Source of the DNA: Planctomycetota bacterium
Lineage (GTDB): Bacteria > Planctomycetota > Planctomycetia > Pirellulales > Pirellulaceae
Assembly: GCA_026692905.1 (NCBI GenBank)
Contig: JAPLNL010000047.1
Span: forward strand, 1 to 64,000
DNA: 64,000 nt
Direction: 5' to 3'
The notes under the pieces are model-generated. The model did no database searches. It saw nothing but the letters and a program-made list of their open reading frames with translations, and was not told the origin of the DNA. Positions 1 through 64,000 of this stretch are shown one piece after another. How positions within the stretch are numbered: the first letter of the stretch is position 1; each line of letters begins with the position of its first letter. Both the position numbers and the translations under genes were made by a program.

Positions 1-20
1 CTAGCTTGCGCGTCGTGCTA
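1..20. repeat. Partial copy of 25-bp REP-like repeat
   Basis: The window opens inside a copy of the repeat found many times further on. It is in the reverse orientation and ends in GCGCGTCGTGCTA. The part before position 1 is not visible. Confidence 0.8.
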
Positions 21-45
21 TGGTGTTCCAAGCCTACCGCTAGCC

Positions 46-822
46 TCAGGACGCAAGAATCGACGCTGCCCAACTTGCGTCCGACTCGCTCAGTGGCGGT
101 TCGGGGGACGACTCGTACAAGTAGTCTTCATAGCCGGCTGCATCATACACCCGATTGAGCAAAGCCTTGAGATCCAATGAAGCGTCAGGAAATTCGCCCT
201 TCAGCGGAATCGGGATCACGGGCAACTCATCGCGCAATCCGATGGGCAATGCTTCCGCTTTTGGCGTTTTCGGTTTGCGAAAAACCGTGACACAGTAATC
301 GCATTCTGGCAGATCTAGAAATGGCAAGCGTGGTCCACCTCGCAGCAGATCAATTTCCACGATCGAAGTGGTACTGTACGTCAACGCCGAACGTTTCATG
401 ATGTATTGTTCGCGATCTGGACCGTAGCGTTTGTTGCTTGGGCTCAACACCTCGATCATCGTGACCAACTGCCGGTCCTTGCGATCTCGAATTTCAATGT
501 AGGAATGTCGTTCGATGTCGATATCGGGGATGGATACCATGATGGATTGCACCTTGTTGATGGCAGGAGCGACGACGGCTACGGGCATTTCAGTTGTTGG
601 ACCGGAGTCAAACAAGGCAATATCGAGCTTCCCAAGAAATTTACCTCTTTCTTCGGAAGTCGGTTCGTGAATGAATACGCGCTCCTCGAGCTTCACAAAA
701 AAATTTGGACGAACTTGGGCTGCCAACGATTCACGGATCTCCGTTGCAAAGGCCATGTGGAAATCTTCCCATACAGTGGGCTGTTCCAAATAGGGATTCA
801 TTCCGGGAAACGGCGAGGGCAT
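46..822 (-). CDS. DUF4058 family protein
   Basis: The 258-residue protein opens with MPSPFPGMNPYLEQP and a conserved tryptophan soon after, the N-terminal signature of the DUF4058 family, which is common in planctomycetes and cyanobacteria. It also has the family's central stretch with MIEVLSPSNK, which resembles the core strand of a nuclease-like fold, although no enzymatic role is established. No signal peptide or membrane segment is visible, so a cytoplasmic location is inferred. AAGGAG sits 6 nt before the ATG and supports this start. The gene stands alone, running away from the divergent pseudouridine synthase gene. Its 3' end lies close to the REP-like repeat at the window edge. Function unknown; family call is strong. 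Confidence 0.85.
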   Translation of the reverse strand: MPSPFPGMNPYLEQPTVWEDFHMAFATEIRESLAAQVRPNFFVKLEERVFIHEPTSEERGKFLGKLDIALFDSGPTTEMPVAVVAPAINKVQSIMVSIPDIDIERHSYIEIRDRKDRQLVTMIEVLSPSNKRYGPDREQYIMKRSALTYSTTSIVEIDLLRGGPRLPFLDLPECDYCVTVFRKPKTPKAEALPIGLRDELPVIPIPLKGEFPDASLDLKALLNRVYDAAGYEDYLYESSPEPPLSESDASWAASILAS

Positions 823-999
823 GGGTTACTCCTTAAGCTGAAAAACCGTTGCAAGGACCCTCCTATTATAGCTCAAGAGCTTAACAACGCCCAATGAATC
901 AGATTGTGGTGACACAACAGGGTTAAAACCTGCAAACTCGTTGAGGTAATGTGTAAAAAGCCTTGAATGCGCAAAGCAGAGTGATTCCAATAGCGGTCT

Positions 1000-1968
1000 A
1001 TGTCTCAAAAAACCGCAAAAGTCCCCGCCAGCATCCCTCAGCCGGCGCGTCAGCTATCTAATATCCTCCAAAATCTCTTTAAGATTCCGCGTGCCCAAAT
1101 TGGGCCGCTTATCGAAGAAGGCTTTGTTACCGTGAATGGCCGCGTAAAACGCCAGGCATTTTTGGTCGTGGAAGTGGACGATCTCATCGGAGTCGATATC
1201 GTCCCCCAGCCGATCTTAGCGCCCGTACAATCCAAAAACAAATCGTCCAATCGATCGGTTGAGTTCCTGTATGACGATGATGATTTGGCGATCGTGAACA
1301 AACCGGCCAATCTCTTAACGGTGCCGACCCGGCATCGTGAGCCTCACACGCTCATGTCGTTGGTCGAGCGTCAGTTCCAAAAAACCGTACCGGGAGCGCG
1401 AGCGTTTTGTGTCCACCGATTGGATCGCGGTGTTTCAGGTGTTCTTGTCGTAGCGAAATCGCTGGAAATGGCCGAAGCGATCCGAGATCAATTCGCGATG
1501 AGGAAACCGCAACGCAAGTACATCGCCATCGTTGCCGGTATTCCCAAACCAGCAAACCATGAGTTGCGAAGCTACTTGGCTACCGATGCCGATCTCAATC
1601 GCTATTCGGTTCCCAATGCCGAACATGGTGAGTTGGCTATCACTCATTACGAGACACGGCATGTATGGCGAGATGCCGCGTTCCTAGAGGTACGGCTAGA
1701 GACAGGCCGACGCAATCAGATCCGAGTTCAACTCGCAGAAGCAGGTTATCCGATCTTGGGTGACCCACGCTACAAAGCCCGACAAGCAGAACATTGGGCT
1801 TGGCCATGTCGTCGACTTGCATTGCACGCGGAATCGCTCGGCTTCACTCATCCTCGGACTGGAGTTCCCATCCAGATGGAAACGCAGTGGCCGCAAGAGT
1901 TCCGTGACTTCATCCGCCATCAAAAGAAGTACTCGCAAACGCAATCCGGTGCTGACGGAGACGAGTAG
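1000..1968 (+). CDS. RluA-family pseudouridine synthase
   Basis: This 322-residue protein isomerises uridine to pseudouridine in RNA. Residues about 25-70 look like an S4 RNA-binding domain (IPRAQIGPLIEEGFVTVNGR). The catalytic domain follows, with HRLDRGVSG at 139-147; Asp142 is the expected catalytic residue. Further family motifs are the RKYIAIV stretch and the TGRRNQIRVQLA motif. Length and order match RluA/RluC/RluD enzymes, but the target (23S rRNA site or tRNA) cannot be told from sequence. The gene is divergent from the DUF4058 gene and followed by an unrelated Rpn-like gene, so it is probably monocistronic. No clear Shine-Dalgarno is seen. Confidence 0.9.
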   Translation: MSQKTAKVPASIPQPARQLSNILQNLFKIPRAQIGPLIEEGFVTVNGRVKRQAFLVVEVDDLIGVDIVPQPILAPVQSKNKSSNRSVEFLYDDDDLAIVNKPANLLTVPTRHREPHTLMSLVERQFQKTVPGARAFCVHRLDRGVSGVLVVAKSLEMAEAIRDQFAMRKPQRKYIAIVAGIPKPANHELRSYLATDADLNRYSVPNAEHGELAITHYETRHVWRDAAFLEVRLETGRRNQIRVQLAEAGYPILGDPRYKARQAEHWAWPCRRLALHAESLGFTHPRTGVPIQMETQWPQEFRDFIRHQKKYSQTQSGADGDE

Positions 1969-2035
1969 TTAGGTAGCACTCCAAACTGATTCGAAACAAC
2001 ATTATCACCATGAGCTTTGGTAAAATGTTCGAATC

Positions 2036-3040
2036 ATGCAAGAGTCGAAGCTACCAAGTCCGCACAATCGGTTCTTCCATTATTCCTTCTCGAATATGGA
2101 AGTTGCCCGCAATTTCCTAGAATCGCAGTTAGAGCCTCAGGTGCTAAACTGTATCGATCTGGAAACAATCAAGATCGTTCCCGGATCGTTTGTCGACGAC
2201 CAGTTGCGGGAAAGCCAGTCGGATTTGCTGTTCTCGGTTGCAACCAAGAAGGCCCTACTTGCTTCGCCTTCGGGCGATTCGAAACCGAATTCGGTGCTGA
2301 TTTATGTATTGATGGAACACAAGAGTCATCCAGATCCTCTGACTTCGTTTCAGATGCTGAAATACATTGTACGAATTCTGGAGCAGTTGCTGCGGGAAGG
2401 CCAGCCGCTGGCATGTGTCGTGCCCCTAATCGTATATCACGGCGAGAGCAGGTGGAATGTCGCTAAAAGCCTAGACGATTTGCTGGCTGCTCCCGAAGCG
2501 TTGAAGAGGCATATGCCACAGTTTGCGCCGCTTTTGCTTGATTTGGGCCGACTTCCGGAGGAGCAAAAGTTTCCCAATCCCTTTTTGCAAGTGGTGGTTC
2601 AGACGCTAAGATGGATTTGGGGCGAGCAAATTCGGACGCACCTCGTGGAGTTAGTGGATTCGTTTCGGGAGATCACTCACGATGGTCGAGATGCGGATCC
2701 ACTGAAAGCATTTTTGGTTTATCTCATCAGCGCCGCTCCGAAGTTGGATCGACGCGAACTGATGGAAGCCGTCAAACAATCATTTCCAAACCAAGGCCCA
2801 GCGCTAATGTCAACGATTGCAGAACAATACTTCCTCGAGGGACGTCAGGAAGGACGTCAGGAGGGAATAGAGGAAGGCGTTCAGAAGGGTGAGTTGATTG
2901 GAGTTATTCGAACTTGCCAATCGATTCTCAAACAAATGGAATTAAGCGAAACGGAGCTTCGTTCAAAACCGCTGGAGGAACTCACAGCCATGGCGAAAGA
3001 ACTGACAGGATTGTTGAGATCACGCGTGAACGTCAATTAG
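2036..3040 (+). CDS. Rpn-family recombination-promoting nuclease / putative transposase
   Basis: The 334-residue protein matches the Rpn/PF04754 type (transposase_31, PD-(D/E)XK fold). Residues 9-30 carry the HNRFFHYSFSN start typical of the family. Candidate catalytic residues are Asp63 in SDLLF and Glu94/Lys96 in MEHKS. RpnA relatives are DNA endonucleases that promote RecA-independent recombination. Near the C-terminus, around residue 270, are short EGRQEGRQEGIEEG repeats, a low-complexity helical segment seen in many Rpn proteins and prone to copy-number change. No signal peptide. The gene stands alone, and no inverted repeats flank it, so mobility is not supported here. Confidence 0.85.
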   Translation: MQESKLPSPHNRFFHYSFSNMEVARNFLESQLEPQVLNCIDLETIKIVPGSFVDDQLRESQSDLLFSVATKKALLASPSGDSKPNSVLIYVLMEHKSHPDPLTSFQMLKYIVRILEQLLREGQPLACVVPLIVYHGESRWNVAKSLDDLLAAPEALKRHMPQFAPLLLDLGRLPEEQKFPNPFLQVVVQTLRWIWGEQIRTHLVELVDSFREITHDGRDADPLKAFLVYLISAAPKLDRRELMEAVKQSFPNQGPALMSTIAEQYFLEGRQEGRQEGIEEGVQKGELIGVIRTCQSILKQMELSETELRSKPLEELTAMAKELTGLLRSRVNVN

Positions 3041-3218
3041 TCTTCGTTTTCGATATTCTATCAATAACATCAATATCCTATGGGGACATTTGGGTGACGA
3101 CGGTCATCGTTGGTCAAGCATGTCAATAGCACTCATTGGTGGCGGCGCATTCGGATCTCGGACAATCAAGCCATTGTAAAGCACTCTACAAACTCCTCTT
3201 GTGAAACGACCTTTTGAG

Positions 3219-4430
3219 CTATCGGTTGCGTATTCCCAGGTTAGGTCGGTTTACGTCAATAGCATCCTGCACGCCTCCTCGCGCAAGCTCTCCGGCTAGA
3301 AAACCCATTCCGTGCTTGCGTTCTAGCTCATACTCTTCGTGATAAATCGGGAAGCACGAGTAGAGCACAACTTGCATTTTGCGATGAATCTGAATCTCGT
3401 GTCGCACCAAGAGCAACCACGCTACAAAGGAACAACCTGCTCCAAGCGGCTTTAGATCCTCGTTTGCAATAACGCATGCAATCTCCCAAAGCCAATCACC
3501 CGTCGAGATGACTTGGTCGGCAATCCGGCGAAGCCACTGGACTGGCCAAGCCTTACTCTCATTCTGCATTGCAACATCCAATTTTGCCCATGTGGGCGGC
3601 AACTGAATCACTAGCTCTGCGTATCGAAAATCCTCCGAACCGGCGGGAACCGCTAGTGGATGCCGGCTAAGTCCGTTCGTAAAAAGAACGCTATTTGGAT
3701 GAGGTTTCTTGAAAACTCCGCTTTTGGATCCGGCAGGGACCCAGCGAATATTAACTTCGTTCGGCAATGGCACAATGGATTGAATCGACCGCGTCGCAAC
3801 AGGGCCAAAAACTTTTGCGAAGTACTTATTAATCTTCGCTTCAAGTGTTTTAGTCGGAAAAGGCTTCACACCCTTGATATCCGGGCCAAGGATTTGTTCT
3901 GCATATTTTGCACCGCGAGAAATCAGATACGCCGCGAGTTTTGGGTCCTGCGGAGCGATCCAATCTAGCGCTGTAACGTTTCTGCCTTCGTCGAGGAAGT
4001 TGACGTCAGTGCCGCAGTCTAGCAACAGTTTGCCAAACTCAACTGTATCTTTGTGATTCAAGACAACTCGGTGGAATAGATAGCTACGGTTAGGATCAGC
4101 ACCGTGGTCAATCAAAAACCGAAAAAAGTCTTTGTCCATGTTTTGTACTGCGATCACAAGGGGCGTATCGCCATCCTCCTGTGCATTGATGTCTGCCCCA
4201 TAACGCAGAAGCAACTCAATCATTTCGTTTCGCTGTTCTGGTTGTTTCTGGTCTCGTATCGCCCTGTAAATCAAGGGAATCGTCGAGTAAAGTTCGTCGG
4301 CATGGTAAATACTCCAAACTTCCGGATTCGACTGAAGTAGTTGTTCGACAAACTCAGGTGTCTGGTCCTCGACTGCACGCACAAGAGTTCGTGCCAACTT
4401 TCGCGAAGCTGGTTCTATTTCGTTTGGCAT
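3219..4430 (-). CDS. Ankyrin-repeat protein with C-terminal SUFU-like domain
   Basis: The 403-residue protein has two parts. Residues about 40-175 hold ankyrin repeats (MIELLLRYGADINAQEDGDTPL; FRFLIDHGADPN; LLDCGTDVNFLD). From about 210 to the end it resembles the suppressor-of-fused (SUFU) family: a VLFTNGLSRHPL motif, LVIQLPPTW, a WLRRIADQV segment, then VVLYSCFPIYHEEYELERKHG and a closing VNRPNLG. In bacteria SUFU-like and ankyrin proteins often act as immunity proteins in polymorphic toxin systems; that role is inference, as no toxin gene is visible nearby. No signal peptide, so cytoplasmic. It lies downstream of a small ORF and the sirtuin on the same strand, possibly as one transcript. 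Confidence 0.75.
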   Translation of the reverse strand: MPNEIEPASRKLARTLVRAVEDQTPEFVEQLLQSNPEVWSIYHADELYSTIPLIYRAIRDQKQPEQRNEMIELLLRYGADINAQEDGDTPLVIAVQNMDKDFFRFLIDHGADPNRSYLFHRVVLNHKDTVEFGKLLLDCGTDVNFLDEGRNVTALDWIAPQDPKLAAYLISRGAKYAEQILGPDIKGVKPFPTKTLEAKINKYFAKVFGPVATRSIQSIVPLPNEVNIRWVPAGSKSGVFKKPHPNSVLFTNGLSRHPLAVPAGSEDFRYAELVIQLPPTWAKLDVAMQNESKAWPVQWLRRIADQVISTGDWLWEIACVIANEDLKPLGAGCSFVAWLLLVRHEIQIHRKMQVVLYSCFPIYHEEYELERKHGMGFLAGELARGGVQDAIDVNRPNLGIRNR

Positions 4431-4587
4431 ACTTCTGTTGATTCATTTGCTTGAGTGGCTTGCCAGTAACAATCGAAACGCCGTCACCCAAAATTCTGGC
4501 TATCTCATTCATTGCGGCGATCACATTGGCCTTAACTTTGGCGGGATCGTTTCCACCGTCGGCAACGGCCTGCTTCAATCGTTTCAA
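4354..4587 (-). CDS. Small hypothetical protein overlapping the ankyrin-SUFU start
   Basis: A 77-residue reading frame from a TTG start lies between the sirtuin stop and the ankyrin-SUFU gene, overlapping the latter by 77 nt in another frame. Residues 1-45 look like real protein (amphipathic AKVKANVIAAMNEIARILGD), while the overlapping tail is probably incidental. No ATG or GTG start and no good ribosome binding site were found. It may be a short gene, or the remnant of a longer one cut by the neighbours. Not recognised. Confidence 0.3.
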   Translation of the reverse strand: MKRLKQAVADGGNDPAKVKANVIAAMNEIARILGDGVSIVTGKPLKQMNQQKYAKRNRTSFAKVGTNSCACSRGPDT

Positions 4588-4618
4588 TACTTCCTGTGCG
4601 TAATTTAGACTATGATTT

Positions 4619-5374
4619 TCATTCCGCTTCCGACTCGCGAACGTGAAATAGGGTCGGAACGATTTCGCATGCAGTTCCCAATCGGATCTCTTGAAAACTC
4701 GATGCGTTCAGTGGCGGTTCAGGACCTATATAAATAGCTCTTGCTGTTGCCCCGTCAGCGCGACGAGCTGAGATCAAGTTGACCAGGCCTGCTGCCGGGT
4801 AAACTGCGCCAGACGTGCCAATGACGACAAACAAATCGCATCGCAGTACCGCCGCTTGGATTCGACGCATTTCAAATGGCTCCTCACCAAACCAGACGAT
4901 GTGCGGACGTATCCTGGCCCCGCATGCACAGCGAGCGATCTTGTCGATGGACTCGTAGAGTCTGGAGTCAAGAAATGGCTCTGTTCCGCATGCGTGATCT
5001 TCGCATCGACTCAGTGCGAGCTCACCGTGCATGTGCGATACACGGATCGAACCGCCGCGTTCATGCAAGTCATCGACGTTTTGTGTGATCAAGTCGAAGC
5101 GTTCACCGATTTTGGATTCCAAGTCGGCCAGCGCGCGGTGTGCGGCGTTGGGCACACACTCGCGAGCTTGTGCTCGACGGGCTGAATAAAATCGCCAGAC
5201 GTTACCTGGGGCAGCCGCCCAACCCTCCGGCGATGCTACCTCCTCAATACGATGGTTCTCCCACAAACCACCTGCATCGCGAAACGTTCGAATGCCACTT
5301 TCTGCGCTGATCCCGGCACCTGTTAAGACGACCACGCGTTGGTGGCTTGCAATGGAAATGGGGCGTTGGTCCAT
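4619..5374 (-). CDS. SIR2-family NAD-dependent protein deacylase (class III, CobB/SIRT5-like)
   Basis: This 251-residue sirtuin removes acyl groups from lysines using NAD. Visible are the NAD-binding GAGISAESGIRTFR (19-32), QNVD at 98-101, the catalytic His116 in MHG, and four zinc cysteines at 124, 129, 149 and 151. Tyr63 and Arg66 (FYSAR) match the Tyr-x-x-Arg pair that lets class III sirtuins such as CobB and SIRT5 bind succinyl- or malonyl-lysine, so deacylase activity beyond acetyl is plausible. Length is normal for a stand-alone sirtuin; there is no defence-type effector domain. No signal peptide. The gene is first in a minus-strand run with a small ORF and the ankyrin-SUFU gene. Confidence 0.93.
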   Translation of the reverse strand: MDQRPISIASHQRVVVLTGAGISAESGIRTFRDAGGLWENHRIEEVASPEGWAAAPGNVWRFYSARRAQARECVPNAAHRALADLESKIGERFDLITQNVDDLHERGGSIRVSHMHGELALSRCEDHACGTEPFLDSRLYESIDKIARCACGARIRPHIVWFGEEPFEMRRIQAAVLRCDLFVVIGTSGAVYPAAGLVNLISARRADGATARAIYIGPEPPLNASSFQEIRLGTACEIVPTLFHVRESEAE

Positions 5375-5443
5375 GAGGATTCTTCCGTGGATTGTTACTT
5401 GCTCGATACTACTTTAGTTTATCAGGAATTGCAGAGTTGCGAA

Positions 5444-6070
5444 TTAAACCACAGAGACACGAAGATCGCAGAGACTTTTGGCTTTGGTAAAATATAGCGT
5501 CTATTTGTTTGCCTTGAGACTTTGCTATTTGGGAGTCATGATGGATATTAGTGAAGACAGTGAGCTCACGGGAGCGGTAATTGGAGCTGCCATTGCAATA
5601 CACCGGCAACTAGGTCCGGGCCTGCGAGAAGTCGCGTATGAAGAGGCACTATCGATTCGGCTATCCCGACTTGGTGTTGCGAACAGACGTCAAGTGTCTA
5701 TGCCTTTAGTCTACAAGAATGCTCTACTCGATTGTGGTTATCGATTGGATATATTGGTTGAAGAACGACTTCCGTTGGAATTAAAAGCAGTCTCGCAACT
5801 TCAGGGTATTCATGATGCCCAACTTAGTGCCTATGGTTGTCGCCAATGAGGTACCCGTGTTCCCAACTTGCGTTGAGTCATTAACGGCACTTCATACCGC
5901 AGCAGCACTCGCTAGGCTCCGGCAAGGAGGATGGAATCGAGGGCTTATCCTGAACTTCCATTCAGAAACGATGTTGAAAGGAATCAAACGAGTTGTGCTA
6001 TGAGCCAAAAATCTATTGCTACGAAACGCCATCGTTAGCTCTCTGCGAGCTCCGTGTCTCTGTGGTTTAA
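5444..6070. mobile_element. Inverted-repeat-bounded unit carrying a GxxExxY gene
   Basis: Two 31-bp inverted repeats, 5444-5474 and 6040-6070, match at 29 of 31 positions; each begins TTAAACCACAGAGACACG read inward. They enclose only the disrupted GxxExxY gene. In my experience GxxExxY genes of environmental bacteria are often framed by repeats of the ACCACAGAGACAC type, so this looks like a small passively mobilised cassette. No transposase is inside. Target-site duplications are not evident. Confidence 0.6.
5538..6003 (+). pseudogene. GxxExxY family protein, disrupted
   Basis: The 5' part (5538-5849) encodes residues of the GxxExxY family (PDDEXK_3-like): the eponymous GLREVAY, then RLDILVEERLPLELKAV, which holds the nuclease-like D and E-x-K residues. 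The frame then stops at 5847-5849. The family's C-terminal segment, GLILNFHSETMLKGIKRVVL, appears in another frame and ends at 6003. Between them sit about 80 nt with no counterpart in the family, so an insertion with a frameshift has split the gene. The start ATG at 5538 is preceded by GGGAG. The function of the family is unknown. The truncated product could still carry the nuclease-like core. Confidence 0.7.
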
Positions 6071-6077
6071 ATGCGAA

Positions 6078-7400
6078 TCAAGAGGTCGGATACTTCCACG
6101 GTTCCCGATATTCTCTTCGCAGCAGCTTATTTGCGGCTTCGTCGCCGATGATCTTTTCGTTTGCTCCATCCCATTCGATACTTCGGCCTAATTTATAAGA
6201 CAGCATGCCGAGCAAGCTCATGTTGGTTGCGAGATGCCCGATTTCGATATCGCAAGTCGGCCTCTTACCCGATTCAATGGCTGAGATAAAATCGGACCAG
6301 AGCAGTTTGATACTGTGGCCATCTGGCTCGTCATGCTGTGCGTCTTGATGTACGGTCGGTTGTTTGGAGTCGGCTGGATAAAAAGTCCAACCGTCGCGCC
6401 AACCCATGTGAAACGTGCCTTTGGTCCCATAAAAGTAACAGCCGATCGAGTGCTTCTCTGGTCCATTGCCGGCAAATTTGCGGTGCTCCCAAGTTGCCGT
6501 AAACGACTCGAATTCATACACGGCAATCTGCGAGTCTGGTGTGTCTGTCGTCTGCTCTTTTTCATTGAAGACGGCCGGGCCTGAAATGGGTCTGCCGCCC
6601 GACGAGAAAATCTTTTTGGGGTACTTTTCTTCGGACCACCAAAGAACTTGATCGAGCCAATGGACTCCCCAATCGCCGAGGGTTCCATTTGCGAAATCGA
6701 GATAGTTGCGAAATCCTCCCGGATGGATCTTGCGGCAATACGGGCGCAATGGTGCTGGTCCACAATACATGTCCCAGTTCAGATTGGATGGTGGCTGACT
6801 GTTCTGCGCGGGCTTTTCAGCACCGCCGGTGCTGTGCACAAACATCCGGACTAATCCAATATCGCCAACGTTTCCATCCTTTAAGAATTTCATGCCCGAG
6901 ACATAGTGAGGACCAATTCGGCGATGCAATCCAACTTGAACGGTGCGATTGGCTGCGCGGGCTGCGTTGAGCATAGCACGGCTCTCTTGGATCGTGTGCC
7001 CAGTCGGTTTCTCGACAAACACGTGTGCCCCCGCGCCGATGGCGGCGATTGCATTCAATGCGTGCCAATGGTCGGGGGTCGCGATAATGGCGATATCGAT
7101 CTTTTCTTTATCGATGAGCTCGCGTACATCTTGGTAAGTTTTCGGGACGTCCCCCGAGAGGCTCTTTACTTTTTCGGACGCCAGCTCAAGTACGTCCGAG
7201 TCCACGTCGGCGAGTGCGACGACTTGGCAGTTGCCAGCCGCCATGGCATCTTTGAGGATGTTCATGCCCCACCAGCCACTTCCTATCAGCGCCGTACGGT
7301 ACTTCCTGGCCTTGCTGGCCGCATGGATGCTGGGTGCGCCACCTAGCAAGAGTCCTGTGGCCAACGTGGATTGAATGAAATTGCGTCGAGGAAGTGTCAT
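6078..7400 (-). CDS. Tat-exported Gfo/Idh/MocA family oxidoreductase
   Basis: The protein (440 residues from this start) begins MTLPRRNFIQ followed by a hydrophobic stretch and an AxA-type end (SIHAAS), a twin-arginine signal. The Rossmann domain starts YRTALIGSGWWG, followed by ALADVD, the AIIATPDHWHA motif and EKPTGHTI, where Lys is the conserved catalytic lysine. A C-terminal alpha/beta domain follows. Such planctomycete proteins act on sugars in the periplasm with tightly bound NAD(P); the substrate is unknown. An alternative start 30 nt upstream overlaps the PQQ gene's stop; I prefer 7400 because it gives a normal Tat n-region. The preceding PQQ-type gene ends 11 nt before this start, which suggests one transcript. 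Confidence 0.9.
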   Translation of the reverse strand: MTLPRRNFIQSTLATGLLLGGAPSIHAASKARKYRTALIGSGWWGMNILKDAMAAGNCQVVALADVDSDVLELASEKVKSLSGDVPKTYQDVRELIDKEKIDIAIIATPDHWHALNAIAAIGAGAHVFVEKPTGHTIQESRAMLNAARAANRTVQVGLHRRIGPHYVSGMKFLKDGNVGDIGLVRMFVHSTGGAEKPAQNSQPPSNLNWDMYCGPAPLRPYCRKIHPGGFRNYLDFANGTLGDWGVHWLDQVLWWSEEKYPKKIFSSGGRPISGPAVFNEKEQTTDTPDSQIAVYEFESFTATWEHRKFAGNGPEKHSIGCYFYGTKGTFHMGWRDGWTFYPADSKQPTVHQDAQHDEPDGHSIKLLWSDFISAIESGKRPTCDIEIGHLATNMSLLGMLSYKLGRSIEWDGANEKIIGDEAANKLLRREYREPWKYPTS

Positions 7401-7410
7401 GGGGGAGTTT

Positions 7411-8751
7411 TTATTGTTGAGGGGATACATCTACGCAAACGACCTCGCCGGCCGCATTGCGACAGTAGATACAAGCGTTGCTGAGCACGGGAACCGTCCA
7501 GCACTTTCCTTCTAAAACTTTTGCGGAAGCCGAAGCTTTAAACAACTCGTTGGACACGGGGGCAATCGTCAATTCGCCCGTTTCGCTTAAGATTATCAGC
7601 TGGTTGTCGGCCACCATCAAGGACCCTGCACCGAATCCTGTTTGGCTCCACCGGACGGAGCCAGTAGCGAATTCCATGCATTTCAACTGAGCATCGCCAC
7701 CTTCATCGCCGTCGAACCCATACAAGAATCCATCCACCAATACGCTCGAATTGAGTTGGTTTTGCATGTCTGTATTGCTCCAAACTACTTTTGCAGAGAT
7801 CTCGCTAAACGAAAGGAGTGCGGCACCGCGCCCATAGCCTGATGAAAGGAAGACTTGATCGCCGACCACAATGGGGTCGGCAGCATTGCAGCCATTGGTG
7901 GTCAGCCAGCGATGTTTCCAAGCAACTTTGCCGGACTCCAAATTGACGCATTGATAAAATTTGCCCGACGCGATCAATGCAAACCATTGTTCGCCGATCC
8001 GAAGTCGATGAGGCGTCATGTAACCCGCTTCTGCGTCACCCGACTGCCAAAGAATCTCACCTGTGCTCTTGTCGATTGAGATGCCAGATTCCCCGACATT
8101 GAGAATCAATCCGTCTTCATGGACCAAAGGGGACGATGAAAATCCCCAACCTGGAATGCGCACTTCCGCGTCCTGTGCAACATTTTTGGACCAATGAACG
8201 GTTCCAGCGAGTGCATCGATGCAGACCAAGTCACCTTGTCGACTCAGGGTATAAACTCGATCGCCATCGATCGTGGGAGTGGAGGTTGGTCCTCCCTCGA
8301 AAAATCGATCGTCGAGTGGGCACTCATACGAGTGTTTCCAGAGAACTTCTCCCGATTTGGAATCCAAGCAGGTCACCGAATCGCGGTTGTCGGAATTGCC
8401 CATGGTGTAGAGGCGACCATTGGCAACAGCCATGGACGAAAATCCGATCCCAACGTTGGCTTTCCAGCGAATCTTGGGGCCATCGCTTGGCCAATTGCGT
8501 TGCCAATCCTTTTCTGCGGAAACACCGTTTCGCGAAACCCCACGCCAATTCGGCCAGTCATCACCAATTGCTGACAATGGGAATTGGCAAGCAAAAGGCA
8601 GGACGAGTAAAAGCTTACGAATCAGGGAAGCGGAAGATTGAAAACTGCCGAAGCTGAATTCGTAAGAATTCAGAACGAGCTGAATTCTTACGAATCCAGC
8701 TACGAGTAAGTTGGAAGCGGTTTGCAATCTGAGGGGAAAGGTTGGGAACAC
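7411..8751 (-). CDS. Exported PQQ-binding-like beta-propeller protein
   Basis: The 446-residue reading frame encodes outer repeats of the PQQ/quinoprotein type (DSKSGEVLWKH; DALAGTVHWSK; NLESGKVAWKH; FATGSVRWS), giving a beta-propeller. The mature part opens with DDWPNWRGVSRNG, the usual start of planctomycete WD/PQQ outer proteins. Just before it is a signal peptide (LIRKLLLVLPFACQFPLSAIG). The first 40 or so residues are encoded across an inverted repeat at 8653-8700, so the true start is uncertain. No canonical start codon lies between the repeat and the signal peptide, so translation either runs through the repeat or uses a rare start. Function: probably a scaffold or sugar/metabolite-related protein; no catalytic residue identified. 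Confidence 0.8.
   Translation of the reverse strand: MFPTFPLRLQTASNLLVAGFVRIQLVLNSYEFSFGSFQSSASLIRKLLLVLPFACQFPLSAIGDDWPNWRGVSRNGVSAEKDWQRNWPSDGPKIRWKANVGIGFSSMAVANGRLYTMGNSDNRDSVTCLDSKSGEVLWKHSYECPLDDRFFEGGPTSTPTIDGDRVYTLSRQGDLVCIDALAGTVHWSKNVAQDAEVRIPGWGFSSSPLVHEDGLILNVGESGISIDKSTGEILWQSGDAEAGYMTPHRLRIGEQWFALIASGKFYQCVNLESGKVAWKHRWLTTNGCNAADPIVVGDQVFLSSGYGRGAALLSFSEISAKVVWSNTDMQNQLNSSVLVDGFLYGFDGDEGGDAQLKCMEFATGSVRWSQTGFGAGSLMVADNQLIILSETGELTIAPVSNELFKASASAKVLEGKCWTVPVLSNACIYCRNAAGEVVCVDVSPQQ
8653..8700. repeat. Inverted repeat of a CTGAATTC-type palindrome
   Basis: The arms 8653-8673 and 8680-8700 pair at 20 of 21 positions around a 6-nt loop; each contains CTGAATTCTTACGAATYCAG in one orientation. 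A shorter related stretch lies at about 8611-8624. It overlaps the 5' end of the PQQ-type gene, on the coding strand just upstream of the signal peptide. Confidence 0.75.
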
Positions 8752-8873
8752 TAATCTTCACTAATCGACGCTAATCAAAGGACCGTAAGCGAACGAGTTT
8801 TTGGAGGGAACGGGCAATGGTCAAAATGGATTCTTGGAAAGTGCCGCATCCATTATAACATGGCGCAGTGCCG

Positions 8874-9767
8874 CTATCTCATGAGAGTTCCAGGTAGAGT
8901 CTTCGCCAATTGTTTTTCTCTTTGATTGGCCACTACTTTCCCTGTTGCTCCACCTGCGGCGCTGCCGGCCACAGTCAGAAAGGGCTTAAAGTAGAAAGGC
9001 ACGTAAGAGACTCCAGGGATGAGCGAGGTCGCTTGTGAAACCGCATCACCCCCGATTTGTGCGTAGACTTGGGGAAGCAAGTCTTTTTCGAGGGGCCATT
9101 TTTCTTTGACACGAGCGTAGGTCATGACATCGCTTGCGACAGCAGAATCTCGAAAAAGCGGAAAAATCGGTAGCCAATTCACGGCCATGTAGGTGCCTGG
9201 GTAGCGTTGTTCGTAAAGTTTCTTGACGTATCCTGCGCGTAAAAGCGAATTCGATGGGGAGGTGGAGTTGATGGAAAGGGTATTCGTGAATCCATTATAG
9301 GAATCCATGCCGAAGGCTCGTCCCGGGAAGATGCAGTAGCCCACGTGATAAAGACTACCCCCTGTGTACTTCCAAAACGGCGAGATCAATTTGTTACTTT
9401 GAAGTCGGTTCCATTGTTCACGCGGGTTGTATTCGCGGACGTCGACGAAGACACCTTTGAGTCCGTTGTCATCGAGATAGTCGGTAGCCGATTCCACCGC
9501 TTCTAGCCTGCGTGTTGCTGGATCAACTTCTGGAGTCTTGGGTGGAAACCATTTTCGATAAACGGTACCGGGATATTGAACCGTTCGTTCGATCGAATCG
9601 ACATGAGGGTGAATGCCGCCAACGGTGATTAGATTTGGAGTGCGAGGAAGCGTTGCTAAGCGTTCTTCGTTTGCGATACCGAAGCGATAAGTCTTTTGAA
9701 TGCAACCGGTGGCTAGCGTGAGCGCAGCCAAAGACAGCAATCGTTTTGCTTGTCGAGGTAATGTCAT
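8874..9767 (-). CDS. Hypothetical lipoprotein
   Basis: From the ATG at 9767 the protein has 297 residues and begins MTLPRQAKRLLSLAALTLATGCIQ, a lipoprotein signal with Cys22 as the likely lipidated residue. The rest is exported, with no family I recognise: aromatic-rich central part (FWKYTGGSLYHVGYCIFPGR) and a Gly/Ala-rich hydrophobic segment near the C-terminus (FLTVAGSAAGGATGKVV). The start lies 16 nt after the histidine kinase stop, so the two are probably cotranscribed. A longer frame to 9899 exists but would lose the lipoprotein signal. Its placement hints at a link with the two-component pair, but that is inference only. Confidence 0.75.
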   Translation of the reverse strand: MTLPRQAKRLLSLAALTLATGCIQKTYRFGIANEERLATLPRTPNLITVGGIHPHVDSIERTVQYPGTVYRKWFPPKTPEVDPATRRLEAVESATDYLDDNGLKGVFVDVREYNPREQWNRLQSNKLISPFWKYTGGSLYHVGYCIFPGRAFGMDSYNGFTNTLSINSTSPSNSLLRAGYVKKLYEQRYPGTYMAVNWLPIFPLFRDSAVASDVMTYARVKEKWPLEKDLLPQVYAQIGGDAVSQATSLIPGVSYVPFYFKPFLTVAGSAAGGATGKVVANQREKQLAKTLPGTLMR

Positions 9768-9783
9768 ACCGATGCTTCTCGTG

Positions 9784-11283
9784 TCAAATCGAAAATGCCT
9801 TGCGTTGGATAGGCGGTTCTGGCGATTTGGGCAGACGAATTTCAACGGCACAGCCCGCATTCGGACTGCTTTCGAGCCATACCAACCCACGATGAGCATC
9901 TATGGTTTGGCGTACTTTCGCAAGAGAGATTCCAAGCCCGCGCCCATGTTCTCGACCACTGAAATAGAGGTCCCAAGCGCGTTCGGCGGCAGCCAGCGAC
10001 AGTCCAGGTCCGGTATCTCGAACAGCAACACGGACTCGAGGTGGCAGTTCTATTTCGCCGTTTTGGGTACCTTGCGATGGTCCGTTGGTAGGGCCATAGT
10101 TTGTTTGTCCGGGATGGACTTCTTCGCACAGAATCTCGACCCGATCGTTAGGTCGGCAAACTTGTAAGGAGTTTTGCAAAAGGCTACTTATCGAGTCGAT
10201 GAGTGATTCCTTTTCTACAAGACCATAGAGAGGCGTTGCTGGTAAGCGAAGGACGCATTGAATTTGGGCTAGGTTCCATTGTTTTTCGTGAATGGCGGCC
10301 GCTTGGCGAAGGATTGCCACGAGGTCTTCGATACGAGGTTGTACGGTACGGGGTTGAACAACTCGCATCATTTCGGCCAGCATTTCGTGAGCACGCATGG
10401 TTTGGTCTACGATGGTTGCCAGGGAACGTCGATCGGATTCCGATGAGGCCGCAGAGATCATTTGTTGTGCGCGAGCAGCAATGTTCGCGAGTGGGTTATT
10501 GATTTCGTGAGTTAGTCCGTAGGCGAATTCGTAAATCTGCCTTTGGCTTGTTTGCGCAACGGCTTCATCAAACTGGATTCGTTGGCTTACCGATCCGATC
10601 ACCGAATGCAGGGCGTTGGACAGGAGTTCTGAGGCTTGGTCGTTATTCGCCGCGTTGTTTCTCTCTCGAACGCGGATTTCTTTTTGGTACATTTGACTCA
10701 ACATTCGATTGAGTCTTTGAGGGGCGTCTCCACTGAAAGGTGTAAGGCCGGCCTCGTCGTCAAAACTGTCGAGTAGTTCTTCCATTTCGTCGAGGATGGA
10801 TTGGTATTCGTTTTGGGAGCGTTGCCAAGATCTGAGTTGGAGAGCGACAGCCATCAGCTTGCATGAAAATACCGTCGCCAGTTCAGGGGATATGGATTTG
10901 GTCGACGCGGCGGTGCGTTGTATTTTGGCGTCGGGAAGAGAATTGGAGGGGAGGTTTTGCAAGGAATCGGTTGGCGGAAAAACAACATCCGAATGTTCGT
11001 TTCCGGAATCCATTGAAGCGATCATGAGAACGGTCTTTTTGGATTGGCGAACCGGGCGTTTTGCGGCTGAAAGTTCGGAGGTAGTTATTCGTTGTGGGTC
11101 AGCGTTTTCGTTTGTTTTTTTCACGTCAGATTGACCTTCTTCGCTTGTCAAAGCTGGATGTAGGGCGATGCAGTAGCCTCTCAGTTTAGCTAGAGGTTCA
11201 TTGGTTAGACAGGTCTTTAAACGAACATAGCCATCTCGATTGAGACGGCTAGGAATCTTGGTGTTTGGTGGGATAGGCTTCAA
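9784..11283 (-). CDS. Soluble sensor histidine kinase
   Basis: The 499-residue protein ends in a HisKA-HATPase_c kinase core. The H-box is GLTHEINNPLANI with His259 as phosphoacceptor; N-box LLQNSL at 369-374 (Asn371); G1 DTGPGL at 423-428; G2 GRGLGISLA at 448-456. The first 240 residues have no recognised sensor domain and no membrane segment, so the kinase is cytoplasmic and its signal is unknown; residues 150-205 and 215-245 look helical and may form the dimer stalk. The likely partner is the HTH-REC regulator encoded just upstream on the same strand, with a palindromic repeat between. The downstream lipoprotein gene follows closely. Confidence 0.92.
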   Translation of the reverse strand: MKPIPPNTKIPSRLNRDGYVRLKTCLTNEPLAKLRGYCIALHPALTSEEGQSDVKKTNENADPQRITTSELSAAKRPVRQSKKTVLMIASMDSGNEHSDVVFPPTDSLQNLPSNSLPDAKIQRTAASTKSISPELATVFSCKLMAVALQLRSWQRSQNEYQSILDEMEELLDSFDDEAGLTPFSGDAPQRLNRMLSQMYQKEIRVRERNNAANNDQASELLSNALHSVIGSVSQRIQFDEAVAQTSQRQIYEFAYGLTHEINNPLANIAARAQQMISAASSESDRRSLATIVDQTMRAHEMLAEMMRVVQPRTVQPRIEDLVAILRQAAAIHEKQWNLAQIQCVLRLPATPLYGLVEKESLIDSISSLLQNSLQVCRPNDRVEILCEEVHPGQTNYGPTNGPSQGTQNGEIELPPRVRVAVRDTGPGLSLAAAERAWDLYFSGREHGRGLGISLAKVRQTIDAHRGLVWLESSPNAGCAVEIRLPKSPEPPIQRKAFSI

Positions 11284-11330
11284 ACCACCTTGGTGAATAT
11301 CACTGCTAGGAAACTCGAATGGAAATCAAT

Positions 11331-11391
11331 GGGAGAGCGAGGCTCCTGCCGAGTTGGGGACGCCACGGTTCGGCAGGAGCCTCACCCTCCC
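11331..11391. repeat. Palindromic repeat between kinase and regulator genes
   Basis: Arms 11331-11352 and 11370-11391 pair at 20 of 22 positions around a 17-nt loop, with the core GAGGCTCCTGCCGA. A third half-copy (CTCACCCTCCCGAG) lies at about 11446-11459. There is no T-tract, so a simple terminator is less likely than a REP-type repeat, though the hairpin may still affect read-through between the two genes. Confidence 0.75.
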
Positions 11392-11497
11392 GAGTAACGA
11401 ATTGGTTGAGTGAACTCGAGGTAAACATGTTTACAGCGGTGGGCTCACCCTCCCGAGAGTTCAATCTCCCAGAAGTTCTCTATCCCACCTTTTGCGA

Positions 11498-12088
11498 TTA
11501 AATTGTTACAGGGCGATCAATTTCCAACAGGTCGCAGGCACGATCGAGGAGGCGGTCCGTAGTAAACGGCTTTTGCATAAAGTCGTTTGCTCCTGCGGAT
11601 CGCAGATCGGCCACCTTGTCTTGCTCAACCATACCCGAGATGCAGAGGATTTTAACGGAATCCATGGTGCGGTCACCCCGAACTCGTTGGCAAACTTCGC
11701 GCCCGTTGATGTCTGGGAGCATAACATCCAAGATCACGATATCTGGGCGAAATTCTTTGACTTGCATCCCTGCATCGAAACCATTGTTTGCGGTGCGGAT
11801 ATCGAATCTGCCATCGCGTTCAAAGGTATCGTACATGAGATCCACCAGATCTTGATCGTCATCAACGATCAGCAATTTCTTCTTGCCGCTTTCGAGAGCA
11901 TCGGTTGGGATGCCGTTGTCCTTCATGAAGACAAACAGTAGATCGCGGGGGATTCGGCGGAATCGACTGCCTGGAACGCGAAATCCTTTCAGCGATCCAT
12001 TATCGAAACAACGAATGATCGTTTGTTGGCTCACCTTGCAAATTTTGGCGGCCTCGCCGGTCGTAAAAACAGTTTTTGTGCTCGACAT
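11498..12088 (-). CDS. Response regulator with N-terminal excisionase-type HTH
   Basis: The 196-residue protein has an N-terminal MerR/excisionase-like helix-turn-helix (residues 6-55: TGEAAKICKVSQQTIIRCFDNGSLKGFRVPGSRFRRI) and a C-terminal receiver domain (72-190). The receiver shows the acidic pocket DDD at 76-78, phosphoacceptor Asp121 in VILDVMLPD, Ser151 and Lys173 in KPF. The order HTH then receiver is the reverse of most regulators. The start at 12088 is chosen because AAGGA lies about 11 nt upstream; longer in-frame starts at 12100 and 12142 exist. It probably receives phosphate from the kinase encoded downstream. Target genes are unknown. Confidence 0.88.
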   Translation of the reverse strand: MSSTKTVFTTGEAAKICKVSQQTIIRCFDNGSLKGFRVPGSRFRRIPRDLLFVFMKDNGIPTDALESGKKKLLIVDDDQDLVDLMYDTFERDGRFDIRTANNGFDAGMQVKEFRPDIVILDVMLPDINGREVCQRVRGDRTMDSVKILCISGMVEQDKVADLRSAGANDFMQKPFTTDRLLDRACDLLEIDRPVTI

Positions 12089-12376
12089 TGGGGGAATCAT
12101 CCTTCCTGAATGTTCGTTGCAATGTTGACGACGGGTCGCCAAACTCGCACGCTCGGTCTATCCTTTGACAGTAACCACGTCTGCCGTCTTTACCGAACCT
12201 GCCGTGGTTGAAGCGGAGGATATAGAAGTGGCGTAAGCGGGGTCAAGATGGATTTCAAGACAAGTAGTTCACAAGGACCAAGTAATCTGCGCAAGTAGGG
12301 CTTCAAGTAGCAAAATGCCAAGGCGGGCAAGCTGGGAGCATGTAAAAGATTCACCAAAACACCAGAGGAAATTGAT

Positions 12377-13453
12377 ATGTCGAGTATTGGATTGTGCCGT
12401 TGGGGTATTTTGTCGACGGCCGCAATTGCAAAGAAAAATTGGCGAGCCATAGCAAAATCAAAATCTGGGACACTTGTGGCGGTCGCCAGCCGTCGGCTTG
12501 AAGCTGCAAAGGCATTTATCCGCGAATGCCAAGCCAATACGCCCCAAAAACAAGAGCCTGAGGCGATCGATGGCTATGAGGCTTTGCTGGATCGCAAGGA
12601 CATCGATGCCGTATACATTCCGCTGCCCACCGGTTTGAGAAAAGAATGGATTATTGCGGCGGCGGAGAGTGGCAAGCATGTGCTCGCGGAAAAACCAGCC
12701 GCTCTTTCTGCTGCCGATCTGGAGGAGATTCTGGCGGTATGCAAACGAAAGGGTGTCCAGTTTATGGATGGTGTTATGTTTATGCACAGCGCCAGACTAC
12801 CACTGCTTCGTCAATGTCTCGATGACGGCAACTCCGTGGGCGACATGAAGCGGATCGCTTGCAACTTTTCTTTTTTAGGTGACGATTCCTTTTCGCAGAA
12901 GAACATTCGGGTAGACAGCCAACTGGAGCCCTTTGGGTGCTTAGGCGATTTAGGTTGGTATTGTATTCGGTTTCTGTTATGGGCAAATCGATGGCAACTC
13001 CCAACGCAGGTGACCGGAAGATGCTTGACGGGTATGCGAGGTGAAAAGAGTGAGACCGAGGTTCCAGCTGAGTTTTCGGCGGAGCTAGTTTTTCCGGGCG
13101 GTTCTAGCGGCAGTTTCTACTGTTCCTTTTTGACAGGGAATCAGCAATGGGCTCACATCAGTGGTACCAAGGGCAATGCCTTTTTGTCCGACTTTGTATT
13201 GCCTCACTTCGGCTGCGAAGTTTCGTTTGGTATTGAGAATCCTGCCTTCGTTGTCAACGGCTGCGACTTTCACATGCAATCGCGTTCGCGTCGGGTGGTT
13301 GCCTATGAGTACGATTCAGGACATTTGCCTGCGCAAGAAATCAACATGTTCGAGACCTTCAACCGAATTGTTCTCGATCGAAAAATGGATCCATACTGGG
13401 GTGACATCGCATTGGCGACTCAGCGAGTGATGGATCAGTTGTTTGTTAGCTAA
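12377..13453 (+). CDS. Gfo/Idh/MocA family oxidoreductase (cytoplasmic)
   Basis: A 358-residue NAD(P)-dependent oxidoreductase without signal peptide. The N-terminal Rossmann fold starts LCRWGILSTAAIAKKNW, followed by ALLDRKDIDAVYIPLPTGL and the AEKPAAL motif with the conserved lysine. The C-terminal domain resembles D-xylose dehydrogenase/dihydrodiol dehydrogenase-type members (FMDGVMFMHS; LGDLGWYCIRFLLW). Substrate is not predictable beyond a sugar or cyclic diol. GAGGAAA precedes the ATG by 6 nt. It overlaps the convergent ADP-ribosylglycohydrolase-like gene by 4 nt at the 3' end. Confidence 0.92.
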   Translation: MSSIGLCRWGILSTAAIAKKNWRAIAKSKSGTLVAVASRRLEAAKAFIRECQANTPQKQEPEAIDGYEALLDRKDIDAVYIPLPTGLRKEWIIAAAESGKHVLAEKPAALSAADLEEILAVCKRKGVQFMDGVMFMHSARLPLLRQCLDDGNSVGDMKRIACNFSFLGDDSFSQKNIRVDSQLEPFGCLGDLGWYCIRFLLWANRWQLPTQVTGRCLTGMRGEKSETEVPAEFSAELVFPGGSSGSFYCSFLTGNQQWAHISGTKGNAFLSDFVLPHFGCEVSFGIENPAFVVNGCDFHMQSRSRRVVAYEYDSGHLPAQEINMFETFNRIVLDRKMDPYWGDIALATQRVMDQLFVS

Positions 13454-14796
13454 CGACGTTTTTCGATGCTAAATTGCGAGAGTCGCATCGGAATACGAAT
13501 TAAGCCGTGCAAGATTCTGAAACCGGAGAAAATACTATTTCTCACAAGTTGGCCGAAGATGAAAGAAGGCATGGCCGCAGTCGATTGAATGTCATCGACG
13601 CCGTGCGGCCAGTCCTTGACTCTTTCGATAAGTTCTTCACGCCATTTACTGTTGTGAGGGTATGTCGACAGGTGTCGTAACCATTCGTATGGGATTCCTC
13701 GTTTTCCCAATGATATGCCGGACAACGCGCCGGCTACCGTGGCTGCGCTACTACATGCTCCTCCGAGTAGTATTGTGCGTTCTACGCAATTGCGGAAACG
13801 CTTTGGGTGTCGCAACCATGCGTAAACGCCGACAATCGCTGCCGCAAAGATGTCGTTGGGCAGGCCATTGGCCCATCCCTGTTGTTTTGCAAATGTGGCT
13901 ACCGATTGATTTTGGACAAGCGCATCGTTCATTTCCATCAGGACAGAACGGAACTCCGAGTCCTCCGTCACCGCAACCAACTGGGCAATAATCTCGGTTG
14001 GCACGATATTTTGCTGATCCACCATTTGAGCCAGCTGCACGGAATAGGCGACCAGGAGACTCGCATTCAGGACGCGTGTATCAGCATGCGAAACACCGAC
14101 ACCTGACTGAAACCAAGTCATTCCGGAATCCGCGCATCCTTGGAGCATAACGCTCATGACCGCGGAACGAACGAGCGGATCGTCGGCCAAGCCTACCGTC
14201 ACCGAGTCCGCGATCGCCACATTACGCATCTTCGCAACAAGTCGTTTTCCATGCGTGTAGATGTGCCTCAATGGAAATGAACGCTGGTACCAAGCGATTC
14301 GTCTCAGAAGGTTCGACGCAAACAGGCTAGGCGTTGCTTTGGATTGGAGCATTGCCTGAAAAGTCATCAGTAAAGAATGCGTACGATGGTTCGTTGTGCC
14401 GATTCCTGGCACGAACTGATACTGAAGGGGATTTCTACCAAAGAGCTTAAGCCCTACGCGGGGATGGATCCCGTGTCGAGATAACGACAATGCCTCGGCC
14501 ACAGCACTACCGAGTAGCAAGCCTTCCGTTGCGCGCTCACGCCGGTGGGTTGGGACGACGATATTCCAGGGAATTGGCGACGATCGCGAAAGCTTATCGC
14601 CATCGAGCTTTCCCTTGTGGGACAAACGGAGGCCACGAGTTGGCTTGGGTTCGGACTCCGTTTCGGAGTAGTCGGCGGTATATCTACGGCGTCGAGGGCG
14701 CAACATCCAAATCCCAATGAAAACGAAAAGGATCGACCAAGTGACACCTGCACCACAGCAGGATAATCCACAGGTTACGTCGAATTGCGTCGCCAA
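13450..14796 (-). CDS. Membrane-anchored ADP-ribosylglycohydrolase-like protein, probably inactive
   Basis: The 448-residue protein begins with a membrane segment (WSILFVFIGIWML, about residues 20-32) and a basic linker. Residues from about 90 follow the ADP-ribosylglycohydrolase (DraG/ARH) fold: EGLLLGSAVAEALS, a helical core, GVSHADTRVLNASLLVAYSV in place of the usual SHxDPR, and LLGGACSSAATVAGALSGISLG where active members have GGDTDT. The first metal-binding motif is also altered (TTNHRTHSLLM). The acidic metal ligands therefore appear to be missing, and a binding or structural role is more likely than hydrolysis. It converges on the neighbouring oxidoreductase. Family call is fairly strong; loss of activity is inferred. 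Confidence 0.75.
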   Translation of the reverse strand: MATQFDVTCGLSCCGAGVTWSILFVFIGIWMLRPRRRRYTADYSETESEPKPTRGLRLSHKGKLDGDKLSRSSPIPWNIVVPTHRRERATEGLLLGSAVAEALSLSRHGIHPRVGLKLFGRNPLQYQFVPGIGTTNHRTHSLLMTFQAMLQSKATPSLFASNLLRRIAWYQRSFPLRHIYTHGKRLVAKMRNVAIADSVTVGLADDPLVRSAVMSVMLQGCADSGMTWFQSGVGVSHADTRVLNASLLVAYSVQLAQMVDQQNIVPTEIIAQLVAVTEDSEFRSVLMEMNDALVQNQSVATFAKQQGWANGLPNDIFAAAIVGVYAWLRHPKRFRNCVERTILLGGACSSAATVAGALSGISLGKRGIPYEWLRHLSTYPHNSKWREELIERVKDWPHGVDDIQSTAAMPSFIFGQLVRNSIFSGFRILHGLIRIPMRLSQFSIEKRR

Positions 14797-14936
14797 GACA
14801 GCAATTTCCCAATCCCTAATTCAATGAACTCTTTCCCACATCCGATTTGAGCTACAATCAGGACAATTGGTCATCGATCAAGCTTGTTGAAAAGTGAACT
14901 GTGGTATTATGTTCTGTCCGAAAAGATTTGTACACC

Positions 14937-15059
14937 GTGAATTTTAGCTCATCCTCATCATCCTGCGACGGGTTCGCCGATGCCCAGTTGAATTTTCAAA
15001 AAGCCAAGGCGACGGACGCGTCAGATTCCAGCCGCCCAGGCAAGCGCAAAGACAAGTAA
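14937..15059 (+). CDS. Possible small protein upstream of DUF4416 gene
   Basis: A 40-codon frame from GTG at 14937 encodes a Ser-rich start and a basic end (SRPGKRKDK). It ends 11 nt before the DUF4416 ATG, so it could be a leader or a small coupled gene. No ribosome binding site is clear and I know no family. It may be incidental. Confidence 0.25.
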   Translation: MNFSSSSSSCDGFADAQLNFQKAKATDASDSSRPGKRKDK

Positions 15060-15070
15060 GCGAACACGGC

Positions 15071-15655
15071 ATGGGCTTAGTAAAAAAGCATCCACCTTGT
15101 GTGCAATTCATTGCCGCGTTCAGTCGACATGAAACAGCGCTGGAATGGTTTTGGGAGCGAGTCAGCCAGAGGCTTGCTCCAATCGCGATAAAGAGCCCAC
15201 TCTTTCCTTTTTGCGAATCCGCTTATTACCATCGAACGATGGGCGATTCTTTAAAGAAACAATTTGCGATTCTATCGCATTGGTACGACCCCGCGGAGTT
15301 ACCCAGTCACAAGTTGTTGATGCACGATTGGGAGGACGATTTGCAAAAGGATGGGGCATTTGCTGAACCACGACCAATCAACATCGACCCAGGCTACATG
15401 TCGATGACCAAATTGGTTTTGGCCTCAACCAAGAACCGAGAACATCGCCTTTATCTTCGGGAAGGCATTTATGCGGAGGTAACACTTGCGTTTCGCGACC
15501 AACAGTGGCAGCCGATGCCATGGACCTATCCTGATTATCAACGAGAGGACTTTCGACTATTCTTTCATGATTGTCGAAGTCACTTGGCGAAAAACGTAGC
15601 AGCACTATTGCGAGCCCAAACCATTTCTTCTTCTCAGAGTTACGAAAACGAATGA
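15071..15655 (+). CDS. DUF4416 family protein
   Basis: The 194-residue protein carries the DUF4416 features: PCVQFIAAFSR near the N-terminus, SPLFPFCESAYYHRTMG, then INIDPGYMSMTKLVLAST and a closing PMPWTYPDYQ segment. DUF4416 proteins are short cytoplasmic proteins of unknown function found in planctomycetes, Aquificae and delta-proteobacteria. No membrane segment. It precedes the WecA-type gene by 36 nt on the same strand, so it may be part of the polysaccharide operon. The weak upstream region makes the start moderately certain. Confidence 0.85.
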   Translation: MGLVKKHPPCVQFIAAFSRHETALEWFWERVSQRLAPIAIKSPLFPFCESAYYHRTMGDSLKKQFAILSHWYDPAELPSHKLLMHDWEDDLQKDGAFAEPRPINIDPGYMSMTKLVLASTKNREHRLYLREGIYAEVTLAFRDQQWQPMPWTYPDYQREDFRLFFHDCRSHLAKNVAALLRAQTISSSQSYENE

Positions 15656-15691
15656 AACGCTTCTCGATCAACGTCTACGTTTGGGGAATTC

Positions 15692-16888
15692 ATGGATAGC
15701 CCCATCGATTCCTTTTGGCTCCCGATTATCGGGATGTTGCTAGTCACCGTTCTGCCTGCATTTATTATTGCTCTCTTTGCAGTGGGGATTGTCAAGCAAT
15801 ATGCAAGCGCACTTGGTCTGCTTGATAAACCGAATGCAAGGAAAGTGCATACGATCCCAATTCCGCTTGGCGGCGGGTTGGGCATATGGCTCGGAGTAAC
15901 TGGAACCTTTTTGATCGGAACGATCGGATTGTTTGTGCTCCAAGGTAACGAATCGCTCGGCAAGTCATGGCTTCCAACTGGGTTGGACGAACACTTGCCG
16001 GGACTTGCTTCCAAAGCCTTGCAGATTTGGGTTCTTTTAGGTGGCGGTACAGTGCTTGCCTTTTTAGGGCTGCTCGATGATCGTTATTCGCTACCGTGGC
16101 AATCTCGTTTAGGTATCGAGTTCATCGTGGCTGGCGCGGTGGTTTACTGGCAGAATCTCCAGCTGACAGCTTTCATTGGAATACCTTGGTTGACGTCAGC
16201 CATGAGCGTGATTTGGATAGTCATGCTCATTAACTCGTTCAACATGTTAGACAACATGGATGCACTCAGTGGTGGCGTGGCTGCAATCATATGTACCATG
16301 TTAGCTTTGATGTTGGTTGTGACGCCTGAGTCCTCGCGAGGGCAACCGCAGTTGTTTGTGGCGGCGATGCTATGGGTAATGGTGGGGGCCTTGCTTGGTT
16401 TTTTGAAGCACAATTGGCCGCCGGCTACCATTTTCATGGGAGATGCCGGGAGTTACTTTGTCGGTTACTGGATTGCGATTGCGTCCCTTTTATCGACTTA
16501 TACGGGCGCTAGGGGAAATACGCCACATGCGGTACTGGCTCCACTCTGTGTGCTTGCGATTCCCCTTTACGACATGGTCAGTGTGATCTGGATACGGCTA
16601 CGGGAAGGTCGCAGTCCGTTTCAGGCCGACAAGCGGCATTTCTCCCATAGGCTGGTGGACTTGGGTATGACCAAGAAGCAAGCTGTGGTGACGATTTACC
16701 TAGCGACTGTAACGTGCTCGCTCGGAGCGCTGCTTTTGCCAAGAACGGATACTTGGGGAGCGGTGATCATTTTGGCAATTGTGTTTTGCATGCTTGCCCT
16801 CGTAGGCGTTTTGGAAAGTTTGACAGGTCAGAGGCTTCCTGCAGCTACGGATTCGGAGACATCGTCGCCGAATGCAAAGGAGAATTGA
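15692..16888 (+). CDS. WecA/MraY-type undecaprenyl-phosphate sugar-1-phosphate transferase
   Basis: This 398-residue polytopic membrane protein transfers a sugar-1-phosphate from a UDP-sugar to undecaprenyl phosphate, the first step of many envelope polysaccharides. Motifs of the family are visible: NARKVHTIPIPLGGG near the N-terminus, the metal-binding LLDDRY, NSFNMLDNMDALSGG, IFMGDAGSYFVGY, and the cytoplasmic loop KRHFSHRLVDLG. About ten hydrophobic segments can be counted. The HFSHR motif suits the WecA/TagO/RgpG branch over MraY itself. GGGGAA lies ahead of the ATG. The next gene, an O-antigen ligase-like protein, starts 1 nt after the stop, so they are cotranscribed. Confidence 0.92.
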   Translation: MDSPIDSFWLPIIGMLLVTVLPAFIIALFAVGIVKQYASALGLLDKPNARKVHTIPIPLGGGLGIWLGVTGTFLIGTIGLFVLQGNESLGKSWLPTGLDEHLPGLASKALQIWVLLGGGTVLAFLGLLDDRYSLPWQSRLGIEFIVAGAVVYWQNLQLTAFIGIPWLTSAMSVIWIVMLINSFNMLDNMDALSGGVAAIICTMLALMLVVTPESSRGQPQLFVAAMLWVMVGALLGFLKHNWPPATIFMGDAGSYFVGYWIAIASLLSTYTGARGNTPHAVLAPLCVLAIPLYDMVSVIWIRLREGRSPFQADKRHFSHRLVDLGMTKKQAVVTIYLATVTCSLGALLLPRTDTWGAVIILAIVFCMLALVGVLESLTGQRLPAATDSETSSPNAKEN

Positions 16889-16889
16889 A

Positions 16890-19253
16890 TTGAAACCGAC
16901 TGTCCAAGCGAATGCGTCCTGGTTATTTCGCATGCCGAGACAACTAGCAATCTTCTTGTTGGCGATCTGTTTGGTCGTTTCCCAAGTCAATCCCTGTGAT
17001 GCGACCAGTGTCGCGTTGGGAAGTTCGATCAGCTTCATCGTGATGGCAATTGGCATTTGGATTCTCGTCGGTGTTGACTCGCTTTTGAGTGCGAGTTCCG
17101 TTCGGACCAGCCCGTTTTTTCATTGGATATGTTGGACGTTTGCCTTGTTTGGTGCCTGGCTTTGGTTTTGTACATTTACCGTTTTAGGGCGAGGTAACGC
17201 GAGGATGGCGTACTACGGGTGTTGGCAATGGATTGCACAAGGAATGTTGTTGCTCGCCATTGCCAAGTTGGGCATGCGAGCGCGTATCGCATCGCCGTTA
17301 TGTTCCTTAATGATTGCTTGTACAGCGGGGACGGTGGCTTATGCATGCCATCAGTATTTCTTAAGCATGCCAGCGTTTCGGGAAAGATTTGCCGCTGATC
17401 CCAATTCGATTTTGGAAAAAATGGGACTAGCAGCTGGCTCTTCCGGCGCGATGCAATTTGCAAATCGCTTGAACAGTTTAGAGCCGACGGGACCTTTTTC
17501 TCTAACCAACTCATTGGCAGGATTGATGGCTGCTTGGATGGTCTTCTTGGTTCTGTTGCTCAGTGGGCAAGCGGCCGCGACTCTGACTTCGCTGAAACCA
17601 AAGCATGTGACGTCTCCTCATTGGAATTGGGGGCCAGCGATCCTTTGCGTCGGTTTGACCGGAAGTTTCTTCGTTACGTTGCTTTTGACCAAGAGTCGTT
17701 CGGGATGGCTATCGGCTGTGCTTTGCTTGATGGTCGGTAGTTTGTTGCATCCATCACTCCGGCAAGGTGGCTGGGCGATTGCAAAACGATTGCGCATCGT
17801 TTTCATCGCGATTTCGATCCTCTGTAGCGTTTCCATCGGCACGGTTTTAGTGCGCGATCCATCGATATTGGCTGAAGCGGGCAAATCACTTTCATTTCGA
17901 TTGGACTATTGGCGGGGTGCATGGACCATGATCCAATCCAGGCCATGGACCGGATATGGAGTCGCCAACTTTCAGCAAAACTACACTCGAGTTAAGGTGA
18001 TCACGGCATCCGAATCGCCGGCAGATCCGCATAACTTTGTTTTGGAAACCGCCGCAGCTGGCGGTTGGCCTCTGCTCATTGTCTTGTCTTTGATTTTAAC
18101 GCTCTTGCTTTTCAAAACACTCGATTGCAGCCGGTCCAAGAATCGAGAAGTTGACAATCCGTTTGAGTGGAACGCCACGGAAATGGCGGAGGGGAAATGG
18201 TCGATTGTCGTTGGTGGTCTTTGTGCCTGCGTAGGTGTTTTTATGTCTGCATTATTGTTTAACGATGACGATACATTCTACGCGAGCATTTTGTTTGTTG
18301 TTGTTTCCATTTTGGTATTCGTATGGGTGGAACGCACGAAGTGGATTGTGCATAACGAGCGAACGACTTTGGTCTACTTGGTATCGGCAGCGGTTGTGTT
18401 GGTTCATTTGCTCGCTTCGGGAGGTTGGATGCAGCCGGGCGTAATGAATAGTGTATGTGTCTTTGTTGGACTAGCGTTTGGGCTGACATCATCCCAATTG
18501 GCGAACAGCATGCCGTTGCAAGGCAAGTCATGGGCATACCCATTGATCGGATTTGCGATCGGAAGCTTAGCGATGGCGGACTTTGCGAGAACGACTTACT
18601 TGCCGCGTTTGCGAGTCTCCGAGTTCTCGCGCTTGGATTCGAGAAATCCATTTTCAGGAAGAGATCCGAGTCAGTGGCTGGACTTAGTGAAGTTCGATCC
18701 GTTGGATCCGGAGCTGCCAAGGCTGGCCGCGTATCAGTGCGTTGAGGAGCTTCGACGAAGCGACCTTTCCGCTTCCGTTCGTCAGAGGTATGAAGATTTG
18801 TTGGATGAATTATGTGCAGATTATTTGAAAAGGGATCCGAACCACTGGATACCCAATATGGAGGCGGGGAGATGGCATGCTGTTTTGGCCGATAGGTATT
18901 CTAAATCAGACCAAACGAAGGACTTAGCACTTTCCGCAAAACAGATTGCCTTCAAGTATTTTTGCAAGGCGGCTGAGTTTTATCCAAATTCGGCTCAGGC
19001 ACGTTTACAAGCCGCGGTTGGAGCTGCGTGGTGCGGGGAAGCCGCGGAGGCACAGTTTCAGGTCGAAAAAGCGGTCGAAATCGATCGAGAAACGCTGCAT
19101 GCGGACCGAAAACTCTCGGGAGTTGTTGTCTTTTTCCCGAAAGAGTTAGACACTTCCAACAGCCCTGTCGAGAAAGATGCTTGGGTGGATGCAAGCGATG
19201 GCGACGCGAAGGGCGAACCCATTCTGCGTTGGTTGCGTAGTAACGTCCCGTAG
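16890..19253 (+). CDS. O-antigen ligase/polymerase-like membrane protein (Wzy_C type)
   Basis: A protein of about 787 residues with roughly a dozen membrane segments over the first 550 residues and a soluble C-terminal part. The Wzy_C/WaaL region is seen in TKSRSGWLSAVLCLMV, then FRLDYWRGAWTMIQSRPWTGYGVANFQQNY and the PHNFVLETAAAGGWPLLIV motif whose His is conserved in ligases. The C-terminus (about 640-780) is helical and TPR-like. It likely polymerises or ligates the lipid-linked glycan started by the upstream transferase. Start: AGGAG at 16878-16882 lies 7 nt before TTG 16890; an ATG at 16872 overlaps the upstream gene but has no ribosome binding site. Confidence 0.87.
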   Translation: MKPTVQANASWLFRMPRQLAIFLLAICLVVSQVNPCDATSVALGSSISFIVMAIGIWILVGVDSLLSASSVRTSPFFHWICWTFALFGAWLWFCTFTVLGRGNARMAYYGCWQWIAQGMLLLAIAKLGMRARIASPLCSLMIACTAGTVAYACHQYFLSMPAFRERFAADPNSILEKMGLAAGSSGAMQFANRLNSLEPTGPFSLTNSLAGLMAAWMVFLVLLLSGQAAATLTSLKPKHVTSPHWNWGPAILCVGLTGSFFVTLLLTKSRSGWLSAVLCLMVGSLLHPSLRQGGWAIAKRLRIVFIAISILCSVSIGTVLVRDPSILAEAGKSLSFRLDYWRGAWTMIQSRPWTGYGVANFQQNYTRVKVITASESPADPHNFVLETAAAGGWPLLIVLSLILTLLLFKTLDCSRSKNREVDNPFEWNATEMAEGKWSIVVGGLCACVGVFMSALLFNDDDTFYASILFVVVSILVFVWVERTKWIVHNERTTLVYLVSAAVVLVHLLASGGWMQPGVMNSVCVFVGLAFGLTSSQLANSMPLQGKSWAYPLIGFAIGSLAMADFARTTYLPRLRVSEFSRLDSRNPFSGRDPSQWLDLVKFDPLDPELPRLAAYQCVEELRRSDLSASVRQRYEDLLDELCADYLKRDPNHWIPNMEAGRWHAVLADRYSKSDQTKDLALSAKQIAFKYFCKAAEFYPNSAQARLQAAVGAAWCGEAAEAQFQVEKAVEIDRETLHADRKLSGVVVFFPKELDTSNSPVEKDAWVDASDGDAKGEPILRWLRSNVP

Positions 19254-19313
19254 CTTTTGGAACAAAATATTGTCTAGCACAACCCGTTGTGCTTGGTACG
19301 ATAAGTTCACTTC

Positions 19314-20558
19314 ATGTCCCCTGGTTCCTTGTTTTCGGCCCGCTTGAGTTCAAAAATGCGAACGTTTTTACTACTTTTGGTTTGTATCGGAATTGGCTTT
19401 GGAATTGCAACGACGCAATTCAACAGTCGAACAAGTGGCATTCAAAACGTATTGGGTTTCGAAGCCGATATGGAGACAGCAATTCGCAAAGCGAAGTCGC
19501 TGGAAGCGAAGCCGGGTAAAATTGAGGTGATTGGCGGAACGGAACTCGATTTCGGAACGATGCGACTGGGTACGAAACGTTCGCATAGCTTTGTTTTCCG
19601 CAACGTAGGCGAAGCGCCAGTGGACGTCGTCTACAAATCGTCGTCATGCAAATGCACTGTAGGCAAACTAGATTCAAAAACGCTGAGTCCAGGTGAGCAA
19701 ACGCAAGTGGACCTGGAATGGTTGGCAGAAGGTGTCTTCAACGACTTCGCTCAAACTGCAACCATCGGGACCAACGCACCTGATCAAGAGGAAATCAAAC
19801 TTACGATCAAAGGGAAAATCAGCCAAGCCCACGTGTTTGAACCATCGCCTATGGACTTTCGTGATTTCCTCGCCAGCGACGAACACGAAATGAAGGGGCG
19901 TCTGTACAGTTTCGAAGAAGGAATGATTCAAGTAACTTCTGCTAGTTGGTCGGATGAGAAAGTCGCTTCGAAGATCGTTTGCGAAATAGAAGAACCCCAG
20001 AAACTGCAGGCTGGTGAAATTGCAGAGTATTCCGACGCTCATTCCTACGTAAACTTTAAGATCAAACTCAAAAAAGGAGTTCCGTCAGGCCCGCTTTCAG
20101 GAAATATGGTATTCAGCAAACTATCAGACAAGCCCGATTCCAAAGAGCAGCAGATCAATCTTCCCATCCAAGGACGCTCTGTATCGCCCATTCGAGTTAT
20201 CGCTGGCAATGACTTCAATGAAGAACGAAGCATCTTCGAATTGGGCGCTGCGAAGTCCAGCGTCGGACTAAAAAAGAGTTTTGTGCTAGCAATCAAGGAT
20301 GAACAGGCAAGTGACATAAAGGTTACGTTAGAGTCGCTACCAGCTTCTCTGGAAGGGAAGCTGAAGGTCTCTATTGCTGAGCTGAAATCAACGCAAAAAC
20401 AGAAAATGTTCTCAGTTACACTTGAGGTTGCTCCCGGAACCGCTCCTATTGAGTTCGCCGGAGCCTACAGCAAAGATTTTGCTAAGATAGTTTTGGAAAC
20501 CAATATGGAAAGCGCCCCTAAGTTTCCGATGTACATCAAGTTCCGCATTTCGGAATAA
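19314..20558 (+). CDS. Exported DUF1573 domain protein
   Basis: The 414-residue protein has an N-terminal hydrophobic signal (MRTFLLLLVCIGIGFGIATT, beginning at residue 15) and then a DUF1573 Ig-like domain at about 65-170: LDFGTMRLGTKRSHSFVFRNVGEAPV, the SSSCKCTVGKL motif with paired cysteines, and LSPGEQTQVDLEW. A second beta-rich region follows. DUF1573 domains resemble bacterial ASH/MSP folds and sit in the periplasm. An inner ATG at 19356 would give a tidier signal peptide. It precedes the metallophosphatase-cytochrome gene by under 40 nt, so the two are probably cotranscribed; a partnership is inferred. Confidence 0.85.
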   Translation: MSPGSLFSARLSSKMRTFLLLLVCIGIGFGIATTQFNSRTSGIQNVLGFEADMETAIRKAKSLEAKPGKIEVIGGTELDFGTMRLGTKRSHSFVFRNVGEAPVDVVYKSSSCKCTVGKLDSKTLSPGEQTQVDLEWLAEGVFNDFAQTATIGTNAPDQEEIKLTIKGKISQAHVFEPSPMDFRDFLASDEHEMKGRLYSFEEGMIQVTSASWSDEKVASKIVCEIEEPQKLQAGEIAEYSDAHSYVNFKIKLKKGVPSGPLSGNMVFSKLSDKPDSKEQQINLPIQGRSVSPIRVIAGNDFNEERSIFELGAAKSSVGLKKSFVLAIKDEQASDIKVTLESLPASLEGKLKVSIAELKSTQKQKMFSVTLEVAPGTAPIEFAGAYSKDFAKIVLETNMESAPKFPMYIKFRISE

Positions 20559-20596
20559 TCGAATCAGTCCGCTTGCATTGCAGGGAGCATGGAACG

Positions 20597-22309
20597 GTGG
20601 CACATTCAAAAGTTGGTACGGATAAGCGGAGAGCTTTCAAAGTTTTGCTCGCATTGACTGTTGGCGTCACCGCTTCGCTCGTCCTCCCCAACTTGCACGG
20701 CGATCCACCGCAGGGTGGCCAGAATCCAGAACAAAAAGGAGCCAAGGTTCAGATTCGATTCCCTGGGAAAAATGTTTCCGATAACGATTCCAGGAAATCA
20801 CAAACCAATGAGGGCAAAATCCTCCCCGATATCTCAAAACAGAGCAACGCAACCGTTGATCCACTTCAAGGTGGCAAACCTCCAATCACCGTTGCTACTA
20901 GTGAAGAGAAAAATCAAAAAATTGCTGAAGGCTGGAAGGACCCTCTCTTTGTCTTTTTCGTAACAGGTAGCCAGACAGGTTACATCGAGCCATGCGGTTG
21001 TACGGGTCTTGAGAATCAAAAAGGTGGGCTTAGTCGACGAGATACGTTTTTGGCGTCGATTCGAGATCGTGGTTGGGAAGTGATTCCCGTCGATGGTGGT
21101 GGCCAAGTCTTTCAAGTTAGCAGTCCAGACCCAAGAAGAGGGCATCAAGCGGACATAAAGTTTGCTTGGACCGTCAATGCGTTTAACATGCTTGGGTATC
21201 AAGCAGTTGGCTTTGGCGAAGACGATTTGTTGCTCAATACGGGCGACTTGATGTATGCCATGATTGATAAACCGGGGCTATTCGTTTCGGCCAACGTAAG
21301 CATCGCGAAGGATTTTGACTTAGCATTCAAAACGCTTACCGTGAAAGGGAAAAAGATCGGGATAACAACCGTTCTTGGTGATGAAAACGCAAAGAAGGCG
21401 AAAGAAAACAAAGAGGTCACGATATCGAAAGCCATACCAGCCCTGAAGGAAGTTGCGGGTAAATTGCGTGCAGAGAAGTGCGATTATATGGTGCTTGTTT
21501 CGCACGCCTCGCTCGAAGAATCTCGAGCCATCGCAAAAGCGGTTCCTGGATTTTCGTTGATTATCACTTCGGGTGGATTTGGTGAACCAACATTTCAGCC
21601 CGAACAGATTCCGGGGACGAACAGCCTAATGGTCCAGGTTGGGACGAAGGGAATGTATACGGGACTGTTTGGTGTTTTCAATGATCCGAAGCAACCGTTC
21701 CGCTACCAGCGAGTTGCGCTCAGCTCGCAATTCGAAGACTCACCCAGAGTCACCGAGTTGTTTGGGAAGTATCAGGACGAGCTTAAGGCAGTGACATTCG
21801 ATGGCCTTGGAAAACGGCCTATTTTGCATCCGTCGACCCGTGAGTTTGTCGGTTCGGAGAAATGTGGTGAATGCCATACGTCCGCTTTTGAAGTCTGGAA
21901 AAACACTCCCCACGCGAGTGCAACCGATTCCATCGTACAACCTCCGCACAGGTCGATGGCACGGCACTTTGATCCTGAGTGCGTAGCATGCCACGTAACG
22001 GGTTGGAACCCGGGCAATTTTGCACCTTACCGATCTGGCTATGAATCGTTGGAAACAACGCCTCATCTGGTGGCAAACGGATGCGAAAACTGCCATGGAC
22101 CGGGCTCGAAGCATGTGGCGGCCGAACTTGGCGATTTGGAAGCCGACGACGAATTCTTAAAGAAGCTTCGGGAGGAAATGAGGCTTCCGTTGGAGAAGGC
22201 CAGTGATAAATGTGCGATCTGTCATGATATTGATAATAGCCCAGACTTCCACAAGCCCGATGCTTTCCCTGGTTTTTGGGAAAAAGTAAAGCACTACGGG
22301 AAAGACTAG
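20597..22309 (+). CDS. Exported 5'-nucleotidase-like / tetraheme cytochrome c fusion
   Basis: From GTG 20597 the protein has 570 residues. A signal anchor (AFKVLLALTVGVTASLVLP) is followed by a linker and, from about residue 105, a metallophosphatase/5'-nucleotidase-like domain (FFVTGSQTGYIEPCGCTG, FGEDDLLLN, MVLVSHASLEESRAIA). The C-terminal third resembles cytochrome c554 and has four heme-binding motifs: CGECH, CVACH, CENCH, CAICH. It is probably a periplasmic redox protein; the CGCTG cluster near the N-terminal domain is shared by similar planctomycete proteins. The start is chosen because AGGGAG lies 9 nt upstream; an in-frame TTG 24 nt earlier is less likely. Substrate unknown. Confidence 0.85.
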   Translation: MAHSKVGTDKRRAFKVLLALTVGVTASLVLPNLHGDPPQGGQNPEQKGAKVQIRFPGKNVSDNDSRKSQTNEGKILPDISKQSNATVDPLQGGKPPITVATSEEKNQKIAEGWKDPLFVFFVTGSQTGYIEPCGCTGLENQKGGLSRRDTFLASIRDRGWEVIPVDGGGQVFQVSSPDPRRGHQADIKFAWTVNAFNMLGYQAVGFGEDDLLLNTGDLMYAMIDKPGLFVSANVSIAKDFDLAFKTLTVKGKKIGITTVLGDENAKKAKENKEVTISKAIPALKEVAGKLRAEKCDYMVLVSHASLEESRAIAKAVPGFSLIITSGGFGEPTFQPEQIPGTNSLMVQVGTKGMYTGLFGVFNDPKQPFRYQRVALSSQFEDSPRVTELFGKYQDELKAVTFDGLGKRPILHPSTREFVGSEKCGECHTSAFEVWKNTPHASATDSIVQPPHRSMARHFDPECVACHVTGWNPGNFAPYRSGYESLETTPHLVANGCENCHGPGSKHVAAELGDLEADDEFLKKLREEMRLPLEKASDKCAICHDIDNSPDFHKPDAFPGFWEKVKHYGKD

Positions 22310-22392
22310 CTCCCTACCTGGGACTTGGTTTACCAACTAGAATTGGCGCATCAAAGCAACGCGATTTCACACGCTTGTCCTGCACATTCCGA

Positions 22393-23292
22393 ATGTCTGC
22401 TCCGATTCAAAAGTATGCAATTACCCATCGAACGCATTATGAATATTCCTCGCCAAGCTCGCTATGCCACAACCAAATGCACTTGCGACCACGGGATCTA
22501 CCTTATCAATGCGTTCACCAATCGCACATCGACGTTTCGCCAGTCCCTGATGCTCGGTATCAATGGGTAGATAGTTTTGGCAATCGGGCGGAGTTCTTTA
22601 GCATCGAGCAACTCCATCCGCACTTAACGGTAACGTCCAAATCCATTGTCGAACGGAGTGTACCAGAATACTCCTTAGAACAGTCACCTACCTGGTTGCA
22701 GGTTGTTCAATCTGCCAGCCATCCCATGGAAGACGACGACCGCAAGGCTAGCGAATTCCTCTTCGATTCGCGTCACTGTCAACGCGGTAAAGCGTTTGTT
22801 GACTTTGCTCGTGAAATTGCAATCGATCATCGTAGTTTTGTAGAGTGCGTTCAGATATTGACGGCTAAAATCTACCGTCAGATGGAGTATTCGCCTGACG
22901 CGACTCAGGTTTCCACCAAACCGGCAGAAGCGTTAGCTCGACGACAGGGTGTTTGTCAAGACTTTGCGCAAATCGCCATTTGTTGCCTTCGTTCGCTGGG
23001 AGTTCCCGCTCGGTATGTCAGTGGCTATCTCCTGACACACCCGGCTCCAGGAAAGGAGAAACTAATCGGTGCCGATGCGTCCCATGCTTGGATGAGCGTC
23101 TACGCGGGACCATTAGGTTGGATCGATTTTGACCCAACCAACAACTTAATTCCAGGCATAGAACACATCACAGTCGCTTGGGGTAGAGACTATGCCGATG
23201 TTGCTCCTATCCATGGCGTCTTTATCGGTGGCGGGTACACGCAACTAACCGTCTCCGTAGACGTTCAACCACTATCTTTTTCCTCTCCATGA
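22393..23292 (+). CDS. Transglutaminase-like cysteine protease family protein
   Basis: A 299-residue protein with an N-terminal beta domain typical of bacterial transglutaminase-like proteins (YAITHRTHYEYSSPSSLCHNQMHLRPR) and a catalytic core with Cys188 in RQGVCQDFAQ, His231 in ASHAWMSVY and Asp247 in WIDFDPTNN. The triad is complete. The mature family closes with HITVAWGRDYADVAPIHG, present here. There is no signal peptide, so it is likely cytoplasmic and may act as a peptidase or amide-modifying enzyme. The stop overlaps the start of the glycerate kinase gene by 4 nt, which suggests translational coupling. Confidence 0.9.
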   Translation: MSAPIQKYAITHRTHYEYSSPSSLCHNQMHLRPRDLPYQCVHQSHIDVSPVPDARYQWVDSFGNRAEFFSIEQLHPHLTVTSKSIVERSVPEYSLEQSPTWLQVVQSASHPMEDDDRKASEFLFDSRHCQRGKAFVDFAREIAIDHRSFVECVQILTAKIYRQMEYSPDATQVSTKPAEALARRQGVCQDFAQIAICCLRSLGVPARYVSGYLLTHPAPGKEKLIGADASHAWMSVYAGPLGWIDFDPTNNLIPGIEHITVAWGRDYADVAPIHGVFIGGGYTQLTVSVDVQPLSFSSP

Positions 23293-24746
23293 CGAAACCT
23301 CGCGTTCAAGTTGCAAAGCAGCCAAATCTGCCACTTACTCGCGATGCAATTGCCATTTGGCTTGCTGGAGTCAACGCTGTGCGGTCGGACACGGTTGTCG
23401 CGGACCAAACGCATTGGGACGGGCGTTGGCTTACGATCGCAGATCAAGTCTTTGATTTCAAGAACTCCGATCAGCTTGTGATCGTTGGAGCTGGAAAAGC
23501 AACCGAAGGAATGCTTGCAGGTTTACTGACATCCTTGATGTCTTCTCGAAAAAAGCTTCCCAAGATCACGGGTTGGATCAATGTTCCCCAGGGAGCTGAT
23601 TCCGCCATCAGTATGCATGGGGCTGCGATGGACGTCGCGCGCGCATTTCCCGAAACCCACGGTGTAACGGTTTGCCAAGCGCGTCCACAAGGTTGCAATG
23701 AACCTACGCCAACCGCGGTCTATGGGACGCGACAAATCTTAAATCATGTTCGGCAAGCTGGCCGTAATGATTGCGTCGTTGCTCTCATCAGTGGTGGAGG
23801 ATCGGCGTTGCTATGCTCGCCCATCGATGGCCTAAGCCTCGAAGAAAAAGTTGAACTCACACGAGCTCTATCTTCCTCCGGCGCGAATATAGAGCAACTC
23901 AATTCGGTTCGCAGATGCTTGAGCAACGTCAAGGGAGGTGGGCTTGCCCGCGCATGCAAGGCCAACAAACTTATCACTTGCATTGTGTCCGATGTCTTGG
24001 GTGATCCACTCGACTTGATTGCCTCAGGGCCAACTATCCTCAGGCCATCGCCGGACCCGGCGCAGGCGATTGCCATTTTGGAAAAACTCTTGCCAGCTGC
24101 GTTTCCGAATATTCACAAGATTTTAAGCAAGTCAATGCACCGGAAAGCGACAAGCCAATCGCAAGAGAACCCGGACATTGAGTTAACTTCGATTGTCTTG
24201 GCAAACAATGCGACTGCAGTGGACGCTGCGGGGCAAAAAGCAGTCGAGCTAGGCTACCGTTATTGGATGAAGTCGGAGCGTCAAAACGAAGGAGAGGCAA
24301 CGCTACTTGGTCATCGTTTTGCCCAACAAATGCAAGCTACACTAGAGCAGCCGCTGATCGATTGCATCATTTCTGGTGGCGAACCAACCGTCGTTTTGCC
24401 CCCCGCGGAATCGCGAGGTCTTGGCGGTCGCAATCAGCAATTGGCCTTAGCTTTTCTAGATTGGTATGATGCGTGTGGCGGATGGCCCTTGAACGCCGAT
24501 ATGGCGTTTGTCTCCGGTGGAACAGATGGCGAAGATGGCCCGACCAATGCTGCCGGCGCGTACGTCGACCAAGAAGTTTTTGCGAGGATGAAGTCGCAGC
24601 AGTTAACTCCGCAAGATTATTTGCGACGCTGTGACTCCAATCGCTTTTTCGAGGCTACTAACGGACTGTTGCTGACAGGCGCGACAGGAACCAATGTCTG
24701 CGATCTTAGAGTAGGGTTGGTTCAGACAGCCGTAAATCGAAGCTAA
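23289..24746 (+). CDS. Glycerate 2-kinase (DUF4147/MOFRL family)
   Basis: This 485-residue protein phosphorylates glycerate at the 2-position with ATP. The N-terminal DUF4147 domain contains VIVGAGKATEGM and LISGGGSALLCSPIDGLSLEEKVELTRAL, then NSVRRCLSNVKGGGLARAC with the conserved lysine, and SDVLGDPLDLIASGPT. The C-terminal MOFRL domain has SGGEPTV, RGLGGRNQQLAL and SGGTDGEDGPTNAAGA. All family motifs are intact and length is normal. It is coupled by a 4-nt overlap to the transglutaminase-like gene; a functional link between the two is not known. Confidence 0.93.
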   Translation: MTKPRVQVAKQPNLPLTRDAIAIWLAGVNAVRSDTVVADQTHWDGRWLTIADQVFDFKNSDQLVIVGAGKATEGMLAGLLTSLMSSRKKLPKITGWINVPQGADSAISMHGAAMDVARAFPETHGVTVCQARPQGCNEPTPTAVYGTRQILNHVRQAGRNDCVVALISGGGSALLCSPIDGLSLEEKVELTRALSSSGANIEQLNSVRRCLSNVKGGGLARACKANKLITCIVSDVLGDPLDLIASGPTILRPSPDPAQAIAILEKLLPAAFPNIHKILSKSMHRKATSQSQENPDIELTSIVLANNATAVDAAGQKAVELGYRYWMKSERQNEGEATLLGHRFAQQMQATLEQPLIDCIISGGEPTVVLPPAESRGLGGRNQQLALAFLDWYDACGGWPLNADMAFVSGGTDGEDGPTNAAGAYVDQEVFARMKSQQLTPQDYLRRCDSNRFFEATNGLLLTGATGTNVCDLRVGLVQTAVNRS

Positions 24747-24816
24747 TCCTTCTAGAACGCTGGCAAAGTGTGTTGCACAGCTCTGGCAATGCCCAAGTTC
24801 GCGAAGGCCGCGACTG

Positions 24817-25143
24817 GTGGGCTTGCTCCGCCCAAGTCGAAAATGCTTGGCGTGCTACTCGGCGGGAGAGCGATGGCCGTTTGCTTTAGATACGCTAAAC
24901 AGCCAACGCGAGCGCGAACACGGAACCATTGAGCATCTCTTGGTGATGCCTGTTACGCCGACCGAAATCATGTTGGCCAAGATATGGACGATGAGCATGG
25001 TCGTCTTGGTTTCGGCTGCATTTTCCTTGGTGTTTATCGTACAAGGGATCTTGAAGGTTCCGATAGAGGGCTCTGTCGCACTCTTATTAATCGGTGCGAC
25101 GCTTCACCTTCTTGCTGCAACCTCAATTTCGAGGTCCAATCCA
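24817..25143 (+). pseudogene. Fragment of an ABC-2 type transporter permease
   Basis: Residues from this frame (REREHGTIEHLLVMPVTPTEIMLAKIW, then two hydrophobic segments ending LHLLAATSIS) match the start of the membrane domain of YhhJ/ABC-2-type permeases. Upstream nucleotide-binding domains and the downstream half of the permease are missing, and the frame runs on into unrelated sequence. It is a remnant left between the glycerate kinase gene and a minus-strand secreted protein gene. Confidence 0.6.
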
Positions 25144-25159
25144 GTTGAGCCGTTACAAG

Positions 25160-25513
25160 TTATCGATAGCGATATCGTCGCCCTGGATAGTTTCGAATCG
25201 GAGCGGAATAAACTCTCGGAGCTACATACCGATAGCCGTACTTGGGATAGTTGTTAACCCCAAATCCATTGTTGTAGTAACCATTTGAGTAGTTACGGTA
25301 TCCGTAGTTGCCATAATTCCCGTAATACGTGTTACCAAAACCATTGCCGTAACCGCCGTAGTATCCGTTGCCGTATCCTAAGTTGCCGACACGGACTCCT
25401 GATCCATAGCCGCCAACTTGTACTTGCACCCCACCAAACTGCGAGTAACCCTCACTGCTAGACAAAACAAATGCGGTAGCAAGTGCAGTCGTAAGCAAAA
25501 GTCTTCTGAACAT
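25160..25513 (-). CDS. Secreted Gly/Tyr/Asn-rich repeat protein
   Basis: The 117-residue protein starts with a signal peptide (MFRRLLLTTALATAFVLSS, cleavage near residue 24) and continues as irregular repeats rich in Gly, Tyr and Asn (YGNGYYGGYGNGFGN, NYGNYGYRNYSNGYYNN). The C-terminus is basic and Tyr/Arg-rich (YPGRRYRYR). Such composition suits an envelope or extracellular structural protein, but no function is known. It lies antisense between two gene remnants and ends close to the ABC-2 permease fragment, so it may be an independent survivor in a decayed area. Confidence 0.65.
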   Translation of the reverse strand: MFRRLLLTTALATAFVLSSSEGYSQFGGVQVQVGGYGSGVRVGNLGYGNGYYGGYGNGFGNTYYGNYGNYGYRNYSNGYYNNGFGVNNYPKYGYRYVAPRVYSAPIRNYPGRRYRYR

Positions 25514-25686
25514 AATGATCTCTCTCTACTTCTTGAACGAAACGAAACAACCCATGAGCTGCATTGCGAAAGCACGCAGACCACCCTTTAAAGTACCCGA
25601 TGCGGATCGATCCATGATTACCGCCATTTAATTTTTACGATCGTTATCCATATTCCTGCATTGATGGTCATATTGAATCCGTTGAG

Positions 25687-28600
25687 TTGGAATTTGATTT
25701 AAGGCAACATCTATTACCAGTTGCGAGGGCGAGCGGCGGGCTCCGGAATACCTTTGCGTATGTTCTCTTGGACAAGCCGATGCAGCAGCGGTTCAATTTG
25801 GATTTGGCGTTTCGATCGACTGAGCTGTTGCTTCAGGAACGCGTTCCGCGTACGACTGTGCCACTCTTTCCACATGCGAACGAAGCGAACGCAACGCGTG
25901 CGTCGGCGGCGGAAGAGTCTGGTACTATGCGCGTGCTGACAGATCCAACCACCTCTGTGCCCGATGTTCATCTCCTGTCCAATGGCCAGTATCATGTCGC
26001 TATCAGCAGCGCCGGCGGAGGCTATAGTCGATGGCGTGGTATCTCGGTCACGCGATGGCGAGAAGATCCGACAAGAGATTGTTGGGGTAACTTTTGCTAT
26101 ATCCGAGATTTGGATAGCGATACGGTATGGTCAACAGCCTGGCAGCCGACAGCGACGATTGCAAAAAAGTACGAAGCTATCTTCACGCAGTCGCGAGCAG
26201 AATTTCGCCGCATCGATGAGCAAATAGAGATGCACACGATGATCAGTGTTGCGTCAGAGGACGACTTAGAAGTGCGTCGAACGAAGATTACCAATCGCTC
26301 CGAACGGGTTCGTCGCATCGAGATCACCAGCTACGCTGAAGTGGTATTGGCACCTCAACCCCAGGACGAATCGCATCAAGCGTTTAGCAATCTATTCGTG
26401 CAAACCGAAATATTGCCATTGCAAGGAGCCATTCTAAGCACACGTCGACCTCGATCCGCTGAGGAGCTGCCACCTTGGATGGTTCACATGATGACCGCAA
26501 CCGGCACGCAGGTGGAACAGACGTCCTACGAGACCGACCGTATGCGATTTCTCGGACGAGGCCAGACAGCGGCTTCTCCCGCATCTCTCAAGAGTCGAAG
26601 TCCGCTTTCCAACAGCCAGGGCGCGACGCTCGATCCGATTGTCAGCATTCGCAAAGTCATTCTTCTTCAACCCAACGAAACAGTAACCGTGGACGCGATT
26701 ACTGGCGTCGGGGAGTCTCACGACGTTGCCAAAGCAATGGTAGAGAAGTATCTCGACCCAACCATGGCGGACCGAGTCTTCGAACTTGCTTGGACCCGCG
26801 GGCTGATTATGCTTCAGCAGCTTAACGCTTCGGAATCGGAGGCACTGACATACAGTCGATTGGCCGGTTCCATCATTTATGCGTCGGGAATGCGGCGTGC
26901 CAAGGCGAGCGTGCTCATCCAAAACCGACGAGGCCAATCAGGGCTTTGGAGTTACGGTATCTCCGGGGATTTACCCATCGTATTGGTTCGGATTCGCGAT
27001 GCGGAGAAACTGGATTTGGTGCGTGAGGCTGTTCGAGCGCATGCGTATTGGAGAATGAAAGGGCTGGCGGTCGACTTGGTCATTTGGAACGAGGATGACT
27101 CGGTCTATCGTCAGTCGTTGCAAGAGTCCATCCTGGACATTGTCTCCGCGAGTCCCGAAGCTGCCTTGGTCGATCGACCGGGAGGGGTGTTTGTGCGGCG
27201 TGGTGAACATATGTCCGAAGAGGATCGGGCACTTCTGCAAACGGTCGCACGAATTGTGCTTCAGGATGACGCAGGAACTCTCATCGATCAAGTCAATCGC
27301 CGCGTTCGCCCCGAGACGGCAATGCCTCGATTTAGGGCGACTAAGGCTCGGCCTGACACGGAGTCAACACCTGAGGCTTCAAAGCGTGACCTAGAATTTG
27401 ATAATGGTATCGGTGGCTTTAGCCGAGATGGACGAGAGTATGTCATCACCCTCAAACCAGGTGAAGCGACGCCGGCCCCCTGGGTTAATGTCATTGCGAA
27501 TGCCAAGATTGGCACAGTCATTTCGGAGAGCGGCAGCGCGTACACTTGGACGGAAAACAGTCATGAATTTCGGCTAACGACTTGGAACAATGACCCTGTC
27601 TCGGATACGGCAAGCGAAGCGATCTATTTGAGAGATGAGGAGACGGGCGAGGTCTGGTCGCCATCACCCTCACCAGCGCGGGGAAGGGGAACTTATGTTT
27701 CTCGCCACGGATTCGGCTATAGCATGTTTGACTATACCGAAGACGGCATAACAACTGAGTTGTGCATCTACGTCTCGATCGATGAGCCGATCAAGTACGC
27801 GAGACTCAAGGTAATAAACCACTCAGGACGAGAGCGGAGCCTGTCAGCGACCGGTTACTGGGAATGGGTTCTTGGCGAAGTTCGCAGCAAGTCGATCATG
27901 CATATTGTGACGGAGGTGGATCCGGTAACGGGAGCCATTTTCGCAAGAAATCCGTATAGCCCGGAGTTTGCCGACCGAGTTGCTTTTGTGGATTGCAGCG
28001 AGTCGAATCGTTCGATCACTTGCGATCGAACGGAGTTTCTTGGTCGAAACGGGAGTCCGTCAAGTCCATCGGCGATGCGTCGTGCCAAGTTGTCGAATCG
28101 TGTCGGCGCTGGACTTGATCCCTGCGCGGCGATTCAGACGCATCTAACAATGGATGACGGTGAAGAAAAGACGGTGATGTTTCGGATTGGCTCTGCCAAG
28201 AACGAAGACGATGCTCGCCAATTGATTCATAAGACGCGAGGAACAGAGAACAGTTACAAGGCTCTCGAAAACGTTTGGCATTATTGGAGTCAGACCCTGG
28301 GCGCTGTCCACATTGAAACGCCGGATCCATCGGTCAACTTTCTGGCCAACGGATGGCTGATCTACCAAACGCTTTCTTGCCGCATGTGGGCTCGATCCGG
28401 ATTCTATCAGTCGGGAGGAGCGTACGGATTCCGCGATCAGCTACAAGATGCAATGGCCCTAATCCACGCTGAGCCGAGCCTATATCGTGAGCAGATTCAA
28501 CGGGCTGCGTCGCGGCAATTCCGCGAAGGAGACGTGCAACACTGGTGGCATCCTCCAGTCGGCCGAGGCGTTCGCACGCAGTTTTCAGACGATCTGCTTT

Positions 28601-28800
28601 GGCTACCTCTGTCACTTTGTCGCTATGTTCAAATGACCGGTGATACGGGACTGCTCGATGAACCGATTCCGTTCTTGACATCGCGGCTATTGCATGAGGA
28701 CGAAGAAGCGAATTACGATCTGCCTCAGATTTCCGAGGATATCGGTTCGGTAGTGGATGACAATGTAAGCCATCAGGTGGAAATCCGATTGGGAGTTTAA
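25687..28800 (+). pseudogene. Internal fragment of a cyclic beta-1,2-glucan synthase-like (NdvB, GH94) gene
   Basis: The 1037-residue open frame matches the central part of NdvB-type proteins, which are normally about 2,800 residues. Starting with RSTELLLQERVPR, it covers two glycosyltransferase-36-like carbohydrate-binding regions (around 70-350 and 560-870, each with MRFLGRG or TEFLGRN and GAxLDPxxxI motifs) and the start of the GH94 catalytic barrel (YGFRDQLQDAMALI, GRGVRTQFSDDLLWLPLSL). It stops before the GDWNDG motif that carries the catalytic acid, and lacks all N-terminal transferase and membrane parts. The open frame is long, so the truncation may be recent. Start at TTG is formal only; no ribosome binding site is seen. 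Confidence 0.75.
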
Positions 28801-28898
28801 TCCCTCTCTGTTTTCCATCTCGTTTGCGAACCTTTGTTGAGATTTTTCGACCGTCGACAGGTGGTTATTGTCGCGATTTTCCTTGACTTTTTTAAGTA

Positions 28899-28983
28899 GG
28901 CGCGCGGCGGGTTCCAATATGCCTAGCACGACGCGCAAGCTAGTGAATTGGATAGCAGATTCACTAGCTTGCGCGTCGTGCTA
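28899..28983. repeat. REP-like repeat, inverted pair with upstream extension
   Basis: Copies at 28924-28947 (forward) and 28960-28983 (reverse) are perfect 24-bp complements around a 12-nt loop and could form a strong hairpin. Upstream, GGCGGGTTCC begins an extension that also precedes copies near 44850 and 53634. The pair lies in the 275-nt gap between the glucan synthase fragment and the sigma factor gene. I see nothing else in that gap. Confidence 0.85.
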
Positions 28984-29075
28984 ATTGCGAAAAAGACAAA
29001 ATTTCTATTTTGCGTGTCATAATTGGATTCCTTTGGCTAAGTAACAGTCAAAGGCATTTTCCGTAGGGCGCAAAA

Positions 29076-29600
29076 ATGGACCAAAACTCTCAGCAAGCGA
29101 TTCGCTATTGGACACTGGCACAGCCTGTCGTCTCGGCTTATGTCACGTCGGTTATCCGTGACTTTCGGGATCGCGATGATGTGCTTCAGTCCATCGCGGT
29201 CGCTATTCTTGAGTCGTTCCCAAGTTACGATGCGTCGCGTCCATTCGTTGGTTGGGCTTTGGGCGTCGCACGCAATCAGGTCGGGAGTTACCTTCGGGAC
29301 CGTCGACGAAATCGCTTGGTTTTTGACGGTGAAACAGTAGACTTGCTCGCAACTGCCTTCGAGGAGATCAAAACGGAGGAGGTCCGATCGCTTGATTACT
29401 TGCAAGAATGTTTGGGGAAGCTTGAGGGACGCGCTCGGCAGTTGTGCGAGTTACGATACCAAAACGACTTGAAGCCGGCCGCGATGGCTAGCCTATTGAG
29501 TATGACTCCCAACACTGTTGCGAAGTCATTGCAACGCATCCGTGAGCAGTTGAGGCAGTGCGTCGAGCGACACCTATCGATCGAAGGAGCACGCTCGTGA
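29076..29600 (+). CDS. ECF RNA polymerase sigma factor (planctomycete/verrucomicrobial type)
   Basis: A 174-residue sigma-70-family factor. Region 2 is seen in VTSVIRDFRDRDDVLQSIAVAILESFPSYD, followed by PFVGWALGVARNQVGSYLRDRRR; region 4 in CLGKLEGRARQLCELRYQNDLKPAAMASLLSMTPNTVAKSLQRIREQL with its helix-turn-helix. This type (Rhodopirellula/Verrucomicrobium family) usually pairs with a membrane anti-sigma encoded next door. Here the stop overlaps the start of that gene (GTGA, 4 nt). It probably controls the sulfatase operon that follows, by analogy with others. Confidence 0.9.
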   Translation: MDQNSQQAIRYWTLAQPVVSAYVTSVIRDFRDRDDVLQSIAVAILESFPSYDASRPFVGWALGVARNQVGSYLRDRRRNRLVFDGETVDLLATAFEEIKTEEVRSLDYLQECLGKLEGRARQLCELRYQNDLKPAAMASLLSMTPNTVAKSLQRIREQLRQCVERHLSIEGARS

Positions 29601-30604
29601 ATCCTGCGCCTCATGATATGATCGATGGTTATTTCGACGAGATTTTAACGCCAGAGCAATTGGCGTCGCTGAGCGATTGGATCAAGTCTTCGCCAGAGAA
29701 TGCTAGAGTGTTCGCTAATGCGGCTCTGCTTCATGATCGCATGCGAAACGCGATGGGCGAAAGTGCTTTGGTGCATGATGTGCCGCCATCCAAGGTCGCC
29801 GTTCGTTCGCTGGGTAGATTGTTTTCTTTCCCTTCTGTCTGGAGCACTGCTGCTAGCATCGCAGTTGTTTGCTTTGGAGTTGGGTTGTTCTGGTTCCTGT
29901 TTGGTCAGGCCAATGCGTCCGCAGCGATCCGTGAATTAAATCGAATCATCGCCCAAAACACTCTGTCTAAAGATCGAACTTACGAAATCGTGGTCGAAGA
30001 AGTCTATCCGCCGATTGAGCGAGGTGCCAATCGGCCACCGACTCGGGAAAGCCTGCGTCCGCCGAAGCCCCCCTTGGATGGCGCCAGAGTGCATGTTCGC
30101 GAGGGGAACCAGTTTGTGCTGATTCGAAAGACATCAGACGGTTTACCGTTTGTTACTGGTAGCAATGGGAAACAGAGTTGGGCTGCAAATGCTCGTGGGC
30201 CTGTCAAGGTTAGCGCGGACATTCACCACTTTGATCGCGATCTGCCGGGGCACGAGACCTCGATTCCATTGACCAATCTTCACGAAGGACTGGGACGACT
30301 GCGGCAAGCGTATCAGGTGCAGTTCTCGACCCTTGGTCCAGAGGAATATGAAGCTTCAGACGGAGAAACAGTGCGTATGTTGGTCGCCGTGAAAAAGCCC
30401 AAGGAACGCGGGCCGCAGCGTGTTGAGATCGCCTATGAAACCACATCAGGTCGCATCCTGCATATGCGTTTTGTGCAAATGCCTTACGGTCCCGATAGGT
30501 TGGATCTGCGTTTGTCTTTGGTGAATGAGAATGACCTGCCGCTCGATTTCTTTCAGCATACTAGCCACCACTCCCTCGATCGAAATGTTGAAACAGAGAA
30601 TTAG
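29597..30604 (+). CDS. Membrane anti-sigma factor (FecR-like)
   Basis: From GTG 29597 (AAGGAG 8 nt upstream) the protein has 335 residues. The cytoplasmic N-terminus (MIDGYFDEILTPEQLASLSDWIKSS and onward) is the anti-sigma segment of FecR-like regulators in planctomycetes. A single membrane helix (VWSTAASIAVVCFGVGLFWFLFG, about residues 83-105) leads to a periplasmic domain of about 220 residues with no known family. The 4-nt overlap with the sigma gene implies coupled translation. The sulfatase gene starts 3 nt after the stop, so the sensor and its likely targets share a transcript. Confidence 0.83.
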   Translation: MNPAPHDMIDGYFDEILTPEQLASLSDWIKSSPENARVFANAALLHDRMRNAMGESALVHDVPPSKVAVRSLGRLFSFPSVWSTAASIAVVCFGVGLFWFLFGQANASAAIRELNRIIAQNTLSKDRTYEIVVEEVYPPIERGANRPPTRESLRPPKPPLDGARVHVREGNQFVLIRKTSDGLPFVTGSNGKQSWAANARGPVKVSADIHHFDRDLPGHETSIPLTNLHEGLGRLRQAYQVQFSTLGPEEYEASDGETVRMLVAVKKPKERGPQRVEIAYETTSGRILHMRFVQMPYGPDRLDLRLSLVNENDLPLDFFQHTSHHSLDRNVETEN

Positions 30605-30607
30605 TCA

Positions 30608-32053
30608 ATGAAGTTACACATGCGATTTGTGATGGCATTGATGTTGATCATGCCTTTGGCTGCAAGCGTTTGTTCGGCTTCAGAAAAGCCGAACATCATC
30701 TTCATGCTTTCGGACGATCAAGGTTGGAACGGCCTTTCTGTTGCTATGCATCCCGAAGTAGCCGCGTCCAAAGGCGATATCTTTTATACGCCAAACTTGG
30801 AAAAATTGGCTGCACAAGGGATGCGGTTTTCGTCTGCCTATGCTCCGTCACCCGTCTGTTCTCCAACACGTATCAGTCTTCAGACGGGCAAGAGTCCGGC
30901 GCAGTTGCATTGGACCAAAGCTGCGCCGGCAGTGCCTGGACGTATGCTGACGGAGCCGCGATTGATTAAGGACTTGAGCAGGGACGAAACCACGGTCGGC
31001 GAACTACTCAAGAAGGCGGGTTACACGACCGCACATTATGGAAAGTGGCATATCGCTGGCGGTGGGCCAGGGGCCCATGGATACGACGAGAATGATGGCG
31101 ATACAGGAAACGAAAATGCCTTTAAGTTCACAGATCCAAATCCGGTCGACATTTTCGGGATGGCTGAACGTGCGGCCAAGTTTATGGAGAAAAGCAAGAC
31201 GGCCAACAAGCCTTTCTACATCCAGCTCTCATGGAACGCGTTGCATGCACCTGAGCTTGCAATGAAAGCGACGCAAGCCAAATACGAAAAACTCACTTCT
31301 GGAAACAACTCCAAGCAAGTTGCCACGGCAGCCATCACGGAAGACCTGGACTCAGGAGTTGGAAAGGTTTTAGAAGCCGTTGAGCGTTTGGGATTGAGTG
31401 GTAACACCTACGTCATTTACATGTCCGACAATGGATCGGGAGGCGGGGCAAAACGAGGCGGGCTTAGCGGCGGAAAAGGGTCGGTTTGGGAGGGTGGGAT
31501 ACGTGTCCCTTTGATTGTACGTGGTCCCGGTGTCGCGCCGAATTCATGGTGCAATGTTCCAGTCGTTGGCTATGACTTCCTACCAACCTTTTGCGCGATG
31601 GGAGGGCTGGCGGAGAAAGAGTTACCCAATGGCATCGAAGGTGGAAACATCAGCGTTTTGCTGAAAAACGAGGGGAAGGGAATCGTTAAGCGTGCACGCG
31701 AAGAACTTGTGTTTCACTTCCCTCACTACCAAAGTGATGACGGCCCGCATTCCGCGATTCGACTCGGGGACCTCAAGTTGATTCACTTTTATGAAAACGA
31801 TCGTGTCTCGCTCTTCGATCTTTCCAAAGATATTGGTGAAAGAAATGATCTTGCAAAACAGATGCCTGGCGAAGCGAAGATGCTTTCGGATCGATTGGAA
31901 AAGTATTTGATAGATGTGAAGGCACAGATGCCAACGAAGAACACAGAATTCGATCCAGCCAAACCGATTGCACCTCGCAAGGGCGGCAAGGGTGGAGACA
32001 AAAACGACAAAGGTAACGGCAAAGGTGCCAAGAAGGGATCGAGCAAGGAATGA
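30608..32053 (+). CDS. Exported sulfatase (arylsulfatase A-type)
   Basis: The 481-residue enzyme hydrolyses sulfate esters outside the cytoplasm. A signal peptide (MKLHMRFVMALMLIMPLAASVCSAS) precedes KPNIIFMLSDDQGW with metal-binding Asp residues at 36-37. CSPTR at 84-88 is the site of formylglycine formation at Cys84. Later motifs are GYTTAHYGKWHIA, VIYMSDNGSGGG and GGIRVPLIVRGPG. The C-terminus ends in a Lys/Gly-rich tail (KGGKGGDKNDKGNGKGAKKG), unusual for the family. The stop codon overlaps the next gene by 4 nt. Planctomycete sulfatases of this sort act on algal polysaccharides; the substrate here is not known. A formylglycine-generating partner is not in the window. Confidence 0.93.
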   Translation: MKLHMRFVMALMLIMPLAASVCSASEKPNIIFMLSDDQGWNGLSVAMHPEVAASKGDIFYTPNLEKLAAQGMRFSSAYAPSPVCSPTRISLQTGKSPAQLHWTKAAPAVPGRMLTEPRLIKDLSRDETTVGELLKKAGYTTAHYGKWHIAGGGPGAHGYDENDGDTGNENAFKFTDPNPVDIFGMAERAAKFMEKSKTANKPFYIQLSWNALHAPELAMKATQAKYEKLTSGNNSKQVATAAITEDLDSGVGKVLEAVERLGLSGNTYVIYMSDNGSGGGAKRGGLSGGKGSVWEGGIRVPLIVRGPGVAPNSWCNVPVVGYDFLPTFCAMGGLAEKELPNGIEGGNISVLLKNEGKGIVKRAREELVFHFPHYQSDDGPHSAIRLGDLKLIHFYENDRVSLFDLSKDIGERNDLAKQMPGEAKMLSDRLEKYLIDVKAQMPTKNTEFDPAKPIAPRKGGKGGDKNDKGNGKGAKKGSSKE

Positions 32054-34041
32054 ACAAGATTAAAACCACTACTAAATTTTCATGCTCCCCTTCTCCCTCA
32101 ATGAGGGAGAAGGGGTTGGGGGATGAGGGTGTAACGCAGCTGGCAAGCACCAAAACCCTCACCCCCTGGCCCCCTCTCCCTTTAGCAAGGGCGAGGGGGA
32201 GATGGAGCCTTTCGTTTCTATTCGTTGCTGTTGTTTGCTACGTTGCGACGCTGTCTGAGGCATTCGCTCACGACGGCCATGATCCTGGAGTTGGCTATGC
32301 CGGTGTGCGTGTTTGGTCATTTATCGATAACGGTGCACATCTACATGCGTCGTATTTGGCTTCGCTGGACGGCAAGGTTCAAGTTCGCCGCTCCGATGGC
32401 AAAGTCATTTCGATCGAAATCGCCAAGTTGACTGCAGCGGATCAGAAATGGATCGAAACAAAAGTGCAGCAAGTCAGGCAACTAAATGAAAATGCTAGAA
32501 CCGTTATGCTCGCGAAGTTCACTGCACGTAAGGCACCGAGCAAGCCATCGATCGCAGACTCCTTTGATCCTTTCGCGAAGCTAAACGCGATCAAGTATCG
32601 ACAGGACGCCAAGTTCTTTTATGTTGAATCGAATTCGATGCCTGACCATAGAATGATGGTCGGTATCACGGCTTGGCAACAGCAAGTGCCGCTCCCGCAA
32701 CCCTACTTTGGTGAAAACGCTTGGCGGGTTCCGCTCGAGCCAGTTGTCGCCAAGAATCCCCTCTCGGCCAAGTCGCACTTCTTTCGCGGTGCGATCGCGC
32801 TAGCCGCCAACGGTATTCCGATCTTCAACCCGATCAAGAACGATGGCAGAACAGATACGTTGATCGCTGGCGAACTGGACGAGTTCGGAGGTCACTGCGG
32901 TCGAGCCGACGACTACCACTATCATATCGCCCCTACGCACTTGCAGGAGATCGTTGGCAAAGACAAGCCGGTTGCCTATGCACTGGATGGTTACCCGATT
33001 TATGGGTACACCGAGCCGGACGGTTCGAAAGTCGTGGGGCTCGATGCATTCAATGGCCACACCTCGTCAGAGCTTGGCTACCACTATCATGCTACCAAAA
33101 CGTATCCCTATCTGAATGGCGGATTCCATGGTGAAGTCGTCGAACGTGACGGCCAAGTCGATCCACAACCGCGAGCTGAGGGTGTGCGTGGAGCGCTTTC
33201 ACCACTTCGTGGGGCAAAAATAACTGGCTTTGAATCCAAAGACAACAAGAGCTTTAGTGTGAAGATTGTTGTTGGAAACGAAACGCGATACGTGAACTAT
33301 GTTCTCAACGACAACGGTTCGGTCAAGTTTGATTTTGTGGACGGAAACGGCAAAGTGAAGTCCGAAACTTATTCGCCGAGGCAGCGAGGACCAGGCGGAA
33401 GAGGAGGCCCGCAAGGTGGTTCTGGAGGCGGAGATAGGCCGCCTCGCAATAATCCACCCCGCAATGATCCGGCTCGAGATAACCCGCCGCCACGACAAGA
33501 GCCACCAGCCAGAAATGATCCACCGCGTGGTAAGCAACCGCCTGAGGCGAATTCCGCCAACATGGAAAAGTCTGAATCTTCAGGCAAGAAAACAGGGTTC
33601 ACGGTGTTTAGTTCGGCGATCGGTGCCGATGGAAGGATCCCAGTTGAGTTTACTTGCGATGGCAAAAGCGCTTCACCACCGATCCAGTGGAAAGACGCGC
33701 CGGCTGGAACCAAGTCGTTCGCGCTCAGTCTCTGGCACACCGCACCCGATCAGGAGAAGTCGTATTGGCTCGTTTACAACATTCCAGCAAACGTCGACCA
33801 TCTCGATAAGAACGACAAGCAAACGGGAATCGTGGGCTTGAACGATAAAAAGAAAGCCGCCTACGATCCCATGTGTTCCAAAGGACCTGGTCTAAAGAAG
33901 TACCACGTCACTGTTTATGCTCTTTCGTCTGAGTTGAAGCTCGCCAAAGGAAGCGACAATCGTGCGGCATTCCTCAAGGCGGTGAAAGAGGCCAAACTTG
34001 CCGAAACAACTCTCGACTTTCAGTACGAGCGAAAGAAGTAG
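32050..34041 (+). CDS. Exported SHD1-YHYH-PEBP fusion protein
   Basis: The 663-residue frame begins with about 50 residues encoded largely by an inserted palindromic repeat. A signal peptide follows (SLSFLFVAVVCYVATLSEAFA). Next comes an SHD1-like segment (ASLDGKVQVRRSDGKVISIEIAKL), then the YHYH domain (about 160-360) with DDYHYHIAP, YALDGYPIYGY and LGYHYHATKTYPY. A Pro/Asn/Arg-rich linker (NNPPRNDPARDNPPP) leads to a C-terminal PEBP domain of the YbhB/YbcL type (GRIPVEFTCDGKSASPPIQWKDAP, then CSKGPGLKKYHVTVYALSS). Function unknown; YHYH proteins are linked to copper in some bacteria. The ATG overlaps the sulfatase stop by 4 nt. Confidence 0.83.
   Translation: MNKIKTTTKFSCSPSPSMREKGLGDEGVTQLASTKTLTPWPPLPLARARGRWSLSFLFVAVVCYVATLSEAFAHDGHDPGVGYAGVRVWSFIDNGAHLHASYLASLDGKVQVRRSDGKVISIEIAKLTAADQKWIETKVQQVRQLNENARTVMLAKFTARKAPSKPSIADSFDPFAKLNAIKYRQDAKFFYVESNSMPDHRMMVGITAWQQQVPLPQPYFGENAWRVPLEPVVAKNPLSAKSHFFRGAIALAANGIPIFNPIKNDGRTDTLIAGELDEFGGHCGRADDYHYHIAPTHLQEIVGKDKPVAYALDGYPIYGYTEPDGSKVVGLDAFNGHTSSELGYHYHATKTYPYLNGGFHGEVVERDGQVDPQPRAEGVRGALSPLRGAKITGFESKDNKSFSVKIVVGNETRYVNYVLNDNGSVKFDFVDGNGKVKSETYSPRQRGPGGRGGPQGGSGGGDRPPRNNPPRNDPARDNPPPRQEPPARNDPPRGKQPPEANSANMEKSESSGKKTGFTVFSSAIGADGRIPVEFTCDGKSASPPIQWKDAPAGTKSFALSLWHTAPDQEKSYWLVYNIPANVDHLDKNDKQTGIVGLNDKKKAAYDPMCSKGPGLKKYHVTVYALSSELKLAKGSDNRAAFLKAVKEAKLAETTLDFQYERKK
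32087..32199. repeat. C/G-rich palindromic repeat translated in frame
   Basis: Two hairpins lie within the 5' coding region: 32087-32115 with a perfect 13-bp stem (CCCCTTCTCCCTC) and 3-nt loop, and 32170-32199 with a near-perfect stem of the same CCCCTCTCCCTT type. The element adds about 38 codons without a stop between the coupled start codon and the signal peptide. A related sequence lies near 47284-47316. Confidence 0.75.
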
Positions 34042-34075
34042 GTACATATGTATAAGTGATCGAGCAAGATGAATG

Positions 34076-34256
34076 AACATGGATAAACAAGATACGCAGG
34101 ATAATTTTAAGTCGCTGAGAGATTTACTTGTGTCGTGAGAATCATTTGTATTCGAGTTTTGGATTATCCAAGCCGATCCTTGCGCCGAAATTGTCTTCAG
34201 GTAATGCACTGTAAGACGAATCGACAATCCTCCTGTAAATCCTGTTTATCCATGTT
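34076..34256. mobile_element. Miniature inverted-repeat element without coding capacity
   Basis: Imperfect inverted repeats at 34076-34104 (AACATGGATAAACAAGAT...) and 34226-34256 (...CCTGTTTATCCATGTT) enclose about 120 bp. No gene fits inside. The right end lies about 20 bp before the visible start of the metallophosphoesterase remnant. This is MITE-like, and similar ACATGGATAAACAGGAT repeats often frame small ORFs in environmental bacteria. Confidence 0.55.
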
Positions 34257-34278
34257 CTTTTTACTGGCTGTGTCACAG

Positions 34279-34735
34279 GTGCAACGCGATCCTGAAGTTG
34301 GTTTGCCGGAGGACTACTATTAATGGAAATGGGGCGACGCCCAGTTCATTGTCCTTGATCCTTTTCGCTACACAACACAGCGAGGACGAGATGGAAACAA
34401 CTGGTCTTGGACGCTAGGTGAAAAGCAATATCGATGGCTAAAAGTATCGCTTGAGAGTGTCGATGCCAAGTGTCGATGCCAAGTATCGATGCCAAGTATC
34501 GATTCGTCTTCCTGCATCATCTCGTCGGTGGTTTTCCGACCAACAATCGCGGCGGGGTCGAAGTCACGATCATCTCTTTGTAAAGCAAGAGCTGGACGGA
34601 ATCGTGTACCAAGAGGTACCTCAACCTGGTCATCCTCGATCTGGCAACACGAATACCGCAAAAGAGTATGGCTATTTAAGTGGTGAAACGCAAAGCAGCT
34701 CAGGTTTCATCCGAGTGTCGCCCTCCGGGTTTTCT
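34279..34735 (+). pseudogene. Metallophosphoesterase (PhoD/purple phosphatase-like) remnant
   Basis: Pieces of one protein can be read in three frames. VQRDPEVGLPEDYY, a TAA at 34321-34323, then WKWGDAQFIVLDPFRYTTQ and NNWSWTLGEKQYRWLKVSLE. After a 26-nt expansion of a 13-bp repeat the frame changes to YRFVFLHHLVGGFPTNNRGGVEV. A deletion then joins this to HDHLFVKQELDGIVYQEVPQPG and ends with SSGFIRVSPSG. The HH and GHDH-type motifs are parts of a metallophosphoesterase active site. The 5' part is missing and the 3' end meets the TPR gene. Clearly inactive. Confidence 0.75.
34458..34503 (+). repeat. 13-bp tandem repeat, about 3.5 copies
   Basis: Units TGTCGATGCCAAG at 34458 and 34471 and TATCGATGCCAAG at 34484 precede a partial TATCGAT. 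One unit is all that the reading frame of the metallophosphoesterase needs; the two extra units (26 nt) shift the frame, as expected of strand slippage. Confidence 0.85.
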
Positions 34736-36095
34736 ACAATGGCTTTTCGGCTTCCAGCTGCTTTGCTCGTCGCTGGTGATACTCAGCCTTGCCTTGGAAC
34801 GCTTCGTTTTCAGCGGACTTCTTCTTATAGTAGTCCGCCAAAAACACGTGAGCTTCTTTGTAGTTTGGGTCGCTCGTCAGAGCAGAGCGAATCCAAAACA
34901 ACCCAAACCGTTCCGATTCGTATTTGAACAAAATCTCGCCCATGGCAAACTTGGCGACCGCGTCGTTGGGGTCTTGCTTGACTTTGTCGCGAAGGAGCGT
35001 GATCTTGTCAAACTCAGTGCGCTCGGTAGAAACTCGTTCCAATTCCTTGTTGGCTTGCTCGGTATCCCCTAGTCGTCGAATCACTAACGCGTAGGCGCTG
35101 CGCGCAGTGAAGTCGCGAGGATTGTCTGCCAGAGCCATCTCCAGGTATTTTTTTGCGTCTGGGTAATTCCCAAGGTTGGACTCTACGATGCCTAATTCGG
35201 AAGCGGCTAGAAATCTCTCGGGCCATTCATCGAGACTCAGGTATGCATCCAGACATCGTTGCTTGTCCTCCACGACAACTTCCTTGAATAACTCGCGGCT
35301 CTTCTCAAGTTCTCCCATTTGGAAATGGCAACTCGCAAGAAACGTTTTGACCGCAAGTTCCTGCGGTCCTTTGCGAATCTTCTCCAGTACTTTGACCGCA
35401 TCCTCAGGCCGATTGCGACCGCAAAGCAGTCTCGCGTATCTCCAAGCCGATTTCGCGTGGTTCGGATCCTTTTTCATTGCCTCGGCATACTCTTTTTCGG
35501 CCAGCTCATTCGATTTGGTGTGTTCGTTTATCAATCCAAATCGATAGTTCACCATCGGATCATTGGGGTACTCTGCTTCGTATTGCTCAAGCACCTTGGA
35601 GGCATCGTCAAAGCGGGAGAGTGCTGCAAGACCATTGACGTACGCGTCGACAAACTCCGCTACGTCAGGTCCATCCTGGGCGATCCACTTCTTGATTTTG
35701 GATTCGTTGATTGGATCGAGTTCGCCTAAACTCGCAATCGCCAAACACTGTTCCTTGTCAAGCATTTCGCTATTGAATCCGCCTGACAACGCTGCTTGCA
35801 GGTGCTTCGACATCTTGTTGAACTCCTTCGTCAGACGAGCCGATCTCGCCAATAGGTAGTGCAACTCAGGCGTTTCTGAGCCAATGGTTTCAGCGATCTT
35901 GAGCCATGGTGACGCACGCTTGGCATCATTGACGAGCAATGCATTTTTCGCATAGGACGTCGCGATCCCCGCAAAGCCACCTCGATACAGAAAAACGCAG
36001 AACAGCAAAACGAACAAGGCGACCAAGACATAGATTCGTCTTGATCGCCCTGGGCTATGGCTGATTGCCGATTTTGGCTTTTTCTTTCGTGCCAT
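34734..36095 (-). CDS. TPR-repeat protein, membrane anchored
   Basis: A 453-residue protein (from ATG 36095) with a basic N-terminus, one membrane helix (IYVLVALFVLLFCVFLY) and then tetratricopeptide-like helical repeats to the end (for example NPDPM-like VNYRFGLINEHTKSNELAEKEYAEAMKKDPN; ASELGIVESNLGNYPDAKKYLEMALADNPRD; YKEAHVFLADYYKKK). It probably acts as a periplasmic scaffold. The last gene of a DUF1559-lipoprotein-TPR operon on the minus strand; the lipoprotein stop lies 22 nt upstream. A TTG start at 36116 is possible. The 3' end abuts a pseudogene on the other strand. Confidence 0.85.
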   Translation of the reverse strand: MARKKKPKSAISHSPGRSRRIYVLVALFVLLFCVFLYRGGFAGIATSYAKNALLVNDAKRASPWLKIAETIGSETPELHYLLARSARLTKEFNKMSKHLQAALSGGFNSEMLDKEQCLAIASLGELDPINESKIKKWIAQDGPDVAEFVDAYVNGLAALSRFDDASKVLEQYEAEYPNDPMVNYRFGLINEHTKSNELAEKEYAEAMKKDPNHAKSAWRYARLLCGRNRPEDAVKVLEKIRKGPQELAVKTFLASCHFQMGELEKSRELFKEVVVEDKQRCLDAYLSLDEWPERFLAASELGIVESNLGNYPDAKKYLEMALADNPRDFTARSAYALVIRRLGDTEQANKELERVSTERTEFDKITLLRDKVKQDPNDAVAKFAMGEILFKYESERFGLFWIRSALTSDPNYKEAHVFLADYYKKKSAENEAFQGKAEYHQRRAKQLEAEKPL

Positions 36096-36117
36096 TATTG
36101 CTTCAATCGTCTCCAAA

Positions 36118-36435
36118 TTAGAGACTATTGATAATCTCTTCCGCTTTGGCCTTGATTCTTGCCGGGTCTTTCAACTCTCGTAATTGGGTCAATGCCTTTT
36201 CTACCGCTTCCCCTTTGGCTGCATCCTTCGCTTTTAAGTCTCTTGCCGAATTCATGAGTCCCGAGAAATTGCTCCCCGTACGACCAGAGGTCTTCACGCC
36301 TTGAAGGCCTTCTTTGATGGTCTTAGCAGCGTCATAATCCATCTCAATCACGGCATTATTGTCGGGTCCGCCACCGCCACAACCTGTGATTCCAAACACG
36401 AAAAAGCAACCCAAAACAATCGACAGCACTTTCAT
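36118..36435 (-). CDS. Small lipoprotein of the DUF1559 operon
   Basis: From ATG 36435 the protein has 105 residues. Its signal MKVLSIVLGCFFVFGITGC gives a lipobox with Cys19, followed by a flexible GGGGPDNN stretch. The rest is helical and charged (EMDYDAAKTIKEGLQG; EALTQLRELKDPARIKAKAEEII-like). No family is recognised. It lies downstream of a DUF1559 gene with a terminator-like hairpin in between, as do small lipoprotein genes at three other DUF1559 loci in this window, though it is longer than those. Confidence 0.8.
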   Translation of the reverse strand: MKVLSIVLGCFFVFGITGCGGGGPDNNAVIEMDYDAAKTIKEGLQGVKTSGRTGSNFSGLMNSARDLKAKDAAKGEAVEKALTQLRELKDPARIKAKAEEIINSL

Positions 36436-36446
36436 TTTATTTCTTT

Positions 36447-36485
36447 CAAAAAAAATGCCCTCCCTTGCAGAAGCGAGGGAGGGCA
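36447..36485 (-). terminator. Intrinsic terminator or attenuator after DUF1559 gene
   Basis: A 10-bp perfect stem (36456-36465 with 36476-36485, TGCCCTCCCT) and a 10-nt loop is followed, on the minus strand, by eight T residues. It lies between the DUF1559 gene and the lipoprotein gene, so it could reduce read-through and lower expression of the downstream genes. Confidence 0.85.
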
Positions 36486-36502
36486 CGGACTTACTGAACG
36501 AA

Positions 36503-37567
36503 CTAGTTATCTAACGAGGCACTATCATTACCCTTGGCGGAACCAAGAGCTTGATAGGTCACGAGATTAGTACTTGAACTGATGAACTGAACCGATCCGT
36601 CGCCCATAGTGTGCATCGATCCACCTGTGTGATTGCTTCGCGATGGGAATACCCCGTCGTGATCTCCTTGGCAACCCATACATCCCGTATCCCAGCTAGC
36701 GGAGTTGCCTCGCCAGTTTGGTGGAGCAAGTGTATTGATCGCAGTGTTATAGTGTCCCGGTGCCATCCAGAAGTTTCCAGCTTCCGAATTCTGCCCTGCA
36801 CCACTCGCCGTGGCGAGAGCGTATGTATCCAACTGGGCTTGAGTCCAATACATGAACGGAGTGCTGCCTTGCGCGACTGTGGCAAAGTCTCCTGCACGAG
36901 TGAATTTGGAACCGGTCGCGTCACCCTTGACAAACTCCGCGATCATGATCGTGTTAGACAGACCGTCCTTAATGTCGGCAAAAGCAGAGTCTTTGAATCG
37001 ATCGTAGAATCCATTTCGATCTCCCGCATTACCGTTCCAGCCACCACAAGAACCGGAGGACCAACCGTAGTTGTTGTTACCTTTCCAACCCGTGTCAGCA
37101 TAAGCCGAATCGGATGGGCATTGGAACGAAGGAATCCTCGTATTTCCAATTGCTCCCGTCACCATGGTAGTCCCAGGTGCCAGCTTTGTGTACCAAGGAC
37201 GATAAGCGAAGTGAGGATAATCGTTTGCTCCATCGCTTTCCTTTGTGTTCAAAAAATAGATTTGGGTAAACAAGGCGCCTTGCTCAATATACGGAAGAAT
37301 TCCGCAGTGTGGCGAAAAACCGTTCCAACTCGAATCCTGCCCCCAACCCGTCGCGCCGCGAGTCGCCAAACGTCCACAAGTCTTAAACGCTGACTCGTAG
37401 TTGTGAACAGCTAATCCCAGCTGTTTCATGTTGTTGCTGCACTGCATACGGCGAGCAGCTTCGCGAGCCGCCTGTACCGCTGGGAGCAGCAAACCGACCA
37501 AAATACCAATGATGGCAATGACTACCAGGAGTTCAACAAGCGTGAACCCCTTCCTCAATCGTCTCAT
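36503..37567 (-). CDS. DUF1559 prepilin-like protein 1
   Basis: A 354-residue planctomycete DUF1559 (SBP_bac_10) protein. The N-terminus [37 protein letters not shown] is a type IV pilin-like signal, cut after Gly7 by a prepilin peptidase, with the long hydrophobic helix. The body includes the family's conserved [11 protein letters not shown] and the H-x9-DG motif (His after [11 protein letters not shown]). These proteins are thought to form surface pseudopilus or shell structures; their role is not settled. It is the first gene of an operon with a lipoprotein and a TPR protein, set apart by a terminator hairpin. Three more paralogues occur at 43-49 kb. Confidence 0.93.
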
Positions 37568-37797
37568 GCGAAAATCCTTAAAAAAAAAGCTGGATGAGCA
37601 ACACAGGTTTTATCCGGGAGGATGCCCGAAGGTTACCCAAAAAAGAGTTGGACCGGTAATGGAGGTTCCACTACCCCAGTCCCCAATATTAGGGGGACAG
37701 CCCACCTTTATCAAGGTTTCTCGACTGTTTGAATGATCAATCGCAACGATTGTTTAATTACTCCACACCCTCACCTAAGCCGCAAAGTTTTCTTGAA
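37568..37797. promoter_or_regulatory. Upstream region of DUF1559 gene 1
   Basis: A 230-nt non-coding stretch ahead of the minus-strand DUF1559 gene. It holds a hairpin (GTCCCC/GGGGAC near 37677-37696) and purine-rich sequence just before the ATG (TTTAAGGATTTTCGC on the minus strand, AAGGA as ribosome binding site). No convincing promoter pair was found, and it is not obviously similar to the leaders of the other DUF1559 genes. Confidence 0.4.
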
Positions 37798-38104
37798 CAG
37801 ATCGGTCGGATCCGTCTGATCGGACAAATACGACCGATCTAAAAAAATCCGTCTGATCCGACCAATCTCATTCCTAACTGCCCGCAGTGCGGAAAAGCGA
37901 TGGCGTTGCGCACTGCCAAGCAAGGGCAAAACGCGGGTCAGCAATTCTGGGGTTGCACAGGATACCCAGATTGCAAAGGCACAGTGCGATTGTGATTAGT
38001 GCGATTATGATTGGACAGATCAGTCAGATCTGTCCAATCCGACCGATCTGTCTAATCAAAAATCGGTCCGATCTGTCGGATCAGACCAATCTGTCTGATC
38101 GATT
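37798..38104. repeat. GATC-rich degenerate repeat cluster
   Basis: Two blocks, 37798-37868 and 38006-38104, consist of degenerate units around GATCGGTCGGAT, GTCTGATC and GACCGATCTG, in both orientations, so the blocks are partly inverted relative to each other. They frame a short zinc-finger coding fragment. The cluster ends at the stop codon of the DUF1080 gene. Confidence 0.75.
37870..37995 (+). pseudogene. Orphan topoisomerase-type C4 zinc finger fragment
   Basis: The frame encodes NCPQCGKAMALRTAKQG and then FWGCTGYPDCKGTVRL before a stop. This is a complete four-cysteine finger of the kind found at the ends of DNA topoisomerase I and of NERD or Mrr-like nucleases. There is no start codon before the first cysteine pair and the reading frame is closed upstream by a stop within the repeat block, so it is a stray domain rather than a gene. 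Confidence 0.6.
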
Positions 38105-38106
38105 AA

Positions 38107-38751
38107 TTACTTCTTGACGTTGTCCGGCAACTCCATTACCTCGACTTTTCGAATGAGAACTTTGCTGCCTGGATCGTGCTGTTGGAACGCGAAGTATCCG
38201 TCCTTGAATGTCTTAGCAAAATCGAGGTACTCGTAGAGTTCATCACCGTTGACGGTGATTTTGATGCGAGTCACTTCTTTGCCTCGCCATACATCGTCGC
38301 GAACTTCTAGCTCGTACGTGAACCAGGTGTCCGGCTCGACGACTCTTTTGTAGACGTGGCACATTCCGTAGAGTGAACCGGTTCGGATCGGATCGGTGTG
38401 AGTGCTATCGATTTGAGCTTCATAGCCATCGGTGAAGCCTGGTTTGCGCGAGCATCGAAAGTAGAGGCCTGAGTTTCCTTTGTCGTTGATTTTCACTTCG
38501 GCTCGATACTTGAAATTCTTGTAGGGGCCTTTGGTGCAAACAATCATGGAGGCGCCGCCCGAGCCGGCGATTGCCCCATCGGTTATTTCCCACTTACTGG
38601 TTTCATCTTTACCGACCTTTTCCCATCCCTCCATTGTCTTTCCATCAAAGAGTGGCGTCCATTTGGCATCTTGGGCGTAAAGTGCATTGGATGGCAAGAA
38701 AGCGATTGCGACCAAAAGGCCGGACATTAGAAACCGAATCGTACGACTCAT
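38107..38751 (-). CDS. Exported DUF1080 (3-keto-disaccharide hydrolase-type) protein
   Basis: A 214-residue protein with a signal peptide (IRFLMSGLLVAIAFLPSNALYAQ) and one DUF1080 domain: WTPLFDGKTMEGWEKVG, GAIAGSGGASMIVCTKGPYKNFKYRAEVKINDKGNSGLYFR and the FQQHDPGSKVLIRKVEVMEL end. The fold is a concanavalin-like beta sandwich; related proteins hydrolyse 3-keto-glycosides, and others only bind sugar. It is common beside Gfo/Idh/MocA oxidoreductases in planctomycetes, but none is adjacent here. It is encoded divergently from the esterase gene. The 3' end meets the GATC repeat cluster. Confidence 0.92.
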   Translation of the reverse strand: MSRTIRFLMSGLLVAIAFLPSNALYAQDAKWTPLFDGKTMEGWEKVGKDETSKWEITDGAIAGSGGASMIVCTKGPYKNFKYRAEVKINDKGNSGLYFRCSRKPGFTDGYEAQIDSTHTDPIRTGSLYGMCHVYKRVVEPDTWFTYELEVRDDVWRGKEVTRIKITVNGDELYEYLDFAKTFKDGYFAFQQHDPGSKVLIRKVEVMELPDNVKK

Positions 38752-38976
38752 GCGTGGAGCTCCAGGAAAGTCAGTTGAGGATGGCTGCGATCCTTAGATG
38801 CAGCGTAAAGTGTTCTTGGATCATACTTGGCAACGCGTCCAGCGGACAGCAGGGAGCAGCCCACAACAAATGGACATCAGCCCGGGTTCGACAACAAGAT
38901 CAAGGGAGAGTAGCCTCTACTTTAAGGCGATAGCGCCGAATCTCGATCCTTTCCACTTCATTCCTAGGTAGCGTCC

Positions 38977-39870
38977 ATGAGCATTCGACTTCACTATTTC
39001 CCAATAGCGTTCCTTTCTCTCTTTTTCGCTCATCTTCCGGAATGCAATGCAGGAGAACCGCAGATAGTCACCCTTTGGCCTGAAAAGGCGCCTGGCGAAA
39101 CCAAGGAGTTACCACCAGAGGGGGAAGTTCCGGGTGCGACAAAATTCGTGGCTGGAAAGAGTATCTATTTGGTCACGAACGTGTCTAAGCCGGAACTTGC
39201 AATCTATAAACCAGAGCCGACAAAGAGCACAGGAGCGGCAGTCATCATTTGTCCTGGTGGCGGTCACAACTTACTGGCGTATGATCTCGAAGGAACTGAA
39301 ATTACGCAGTGGTTAAACAGCATTGGCATTACTGGAATTGTCTTGAAGTATCGTGTGCCTTTTCGCAATCCGGAATTCAAATGCGAAGCAGCATTGCAGG
39401 ACGCACAGCGTGCGGTAAGTGTCATCCGAGCCAGAGCCAAGGAGCTCGGCATTGAATCATCTAAAATTGGGATATTAGGATTTTCGGCAGGCGGTGAGGT
39501 GGCCGCGCGAGCTTCGCTTCAGCACGCCCAGCGAAAATACACAAGACTAGACGCTACCGACGAGATATCGTGCCGGCCAGACTTCTCGGTTCTAATCTAT
39601 CCTGCATATTTGGTGAACAAAGCCAATGTGTTGCTAGATGAACTCAAGCCGACCGCGGACACCCCGCCAACTTTTCTTGTTCACGCTTGGGATGATCCCG
39701 TTACTCCTCTGAGCAGTCTCTGCCTTGCGACCGAGCTAAAGAAAGCGGGAGTATCGTGCGAGCTGCACTTGTTTGCTTTGGGTGGCCATGGATACGGCAT
39801 GCGGCACGTAGATGGCTTACCTGTGACCGACTGGACTTCGCAAGCCACTGTTTGGTTGAAAAAGCGGTAG
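38977..39870 (+). CDS. Exported alpha/beta-hydrolase (acetyl esterase/xylan esterase-like)
   Basis: A 297-residue secreted hydrolase. A signal peptide (YFPIAFLSLFFAHLPECNA) is followed by VTLWPEKAPGE, the start seen in planctomycete esterases of the BD-FAE/acetyl-xylan esterase group. The oxyanion motif is CPGGGHNLLAYDLEG, the nucleophile Ser lies in GILGFSAGGEVAA, the acid in HAWDDPVTP and the base in GGHGYGMR, so the triad is complete. Likely substrate: an acetylated or feruloylated polysaccharide ester, unproven. It stands alone; the ribosome binding site is weak (TAGGTAGCGTCC). Confidence 0.9.
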   Translation: MSIRLHYFPIAFLSLFFAHLPECNAGEPQIVTLWPEKAPGETKELPPEGEVPGATKFVAGKSIYLVTNVSKPELAIYKPEPTKSTGAAVIICPGGGHNLLAYDLEGTEITQWLNSIGITGIVLKYRVPFRNPEFKCEAALQDAQRAVSVIRARAKELGIESSKIGILGFSAGGEVAARASLQHAQRKYTRLDATDEISCRPDFSVLIYPAYLVNKANVLLDELKPTADTPPTFLVHAWDDPVTPLSSLCLATELKKAGVSCELHLFALGGHGYGMRHVDGLPVTDWTSQATVWLKKR

Positions 39871-39962
39871 CAGAAGGCTTAAGGTAGCAGGCACTCGGCG
39901 TCTGAATGTGGTTTCACCTTCATCGCGTTCATCGGCGATAGGGATTCGAGTATATTGCAAGC

Positions 39963-40184
39963 ATGAATAATCCTACTTGCTCTGTTGACACCACCGCCTT
40001 GGAGCGTCCTTCTCCAAGTCTTTTGACGAACTACGTCCTCACTGGGCTCTTAAGTGGTCCTGCGTGTGTCTTGGTCAGGGCGGAGGCCACGTCGAGCCCG
40101 GTGGGGCTACTATGTGAAAGTCAGCAAAACCTACAGATGCTTTCCGAAATCCGGCAGCTTATAGCAGAATTGGCCAAGCGATAA
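39963..40184 (+). CDS. Small hypothetical protein
   Basis: A 73-residue frame, MNNPTCSVDT onward, with a short hydrophobic patch (LTNYVLTGLLSGPACVLV) and an amphipathic C-terminus (NLQMLSEIRQLIAELAKR). It ends 10 nt before the astD start, so it may belong to that transcript. No family recognised and no good ribosome binding site. Confidence 0.4.
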   Translation: MNNPTCSVDTTALERPSPSLLTNYVLTGLLSGPACVLVRAEATSSPVGLLCESQQNLQMLSEIRQLIAELAKR

Positions 40185-40194
40185 AGCAAAAGAC

Positions 40195-41637
40195 ATGCAA
40201 TCTTCGGTAAACTCAGGCGGGCGTCAGCATCGCAGCCCTGTAGACGACAGCATTACCTGGGCTGGCCAATGGGATGATTGCCAGACCATTGCGAGCGCCG
40301 CAGAAAGAGCAAGTTCGGCGTTTGAGACTTGGTCACGGACGCCGCTCGAGACACGGATTGGATTTGCGAAAAATTACGCGAGCTACTTGCAAGCCAATCG
40401 GCAAGCCATAGCCAGAACGATCACGTTGGAGTCTGGTAAGCCGCTTTGGGAGAGCGATTTGGAGGTCCAATCGGCGATTGCGAAAGTGGATAACGCGACG
40501 GAAGCGATCGGCAAGAGACGATGGACGACAAGCGAGGGTGCAGGCACCTCCTTTTCGGCGATCCGATACAAACCGCTTGGGATGATGGTGGTTTTAGGGC
40601 CATACAACTTGCCTTTGCATTTGCCGGGCGCGCATATTGTCCCAGCTCTTTTGGCGGGGAACACGGTGCTTTTTAAACCGAGCGAAAAGACGCCGGCCGT
40701 CGGCGATTGGATTCTGAATGCTTGGCGATCCACAGGTGCTCCGATTGGTGTTTTGGAGGGGATTCATGGTGCCGTCGAGCAAGCGAAATGGGCAGTCGGC
40801 TCCCCTGCGACCGCCGGGGTCCTCTTCACAGGTTCCTACTCCGCTGGCAAGCAACTGCATCTGCAGCTTGCAGGAAGGCCCGAGTGCCTGCTGGCCTTAG
40901 AGATGGGGGGCAATAATCCACTTGTCGTCGACCGGGTGAAAAGCCGACAAGCCGCCATCGTCAACGTCATTCAATCCGCCTTCATCACCAGCGGCCAACG
41001 CTGTACCTGCGCGCGAAGGTTGATCGTCGTCAATCATCCAGAAAATGCGGAATTCATTGAGGAGCTGAGCCGAAGCATCAAGAGGATTCAGGTAGGCAAT
41101 CCGTTGTCAGACAAACAACCGTTTATGGGCAGCTTGGTCTCCAATTCGGCAGCCGAGAGCATTTTGGCGGCACAAGCGGAATTGCGATCCCAAGGGGCGG
41201 TGGTCCTGAACGAGGCGAAGCTTCAGAACGCATCTAGGGCCGTTGTGACTCCAGGTCTAATGTTGTTGAAGGAAGCCCATGTTAAGGACGAAGAGCATTT
41301 TGGACCGTTGCTCACAGCGATGGTCGCGGACGACTTGGATCAAGCGATCTCGATTGCCAATCAAACCAAGTACGGACTTGCGGCCGGTTTGTTGTCCGAC
41401 GATCCGTCGTCCTATCATCATTTCCTAAATCACATTCGGGCGGGTATCGTCAATTGGAATTCGCCCACCACAGGAGCCAGTGGCAAGCTGCCGTTCGGGG
41501 GCACAGGTGCGAGCGGAAATCACCGACCGAGCGGTTATTTTGCTGCAGACTACTGTAGTTACCCGGTCGCCTCAATTGAAAATCATACGCTCAGCACAAC
41601 GACAAGCGTGCCACCTGGACTGGAGGAAATATTCTGA
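40195..41637 (+). CDS. astD: Succinylglutamate-semialdehyde dehydrogenase
   Basis: This 480-residue aldehyde dehydrogenase oxidises N-succinylglutamate 5-semialdehyde to N-succinylglutamate with NAD in the arginine succinyltransferase (AST) pathway. AstD-like features are the SPVDDSITWAG start, the PLGMMVVLGPYNLPLHLPGAHIVPALLAGNTVLFKPSE block, LEMGGNNPLVV with the general base Glu, and the nucleophile in SGQRCTCARRL. Residues LPFGGTGASGNHRPSGYFAADYCSYPVAS are typical of AstD at the C-terminus. The astB gene starts 2 nt after the stop, which confirms the assignment. Cytoplasmic. The first base of the frame overlaps no other gene. Confidence 0.93.
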   Translation: MQSSVNSGGRQHRSPVDDSITWAGQWDDCQTIASAAERASSAFETWSRTPLETRIGFAKNYASYLQANRQAIARTITLESGKPLWESDLEVQSAIAKVDNATEAIGKRRWTTSEGAGTSFSAIRYKPLGMMVVLGPYNLPLHLPGAHIVPALLAGNTVLFKPSEKTPAVGDWILNAWRSTGAPIGVLEGIHGAVEQAKWAVGSPATAGVLFTGSYSAGKQLHLQLAGRPECLLALEMGGNNPLVVDRVKSRQAAIVNVIQSAFITSGQRCTCARRLIVVNHPENAEFIEELSRSIKRIQVGNPLSDKQPFMGSLVSNSAAESILAAQAELRSQGAVVLNEAKLQNASRAVVTPGLMLLKEAHVKDEEHFGPLLTAMVADDLDQAISIANQTKYGLAAGLLSDDPSSYHHFLNHIRAGIVNWNSPTTGASGKLPFGGTGASGNHRPSGYFAADYCSYPVASIENHTLSTTTSVPPGLEEIF

Positions 41638-41639
41638 AG

Positions 41640-42992
41640 ATGCCTGAAAGAAATATCGAAATCAATATCGATGGAATGATTGGCCCAACGCATCACTTCG
41701 GAGGTTTGGGGGTCGGAAATATCGCCAGTCATGCCAGCCAAAATCAAATTTCCAACCCAAGAGAAGCAGCCTTGGAGGGACTTGCCAAAATGGAACGCGT
41801 GGCTGGGCTGGGGGTAGCGCAATATTACCTACCTCCGCCGACTCGTCCAAACTGGCAATGGCTTGAGACGATCGGCTATTCAGGAGACCGGCGGGATTTA
41901 TTGAGGCGATGTTACGACGAGTCTCCACGGCTGCTTTCGGCAGCGTACAGCTCGGCGTTTATGTGGACCGCCAACGCGGCCACGGTTGCCCCTGCGAGCG
42001 ATACCTCGGATGGTCGATTGCATCTGGTTCCTTCGAATTTATGCAGCAATTTGCATCGCGGCCAGGAAGCGGCAGAGCGGCGAGACCAGCTTCGCCAGAT
42101 GTTTCGAGAGGTCCCGAACTGCGACGTACATGAACCGCTTCCATCAGTTTGGGCATTGCGAGACGAAGGAGCAGCGAATCACATGCGTCTGTGTGGACCT
42201 GATGGTCAAAAAGCCATTCACCTATTCGTTTATGGGCAATCGGACGAATCTATGTCAGCAAAGTTTTTCTCTCGGCAATCCGAGCAAGCAGCCCGTTCCG
42301 TTGCACGCCGCATGAGCCTGAGAGACGATGATTGCGTTTTTGTGCAGCAAACGGCGCAAGCAATCGATGCCGGCGTTTTTCATAACGACGTGATCGCTAT
42401 GAGCAATGGCGGTGTAATGATTTATCATGAACTCGCATTTGAAAACAGCGATTCGACAATCGAATGCATCAATCAGAAGTTTGAACGCAAAACGGGGGCA
42501 AATCTCTTTTGCCGCAGCGTCAACGATTCAGAGCTACCGATTGCAGAGGCAGTAAGGAGCTACTTGTTCAACAGCCAATTGATTTCTGTCGAAAATGAAA
42601 ATGCTGGTGGAGACATGGAGCTCATTTGCCCCACCAACTGTTGTGATTCGAGTGCAGTCAGCAACCTGCTTCGTGGTTGGATCGAAGAGGCTGGCAATCC
42701 CATTCGCGGGGTTCGATACATGCCCTTGGGCCAGAGTATGAAAAACGGCGGGGGGCCAGCCTGTTTGCGACTGAGAGTGATGTTGAGTCCAACACAGCTA
42801 AAAGAGGTCGACGACCGTTTTATGGTTACAGAAGAGAGACTCATCAAACTTAGGACAGAAGTAAATAATTGGTATCCCGGTTCCATCGAACTGAGCGATC
42901 TTGCTCGTTTGGATTTCGCAGAGCATGTGGTAATGGCGGCCAAAACGATCGCATCTCTCGACTGTAGCGTTCCTTATGCAAAAAAATTCTAA
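41640..42992 (+). CDS. astB: N-succinylarginine dihydrolase
   Basis: A 450-residue enzyme that converts N-succinylarginine to N-succinylornithine, two ammonia and CO2, the second AST step. The amidinotransferase-fold signature is present: IDGMIGPTHHFGGLGVGN, AANAATV-type segment AFMWTANAATVAPASD, then FHNDVIAMSNGG with the catalytic His, and SMKNGGGPACLRLRV with the nucleophilic Cys. Length is normal. It follows astD by 2 nt. astA, astC and astE are not in this window, so the other steps must be encoded elsewhere or replaced. Downstream is a long regulatory region for a DUF1559 gene. Confidence 0.95.
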   Translation: MPERNIEINIDGMIGPTHHFGGLGVGNIASHASQNQISNPREAALEGLAKMERVAGLGVAQYYLPPPTRPNWQWLETIGYSGDRRDLLRRCYDESPRLLSAAYSSAFMWTANAATVAPASDTSDGRLHLVPSNLCSNLHRGQEAAERRDQLRQMFREVPNCDVHEPLPSVWALRDEGAANHMRLCGPDGQKAIHLFVYGQSDESMSAKFFSRQSEQAARSVARRMSLRDDDCVFVQQTAQAIDAGVFHNDVIAMSNGGVMIYHELAFENSDSTIECINQKFERKTGANLFCRSVNDSELPIAEAVRSYLFNSQLISVENENAGGDMELICPTNCCDSSAVSNLLRGWIEEAGNPIRGVRYMPLGQSMKNGGGPACLRLRVMLSPTQLKEVDDRFMVTEERLIKLRTEVNNWYPGSIELSDLARLDFAEHVVMAAKTIASLDCSVPYAKKF

Positions 42993-43359
42993 TTTTCGTT
43001 TTTTTTCGGGAACTTTTTTCAGGGGCGCCAAAACTTCCGGCGATGTGAGAATTTGGAGGTTTTTTTCGAGCCTGACGGCAGATATTTAACCCTAATTTCC
43101 GCAAAGAGCACTTGACGATGTGCAAAAGCGTCTTTTCGGCACCCTCCATTCGATTGACAGCACTGCCAAATATTCGTTCAATACCCGAACACACACATAC
43201 CTAAATTCTCCCCCGTAACTTCCTACGGAGGGCAGTAACACTGGGGACCTTTCCCGCCCTCAGGAAAAACAGTTCGACCGATTGAATTAGCCATCGAGGT
43301 CGTGATGGACGTCTTTGACATGGTGTCTTCTATTTTTTATTTCTGTGAAAGGCTTTATT
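42993..43359 (+). promoter_or_regulatory. Upstream region and leader of DUF1559 gene 2
   Basis: This 367-nt gap has a TTGACA at 43154-43159, a 17-nt spacer and TTCAAT at 43177-43182, a sigma-70-type promoter, with a second TTGACG at 43112. The leader from there to the ATG is about 175 nt. The layout recurs before DUF1559 genes 3 and 4. Confidence 0.6.
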
Positions 43360-44367
43360 ATGGTGAAGAGATTTCGGATCGACCGGAGGGGTTTTACCCT
43401 GGTTGAGCTTTTGGTCGTTATTGCGATCATTGGCATTCTAGTGGGCTTGCTTTTACCGGCTGTCCAAGCTGCAAGAGAAGCGGCGAGACGTATGCAATGC
43501 ACAAACAATCTCAAGCAGCAAGTGCTTGCGTTGCACAACCACCACGACGCTTTCAAGCGATTCCCATCGGCTCTCCAAGTGGGTGTGGGCTGGTATACGA
43601 CGTTGAAATACAATCCACCACCAAGCGGCATCTCCCCAACTACCGGACTTCCTAATGATGGGGCATTTTTTAGCTGGATGTATTGTATTTTGCCGTTTAT
43701 TGAGGGGCAGAGTTTGTACAATTCGTTCGATCGCACTCAGTGGCCTTGGTGGCAAGGGCCAGTTGGCAATCGTTTCAATGGAAGGATCAACCAAGCCTTT
43801 GTTTGCCCATCCGACGTTCGAGGCGGGGTAACTTGGACGGATGCTGGCACGAATCCGGACAAAGCCGCACTGACCTCGTATCTTGGGGTATCGGGAACCA
43901 ATCAATTTCAAGAAGCGGGTGGCCAAGACGGATGCTTCTATGTGAATTCCAAGGTCACCATGGCCAGTATCACTGATGGGACAAGCAACACAATTTGCAT
44001 TGGTGAGCGTCCACCTTCGAATACTCTCGATTACGGCTGGATGTGGGCTGGTTCGGGCGACTACCCTTATTTTGGAGCTACGGACGTCGTATTAGGTGTT
44101 CACGAACGACCAGATGTAAGTGCGAAACCTGACTTCTTCAGGCCAGGAACGATCAAAGACCCGTTGGATATCCACCGTTATCACTTCTGGAGTCTACATC
44201 CAGGCGGAGGAAATTGGGCTTTAGCTGACGGAAGCGTTCGATTCATTTCGTACTCATCCGCATCTCCTCAAGTTATTCCGACATCATCGACTCAGGTAGT
44301 GATTCCGAACGTCATCCAAGCGATGGCGAGCAGAAATGATGGTAACGCCATTCAGGCTCCTGAATAG
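43360..44367 (+). CDS. DUF1559 prepilin-like protein 2
   Basis: A 335-residue DUF1559 protein from ATG 43360 (an upstream in-frame ATG at 43315 would add 15 residues but lacks a pilin-like n-region). The prepilin signal is [23 protein letters not shown], with the conserved [11 protein letters not shown] stretch. The family's DGTSNTICIGE motif is present, and H-x9-DG occurs as HPGGGNWALADGSVRF. First of three tandem paralogues. A small lipoprotein gene begins 240 nt downstream, after a strong terminator. Confidence 0.92.
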   Translation: MVKRFRIDRRGFTLVELLVVIAIIGILVGLLLPAVQAAREAARRMQCTNNLKQQVLALHNHHDAFKRFPSALQVGVGWYTTLKYNPPPSGISPTTGLPNDGAFFSWMYCILPFIEGQSLYNSFDRTQWPWWQGPVGNRFNGRINQAFVCPSDVRGGVTWTDAGTNPDKAALTSYLGVSGTNQFQEAGGQDGCFYVNSKVTMASITDGTSNTICIGERPPSNTLDYGWMWAGSGDYPYFGATDVVLGVHERPDVSAKPDFFRPGTIKDPLDIHRYHFWSLHPGGGNWALADGSVRFISYSSASPQVIPTSSTQVVIPNVIQAMASRNDGNAIQAPE

Positions 44368-44386
44368 GCAGCGCAACAAAGGATCA

Positions 44387-44421
44387 GTAGCTGGGCTTAC
44401 CAGAGCCCAGCTACTTTTTTT
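44387..44421 (+). terminator. Intrinsic terminator after DUF1559 gene 2
   Basis: An 11-bp perfect stem (44387-44397 with 44404-44414) with a 6-nt loop is followed directly by seven T residues (44415-44421). This is a textbook rho-independent terminator, so the lipoprotein gene at 44608 needs read-through or its own promoter. Confidence 0.93.
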
Positions 44422-44607
44422 ACTGCGTGCTAGCGCCGTGACTCACAAATAAGTCTAAACCCAAAGAAATTGCCGGAAGCTGCCACGGCTCTCACTGACG
44501 ATCATTCGGAAGTTCCGAAACTTTCAAGGGATTTGGCAAAAGTACTTTCTTCGGGTTGTGTTCCGTATTTTTCAACCATCCGCACTTTTATTTTTGATTG
44601 GATTGTA

Positions 44608-44817
44608 ATGCATAAGTATAAGCACAAGTTGTTATTGGCGTTGCCGCTGGCCTGCATTCTCGGTTGCGCCAAGGAGTACGAGCCGCAACCAGAGTCCATC
44701 CCTGACATTCCGCCGGGAAGAAGCTCTGCTAGGGCAGACGGGGATGCGTTTGCGGCCAAAACCACAACCGGAAAAAAAGCGGCTGGACCAGGAAACGCCC
44801 TCGCTAAGCCCAAGTAG
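44608..44817 (+). CDS. Small lipoprotein near DUF1559 gene 2
   Basis: A 69-residue protein starting MHKYKHKLLLALPLACILGC, giving a lipobox with Cys20. The remainder is Pro/Ala/Lys-rich and probably unstructured (EPQPESIPDIPPGRSSAR, then TTTGKKAAGPGNA). No family is recognised. Unlike the other two micro-lipoproteins of the cluster it is separated from the DUF1559 gene by a terminator and 240 nt. A longer frame starting at 44470 lacks a lipoprotein signal. Confidence 0.65.
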   Translation: MHKYKHKLLLALPLACILGCAKEYEPQPESIPDIPPGRSSARADGDAFAAKTTTGKKAAGPGNALAKPK

Positions 44818-44847
44818 AACAAGGGGGGGTGAATCGAGCTAACGCCA

Positions 44848-44978
44848 GCGGCGGGTTCCGATTCGCCTACTGCCATTTGCCCAGCACGACGCGCAAGCTA
44901 GTGAATCTTGTGGCACTTGCCTAGCACGACGCGCAAGCTAGTGAATCTTGTGGCACTTGCCTAGCACGACGCGCAAGG
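44848..44978. repeat. REP-like repeat, three-unit tandem array with 40-bp period
   Basis: Units begin at about 44881, 44921 and 44961; the third is truncated after CGCAAG. The spacer between them is the same each time (TCTTGTGGCACTTGC). The extension GGCGGGTTCCGATT precedes the array at 44850. A degraded inverted pair lies at 45212-45228 and 45241-45260. Confidence 0.85.
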
Positions 44979-45511
44979 TTTGGAATTGCAAGTTATGTAG
45001 TGAGGGCCGAAGGCTCGACACATCCGGTGCCGTGAGGCACCGGACTTGCTAACCTTAGGATTTCAAGGCCCGAAGGGCCGACAGACTCAGATCATGAGTC
45101 GCCCCTTTTTGCCCTTTCGGGGCTCGTCTCTCGATTGGTCTTCGCACCGTGTCCTGTCAGCCACGGCTTGGGACATGTCGGCCTTTCAGGCCTAATTTGT
45201 GCAACTTCAAAACGCGCAAGCCAGTGAATCTTGTGGCCAATTCAATAGCTTGCGCGTCGTTCGATGCTCTCTGGCTGTGAGCGAGCCTTTTCAACAGTCT
45301 GGCAGCCCATGCCGGTAATTTGTGCAAATTTGCCGCTCACCTAAACGAAACTAATTTCAGTTTTTTTATTTTTTTTCAGGAGGGGTTTTTCGAGTACTAA
45401 GCGATGGAGACCGCCACTATCGTCAGGTATTTGAGCAAGAACGTTGGTAATAGGTCCACAAAAGAGGCATTGACAGAAAGGGTTTTCTTCTCGCGGGTGA
45501 ATTTCTGCAGA

Positions 45512-45540
45512 TTGACATTCGCATGTTCGGTGGTTTCAAT
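45512..45540 (+). promoter_or_regulatory. Promoter of DUF1559 gene 3
   Basis: TTGACA at 45512-45517, 17-nt spacer, TTCAAT at 45535-45540. A second TTGACA stands 42 nt upstream at 45470-45475, inside GGCATTGACAGAAAG, as before gene 4. The leader to the ATG is about 150 nt. Confidence 0.6.
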
Positions 45541-45689
45541 ATTCGATGTCGATGGTCGATGTGAATAAGCCTCGTTCACTGTGGGCCAAGACAGTTTTGC
45601 TTTTTTGAATCATGATCGAGTAGCCCGCTAAACACACCACACCATTTATTTTATTGATTTTCGATTTTACTTTGGTTGAAAGGTTCGTT

Positions 45690-46805
45690 ATGTCAAAGCG
45701 TTTTTCCCCCCGGATGAGAGGCTTCACTCTCGTTGAATTGCTGGTGGTTATTGCGATCATTGGTATTTTGGTAGGCTTGCTACTACCGGCCGTACAAGCT
45801 GCTCGCGAAGCTGCTCGCCGTATGCAGTGCGGAAACAATCTAAAGCAACTTGGGCTAGCGATTCACAACTTTGAATCCGCTTACAAAAAACTTCCGTCGT
45901 CCCAGAATGCTCCCGAACTTAACGGTATTGCAAACTTTAACGCCGAAAACAACAGCTATGTTGGGCACCTGTGCCAGTTGCTTCCGTACATGGAGCAAAG
46001 CACCATCTACAATCCGTATAGTACTAACATTGATATGGATGCCAGGACCTACCTGTTGCCTGTTACATCCCCTCCAAATCTTCGTCGACGAGCTTGGTTC
46101 CACGACTCAGCCGGTACGGTAGTTGTTCGAGGTGGGGCAGTAACCTATCCAGATATCATGGCCGTTTCTGCATCCAAGATTCCTTCGTTCCTTTGTCCAT
46201 CCGACAATGCCGACGGGGTGTATGTTGCAGGTGGCACCCAGAAAATGTATGCCATTTCGGTTACCGGGTTGAATCCAAACACCATCCAAGCCTTCACCGT
46301 CGCCGATGTTTTGGGTCGTCCAGTTGCTCGCGACCTCACACCAACGAACTACCTAGGTGTCGCAGGTCGTTTCCCTTGTTCTGCGGCCTCAATGGGTGTC
46401 ACAGGAGCAAATGCGATAGCGATTGATAATTACTCGGGCATTTTTCGATTTAACAAGGACGGCAAGCTTGGCCAGATCACCGACGGCACCTCCAACACTT
46501 TGATGTTCGGTGAAGTCACAGGGGATTGGTCCGATGGCACAAAGCCGACGGGTCGAAATTGGTCTTTTGCTTGGAATATGTCCGCGCTGCCAATTCACTT
46601 TAACACCAAGAATCTTGTGAACGTTCCTTACGTCAACTCAACGAAGGCGTGGTTTCGCTTCAACAGCATGCACACTGGGTTGAATCAGTGGACGCTCGCA
46701 GACGGTTCGGTAAAGGGGCTGTCGCTGAGCACAGATGCCAACGTAATGCTTAGCTTCGGTGGTTCTGCAGACGGCGATGTGGTCAGTGGCGATGTCAATA
46801 ACTAG
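45690..46805 (+). CDS. DUF1559 prepilin-like protein 3
   Basis: A 371-residue DUF1559 protein (from ATG 45690, GAAAGG upstream) with prepilin signal [24 protein letters not shown] and the [19 protein letters not shown] helix. It has the [11 protein letters not shown] motif and an H-x9-DG motif ([19 protein letters not shown]). Closest to protein 4 of this window: both start MSKRFS and share the [11 protein letters not shown]-like segment and the YPDIMAVS stretch, so they arose by local duplication. A 50-residue lipoprotein gene follows 20 nt downstream. Confidence 0.93.
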
Positions 46806-46825
46806 TTTGCTTTAGGACCTGCAAT

Positions 46826-46978
46826 ATGACTTTAAAGAATTTTGCTTTTCTTCTATTGATCGGTGCGATTTGCGGATGCGGAGCTCAAAAGGCACCAGAA
46901 GCAACTTCAGGGACACCGATTAAAAAGACAAAGGAGACCATTAAGAATGACGGTGTCGTGCCCAAAGAGGCGCCCTAA
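46826..46978 (+). CDS. Micro-lipoprotein behind DUF1559 gene 3
   Basis: A 50-residue protein, MTLKNFAFLLLIGAICGC, with a lipobox at Cys18. The mature part is short, Lys/Thr/Pro-rich and polar (TPIKKTKETIKNDG, then VPKEAP). It starts 20 nt after the DUF1559 stop, so the two are almost surely cotranscribed. The same layout occurs at 49017. Easily missed because of its length. Confidence 0.75.
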   Translation: MTLKNFAFLLLIGAICGCGAQKAPEATSGTPIKKTKETIKNDGVVPKEAP

Positions 46979-46996
46979 AGGCGATTAGGGTTATAT

Positions 46997-47078
46997 CTAG
47001 CACGACGCGCAAGCTAGTGAATCATCCAGCACGACGCGCAAGCTAGTGAATATATACTACGACGCGCAAGCTAGTGAA
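46997..47078. repeat. REP-like repeat, three tandem units with about 30-bp period
   Basis: Forward units start at 46997, 47027 and 47056. The spacers are only a few bases (TCATC and a TATATA-like stretch). The array lies between the lipoprotein stop and the terminator, so it is transcribed in the 3' untranslated region. Confidence 0.85.
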
Positions 47079-47130
47079 CACTATATATTCGACGCGTTGC
47101 AACTTCCGGTCGCAACCAATGCCAAAATGG

Positions 47131-47166
47131 AACATCCAGAATCGAAAGACTCTGGATGTTTTTTTT
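47131..47166 (+). terminator. Intrinsic terminator of the DUF1559-3 operon
   Basis: A 10-bp perfect stem (47131-47140 AACATCCAGA with 47151-47160) around a 10-nt loop, then eight T residues ending at 47166. It lies downstream of the lipoprotein gene and the repeat array. Confidence 0.93.
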
Positions 47167-47342
47167 GGTGCCGACAGTATTGCATTTCAGCGTTACCCGG
47201 CGCGGGCTGGGCTGTTAAAATTCTGTATCGACACTCGTTTTACGGTCCCAACGTTCGTTCCGATTTCGAAGCCCTGTGCGATTATTTCTCTCCCTCGCCC
47301 CATTTCGAGGGGAGGGGATCGGAGGGTGTGCTTGGGCGTCGC

Positions 47343-47505
47343 GCTAGGTTCACCAGCTTGCGCGTGCTAGGTTCACTAGCTTGTGCGTGCTAGGTTCACT
47401 AGCTTGTGCGTGCTAGGTTCACTAGCTTGCGCGTCGTGCTACGGGATCGGCGGACAAGTCGCGGTAGGTTCACTAGCTTGCGCGTCGTGCTACGGGATCG
47501 GCGGA
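47343..47505. repeat. REP-like repeat, reverse-orientation array of six units
   Basis: Four short units of about 25 bp (TAGGTTCACTAGCTTGYGCG) follow one another from 47343. Two more, spaced about 63 bp, each carry the extra sequence CGGGATCGGCGGACAAGTC. Unit variants differ by one or two bases, for example CACCAGCTTG in the first. Confidence 0.85.
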
Positions 47506-47693
47506 CAAGTCTTGCTTATGCTAAACGGAATTAATTTCGGTTTTTTTGAAATTTTTTCCCAGGGGGTTTTTGGAGTACTAATTTGCGGCAATCTTACCTT
47601 TTCCCCAGCAATTGCGGCCTATTGTTAACCCTACATTCACCAAACGGGCATTGACAGAAAAGGGATTTTTCCGGCCTAGTGAATTTCAATCGA

Positions 47694-47722
47694 TTGACAT
47701 TAGTGCTTCCAATGGTTTGAAT
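47694..47722 (+). promoter_or_regulatory. Promoter of DUF1559 gene 4
   Basis: TTGACA at 47694-47699, 17-nt spacer, TTGAAT at 47717-47722, with an additional TTGACA at 47651 in GGCATTGACAGAAAAGGG. The leader to the ATG is about 175 nt. CTAAACGGAATTAATTTCGG and GGAGTACTAA further up also have counterparts before gene 3. Confidence 0.6.
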
Positions 47723-47897
47723 GCAGTGTACACACACACTGCGCGCCCGGGGATGAAGCTTACCTCTAAACTTTGCTCCTAGGGGTTTTTGCCGTCGGGC
47801 CAAAACAAGTCGACCTTTTATCGAATCAGGGTTGAGTGATCGCTCAACTCATAACCAGTCGTTTTTTTTGTTTTTACTCTGTGTTGAAAGGTTCATT

Positions 47898-48998
47898 ATG
47901 TCAAAGCGTTTTTCTAACCGGATGAGAGGTTTCACTCTCGTCGAATTGCTGGTGGTTATCGCCATCATCGGTATTTTGGTTGGGCTGCTACTCCCAGCTG
48001 TACAAGCCGCTCGCGAAGCTGCTCGGCGCATGCAGTGCTCAAACAATCTGAAGCAACTTGGTCTTGCCAATCTCAATCACGAGTCCGCTACCAAAAAGTT
48101 TCCTGCATCAAATTATAATCTCACCGGTGGTACCCCTAACATTGACGAGACCAATTTCTGTTACGTTGGTCACTTGGTCCAACTTCTTCCCTATTTGGAG
48201 CAGTCATCGGTTTATCAACCTTTCGCAGCCAACTGTGACTTGAAGGACACGACCTACCAGACTTTGCCAGCGACAACTGTTTTAAACCGAAGAGCATGGT
48301 GGTGCGATACAACAGGCACGGTGGTTGTTCGTGGTGGCGTTGTCGCCTACCCTGATATTATGGCTGTTTCCCCGGCGAGAATTCCAGCCTTTGTGTGCCC
48401 TTCCGACAGCGCAGAGTCGGTTATGGTTCCAAACGGCGCGGACTTTAGCATTATTTTCTCTATGATGGAATGGCCGGCAGGACTGTACCGCATATCGATG
48501 AACGATCAGCTGGGTCGCTGTGTCTATCGGGACACCAATGTTACAAATTATTTGGGGTGCGCTGGACGGTTCAGCAATACACAAGCAAACATCGGTCAGG
48601 CCACGCGTACGGATATCGACGCTTACGCCGGAGTGTTTCGCATCAATAAGATGTCGAAGATTGCGGATATCACAGATGGAACCACTAACACAATTGCATT
48701 TGGCGAAGTTACAGGGGGATGGACCGATGGTTTCAAGCCCGTGGGACGAACGCATTCTTTTTCTTGGACTGCGGGAGCTATGCCAATGCACCGTATGACC
48801 TTCAGTTTGGGAGGCGTTGCGTACAAAAATGCTGAAAAATCCTGGTTACGCTATTCGAGCATGCACACCGGACTCGCTAATTTTGCGATGGCTGATGGTT
48901 CCGTCAAGACGTTTCCGACCAATACAGACAACACTGTTTATCTGAACCTGGGTGGAAGAGCGGATGGAACTGTAATCGACGGTAATGTGGTTCAATAA
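47898..48998 (+). CDS. DUF1559 prepilin-like protein 4
   Basis: A 366-residue DUF1559 protein from ATG 47898 (GAAAGG upstream). It has the prepilin signal [24 protein letters not shown] and conserved [13 protein letters not shown]. The DGTTNTIAFGE and H-x9-DG (MHTGLANFAMADGSVKTF) motifs are intact. The opening MSKRFSNRMRG and the [22 protein letters not shown] segment match protein 3 closely, consistent with tandem duplication of the whole promoter-gene-lipoprotein unit. Confidence 0.93.
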   Translation: MSKRFSNRMRGFTLVELLVVIAIIGILVGLLLPAVQAAREAARRMQCSNNLKQLGLANLNHESATKKFPASNYNLTGGTPNIDETNFCYVGHLVQLLPYLEQSSVYQPFAANCDLKDTTYQTLPATTVLNRRAWWCDTTGTVVVRGGVVAYPDIMAVSPARIPAFVCPSDSAESVMVPNGADFSIIFSMMEWPAGLYRISMNDQLGRCVYRDTNVTNYLGCAGRFSNTQANIGQATRTDIDAYAGVFRINKMSKIADITDGTTNTIAFGEVTGGWTDGFKPVGRTHSFSWTAGAMPMHRMTFSLGGVAYKNAEKSWLRYSSMHTGLANFAMADGSVKTFPTNTDNTVYLNLGGRADGTVIDGNVVQ

Positions 48999-49016
48999 TC
49001 AAAGGAAGTAAGCTGA

Positions 49017-49157
49017 ATGAAAACGGTAGTATATTTGGTGGTTCTTGGGATAGTTGTAGGCTGTTCGGAACCGCCCCCTCCGGTGCAGACCAAGAGCGCT
49101 CCAGTCAAAAAGAGTGGCAAGAATGCTGGTGGTATGCAAGTTGAGGAAGGGTTTTAG
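49017..49157 (+). CDS. Micro-lipoprotein behind DUF1559 gene 4
   Basis: A 46-residue protein, MKTVVYLVVLGIVVGC, with a lipobox at Cys16, then SEPPPPVQTKSAPVKKSGKN and a short acidic end. It starts 18 nt after the DUF1559 stop. Size, signal and Pro/Lys-rich mature part match the micro-lipoprotein behind gene 3. A terminator follows within 35 nt, which closes the operon. Confidence 0.75.
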   Translation: MKTVVYLVVLGIVVGCSEPPPPVQTKSAPVKKSGKNAGGMQVEEGF

Positions 49158-49187
49158 TTCCTGAGTTGCATCAGCAGATAATTGATA

Positions 49188-49220
49188 GATACCCAACCTT
49201 CGGTTGGGTATCTTCGTTTT
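49188..49220 (+). terminator. Intrinsic terminator of the DUF1559-4 operon
   Basis: An 11-bp perfect stem (49188-49198 GATACCCAACC with 49202-49212) closed by a TTC loop, followed by a short T-rich stretch (TTCGTTTT). Confidence 0.85.
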
Positions 49221-49386
49221 GCGACCGCATAGTGACAACGCGTTTTTGGTCGCGACGAAAGACCTCACTCCGCCTACAGTTTAGCGGAATGCGCCGAACA
49301 TTTTGATCGCACCGACGAAAGTCTCTTCGGCTTCCGCTACAATCCGTGGTTAATGAGGCAAAGTCCTAAGGCCGAGGCGAACCGCT

Positions 49387-50208
49387 ATGTCATTTTTTCT
49401 TGCCCCCGTTAGTAACCGTCTTTTCGGGATCTGCTTGGCTTTACTAATTGAAAACCTACCGTTTCCCGGACCGGCTTTCGCTCAGGAACCCGACCAACCG
49501 GAACGCACCGAATCTGAGTCAAAGAACCCAGAGTTGGTCCCGTTGCTTCACGATTACGACGAGGCGATTGAAGTAGCTAAGAAACTCGATAGGCCCATTT
49601 TGATAGTGCTTGGAGCGGAATGGTGTGCGCCATGCAAGCAGCTTGAAAAGGAGCTGGAACTGCCAACCGCCGAAGTTCTCTTTCGGAGATGGGTTGTGGT
49701 CAAAATCGATATCGATGAGGAAGTTGCCTTGGCCAAGGAATGGCAAGTCAACTCGGTTCCTGCCTTTCGAATTCTGGGGATCGATCAGGAGGTTTATGCG
49801 AGCAATGAAGGTTTTGGCGGTCTCAAAAAACTTGTGGCATGGCTCGAGGAGAACTTCGAAGCGGTCAACCCGAAAACGCAGAGGTTTCTTCGCGAAGACA
49901 AGCCGGTCGATTCCGAAATCGTGATGGAATGGATACGCATGTTGCGAGATAAGAGACCGAGCAGTCGCAAGCTTGTGATCGAAAGGCTGTCCAAAAACAA
50001 AGACCTTTCCGCAAGGCCCGTGATTGAAACGCTAGCAGCAGGAAATCTGTCCCAAAAGTTAGGTGCATTGGAAATACTTGAGAAATGGTCCGCCCCAATC
50101 GCTGGTCTTGACCCATGGGAGCCATATACAATCAGTAAAGAGCGATTGGAGTTGCTCAGCCGTTGGCTGAGTGGCGTTGGCCAATCGTTATCGGCGGGGC
50201 CAGATTAA
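49387..50208 (+). CDS. Exported thioredoxin-like protein
   Basis: A 273-residue protein with a signal peptide (LFGICLALLIENLPFPGPAFAQ) and a thioredoxin fold at about 55-160: DRPILIVLGAEWCAPCKQLEKEL with the redox-active WCAPC, VVVKIDIDEE, and the cis-Pro in WQVNSVPAFRIL. The last 110 residues form a helical extension (VIERLSKNKDLSARPVIETLAAGNLSQKLGALEIL), similar to a HEAT-like repeat. It probably acts as a periplasmic thiol-disulfide protein. It is followed by a REP-like array and then the ExbD gene; an operon is possible but the array interrupts the spacing. Confidence 0.9.
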   Translation: MSFFLAPVSNRLFGICLALLIENLPFPGPAFAQEPDQPERTESESKNPELVPLLHDYDEAIEVAKKLDRPILIVLGAEWCAPCKQLEKELELPTAEVLFRRWVVVKIDIDEEVALAKEWQVNSVPAFRILGIDQEVYASNEGFGGLKKLVAWLEENFEAVNPKTQRFLREDKPVDSEIVMEWIRMLRDKRPSSRKLVIERLSKNKDLSARPVIETLAAGNLSQKLGALEILEKWSAPIAGLDPWEPYTISKERLELLSRWLSGVGQSLSAGPD

Positions 50209-50209
50209 T

Positions 50210-50342
50210 CTAGCACGACGCGCAAGCTAGTGAATTGCTGGTCGTTTTCACTAGCTTGCGCGTCGTGCTAAGGCAGCTCGTTTTCACTAGCTTGCGCGTC
50301 GTGCTACGGCAGCTCGTTTTCGCTAGATTGCGCGTCGTGCTA
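50210..50342. repeat. REP-like repeat, one forward and three reverse units
   Basis: Forward unit at 50210-50234; reverse units at 50247-50270, 50283-50306 and 50319-50342, with an exact 36-bp period and the same spacer (MGGCAGCTCGTT). The last unit has CGCTAGATTG. The first two units form an inverted pair. It occupies the space between the thioredoxin-like gene and exbD. Confidence 0.88.
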
Positions 50343-50362
50343 AGGCAGGAATTCGGTAAACG

Positions 50363-50785
50363 ATGGCATTGCAAATCAAAAAAGGTCGGGCGCTCGATTC
50401 GCTCAATTTGACACCACTCATCGACGTGGTCTTTTTGCTTTTGATCTTTTTCTTGGTCGCAACCCGCTTCGCTCAGGATGATCGCGAATTGCCGGTGCTA
50501 TTGCCATCAGCGGCGAGCGCGGTCCCCATGACAACGGAGCCCACGGAATTGGTTGTCAATGTCGATGCGACTGGGCAGTACATGATTTTTGGTGAACGGA
50601 TGTCGCTGGACAAAGTCGAATCCATATTGCGGCGTTCGGTTGCAGACAATCCAATCAATCAAATGGTTATCATTCGCGGCGACCGCAATGTCGCATTTCA
50701 AGCGGTCGTTTCGGTTATGGACATTTGCAACAAAATTAAAGTGCCCTCCTACAAGATTTCCACGGAAGCGGGAGCTGGATCTTGA
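50363..50785 (+). CDS. ExbD/TolR-type biopolymer transport protein
   Basis: A 140-residue inner-membrane protein with one N-terminal helix (LIDVVFLLLIFFLVATRF) that carries the functional Asp21 of the proton path. The periplasmic domain (DRELPVLLPSAASA; VRGDRNVAFQAVVSVMDICNKIKV-like) is the usual ExbD/TolR fold. Normally it works with an ExbB/TolQ channel; none is directly adjacent, and the nearest candidate is at 55403. The stop overlaps the next gene by 4 nt, which links it to the membrane-anchored cyclase-fold protein. Confidence 0.92.
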   Translation: MALQIKKGRALDSLNLTPLIDVVFLLLIFFLVATRFAQDDRELPVLLPSAASAVPMTTEPTELVVNVDATGQYMIFGERMSLDKVESILRRSVADNPINQMVIIRGDRNVAFQAVVSVMDICNKIKVPSYKISTEAGAGS

Positions 50786-53589
50786 ACGGAATGCGGCCAA
50801 ACAAAAACTCAGGCCTTTGGGCAATGGATGCGGCGTTGTTGTTGTTTGGACTAATGGTCCTGCTGTTGGTGTTGAGACTACTGCGTTTTGACGATCCCAA
50901 CCCGCTTTCCAATGCATGGTTGTATCTGCTGGGTGTTCCAACCATCCTGATCGCCACCTCGATGATCACGCGAGTTCTAGCCAACGATTGGATCGAGAAG
51001 TCAATTCAATTAGGATTTCTAGTGAGTGTTGGGCTGCACTTGCTATTCATGGTCTTTGCCGTCAATCTGGTTTTGTTTAGCAGTTATTTCCCTGCTGAAA
51101 TTCAAAAAGTAGCCGTCGTGACCGCTTCGCAAAAGTCGACCATGCCGCAGTACTTTCAACCAGCCAACGCAATGATGCAGTCGCGGCCTGATTACTTGAA
51201 GCCGGTCAAAACAGAACAGAACGAAGCTCAGCCAGCGTTAGATCCAACGCAACGCGCCGAAGAGTCGGCCAAACTAAGTCTTGATGTTATCAAGGACGAG
51301 ATCAAGCCGACGCTGAGCGAGAAGCCATTCAATAAACCGAGGCGAGAGGCGTCACCGAGCCAACCGTCCATTTCCTCGACGGCCGAAAGACTGGAACGGC
51401 CAGACACTACAAAGTCATTGGACCGTCAACAAAATGAAATTGACATTCCGAACTTACAGGCGTCACAGCCAACACCTTCTCTCGAAGTAAAAGCGGCCGC
51501 AGCCGAGATGAACCGCGGCGATATCCAATCTCCAAACAGTAACTCGCTAGCTGAAATGCCCAAGGCGAAAATTGAAATCGATAGCCGAGCGAATCGAGGG
51601 ACAAAGGCCGGCGTCCCGCGCAGCGATGTGACTCGCGAAGAGAACCGGAGGAACCGTGAGTTGGAAAAGTCCTTGAATCGGGCAGCGAGCGACTTGCCAG
51701 AACGCCCAAGTCTATTGCAGCGTGGAACGCCAGACAAGTCGACCCTCGACAAGCCGATGGCGGCAAACGTTCCGATACCGAAACTCGGGACTCTTTCTGC
51801 CAAAACCGCGTCCGAGAACCCATCGGAACGCAATACCGACGTGCGTTCGCGTTCCAACGATTCTCGAGCATCCACACGTCAAAGTGTTGAGCTAGCGAAC
51901 CTAAATGGAGTTTCTGGTTTGGAGCCAAGTTTAGGTCGAACCGCGCCAAATCTAGGTCAAGGCTCTTCGGCCAAAAGCAACACTTCGGCCATTTTATCGG
52001 ACAACACGTTTCTCGCCGATCCGCGATTAGCAATGAATGATCTATCGGGTGGCCGTCGGATGGACCGTCAATCGGGTGAATCGCTAACCGCCCCCACCTC
52101 GGGCCAACCTGTGCCGAATGTAGGTGGCACGACCCCACAACCGGCTTTTAGTACAGACGGCGATCTATCGCAAGCGATGTCCTCGCGAAGTGATTTGCAG
52201 AAGTCGGATATTCGCAAGCAATCATCCGGTGGTAGGAACCTTGGCGGAAAAAGCAATCAAGAAAACTTGAGCCCAGCGGTCGGTGTTCCATCCATCGAGT
52301 TCGGTCGAGACGCTTGGGCTGCACCGCTTCTCGATGCACCTCGCAAAGGACTCGATCCGATCAAACGAGAAATCGCTATGCCTGAGATCCGAGAGGCAGA
52401 TATCACGATCGATCGCTTGCGTCGTCCCGAAATAGGTGGCCCAAAGATTCCAAGCTCAGCGGTACCAATTTCCGTTCCCGCTTTTTCTCAACGGCTTAAA
52501 CGCAATCGTGAACAAGAGGATTCGGCGGCGGAGCTGGGACCTCTTGGACCGCAGACGGAATTGGCCATCGAAAACGGTCTCGAGTTCTTGGCCAAATATC
52601 AGAGGGCGGATGGTTCGTGGCACTTGGAGGATTTCGGTGAGCAGGTGGATATCCGAAGCGAAACGGCAGCAACCGCTTTGGCTTTGTTGTCCTTTCAAGG
52701 AGCTGGGTACACACATCGACAGTTCAAATACGAAAAGACCTGTGGACGAGCGTTGGCGTGGATGATTCAGAATCAACGTCCCAATGGTGATTTGTATGTT
52801 CGCACCGATCCTAAATCGGATGGCAATGCGTGGCTGTATAGCCATTCGATCGCAACCTTAGCGTTGTGCGAAGCGTATGGCATGACACAGGATGAGTCCA
52901 TCAAGCAGAACGCTCAGAGCGCCATCAATTTTTTGATACAGAGTCAGGACCCACAAGGTGGTGGTTGGCGTTACCAGCCGAAAATCGGATCCGACACCAG
53001 CGTGACGGGCTGGTGTATGATGGCGTTGAAAAGTGCCGAGCTATCAGGCTTGCAAGTATCCCAGGAGTCTTACCGACGCATATCAAAATGGCTGGAAGGC
53101 TCGCAAGCATCTGAGAACCAAAAGTACCTTTATCGTTACAACTGGCAGGCATCGGACACACCTGCCACGCGACACGGCCGAGTCCCGACCCCGGTCATGA
53201 CCAGCGTGGGTTTGTTGATGCGTTTGTATCTCGGCTGGCGACGCGACAATCCGGATATGCAGCGAGGGACCGATTGGCTGGTCGAGCGGCTTCCGTCTGA
53301 GGGTACTGTACAAAATCCACAGCGAGACACCTACTACTGGTACTATGCAACTCAAGTCATGTTTCACATGGGAGGCGATCGCTGGAAAACTTGGTACGGC
53401 AGTCTCTATCCCATGCTGATTCGGACACAGAAAAAGAATGGGGAATACGTCGGCTCTTGGGAGCCAAACGGTCAAATTCCCGACGCATGGGGGCGTTTTG
53501 GCGGTAGACTCTATGTCACAACCCTAAATTTGTTATCCTTAGAGGTGTATTACAGGCATCTACCGATCTACGATGCGACTGCCGATTGA
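50782..53589 (+). CDS. Membrane protein with C-terminal squalene cyclase/prenyltransferase-fold domain
   Basis: A 935-residue protein. Three membrane helices lie in the first 100 residues (ALLLFGLMVLLLVLRLL; WLYLLGVPTILIATSMI; FLVSVGLHLLFMVFAVNLVL). Residues 110-580 are polar, Ser/Pro/Arg/Asn-rich and probably disordered. From about 590 an alpha/alpha barrel with QW-like repeats follows: NGLEFLAKYQRADGSWHLEDFG, WMIQNQRPNGDLYV, INFLIQSQDPQGGGWRY, and DTSVTGWCMMALKSAELSG. The catalytic DXDD of hopene cyclases is not evident, so a binding or complement-like role is likelier than cyclisation. Coupled by 4 nt to exbD, as in other planctomycetes. Confidence 0.82.
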   Translation: MNGMRPNKNSGLWAMDAALLLFGLMVLLLVLRLLRFDDPNPLSNAWLYLLGVPTILIATSMITRVLANDWIEKSIQLGFLVSVGLHLLFMVFAVNLVLFSSYFPAEIQKVAVVTASQKSTMPQYFQPANAMMQSRPDYLKPVKTEQNEAQPALDPTQRAEESAKLSLDVIKDEIKPTLSEKPFNKPRREASPSQPSISSTAERLERPDTTKSLDRQQNEIDIPNLQASQPTPSLEVKAAAAEMNRGDIQSPNSNSLAEMPKAKIEIDSRANRGTKAGVPRSDVTREENRRNRELEKSLNRAASDLPERPSLLQRGTPDKSTLDKPMAANVPIPKLGTLSAKTASENPSERNTDVRSRSNDSRASTRQSVELANLNGVSGLEPSLGRTAPNLGQGSSAKSNTSAILSDNTFLADPRLAMNDLSGGRRMDRQSGESLTAPTSGQPVPNVGGTTPQPAFSTDGDLSQAMSSRSDLQKSDIRKQSSGGRNLGGKSNQENLSPAVGVPSIEFGRDAWAAPLLDAPRKGLDPIKREIAMPEIREADITIDRLRRPEIGGPKIPSSAVPISVPAFSQRLKRNREQEDSAAELGPLGPQTELAIENGLEFLAKYQRADGSWHLEDFGEQVDIRSETAATALALLSFQGAGYTHRQFKYEKTCGRALAWMIQNQRPNGDLYVRTDPKSDGNAWLYSHSIATLALCEAYGMTQDESIKQNAQSAINFLIQSQDPQGGGWRYQPKIGSDTSVTGWCMMALKSAELSGLQVSQESYRRISKWLEGSQASENQKYLYRYNWQASDTPATRHGRVPTPVMTSVGLLMRLYLGWRRDNPDMQRGTDWLVERLPSEGTVQNPQRDTYYWYYATQVMFHMGGDRWKTWYGSLYPMLIRTQKKNGEYVGSWEPNGQIPDAWGRFGGRLYVTTLNLLSLEVYYRHLPIYDATAD

Positions 53590-53868
53590 ACTTGACAATT
53601 GTCAGTTCTGGAGAAAGATAGTGGGGCGGAGGCGAGCGGCAAGTTCCGATTTTCCTAGCACGACGCGCAAGCTAGTGAATTGGATTCATTAGCTCGCGCG
53701 TCGTGCTAGGGGTAGTTTTAAGCCGCTTGTTTTAGGACATTGATTGAGGGATTGGGCCACGGCTTGGCGGAAGCCTTTCCCTCGAAAACGAAAACACGAT
53801 GCGGCTTTTCTTCCTTTGAGAAGACAAGTCGCAATTTTTTTTAGCGGTTTTGGCTACAGGAGAGCACG
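53590..53868. other. Gap between cyclase-fold gene and greA
   Basis: This 279-nt stretch has no gene. It holds an inverted REP-like pair (below) and, just before greA, TACAGGAGAGCACG with an AGGAG ribosome binding site. Confidence 0.8.
53628..53709. repeat. REP-like repeat, inverted pair with upstream extension
   Basis: Copies at 53655-53679 and 53685-53709 form a near-perfect 25-bp stem with a 5-nt loop. GGCAAGTTCCGATTTTC precedes the first copy, as the GGCGGGTTCCGATT extension does at 44850 and, more loosely, 28907. Confidence 0.88.
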
Positions 53869-54345
53869 ATGAGCGACTACGTACCGATGACTCAAGAAGG
53901 GTACAACCGTATCAAAGCAGAGGTATTACGTCTCGAAAATGAAGAGATGCCCCTAATTTCGGAAAAGATTGCCGAAGCCCGCGCGGAAGGTGACCTCAAG
54001 GAAAATGCCGAATACCACGCGCAGCGAGAAAACCAAGGGATGCTGCAATCCAAAATCAATGCATTGAAAACCAAGCTCAGTCAAGCGACCATCATCGACA
54101 CATCGACGCTACCACGCGATTGCGTCGGCTTCGGTTCGACTGTGATAGTCAAGGATCCCTGGGGTGACGAGGAAGAGTACACGCTCGTGGGTGCTGGCGA
54201 CGAAGACTACGAAGTGGGCCGCATTCTCTCCAGCAGTCCTTTTGGCATGGCTCTTACTGGAAAAAAAGTAGGTGACAAAGTCGAGATTCAAGCCCCGCGA
54301 GGCAATCTCAAGTTCGAAATCCTCTCGATTGAATTCAAAGATTAA
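53869..54345 (+). CDS. greA: Transcription elongation factor GreA
   Basis: A 158-residue factor that rescues backtracked RNA polymerase by stimulating transcript cleavage. The N-terminal coiled coil has [31 protein letters not shown], with the acidic tip residues DLKEN and EYH. The C-terminal FKBP-like domain follows ([46 protein letters not shown]). Length is normal. AGGAG lies before the ATG. The stop overlaps the next gene start by 1 nt (TAATG), so the two are coupled. Confidence 0.95.
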
Positions 54346-55031
54346 TGGCAAGTAAAACTGAGGCTGTTCGAGGCTCGGGTGGCGAGCAAAAAGATGTTTC
54401 GCTTGGGCCGGCTTGCCTGATCGTGGTGGTCATCTTGGCGCTATGCCTGAGCATAGGCGTGATCGCGATGGCTGCTATGATGTCCGGAAATCAAGGGAAG
54501 CGGGCGGCTTATTCCGTTCGGGAACAAATCATTCCCTGGGTTGAGCAATCGTCGCTTAGCAAAACCGATCGCCAAATCATTGTCGAACGTCTCACCAACT
54601 TGTCGGACGATATGGAACGTGAGGAACTCACGACGCGACAATTGTCACGTTTGGTTTTGAGATTGACCGACAGCCCAATCCTGCAATGGGGAATCGTTGA
54701 GCAGCTCATTCAAGCGGCATCGGGTTCTAGTATGACCGATGTCGAGAAGAGTCAGTTTCGGGCGGGATGCGATCGATGGCTGCGATCCGCTTCGGAGGGA
54801 AAGTTGTCGCTGCAAGACATGGAGTTTGCCGTGCAGAATGTTGCGACCAAGGACCAACGTTCCGGGCGACTTTCGATCAGACCAGATGTCGATGTCGAGG
54901 GCCTACGCGAATTCCAACGCCGCATGACGACCATATCCGACAAACATGAAATGACTAGTGAGCCGTTTGACAAGAGTGTTTCCCAGGTTTTCACGGCTGT
55001 GATCGAAGACGCGCTGTCCAAGAAAGATTAA
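54345..55031 (+). CDS. Hypothetical single-pass membrane protein
   Basis: A 228-residue protein with a short cytoplasmic N-terminus, one membrane helix (LGPACLIVVVILALCLSIGVIAMAAMM, about 20-46), and an exported helical domain (WVEQSSLSKTDRQIIVERLTNLSDDMEREELTTRQLSRLVLRL, and onward). I recognise no family. Its start overlaps the greA stop by 1 nt. A perfect hairpin 30 nt after its stop likely closes the greA transcript. Confidence 0.75.
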   Translation: MASKTEAVRGSGGEQKDVSLGPACLIVVVILALCLSIGVIAMAAMMSGNQGKRAAYSVREQIIPWVEQSSLSKTDRQIIVERLTNLSDDMEREELTTRQLSRLVLRLTDSPILQWGIVEQLIQAASGSSMTDVEKSQFRAGCDRWLRSASEGKLSLQDMEFAVQNVATKDQRSGRLSIRPDVDVEGLREFQRRMTTISDKHEMTSEPFDKSVSQVFTAVIEDALSKKD

Positions 55032-55060
55032 CGTGGGTCGCGTCTGACGGATGCGACGGC

Positions 55061-55101
55061 TTGAGGCGATCGGGAGTGCACATCCACCGATCGCCTCAAG
55101 C
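55061..55101. terminator. Perfect hairpin without T-tract
   Basis: A 14-bp perfect stem (55061-55074 CTTGAGGCGATCGG with 55088-55101) and a 13-nt loop follow the membrane protein gene. No T-run follows on either strand, so termination is plausible but not certain. It overlaps the end of a possible minus-strand small gene. Confidence 0.6.
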
Positions 55102-55347
55102 GAACCAACCCTCCTGGGGTGTCTCGCTGGCCACAAATCCATTGCGGTCTAATTCAAGAATGCTATCACAACACAAACAGTGATATTCTTTTGGTCGCGG
55201 TCGTCCGTGTATCCGAGCAGCTTCTATCGTCCATTGCATTCGAACTGACCCGGAATTCCAGGCAAAAGCGAAAATCTCATTTGATCGATAAAGTTTGCCT
55301 GTTTTACTAAGGCCATGGCCGTCGACTTGCCGAAGCGATAGAGACAC
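55096..55347 (-). CDS. Possible small protein with CxxC-like motif
   Basis: An 83-residue frame from GTG 55347 ends in IHGRPRPKEYHCLCCDSILELDRNGFVASETPQEGWFA, which looks protein-like (paired cysteines, mixed composition). It lies on the minus strand in the 371-nt gap before the TolQ-like gene. No ribosome binding site is obvious and no family is known. The same stretch otherwise holds the leader of the TolQ-like operon. Confidence 0.3.
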   Translation of the reverse strand: MSLSLRQVDGHGLSKTGKLYRSNEIFAFAWNSGSVRMQWTIEAARIHGRPRPKEYHCLCCDSILELDRNGFVASETPQEGWFA

Positions 55348-55402
55348 GAAGTTAACTTGAAACTCGAGCGACCAATCGTTAGAAGGTACGGTATCGATCA
55401 AG

Positions 55403-56914
55403 ATGTTCGATACATTTGATAGCAAAACTAGCTTACGCCAACGGGGGCAATGGACTGCTGTGCTGTTTCCAAAAAGAAATTCACCGAATCCAAGTTTCCA
55501 CGTTTCCATCGCGCCATCGGTCGTTGTCGGGACTGGAATTTGCGTCGCATTTTATGGTGCGATCTTTGCAGGTCCATTGGACTATGCGATGTTGCGTCGC
55601 TATTGCCTGTGCCACCCGGTGGCCATTGCAACGGCGGGTCTCTTTTTCGTAGCCATCGTTGCGCTGTCCTCGAAGTGGTTTAACGCATCTTTGCAGCAGC
55701 GAAAAGTCCGGCAAGGGGGCTTAGCTCTCGAAGAGATTTCCGCATCGCAGGCTGAAACGCCGGAAACGGATTCAGGCGAAAAGAAGGCGGTTTGGTTTGA
55801 TACACTTTGGCGAACTCAGAGCACCACGGTTGGCGACAGTTGGCTTGGCCAACGCGTTACCGCCGTCTTACAGCGCCAGCTCAAGCGAAAGAACACAAAA
55901 CACCTAGATCAGGACATTGCCGAACTTGCCGAACGCGATGCCGACCAACAGCATGACAGCTATGGGCTCATTCGTATTGTAACTTGGGCGATGCCGATGC
56001 TTGGTTTCCTAGGAACCGTTTTAGGGATTTCGGATACCCTCGGTCAAATGGATGCCAAGGCGTTATCGAGCGGTTCACAGGATGCTATGAATAGTCTGAC
56101 CGCCGGCTTGTACGTCGCGTTCGATACGACCGCCATCGGCTTGGTGCTTACCATGGTCGCGATGTTCGTTCAATTTGCCGTGAATCGGACGGAGCTCGCG
56201 TTGCTCTCTGCGATCGATGGCAAAGTCTCCGAAACGTTGCAGCTATGTTTGACCGAACAGGAGAAGCAGAACGACACTCGCAACGTCGAGTCGGCTCTCC
56301 ATCACGTCACGCAGGAGCTCTTAAAATCGGTGCAGCAAATTGTTCAAACACAGAGTGAGCTCTGGGAGCAAACGATATCGGCTGCCCATTGCCACTGGCA
56401 AAATCTAACTTCAACCTCCGCAGAAACAATTCAGTCGTCCATGGCTGCTGCAATCGAGGCCGCTTTAGGAAAACACGACTCATCGCTAAACCACCACACG
56501 GAACAATTAGCCCGAGTTCAAACCGAGGGTGCAGTGCTGATCGATTCTCGTTGGCAACAATGGCAAACAACTCTGTCGGAACAAACGCGGGCTGTCTATC
56601 ATCAACAGAGAGAAATGTCCGCGCAGACCGCTTTGCTCAACATGCTCATTGAAAAGCATGATGCGATTCGCGATATGGAGAAACCGCTGCAAGCCACGCT
56701 AGAGCGACTGACCGATATCGATCGATTTCATAATGCGGCTGTTTGTTTGACGGAGGCCGTGGCAGTCCTTGGGACTCAAATGGAACGATATGGCTATCTC
56801 GGCCGCCAGCCGGTGCGCCGTCGGTCCGCTGAGCCTGTTGCTGAAGTTTCTGCTAGCGAGACCGCTGAGTCGGAAGTGCCCACCATATTGCCGCTAACGA
56901 GGCAAGCAGGATGA
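55403..56914 (+). CDS. MotA/TolQ/ExbB-type proton channel with long cytoplasmic tail
   Basis: A 503-residue membrane protein. Two helices near the N-terminus (SVVVGTGICVAFYGAIFAG; HPVAIATAGLFFVAIVALSS) are followed by a cytoplasmic loop and the PF01618 core at about 190-275: MPMLGFLGTVLGISDTLGQM, then LTAGLYVAFDTTAIGLVLTMVAMFVQF with the conserved threonines of the proton path. Residues 280-500 form a long helical tail (QELLKSVQQIVQTQSELWEQTISAAHCHWQNL). That tail is much longer than in TolQ or ExbB and recalls ZorA-type proteins, but no defence genes are present. The stop overlaps the next gene by 4 nt. Confidence 0.85.
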   Translation: MFDTFDSKTSLRQRGQWTAVLFPKRNSPNPSFHVSIAPSVVVGTGICVAFYGAIFAGPLDYAMLRRYCLCHPVAIATAGLFFVAIVALSSKWFNASLQQRKVRQGGLALEEISASQAETPETDSGEKKAVWFDTLWRTQSTTVGDSWLGQRVTAVLQRQLKRKNTKHLDQDIAELAERDADQQHDSYGLIRIVTWAMPMLGFLGTVLGISDTLGQMDAKALSSGSQDAMNSLTAGLYVAFDTTAIGLVLTMVAMFVQFAVNRTELALLSAIDGKVSETLQLCLTEQEKQNDTRNVESALHHVTQELLKSVQQIVQTQSELWEQTISAAHCHWQNLTSTSAETIQSSMAAAIEAALGKHDSSLNHHTEQLARVQTEGAVLIDSRWQQWQTTLSEQTRAVYHQQREMSAQTALLNMLIEKHDAIRDMEKPLQATLERLTDIDRFHNAAVCLTEAVAVLGTQMERYGYLGRQPVRRRSAEPVAEVSASETAESEVPTILPLTRQAG

Positions 56915-59022
56915 GTAGCAAGCGACGAGGAGAGTCAACTGCTCCTGCATTGTTTCCATTCCTTGCGGTGTTGCTTTGTACCATTGGAGCGCTAGTGTTA
57001 ATTCTGGTGCTCACCGTTGCCAATTCGCATGCATCGGCGAAACGGGAAGTAGAGAGCGAGATCAGCGAGGTTGCGGAAACAACGAAGGAACTGGAGATTG
57101 TGGCTGAAGAGTTGGACGTGCAGCGAGATGAACTGAAGGCCAGAGTCGAGCGCCGCCGCCGTGACTTAGCCGATATCGAGGACCACATATCGCGTCTCAA
57201 TCAAACGTTGGAGAACCTAATCTCCAAAATCGAGCGCATACAGACTCAGTCCAGCCAAACCGAGGAAGAGCGTTCTGAAAAAACGGATCAAATCGTCAAA
57301 TTGAAAACGGAAATCGATCAGAAGAAACGGGAACTGATCGACGAAATCGAGAAACAAAAGAAGCGAAAGCCTGCCTTTGCGGTCATCCCATATGTTGGAG
57401 CCAATGGCACGAACCGACGCCCAGTCTACCTGGAGTGCACCAAGGAAGGAGTGATCGTTCAGCCAGAGGGACTGCTTATCTCATTGAATGATTTAAGACC
57501 GCCCTTTGGACCAGGCAATCCGCTCGATGCTGCGCTGCGTGTATTGCGTCTAGCCTACCAGCAGAAGGATGCGACGTTTGGAGTTACGCTGCCACCCTAT
57601 CCTTTGCTCATCGTTCGGCCTGACGGAATTCAAACCTACGCATTAGCCAGAGAAGCGATGAGTGGCTGGGATGATCAATTTGGCTACGAGCTGGTCGAAA
57701 AAGAAATGGAACTGAAATTCCCAACTAGCCCCGCCGGTCTCAAGGAACAGCTAACAAGCACCGTTGAGCTAGCCAAACGCCGCCAACAAGCGCTTATCGC
57801 GGCCTTGCCCCGTCGTATTAGCGCTCCTGACGGAGAGGACTCATGGGATGGAATCGATGCATCCAGTTCAGCGGCAAGCGGTGCAGGCAATGGTGACCAT
57901 CCTGCAGGTGGCTCTAGCTTCGCCTCGAACGATAATTCTCAGCAGGAATGGAAACTCGTTCAAGGGATAGCCAACTCCCAAATAGCTGGCGCAATCCAAC
58001 GAAACGGAATGGCTTCGCAAGATGCGGGCCAGGTGGGCGCGGGAACCGGAGGCCCCGTAGGTACAGGTCTTCCGCCATCCGCAGCTACCCCTAACTCGTT
58101 TAGCTCGAGCGGCAATATGCTGCCTGGCCAGTTTACCGTTTCCAACAACTCAAATGGGGCTGCGTCAGGTGCCAATATGGGTACACAAAAGGCAGCAGGA
58201 GCAGGTTCTGAAAAAGCCAACAACGAATCCATTGAAACGGGAACAGCAAACGCCAATCAAAACGTTGCCAATAACAGCGTGAATAAAACCGGGGATGTCG
58301 GCGGTGATGTGAATGGTGCGAATGCGGCCGCTGACGGTAGTGCTTCCGGAGGTAGTGCTTCCGGAGGTGGTGCTTCCGGTGGTGGTGCGGGAAGCAACTC
58401 GATGGTAAATAACGCATCAGGCTCAACCAACAGTTCCGCGACGTCAAATACTCCTGCACCTCCTGGCGCCAACGCGTTCTCGTCCGGGACAGCAACCGGC
58501 GGCGCAAGCGGCATGGCCTCAGCAGGAGGCCCACCTCAGGGGCAAGGCGACCCTAACGCTAGCCCCAATCTATCGCTTTCCATGAACCAAAAGCCAGAAA
58601 GTTCGCCAGTCAAAGCAAAACATGTGCGGCCCGAAGGAGATGTTAAACCGATCTCGGTCAGTGCTGGTCATGGTTGGGCTGCATCGCGAGCAGAGGGAAA
58701 GGCTACTCCCGTTTCACGACCAATCAACGTAGTCGCTTTGAAGGATCGCTGGCTGCTGCGTTCGGATGTGGAACCAGGCAAATTCGAAGCCAATTTAACG
58801 ATGGAAGAGGGACCGCAGCAAGCGGGTGAACAGCTTGCTCTGGCGATGCGTAAGCGAGTGGACTCGTGGGGAATTGCCGTCGTTGGTGGATACTGGTCGC
58901 CATCACTAACGATCGAGGCCGCCAGCGATGCGCAGCAAAGCGTGGCGAGGTTAGAACGGCTACTTGAAGGTAGTGGTGTCGAAATCAAAGTGGTCCCGTT
59001 GACTCTCCCCAACCGTCGATAG
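56911..59022 (+). CDS. Membrane coiled-coil protein with Gly/Ser/Asn-rich region, motor partner A
   Basis: A 703-residue protein. One N-terminal helix (FPFLAVLLCTIGALVLILVLTVANS) is followed by a coiled coil at about 45-150 (EEVAETTKELEIVAEELDVQRDELKARVERRR-like). A globular domain spans about 150-280 (AVIPYVGANGTNRRPVYLECTKEG; YPLLIVRPDGIQTYALAREAM; FGYELVEKEMELKFP). Residues 310-580 are Gly/Ser/Ala/Asn-rich. A second small domain ends the protein (VNVVALKDRWLLRSD-like; DSWGIAVVGGYWSPSLTIEA). The helix lacks the Asp of ExbD/MotB. It is coupled to the channel gene by 4 nt. Family not recognised by name. Confidence 0.8.
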   Translation: MSSKRRGESTAPALFPFLAVLLCTIGALVLILVLTVANSHASAKREVESEISEVAETTKELEIVAEELDVQRDELKARVERRRRDLADIEDHISRLNQTLENLISKIERIQTQSSQTEEERSEKTDQIVKLKTEIDQKKRELIDEIEKQKKRKPAFAVIPYVGANGTNRRPVYLECTKEGVIVQPEGLLISLNDLRPPFGPGNPLDAALRVLRLAYQQKDATFGVTLPPYPLLIVRPDGIQTYALAREAMSGWDDQFGYELVEKEMELKFPTSPAGLKEQLTSTVELAKRRQQALIAALPRRISAPDGEDSWDGIDASSSAASGAGNGDHPAGGSSFASNDNSQQEWKLVQGIANSQIAGAIQRNGMASQDAGQVGAGTGGPVGTGLPPSAATPNSFSSSGNMLPGQFTVSNNSNGAASGANMGTQKAAGAGSEKANNESIETGTANANQNVANNSVNKTGDVGGDVNGANAAADGSASGGSASGGGASGGGAGSNSMVNNASGSTNSSATSNTPAPPGANAFSSGTATGGASGMASAGGPPQGQGDPNASPNLSLSMNQKPESSPVKAKHVRPEGDVKPISVSAGHGWAASRAEGKATPVSRPINVVALKDRWLLRSDVEPGKFEANLTMEEGPQQAGEQLALAMRKRVDSWGIAVVGGYWSPSLTIEAASDAQQSVARLERLLEGSGVEIKVVPLTLPNRR
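58336..58392 (+). repeat. 15-bp minisatellite in the Gly/Ser-rich region
   Basis: Units GGTAGTGCTTCCGGA at 58336 and 58351, GGTGGTGCTTCCGGT at 58366 and a partial unit from 58381. It encodes GSASG/GGASG repeats and adds residues in frame, so length can vary without harm. Confidence 0.85.
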
Positions 59023-59034
59023 GATTATCTGAAC

Positions 59035-60039
59035 ATGAGCAAGCGGCGAAGCGAAGATGCTGCCATCGGCGAAGATTGCTTCTTGGATACGATTGCGAAC
59101 CTCGTTGGGATCCTAATCATCTTGGTCGTCATCGTCGGTTCGCGCAGCCATGCAACCGCTAAACTAGCGATCGAACAAGAGCTCCAAAAGAAAGTCGAAC
59201 TACTCGAATCCCCTGCATTGAAATCCCAGCAGCTCGACCTAGATCTTCAAAAGCAAGCCGAAGAACTTCGCAATTACGATATGGAGGTCATGTATCGCGA
59301 TTCCGAACGGATGGAGATTATGGACAAGGTAACCATTGCCGAACGCATTGTCGAAGAAGAACTTCAAAGTATCGACGAAGCCTCTCGCGAGAAAATCGAA
59401 GTCGAGCAGGAGATGAGCGAGCTTGAAAAGCAGCTAGCCAATCTACTCAACCAACAAGGTGAAATTCAGTCTAACGAACCATCGACCACGGTATTGCAAC
59501 ATCTACCGACTCCGATGGCAAAGACTGTATTTGGAAAAGAACTGCATGTCATGATGCGAGGTGGACACGTGGCAGTGATTCCATGGGATAGGCTGATCGA
59601 TGCTCTAAAAAGCGAGGCGCGACGCTCGGCGGAACGCAATTCTCAGAAAGACCGCTTTGTCAATCAACTGGGCCCAATCGATGGGTTCTTGATGACCTAT
59701 GGCTTAAAGAGCCAAAGCGGGATGATGACCAATGGGACATCCACTCGGCTTGCCAGGACGGTTGAATTGGAGAAGTTCGAATTGGATCCGACCAGTGATG
59801 TCACCATTGAAAGTATTGCAGAGACTCTCGGGACGGGAGGGCGTCTGCGGCTCGAACTTGCTATGTGCAAAGCCCAACACACGACGGTAACAGTGTGGGT
59901 CTATCCAGATAGTTTCAACGAGTTCCGGACGCTCAAGGAACGGCTCTTTGTGGAAGGTTTTCTTTGCGCTGCAAGGCCGTTGCCATTCCATGTTCGAATC
60001 GGTGCTTCGCCGCGCGGCTCGGCTAGCACGGCTCAATAA
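59035..60039 (+). CDS. Membrane coiled-coil protein, motor partner B (Asp before the helix)
   Basis: A 334-residue protein with CFLDTIANLVGILIILVVIVGSR as its single N-terminal helix; Asp18 at the start of the helix resembles the proton-path Asp of ExbD and MotB. A coiled coil follows at about 45-145. The C-terminal domain (HVMMRGGHVAVIPWDRLIDALK; TTVTVWVYPDSFNEFRTLKERL; CAARPLPFHVRIG) shares its layout with the globular domain of the preceding protein, so the two are probably distant paralogues. It begins 12 nt after that gene. A role as stator subunit of the TolQ-like channel is inferred. Confidence 0.8.
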   Translation: MSKRRSEDAAIGEDCFLDTIANLVGILIILVVIVGSRSHATAKLAIEQELQKKVELLESPALKSQQLDLDLQKQAEELRNYDMEVMYRDSERMEIMDKVTIAERIVEEELQSIDEASREKIEVEQEMSELEKQLANLLNQQGEIQSNEPSTTVLQHLPTPMAKTVFGKELHVMMRGGHVAVIPWDRLIDALKSEARRSAERNSQKDRFVNQLGPIDGFLMTYGLKSQSGMMTNGTSTRLARTVELEKFELDPTSDVTIESIAETLGTGGRLRLELAMCKAQHTTVTVWVYPDSFNEFRTLKERLFVEGFLCAARPLPFHVRIGASPRGSASTAQ

Positions 60040-60706
60040 TGGGTTCGCAGACGCCATCTGAAAATCGTGCGAAGACGAAACACTCGCAAAGCCGTGACAC
60101 AGTGAATTAGCCGTTGGCTGATCGCCTTGTCATTACCCGTAACTGTTTTGATTTTCTCCCCTCTCCCCGAATCGGCAACGCTGTGAAGCATCTCAGGACG
60201 GCTGGGGCTTGCCCCTCCGTCCGCAGCTTTGGAGTTCTAGATTCACGCCGCTCGACCGCGCACCCCCGGATTGGTCGCACCGCCTTTGGCGGTGCGACCA
60301 ATCCGGGGGTCATTTTCATCACGCGTACCCTTAGAACACCAAAGCGGTGTCCGGTCGGGACAAGCCCGATCCGGACAAAGCGACAAAGATAAAAAGTCCA
60401 CGTCGGCAAAAGTGACTTGCCAAAATCCGCACCTCTCCGATGCGACTGTTGAAACGTAGGGAGAGAAAATCGTATTGCATTGCGACCCCTGACTGCGATC
60501 TATTTGGCGGAACTCGTCCGAGATGATCGAGCCCCAAGGTGGGGCACACTTGCTGAGAGTGACTTGTGCCCCACACCGAGTTTCTATTTTCGTGATGTCA
60601 ATTCGTCTGGCGACGGTTAAAATACAATGGTCCCGTTAACCACGTTTGAGGGACAAAACGGCGATGTCGCCCCATCGCAGCCCCGCCGAGTTTCCCTCCC
60701 ACCTCA
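60040..60706. other. 667-nt non-coding region with a long palindrome
   Basis: No gene is seen. The central part, 60190-60375, is an imperfect palindrome (separate entry). The remaining sequence before the cytochrome gene shows no clear promoter; a GAGCCCCAAGGTGGGGC hairpin lies near 60529-60545. Confidence 0.75.
60190..60375. repeat. 186-nt imperfect palindrome with 23-bp perfect core
   Basis: The core pairs 60262-60284 with 60288-60310 perfectly around a TTT loop (GGATTGGTCGCACCGCC in the left arm). Flanking arms also pair imperfectly: GCTTTGGAGTTCTA at about 60225 with TAGAACACCAAAGC at about 60330, and GGGCTTGCCCC at about 60205 with GGGACAAGCCC at about 60358. The whole could fold as one long hairpin in RNA or as a cruciform in DNA. 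Confidence 0.8.
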
Positions 60707-60721
60707 TTGAGAATGGTTCGC

Positions 60722-63700
60722 ATGAACGTATCGATGGAAGACACATCGTGCTTTTTGAAGTCAACCGTTTTGTTCTTGACTTTGCAAATGGGTATTGTGG
60801 CCGGAGGTGAGCCGACGATCGATTTTCGACGCCAGATTCAGCCGATCCTATCCGAACATTGCAACCTTTGTCACGGTGAGGATCCAGGCACACGGCAAGG
60901 CGGTTTGCGATTGGATGTCGATGCGGATGCATACAAAGGTGGTGAATCTGGTTCGCCTGCTATTCAACCCGGCCATTCCGCGAAGAGTCTATTGATCGAG
61001 CGTATCCTATCTTCTGACAAGGACTCGGTCATGCCACCACCCAATGCAAACAAACCTCTCAACGAAGAGCAGAAGAAACTGTTCCGCCAATGGATCGATG
61101 AGGGAGCGAAGTACGAATCGCACTGGGCTTTTACTCCTCCAGTCCAAAAACCTCTACCGGTTGAAACGAAGAATCCGATCGACGCGTTCGTAAAGAACCG
61201 GTTACAGCAAGCGGGTTTCTCACTCACAACGCGAGCTACGCCAGCCACCCTCGCTCGCCGAATTCAACTCGATACGATCGGTGTCGTACCGTCACCTGCC
61301 GAAACAACCTCATTCGAAAAGACGCCAATCGAAACTCGCATTGACGAACTGCTCGCTAGCGAGCGGTTTGGAGAGAAATGGGCACGGCACTGGCTAGATG
61401 TGGCTCGCTATTCAGACACGAATGGCTATGAAAAAGATATGCGCCGAGACCAATGGGCATGGCGAGATTGGGTGATTGGAGCCATGAATCGCGACATGCC
61501 CTACGATCAATTTGTGATCGAACAAATCGCGGGCGATCTGCTCCCCAATGCCACCCAGGATCAAATGATTGCGACAGGATTTTTACGAAACAGCATGATC
61601 AACGAGGAGGGAGCGATTGTGCCCGAGCAGTTTCGCATGGCCGAGATGTTTGATCGAATGGACTGTATTGGCAAAGGGGTACTTGGCTTGACTACGCAAT
61701 GCGTTCAGTGCCACACTCACAAATTCGATCCGATTACGCACGACGAATACTATGGCATGTTCGCCTACTTGAACAACTGCTACGAAGCGCAATCGCCAGT
61801 CTATGCACCTGAACAACTCAAAGCCGTTCAAGCAATTCGCGAATCGATTATTGTCCTTGAGAATCAACTTAAGAAAGACAATCCTGCTTGGGAGTCCGAG
61901 GTCAAGGCATTTGAAACCGACATCCTGAGCAAGCAGGCTGATTGGAAAACCGTTGCGTTTGACGATTTGAACAGCGTCAGCGGACTGAATCACCCAGCCA
62001 CGCAGACCGATGGTTCGATTTTGATGACTGGCCATTCGAGCTCAGACGTTTACATGATTGGCTCGCCCGAACTTGCTGGCGTTACTGGTTTTCGAATCGA
62101 AGTTTTGAACCACGGCGATCTGCCGTTGCGTGGACCCGGTCGAAACGCAAATGGTGGGTGGCAAATACACACGATCGAAATCAAAGTCCAAAAACCAGAT
62201 ACCAAAGAATGGGTGAAACTCAAGATTGTGAGTTCGACCGCCGACTTCTCAACGGCGGAGTCCAAAAGCGGCGATGGTAAACTCACTTATGGACCAGTTG
62301 CCAACTTGTTCGATGACAAGCCCGAAACGTTTTGGACATCGGACCGAGGCAAGGGACGGAGGAACCAACCGTCGGTGGCAGTCGCGGTTTTTGAGCAACC
62401 GCTTGATCTGCCTCCTGGAACCCGTTTCAAAGTCGAAATGCATATGGCCGACAATGTTGGCTGCTGCCGAATGAGTCTGACGAAGACGCCACAACCTTTC
62501 GCTCCTGCCTGCGATCATGCGGGAGTACTTGCAATGCGGAAGGTCGAGTCCGATCGAAATCAGGCAGACCGAGATGCCGTCTTTGCTTGTTGGCGAAAAT
62601 CGAAGCCAGAGCATCAGAGCATCAATGCGCAAATCGACGCGAGGTTTGATCAGATGCCAGATCACCAAACGACGGTATTGCATCTCGCTGAGCGAGAAAA
62701 TTCTGCAGCTCGTCCGACCCGTTTGCTTGATCGCGGCGAGTGGGACAAGCCCAAGCATGATGTTTTGCCGCACGTACCAAGGGCTCTCAATCCGATGCCT
62801 GACCAGCCAGATGGTGCCGCTAGTGGAACACCTGCTCGGCTGGCGTTTGCTCGTTGGCTAGTGGATCGGCGGTCGCCGCTCGCAGCTCGTGTCGCAGTGA
62901 ATCGAATCTGGCAAGCGATCTTTGGCGATGGGCTAGTCGAAACGTCGGAAGACTTTGGAACCAGGACGGCAACCCCAGAATATGCCGATTTGCTGGATTA
63001 CTTAGCAGTCGATTTTATGGAACATGGCTGGAGCCAGAAACATTTGATTAAGATAATTTTGATGAGTGAAACGTATCAGCAGAGTTCCGTCTTCCGCAAA
63101 GAGCTTATGGAACTGGATCCCAAGAATCGATTGCTTGGTCGCGGGCCCCGATTTCGAGTCGAGGCCGAAGTTGTTCGCGATGTGGCTTTGGCTGCATCTG
63201 GATTGCTGTCGAACAAGCTTGGTGGTCCAAGCGTTATTCCTCCGGTTCCCCAAAATCTGCTGAACTACAACTATGTTGTTCCTACGTATTGGACGGCTGC
63301 GACTGGTCCAGACCGATATCGGCGAGCAGTCTATGTCTTTCGCAAACGTTCGATGCCGGATCCGGTCATGGCAAGTTTCGATTCGCCGAACGGTGATTTC
63401 TCCTGTGCTCGGCGAGTTCGGTCCAATACTCCGTTGGCAGCGCTTACGGGGCTCAACGAAACGATCTTTGTTGAGGCGGCTCAAGCGATGGCGTTACGGG
63501 TACTCCGAGAAGGGGGCACGGACGATACAATGCGAACCGAATACGCTTACGTGTTATGCACTAGCCGCAAACCATCGGCGGGTGAGTCGTTGGCCATTCA
63601 AGAACTTCTGAGCGAACAGCGAAAGCGAATTGCAGAGGGTTGGCTCAATCCGCGAGAGATTGCGACGAGTGACCCAGCAAAACTGCCGCAACTGCCTGAC

Positions 63701-63784
63701 GGTGTGACACCTCAGGATGCAGCCGCGTGGACCATCGTTTCACGCGTATTGCTCAACTGCGACGAAACCCTTTCCAAGAATTAA
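60722..63784 (+). CDS. Exported cytochrome c / DUF1549 / DUF1553 protein (PSD1-type)
   Basis: A protein of about 1,020 residues typical of planctomycetes. After a signal-like segment (LKSTVLFLTLQMGIVAGG) comes a cytochrome c domain with one heme motif (HCNLCHGEDPG, part of FRRQIQPILSEH). DUF1549 follows (WARHWLDVARYSDTNGYEKDMRRDQWAWRDWVI; FDRMDCIGKGVLGLTTQCVQCHTHKFDPI, with a second CxxCH). DUF1553 makes up the C-terminal third (LAFARWLVDRRSPLAARVAVNRIWQAIFGDGLVETSEDFG; GPRFRVEAEVVRDVALAASGLLS). A sugar-binding-like insert lies between. It pairs with the DUF1501 gene 6 nt downstream. In-frame starts at 60707, 60713 and 60734 are possible. Confidence 0.92.
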   Translation: MNVSMEDTSCFLKSTVLFLTLQMGIVAGGEPTIDFRRQIQPILSEHCNLCHGEDPGTRQGGLRLDVDADAYKGGESGSPAIQPGHSAKSLLIERILSSDKDSVMPPPNANKPLNEEQKKLFRQWIDEGAKYESHWAFTPPVQKPLPVETKNPIDAFVKNRLQQAGFSLTTRATPATLARRIQLDTIGVVPSPAETTSFEKTPIETRIDELLASERFGEKWARHWLDVARYSDTNGYEKDMRRDQWAWRDWVIGAMNRDMPYDQFVIEQIAGDLLPNATQDQMIATGFLRNSMINEEGAIVPEQFRMAEMFDRMDCIGKGVLGLTTQCVQCHTHKFDPITHDEYYGMFAYLNNCYEAQSPVYAPEQLKAVQAIRESIIVLENQLKKDNPAWESEVKAFETDILSKQADWKTVAFDDLNSVSGLNHPATQTDGSILMTGHSSSDVYMIGSPELAGVTGFRIEVLNHGDLPLRGPGRNANGGWQIHTIEIKVQKPDTKEWVKLKIVSSTADFSTAESKSGDGKLTYGPVANLFDDKPETFWTSDRGKGRRNQPSVAVAVFEQPLDLPPGTRFKVEMHMADNVGCCRMSLTKTPQPFAPACDHAGVLAMRKVESDRNQADRDAVFACWRKSKPEHQSINAQIDARFDQMPDHQTTVLHLAERENSAARPTRLLDRGEWDKPKHDVLPHVPRALNPMPDQPDGAASGTPARLAFARWLVDRRSPLAARVAVNRIWQAIFGDGLVETSEDFGTRTATPEYADLLDYLAVDFMEHGWSQKHLIKIILMSETYQQSSVFRKELMELDPKNRLLGRGPRFRVEAEVVRDVALAASGLLSNKLGGPSVIPPVPQNLLNYNYVVPTYWTAATGPDRYRRAVYVFRKRSMPDPVMASFDSPNGDFSCARRVRSNTPLAALTGLNETIFVEAAQAMALRVLREGGTDDTMRTEYAYVLCTSRKPSAGESLAIQELLSEQRKRIAEGWLNPREIATSDPAKLPQLPDGVTPQDAAAWTIVSRVLLNCDETLSKN

Positions 63785-63790
63785 GCAGCC

Positions 63791-64000
63791 ATGAAATCAT
63801 TACCACAACTAGAGAACATTTCGAACGAGATTGAGCGGACCAAGCGTCGGTGGTTTTTCGGTGAGTGCGGTATGGGCTTGGCCGGTATGGCTGCAACATC
63901 GCTCATGGGCCAAGAAGCTCTCTCGGCTACGGCGCGCGGAGACGCGAATCCCCTTGCACCAAAGCAGCCGCATTTCCCTGCGAAGGCCAAGCGTGTCATC
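63791..64000 (+). CDS. DUF1501 family protein, 5' part only
   Basis: The first 70 residues are in the window. RTKRRWFFGECGMGLAGMAATSLMG carries a twin-arginine-type signal and the segment PHFPAKAKRVI leads into the conserved start of DUF1501, a sulfatase/phosphatase-like fold. It begins 6 nt after the DUF1553 stop, the usual partnership in planctomycetes. The rest lies beyond the window edge. Confidence 0.88.
   Translation, partial: MKSLPQLENISNEIERTKRRWFFGECGMGLAGMAATSLMGQEALSATARGDANPLAPKQPHFPAKAKRVI

Follow-up and report, generated by a model that had tools for sequence, protein, structure and literature searches.

To our knowledge, all solved ion motors of the 5:2 type possess two identical B subunits, each of which bears the Asp, and a main unsettled issue of the rotation model is the number of carboxylates required and whether these have to alternate. 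The motif of ExbD reads PFIDV, and ZorA possesses a long cytoplasmic tail. Identical Asp-bearing B subunits are described for ZorB (PMC11890865) and PomB (PMC6677748) in the parts of these papers at hand, with the conserved Asp of ZorB facing a Ser/Thr ring in the 5:2 complex (PMC11890865).

Unlike partners of one channel are equally in print. In Myxococcus, AglR-AglQ-AglS combines one channel with two MotB-like proteins; the source gives it as unknown whether these form hetero- or homodimers, and both carry the Asp, an Asp-free partner not being mentioned in the excerpts available (PMC9389320). In the PVC group, 'heterologous tolR-like' pairs adjoin a single tolQ-like gene, in some cases in planctomycetes, and paired vWA pore-helix proteins have an Asp in each monomer, as stated in the accessible portion of the source (PMC12204202). 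The locus considered here shares with these pairs the unlike partners, but differs in that one member is Asp-free. The new element seems to be the loss of the Asp from one partner of an unlike pair, and the designation 'undescribed class' chosen in the initial annotation is too strong in view of the TolR-type pairs that these sources, as far as available, already describe (AglQ/AglS, PMC9389320; PVC pairs, PMC12204202). A description of an Asp-free B partner was not encountered in the literature searched, which consisted of the accessible parts of its sources and had most subscription papers outside its scope (PMC7159879, PMC9389320, PMC12505986, PMC12204202, PMC11890865, PMC6677748), and work on mixed subunits comparing one with two Asp in MotB/PomB was not among the best 15 of 170 literature matches.

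Organization of the locus

The window, which is the whole stretch of 64,000 nucleotides analysed from a member of the Pirellulaceae, contains three genes, A, B1 and B2, in tandem and head to tail on the + strand, to which all feature coordinates refer; their open reading frames were confirmed. Gene A (55403..56914) encodes 503 amino acids with four hydrophobic segments and, at the C-terminus, a tail of roughly 245 residues; by its sequence, it is a channel of the MotA/TolQ/ExbB family as originally annotated (PF01618, MotA_ExbB, 47.7 bits against a curated cut-off of 22.9; 52 bits in the genome search). Thr205 in the third hydrophobic segment (GFLGT, 56015..56017) and Asp241-Thr242-Thr243 in the fourth (AFDTT, 56123..56131) are invariant in 41 of 41 aligned sequences and are likely ion-path residues, T205, T242 and T243 lying in the last two transmembrane segments. 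Thr205 would be the counterpart of PomA T158, judged from the part of the source available (PMC6677748).

Gene B1 (56911..59022, 703 amino acids) overlaps A by 4 bases and encodes the Asp-free partner, which consists of a transmembrane helix (residues 18–36, 56962..57018), a coil, a globular domain, a spacer rich in Gly, Ser, Ala and Asn (residues 301–590, 57811..58680; 75% G/S/A/N/T/P/Q) that is modelled mostly at low confidence, as disordered, and a second globular domain (residues 590–703, 58678..59019). This C-terminal domain is a probable repeat of the first (profile P 7e-4 and 6e-5). Gene B2 (59035..60039, 334 amino acids) encodes the partner with the Asp, composed of a transmembrane helix (residues 16–34, 59080..59136), a coil and a globular domain. 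Both partners have one N-terminal hydrophobic segment, after which their structure models show a long helix and globular domains, and the long helices of the separately built models break at the identical place, residue 112. The common layout of two single-helix coiled-coil partners, the matching stretches (VRPDG at B1 235–239, VYPDSF at B2 289–294) and the Gly/Ser-rich spacer in only one of them had all been proposed beforehand and were recovered here.

Relation to ExbD and Zorya proteins

Like ExbB-ExbD and TolQ-TolR, the trio joins a channel of the MotA/TolQ/ExbB family with single-helix proteins coded beside it, and B1 carries PFL(A)V at the place of PFIDV in ExbD, and B2 carries FLD. Unlike these systems, it possesses two dissimilar B partners, one of them Asp-free, a long A tail and, in both partners, a coil of over 100 residues that separates the helix from the globular domain. 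The ExbD family PF02472 is not among the Pfam matches of B1 and B2 up to E 1, and in the genome of the window it matches 10 other genes with B1 and B2 not among them. Of the comparison with ExbD profiles that the initial annotation had suggested, a tie emerged for the C-terminal domain of B1 (P 8e-4), a value uncorrected over 55 pairs and lost once multiplicity is counted, and for none of the other globular-domain comparisons. The strand and helix order of both models is compatible with the ExbD topology.

With ZorA-ZorB the trio shares a long-tailed channel and the conserved Asp of a B partner, but Zorya has a single kind of B. A reaches 16.4 bits against the ZorA models, the cut-off being 500, and neither ZorA nor ZorB appears among the PADLOC matches listed (for B1, 25 of 41). 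The matches listed for B1 and B2 from Pfam, NCBIfam and PADLOC were only of coil type or sub-threshold, without a curated family for either. A convincing solved relative was found by sequence neither for B2 (best E 0.03, glia maturation factor) nor for A (two MotA chains at E 0.2), and Foldseek against the PDB gave nothing at E 0.001 or better for the B1 and B2 models, with small-subunit ribosomal chains as best match of B1 (E 0.02) and a best E of 0.12 for B2.

Conservation of the trio

B2 is found in 145 and B1 in 147 of 149 genomes of the same family, the Pirellulaceae, and each of them in 107 of 107 good genomes, a presence in every good genome that distinguishes the trio B genes from Zorya. 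The order A-B1-B2, a survey of which had been proposed at the outset, is kept in 40 of 40 retrieved regions, selected out of 145 places of B2, with the 4-base overlap of A and B1 in 36 of the 40. Several draft genomes have their best B1 match on one contig and their best B2 match on another. In one genus, the type II B2 (subtypes are defined below) is unlinked from A-B1 in seven genomes; type II B1 is retained elsewhere in 7 of 7 tested genomes with an unlinked B2, of 9 such genomes, and A adjoins B1 in all five loci read from them. Genome G518 has a B2-like gene devoid of the motif, with neither A nor B1 within the 12 kb examined. The trio would fulfil a core, housekeeping task in the envelope of Pirellulaceae and related planctomycetes.

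Asymmetry of the aspartate and trio subtypes

The transmembrane segment of B1 in the window has no acidic residue, and B2 has Asp14 (59074..59076) and Asp18 (gat, 59086..59088), both invariant in 41 of 41 aligned sequences, Asp18 being the predicted ion-binding residue. At the equivalent B1 position Ala19 (gcg, 56965..56967) is located, with Ala in all 41, so that the earlier observation of an Asp before the helix in the 334-residue partner alone extends to the entire alignment. All ten ordinary ExbDs of the genome carry the Asp.

There are at least three subtypes of the trio, with both partners Asp-bearing in one of them. At the Asp site, B1 has Ala or Thr in type I, to which the window belongs, Ser in type II and Asp in type III, and the B2 Asp is present throughout all three. 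Records of Rhodopirellula europaea and Rubripirellula obstinata also contain a type I B2. Acidic residues are absent from the B1 transmembrane segment in 54 of 57 type I and all 11 type II proteins, and the remaining three of type I carry a Glu at the far end of the segment. In type III, the Asp is found in 20 of 20 B1 proteins with a readable motif (of 21) and in 21 of 21 B2 proteins, an argument for B1 being, by ancestry, a pore helix.

The fourth segment of A contains an extra acid, which is Asp in 57 of 57 type I regions, Asp in eight and Asn in three of the 11 type II regions, and Glu in 12, Asp in four and none found in five of the 21 type III regions. It might possibly substitute for the lost B1 Asp; across the 57, 11 and 21 regions there is no clean trade-off between the two. 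A tree of A (72 rows, 130 columns, ExbB as outgroup, lacking III_L307, where the motif is missing, and alternate type I rows below L118) unites type III behind a single branch (96/87) and splits type I from types II and III (100/100), and type II does not form one side of a branch, with L309 standing apart. As the ExbB outgroup branch is very long, the root is unplaced and one loss of the Asp is not separated from two.

Kinship and pairing of the partners

The proposed relationship of B1 and B2 is supported at the level of sequence by their transmembrane profiles, which align without gap, FLD on FLA (P 2e-6, probability 79%), although this P may be inflated by common hydrophobic make-up, and by the globular domains, whose relationship is clearest in the type II pair (P 3e-7). 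The globular domains of the window's own pair do not yield a significant profile match (P 0.2–0.5). The lengths of the two coils co-vary (raw r 0.78; independent contrasts r 0.72, with 0 of 5000 permutations as high), the contrast r dropping to 0.48 once the three top-ranking contrasts are removed. As controls, the A tail and the B1 spacer show no significant co-variation with either coil.

A candidate motor with a single carboxylate and its alternatives

The reading that we favour, with a probability of about 0.58, is an ion motor of the 5:2 type with a B1-B2 heterodimer that bears one ion-binding Asp. The channel ring would consist of five A subunits and the axle of one B1 and one B2, whereby Asp18 of B2 alone would bind the ion, facing Thr205, Thr242 and Thr243 of A, and B1 would supply the second, carboxylate-free helix. 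Side by side, both partners would extend into the periplasm as a parallel coiled coil with the related globular domains at the ends, the flexible spacer of about 290 residues and the second domain of B1 could reach the wall or the outer membrane, and the long tail of A would work on the cytoplasmic side. We infer the 5:1:1 stoichiometry, the ion and its flow, rotation, function and the role in the envelope. Slightly below even odds stands the extended proposal of a natural 5:1:1 motor whose single carboxylate would give five ion-binding events per turn, in 72-degree steps, instead of ten, whose fixed asymmetry would let the blank partner become a long force arm, and of which the planctomycete trios would preserve an evolutionary series from Asp (III) over Ser (II) to Ala/Thr (I).

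The heterodimer is favoured by the joint presence of the B genes, the operon with its overlapping genes, the retention of B1 and A where B2 is unlinked, the invariant Ala and Asp, the nearly always acid-free transmembrane segment of B1 and its similarity to that of B2, the Asp of type III B1, the co-varying coils, the common break of the modelled helices and the retained Thr residues of A. Counted against a heterodimer are the non-significant profile match of the window's globular domains, the missing ExbD and PDB matches, the unlinked type II B2, the B2-like gene of G518, the separate contigs in drafts, and the considerations that each B could homodimerise and that the arrangement of helix, linker and end domain in B1 also fits an arm like TolA or TonB. 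The main rival, which we consider rather unlikely, sees the A ring occupied by the usual Asp-bearing homodimer, here of B2, and B1 bound laterally to the ring as a TolA/TonB-like force arm, with an N-terminal helix, a long periplasmic rod, a flexible linker and a C-terminal domain for a partner in the outer membrane. B1 indeed presents helix, coil, spacer and end domain without the pore acid, which TolA and TonB lack as well, and the genome of the window has no match to TolB_N. A helix, linker and C-terminal domain are also how TolA and TonB are described in the excerpts available (PMC12204202). Yet the transmembrane segment of B1 resembles that of B2, with a gapless alignment at the Asp position, type III B1 itself has the Asp, the aligned type II and III B1 proteins are too short to hold spacer and end domain, the coils co-vary in length, and inspection by eye of 41 aligned B1 transmembrane segments revealed no conserved His as in the SHLS motif of TonB/TolA.

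That both partners resemble pore-helix proteins, and that duplicates often specialise, would also agree with A serving two separate assemblies, an active A5-B2(2) and an inactive, anchoring or competing A5-B1(2); we regard this as improbable, as co-varying coils, joint presence in good genomes and overlapping genes are explained more simply by one complex. Least credible of all appears a trio that is no longer an ion motor but a derived signalling or scaffold complex, to which the loss of the Asp in B1, the frequent proximity of type III relatives to GAP1-N2/GTPase conflict genes and the lack of experimental data in what was found would be congenial, but against which Asp18 of B2 and Thr205, Thr242 and Thr243 of A do not vary in any of the 41 aligned sequences, as expected if ions still pass.

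Genomic neighbourhood

The six neighbour genes (49387–55028 and 60707–63781) gave no PADLOC defence model at E 0.01, in agreement with the initial view that zorC, zorD and other defence genes are absent, and comprise by Pfam a thioredoxin, an ExbD, GreA and a PSCyt/PSD1 gene, plus two unnamed genes. The genome of the window also contains ExbB-ExbD-ExbD sets of the kind described for the PVC group, with an unlike pair next to one channel gene. Around type I trios, an HTH_17-like protein on the opposite strand (Pfam score just under the cut-off) recurs in 23 and a second upstream protein devoid of a Pfam match in 16 of 57 regions, so that the context reveals no function.

Type III trios, on the other hand, often adjoin GAP1-N2, GAP1-M, DO-GTPase2 and GYF genes, with a GAP1-like conflict gene nearby in 13 of 21 regions, whereas no relative of the L143 GAP1 protein is found at E 1e-5 near the 57 type I and 11 type II regions. 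These neighbours are known from GAP1-N2 GTPase-centric conflict systems. Planctomycete GAP1-N2 loci with GYF proteins have been published, as the portion of the source at hand states, and the words MotA, ExbD, TolQ and proton channel are absent from its main text (PMC7159879).

Implications

A conserved motor with one naturally Asp-free partner, together with relatives in which both partners bear the Asp, would make the question of one versus two Asp directly testable. Through its association with GTPase systems predicted to act against invaders, one branch of the trio would add to Zorya a second possible link of ion motors with immunity. For the planctomycetes themselves, unnamed B families are defined that apparently have a core role.

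Gene trio and asymmetry of its partners

Gene A (55403-56914, plus strand; 503 aa) encodes a MotA/TolQ/ExbB-type channel protein (Pfam MotA_ExbB, 47.7 bits, cut-off 22.9) with four hydrophobic segments and approximately 245 residues beyond the last of them, the long C-terminal tail noticed in the initial annotation. The gene for B1 (56911-59022, plus strand; 703 aa) has a 4-base overlap with A, and that for B2 (59035-60039, plus strand; 334 aa) starts 12 bases after B1. Each partner possesses a single hydrophobic segment close to the N terminus, preceded by Lys/Arg. In AlphaFold models with 26 input sequences each, B2 (mean pLDDT 80) forms helices at 13-112 and 115-146 followed by a mixed alpha/beta domain, and B1 (mean pLDDT 66, with low confidence in the spacer) forms helices at 17-112 and 118-151 and alpha/beta domains at 171-261 and 599-696; the layout proposed to be common to both, a hydrophobic segment, a long helix and a globular domain, is thus recovered. 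The long helix is interrupted at the identical residue (112) in the two separate models, and the two globular domains of B1 resemble a repeat (P 6e-5, uncorrected, and 7e-4 in a second profile comparison). A 15-base tandem repeat of 3.5 copies lies within the B1 spacer (58336-58388), and a terminator- or repeat-like palindrome with a 20-pair GC-rich stem is found about 220 bases past B2 (60263-60309).

An Asp ahead of the helix had been assigned to the 334-residue partner only, and this holds in all aligned sequences of the window's type: B2 carries Asp14 and Asp18 in 41/41 aligned sequences, and B1 Ala19, inside FPFLAV (FPFMAV in one row), likewise in 41/41. As the N-terminal profiles align without gaps over the transmembrane part, matching FLD and Gly25 in B2 with FLA and Gly26 in B1 (probability 79% and P 2e-6 over 48 columns, values that the hydrophobic make-up may inflate), Ala19 occupies the expected Asp position. 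Blank partners of this kind are not usual in this genome, since all its ten ExbD genes, several of them in ExbB-ExbD-ExbD sets, encode the Asp. These sets occur in the regions L003, L004 and L006, two back to back on one contig, with the Asp in all ExbDs. In the window, an Asp-bearing ExbD gene (50363-50785) is overlapped by a gene (50782-53589) for a 935-aa protein with membrane-like N-terminal segments and a terpene-cyclase-like end, its Pfam score just below cut-off; no MotA_ExbB match lies beside this ExbD, the nearest being gene A.

Conservation and possible joint action of B1 and B2

Searches of 149 genomes of the family recovered B2 from 145 and B1 from 147; both occur in 107/107 genomes with a completeness of 90% or more and a contamination of 5% or less. 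B1 is matched most weakly in genomes G034 (E 6e-4) and G041 (4e-17), which are 72-73% complete, and in G005 (4e-20), which also has the weakest B2 match (2e-19, covering only a portion of B2); several draft genomes have their best matches of B1 and B2 split over contigs. The trio is kept together: A, B1 and B2 follow in the same order on one strand in 40/40 regions selected from the 145 B2 places and read with surroundings of about 15 to 20 kb. A and B1 overlap by 4 bases in 36 of them, with the B1 frame called from an earlier start in three and a gap in one (L059).

Coil lengths, taken from the transmembrane Gly to the start of the globular domain, range over 41 genomes from 137 to 187 in B1 and from 133 to 155 in B2, with a Pearson correlation of 0.78; no raw correlation links either coil to the tail of A or to the spacer of B1. 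In independent contrasts (40, from a tree built on columns outside the coils) the B1-B2 correlation is 0.72, reached in 0/5000 permutations, with a rank correlation of 0.51; it falls to 0.68, 0.56 and 0.48 upon dropping the one, two and three strongest contrasts. Contrasts against the A tail are not significant (B1 coil r 0.19, p 0.18; B2 coil r 0.29, p 0.07), and the two against the spacer give r 0.01 and 0.14. Matching coil lengths would be required of a parallel two-stranded rod.

Related trios and their neighbourhoods

Profile searches led to related trios, with recognised B1 and B2 in 89 of the 93 regions examined (the exceptions being L135, L136, L152 and L310), which fall into types according to the B1 residue at the Asp position. 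This is Ala in 55 and Thr in two of the 57 type I regions, the type of the window's trio, Ser in 11/11 type II regions and Asp in 20 of the 21 type III and outlying regions (motif not found in L308), while by a wider motif pattern the B2 Asp is present in 57/57, 11/11 and 21/21, respectively. Aligned type II B1 proteins have about 270 aa and no spacer, and several type II A proteins begin with a zinc-ribbon-like stretch. Genome G436 harbours all three types (L126, L153, L297), as does G129, judged by match places (L072, C1:2778220, L143). The outlying trios L307 and L308, with the SFLD motif, Asp present, in the readable partners, perhaps represent a fourth type. In 23/57 type I regions a gene upstream of A on the opposite strand (e.g. 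L073 3533-5362) encodes a protein whose N terminus is HTH_17-like.

The globular domains were compared by profile in 55 pairs, with uncorrected P values. They are related across types (B1, P 4e-8 to 5e-9; B2, P 8e-9 to 4e-12), and B1 matches B2 most strongly in type II (P 3e-7 with the B2 C-terminal half, 3e-6 with the whole domain), followed by type III (P 1e-4 and 1e-3). The proposed kinship of the partners is supported by the transmembrane segments (P 2e-6, possibly inflated by their hydrophobicity) and the type II globular pair; the window type's own globular pair gives no significant match (P 0.2-0.5). Profile comparison with ExbD is not significant either, except for the B1 end domain (P 8e-4, uncorrected over the 55 pairs).

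In a phylum sample of 392 genomes the B2 profile matches 59 genomes: nine in the family (the window's genome included), 3/3 in other families of the order, 27/28 in further genomes of the class and 20 outside it. The 27 include G486, with a type II trio in the region read, and the odd G518, whose B2-like protein (L135 1406-2506) differs in its N-terminal segment, which lacks the Asp motif; neither A nor B1 is present in the 12 kb read there. Thirteen of the 20 genomes outside the class were read; 12 possess type II/III trios, L152 shows none, and no type I trio occurs among these 13 places. Among 80 loci retained of 187, the named close relatives are records of Pirellula, Rhodopirellula, Rubripirellula and Roseimaritima, so that the window probably comes from a planctomycete similar to Pirellula. 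Nine genomes of the genus g73 contain a type II B2 (E about 1e-100), adjoined by neither A nor B1 in the two places read (L136, L310); type II B1 is present in 7/7 genomes tested of these nine (G384, G196, G525, G529, G328, G217, G373), distant from B2 or on a different contig, and adjoined by A in all five loci read. The type II B1 profile has no match in G253 and G518.

Blastp relatives (E 1e-5) of neighbouring proteins in L143 lie near type III trios, namely, with L143 itself counted, GAP1-like genes in 13/21 regions (L143, L147, L149, L150, L294, L295, L296, L297, L298, L300, L301, L305, L306), a large partner protein in 13, a GTPase in nine and a GYF protein in seven, counts that are lower bounds as several contigs are short; no such relatives were found in type I (57 regions) or type II (11 regions). 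GAP1-adjacent trios carry the Asp in both partners. With GAP1-N2 and GAP1-M recognised by Pfam in L143 and L149, and DO-GTPase2 and GYF_2 in L143, these neighbourhoods are predicted GTPase-centred conflict systems. Planctomycete GAP1-N2 loci with GYF proteins are mentioned in the defining paper (PMC7159879), in the main text of which the terms MotA, ExbD, TolQ and proton channel are absent, so that the link to a motor seems unreported there.

Relation to known motors and proposed function

The trio is not Zorya, judged from sequence comparison: ZorA models score far below cut-off on it, and six neighbouring genes have no PADLOC match at E 0.01, in agreement with the reported lack of zorC, zorD or other defence genes. 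Unlike B proteins are also paired in AglQ/AglS, both of which keep the Asp and for which homo- versus heterodimer is described as unsettled (passages of PMC9389320), and in PVC tolQ loci and vWA pore-helix pairs (passages of PMC12204202). The claim of an undescribed class goes too far: paired unlike partners are known; the conserved blank partner and the trio family itself are new as far as our literature searches go.

A belongs to the MotA/TolQ/ExbB group, and the trio would operate in the manner of this group: A would form a ring into which B1 and B2 insert as a heterodimer, with B2 alone binding the ion. Thr205, Asp241, Thr242 and Thr243 of A are invariant in 41 aligned sequences; in Vibrio, PomA Thr158, Thr185 and Thr186 and PomB Asp24 are essential (passages of PMC6677748), and these residues appear to have counterparts in A and B2. 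The B1-B2 rod would transmit torque or push, and the spacer and end domain of B1 may extend further outward. For a single carboxylate and five sites, the expectation would be five binding events in each turn. The genome has no TolB_N match, which makes a putative Tol-like role possible, and the finding that all good genomes of the family possess B1 and B2 points to a housekeeping task of the trio in the envelope.
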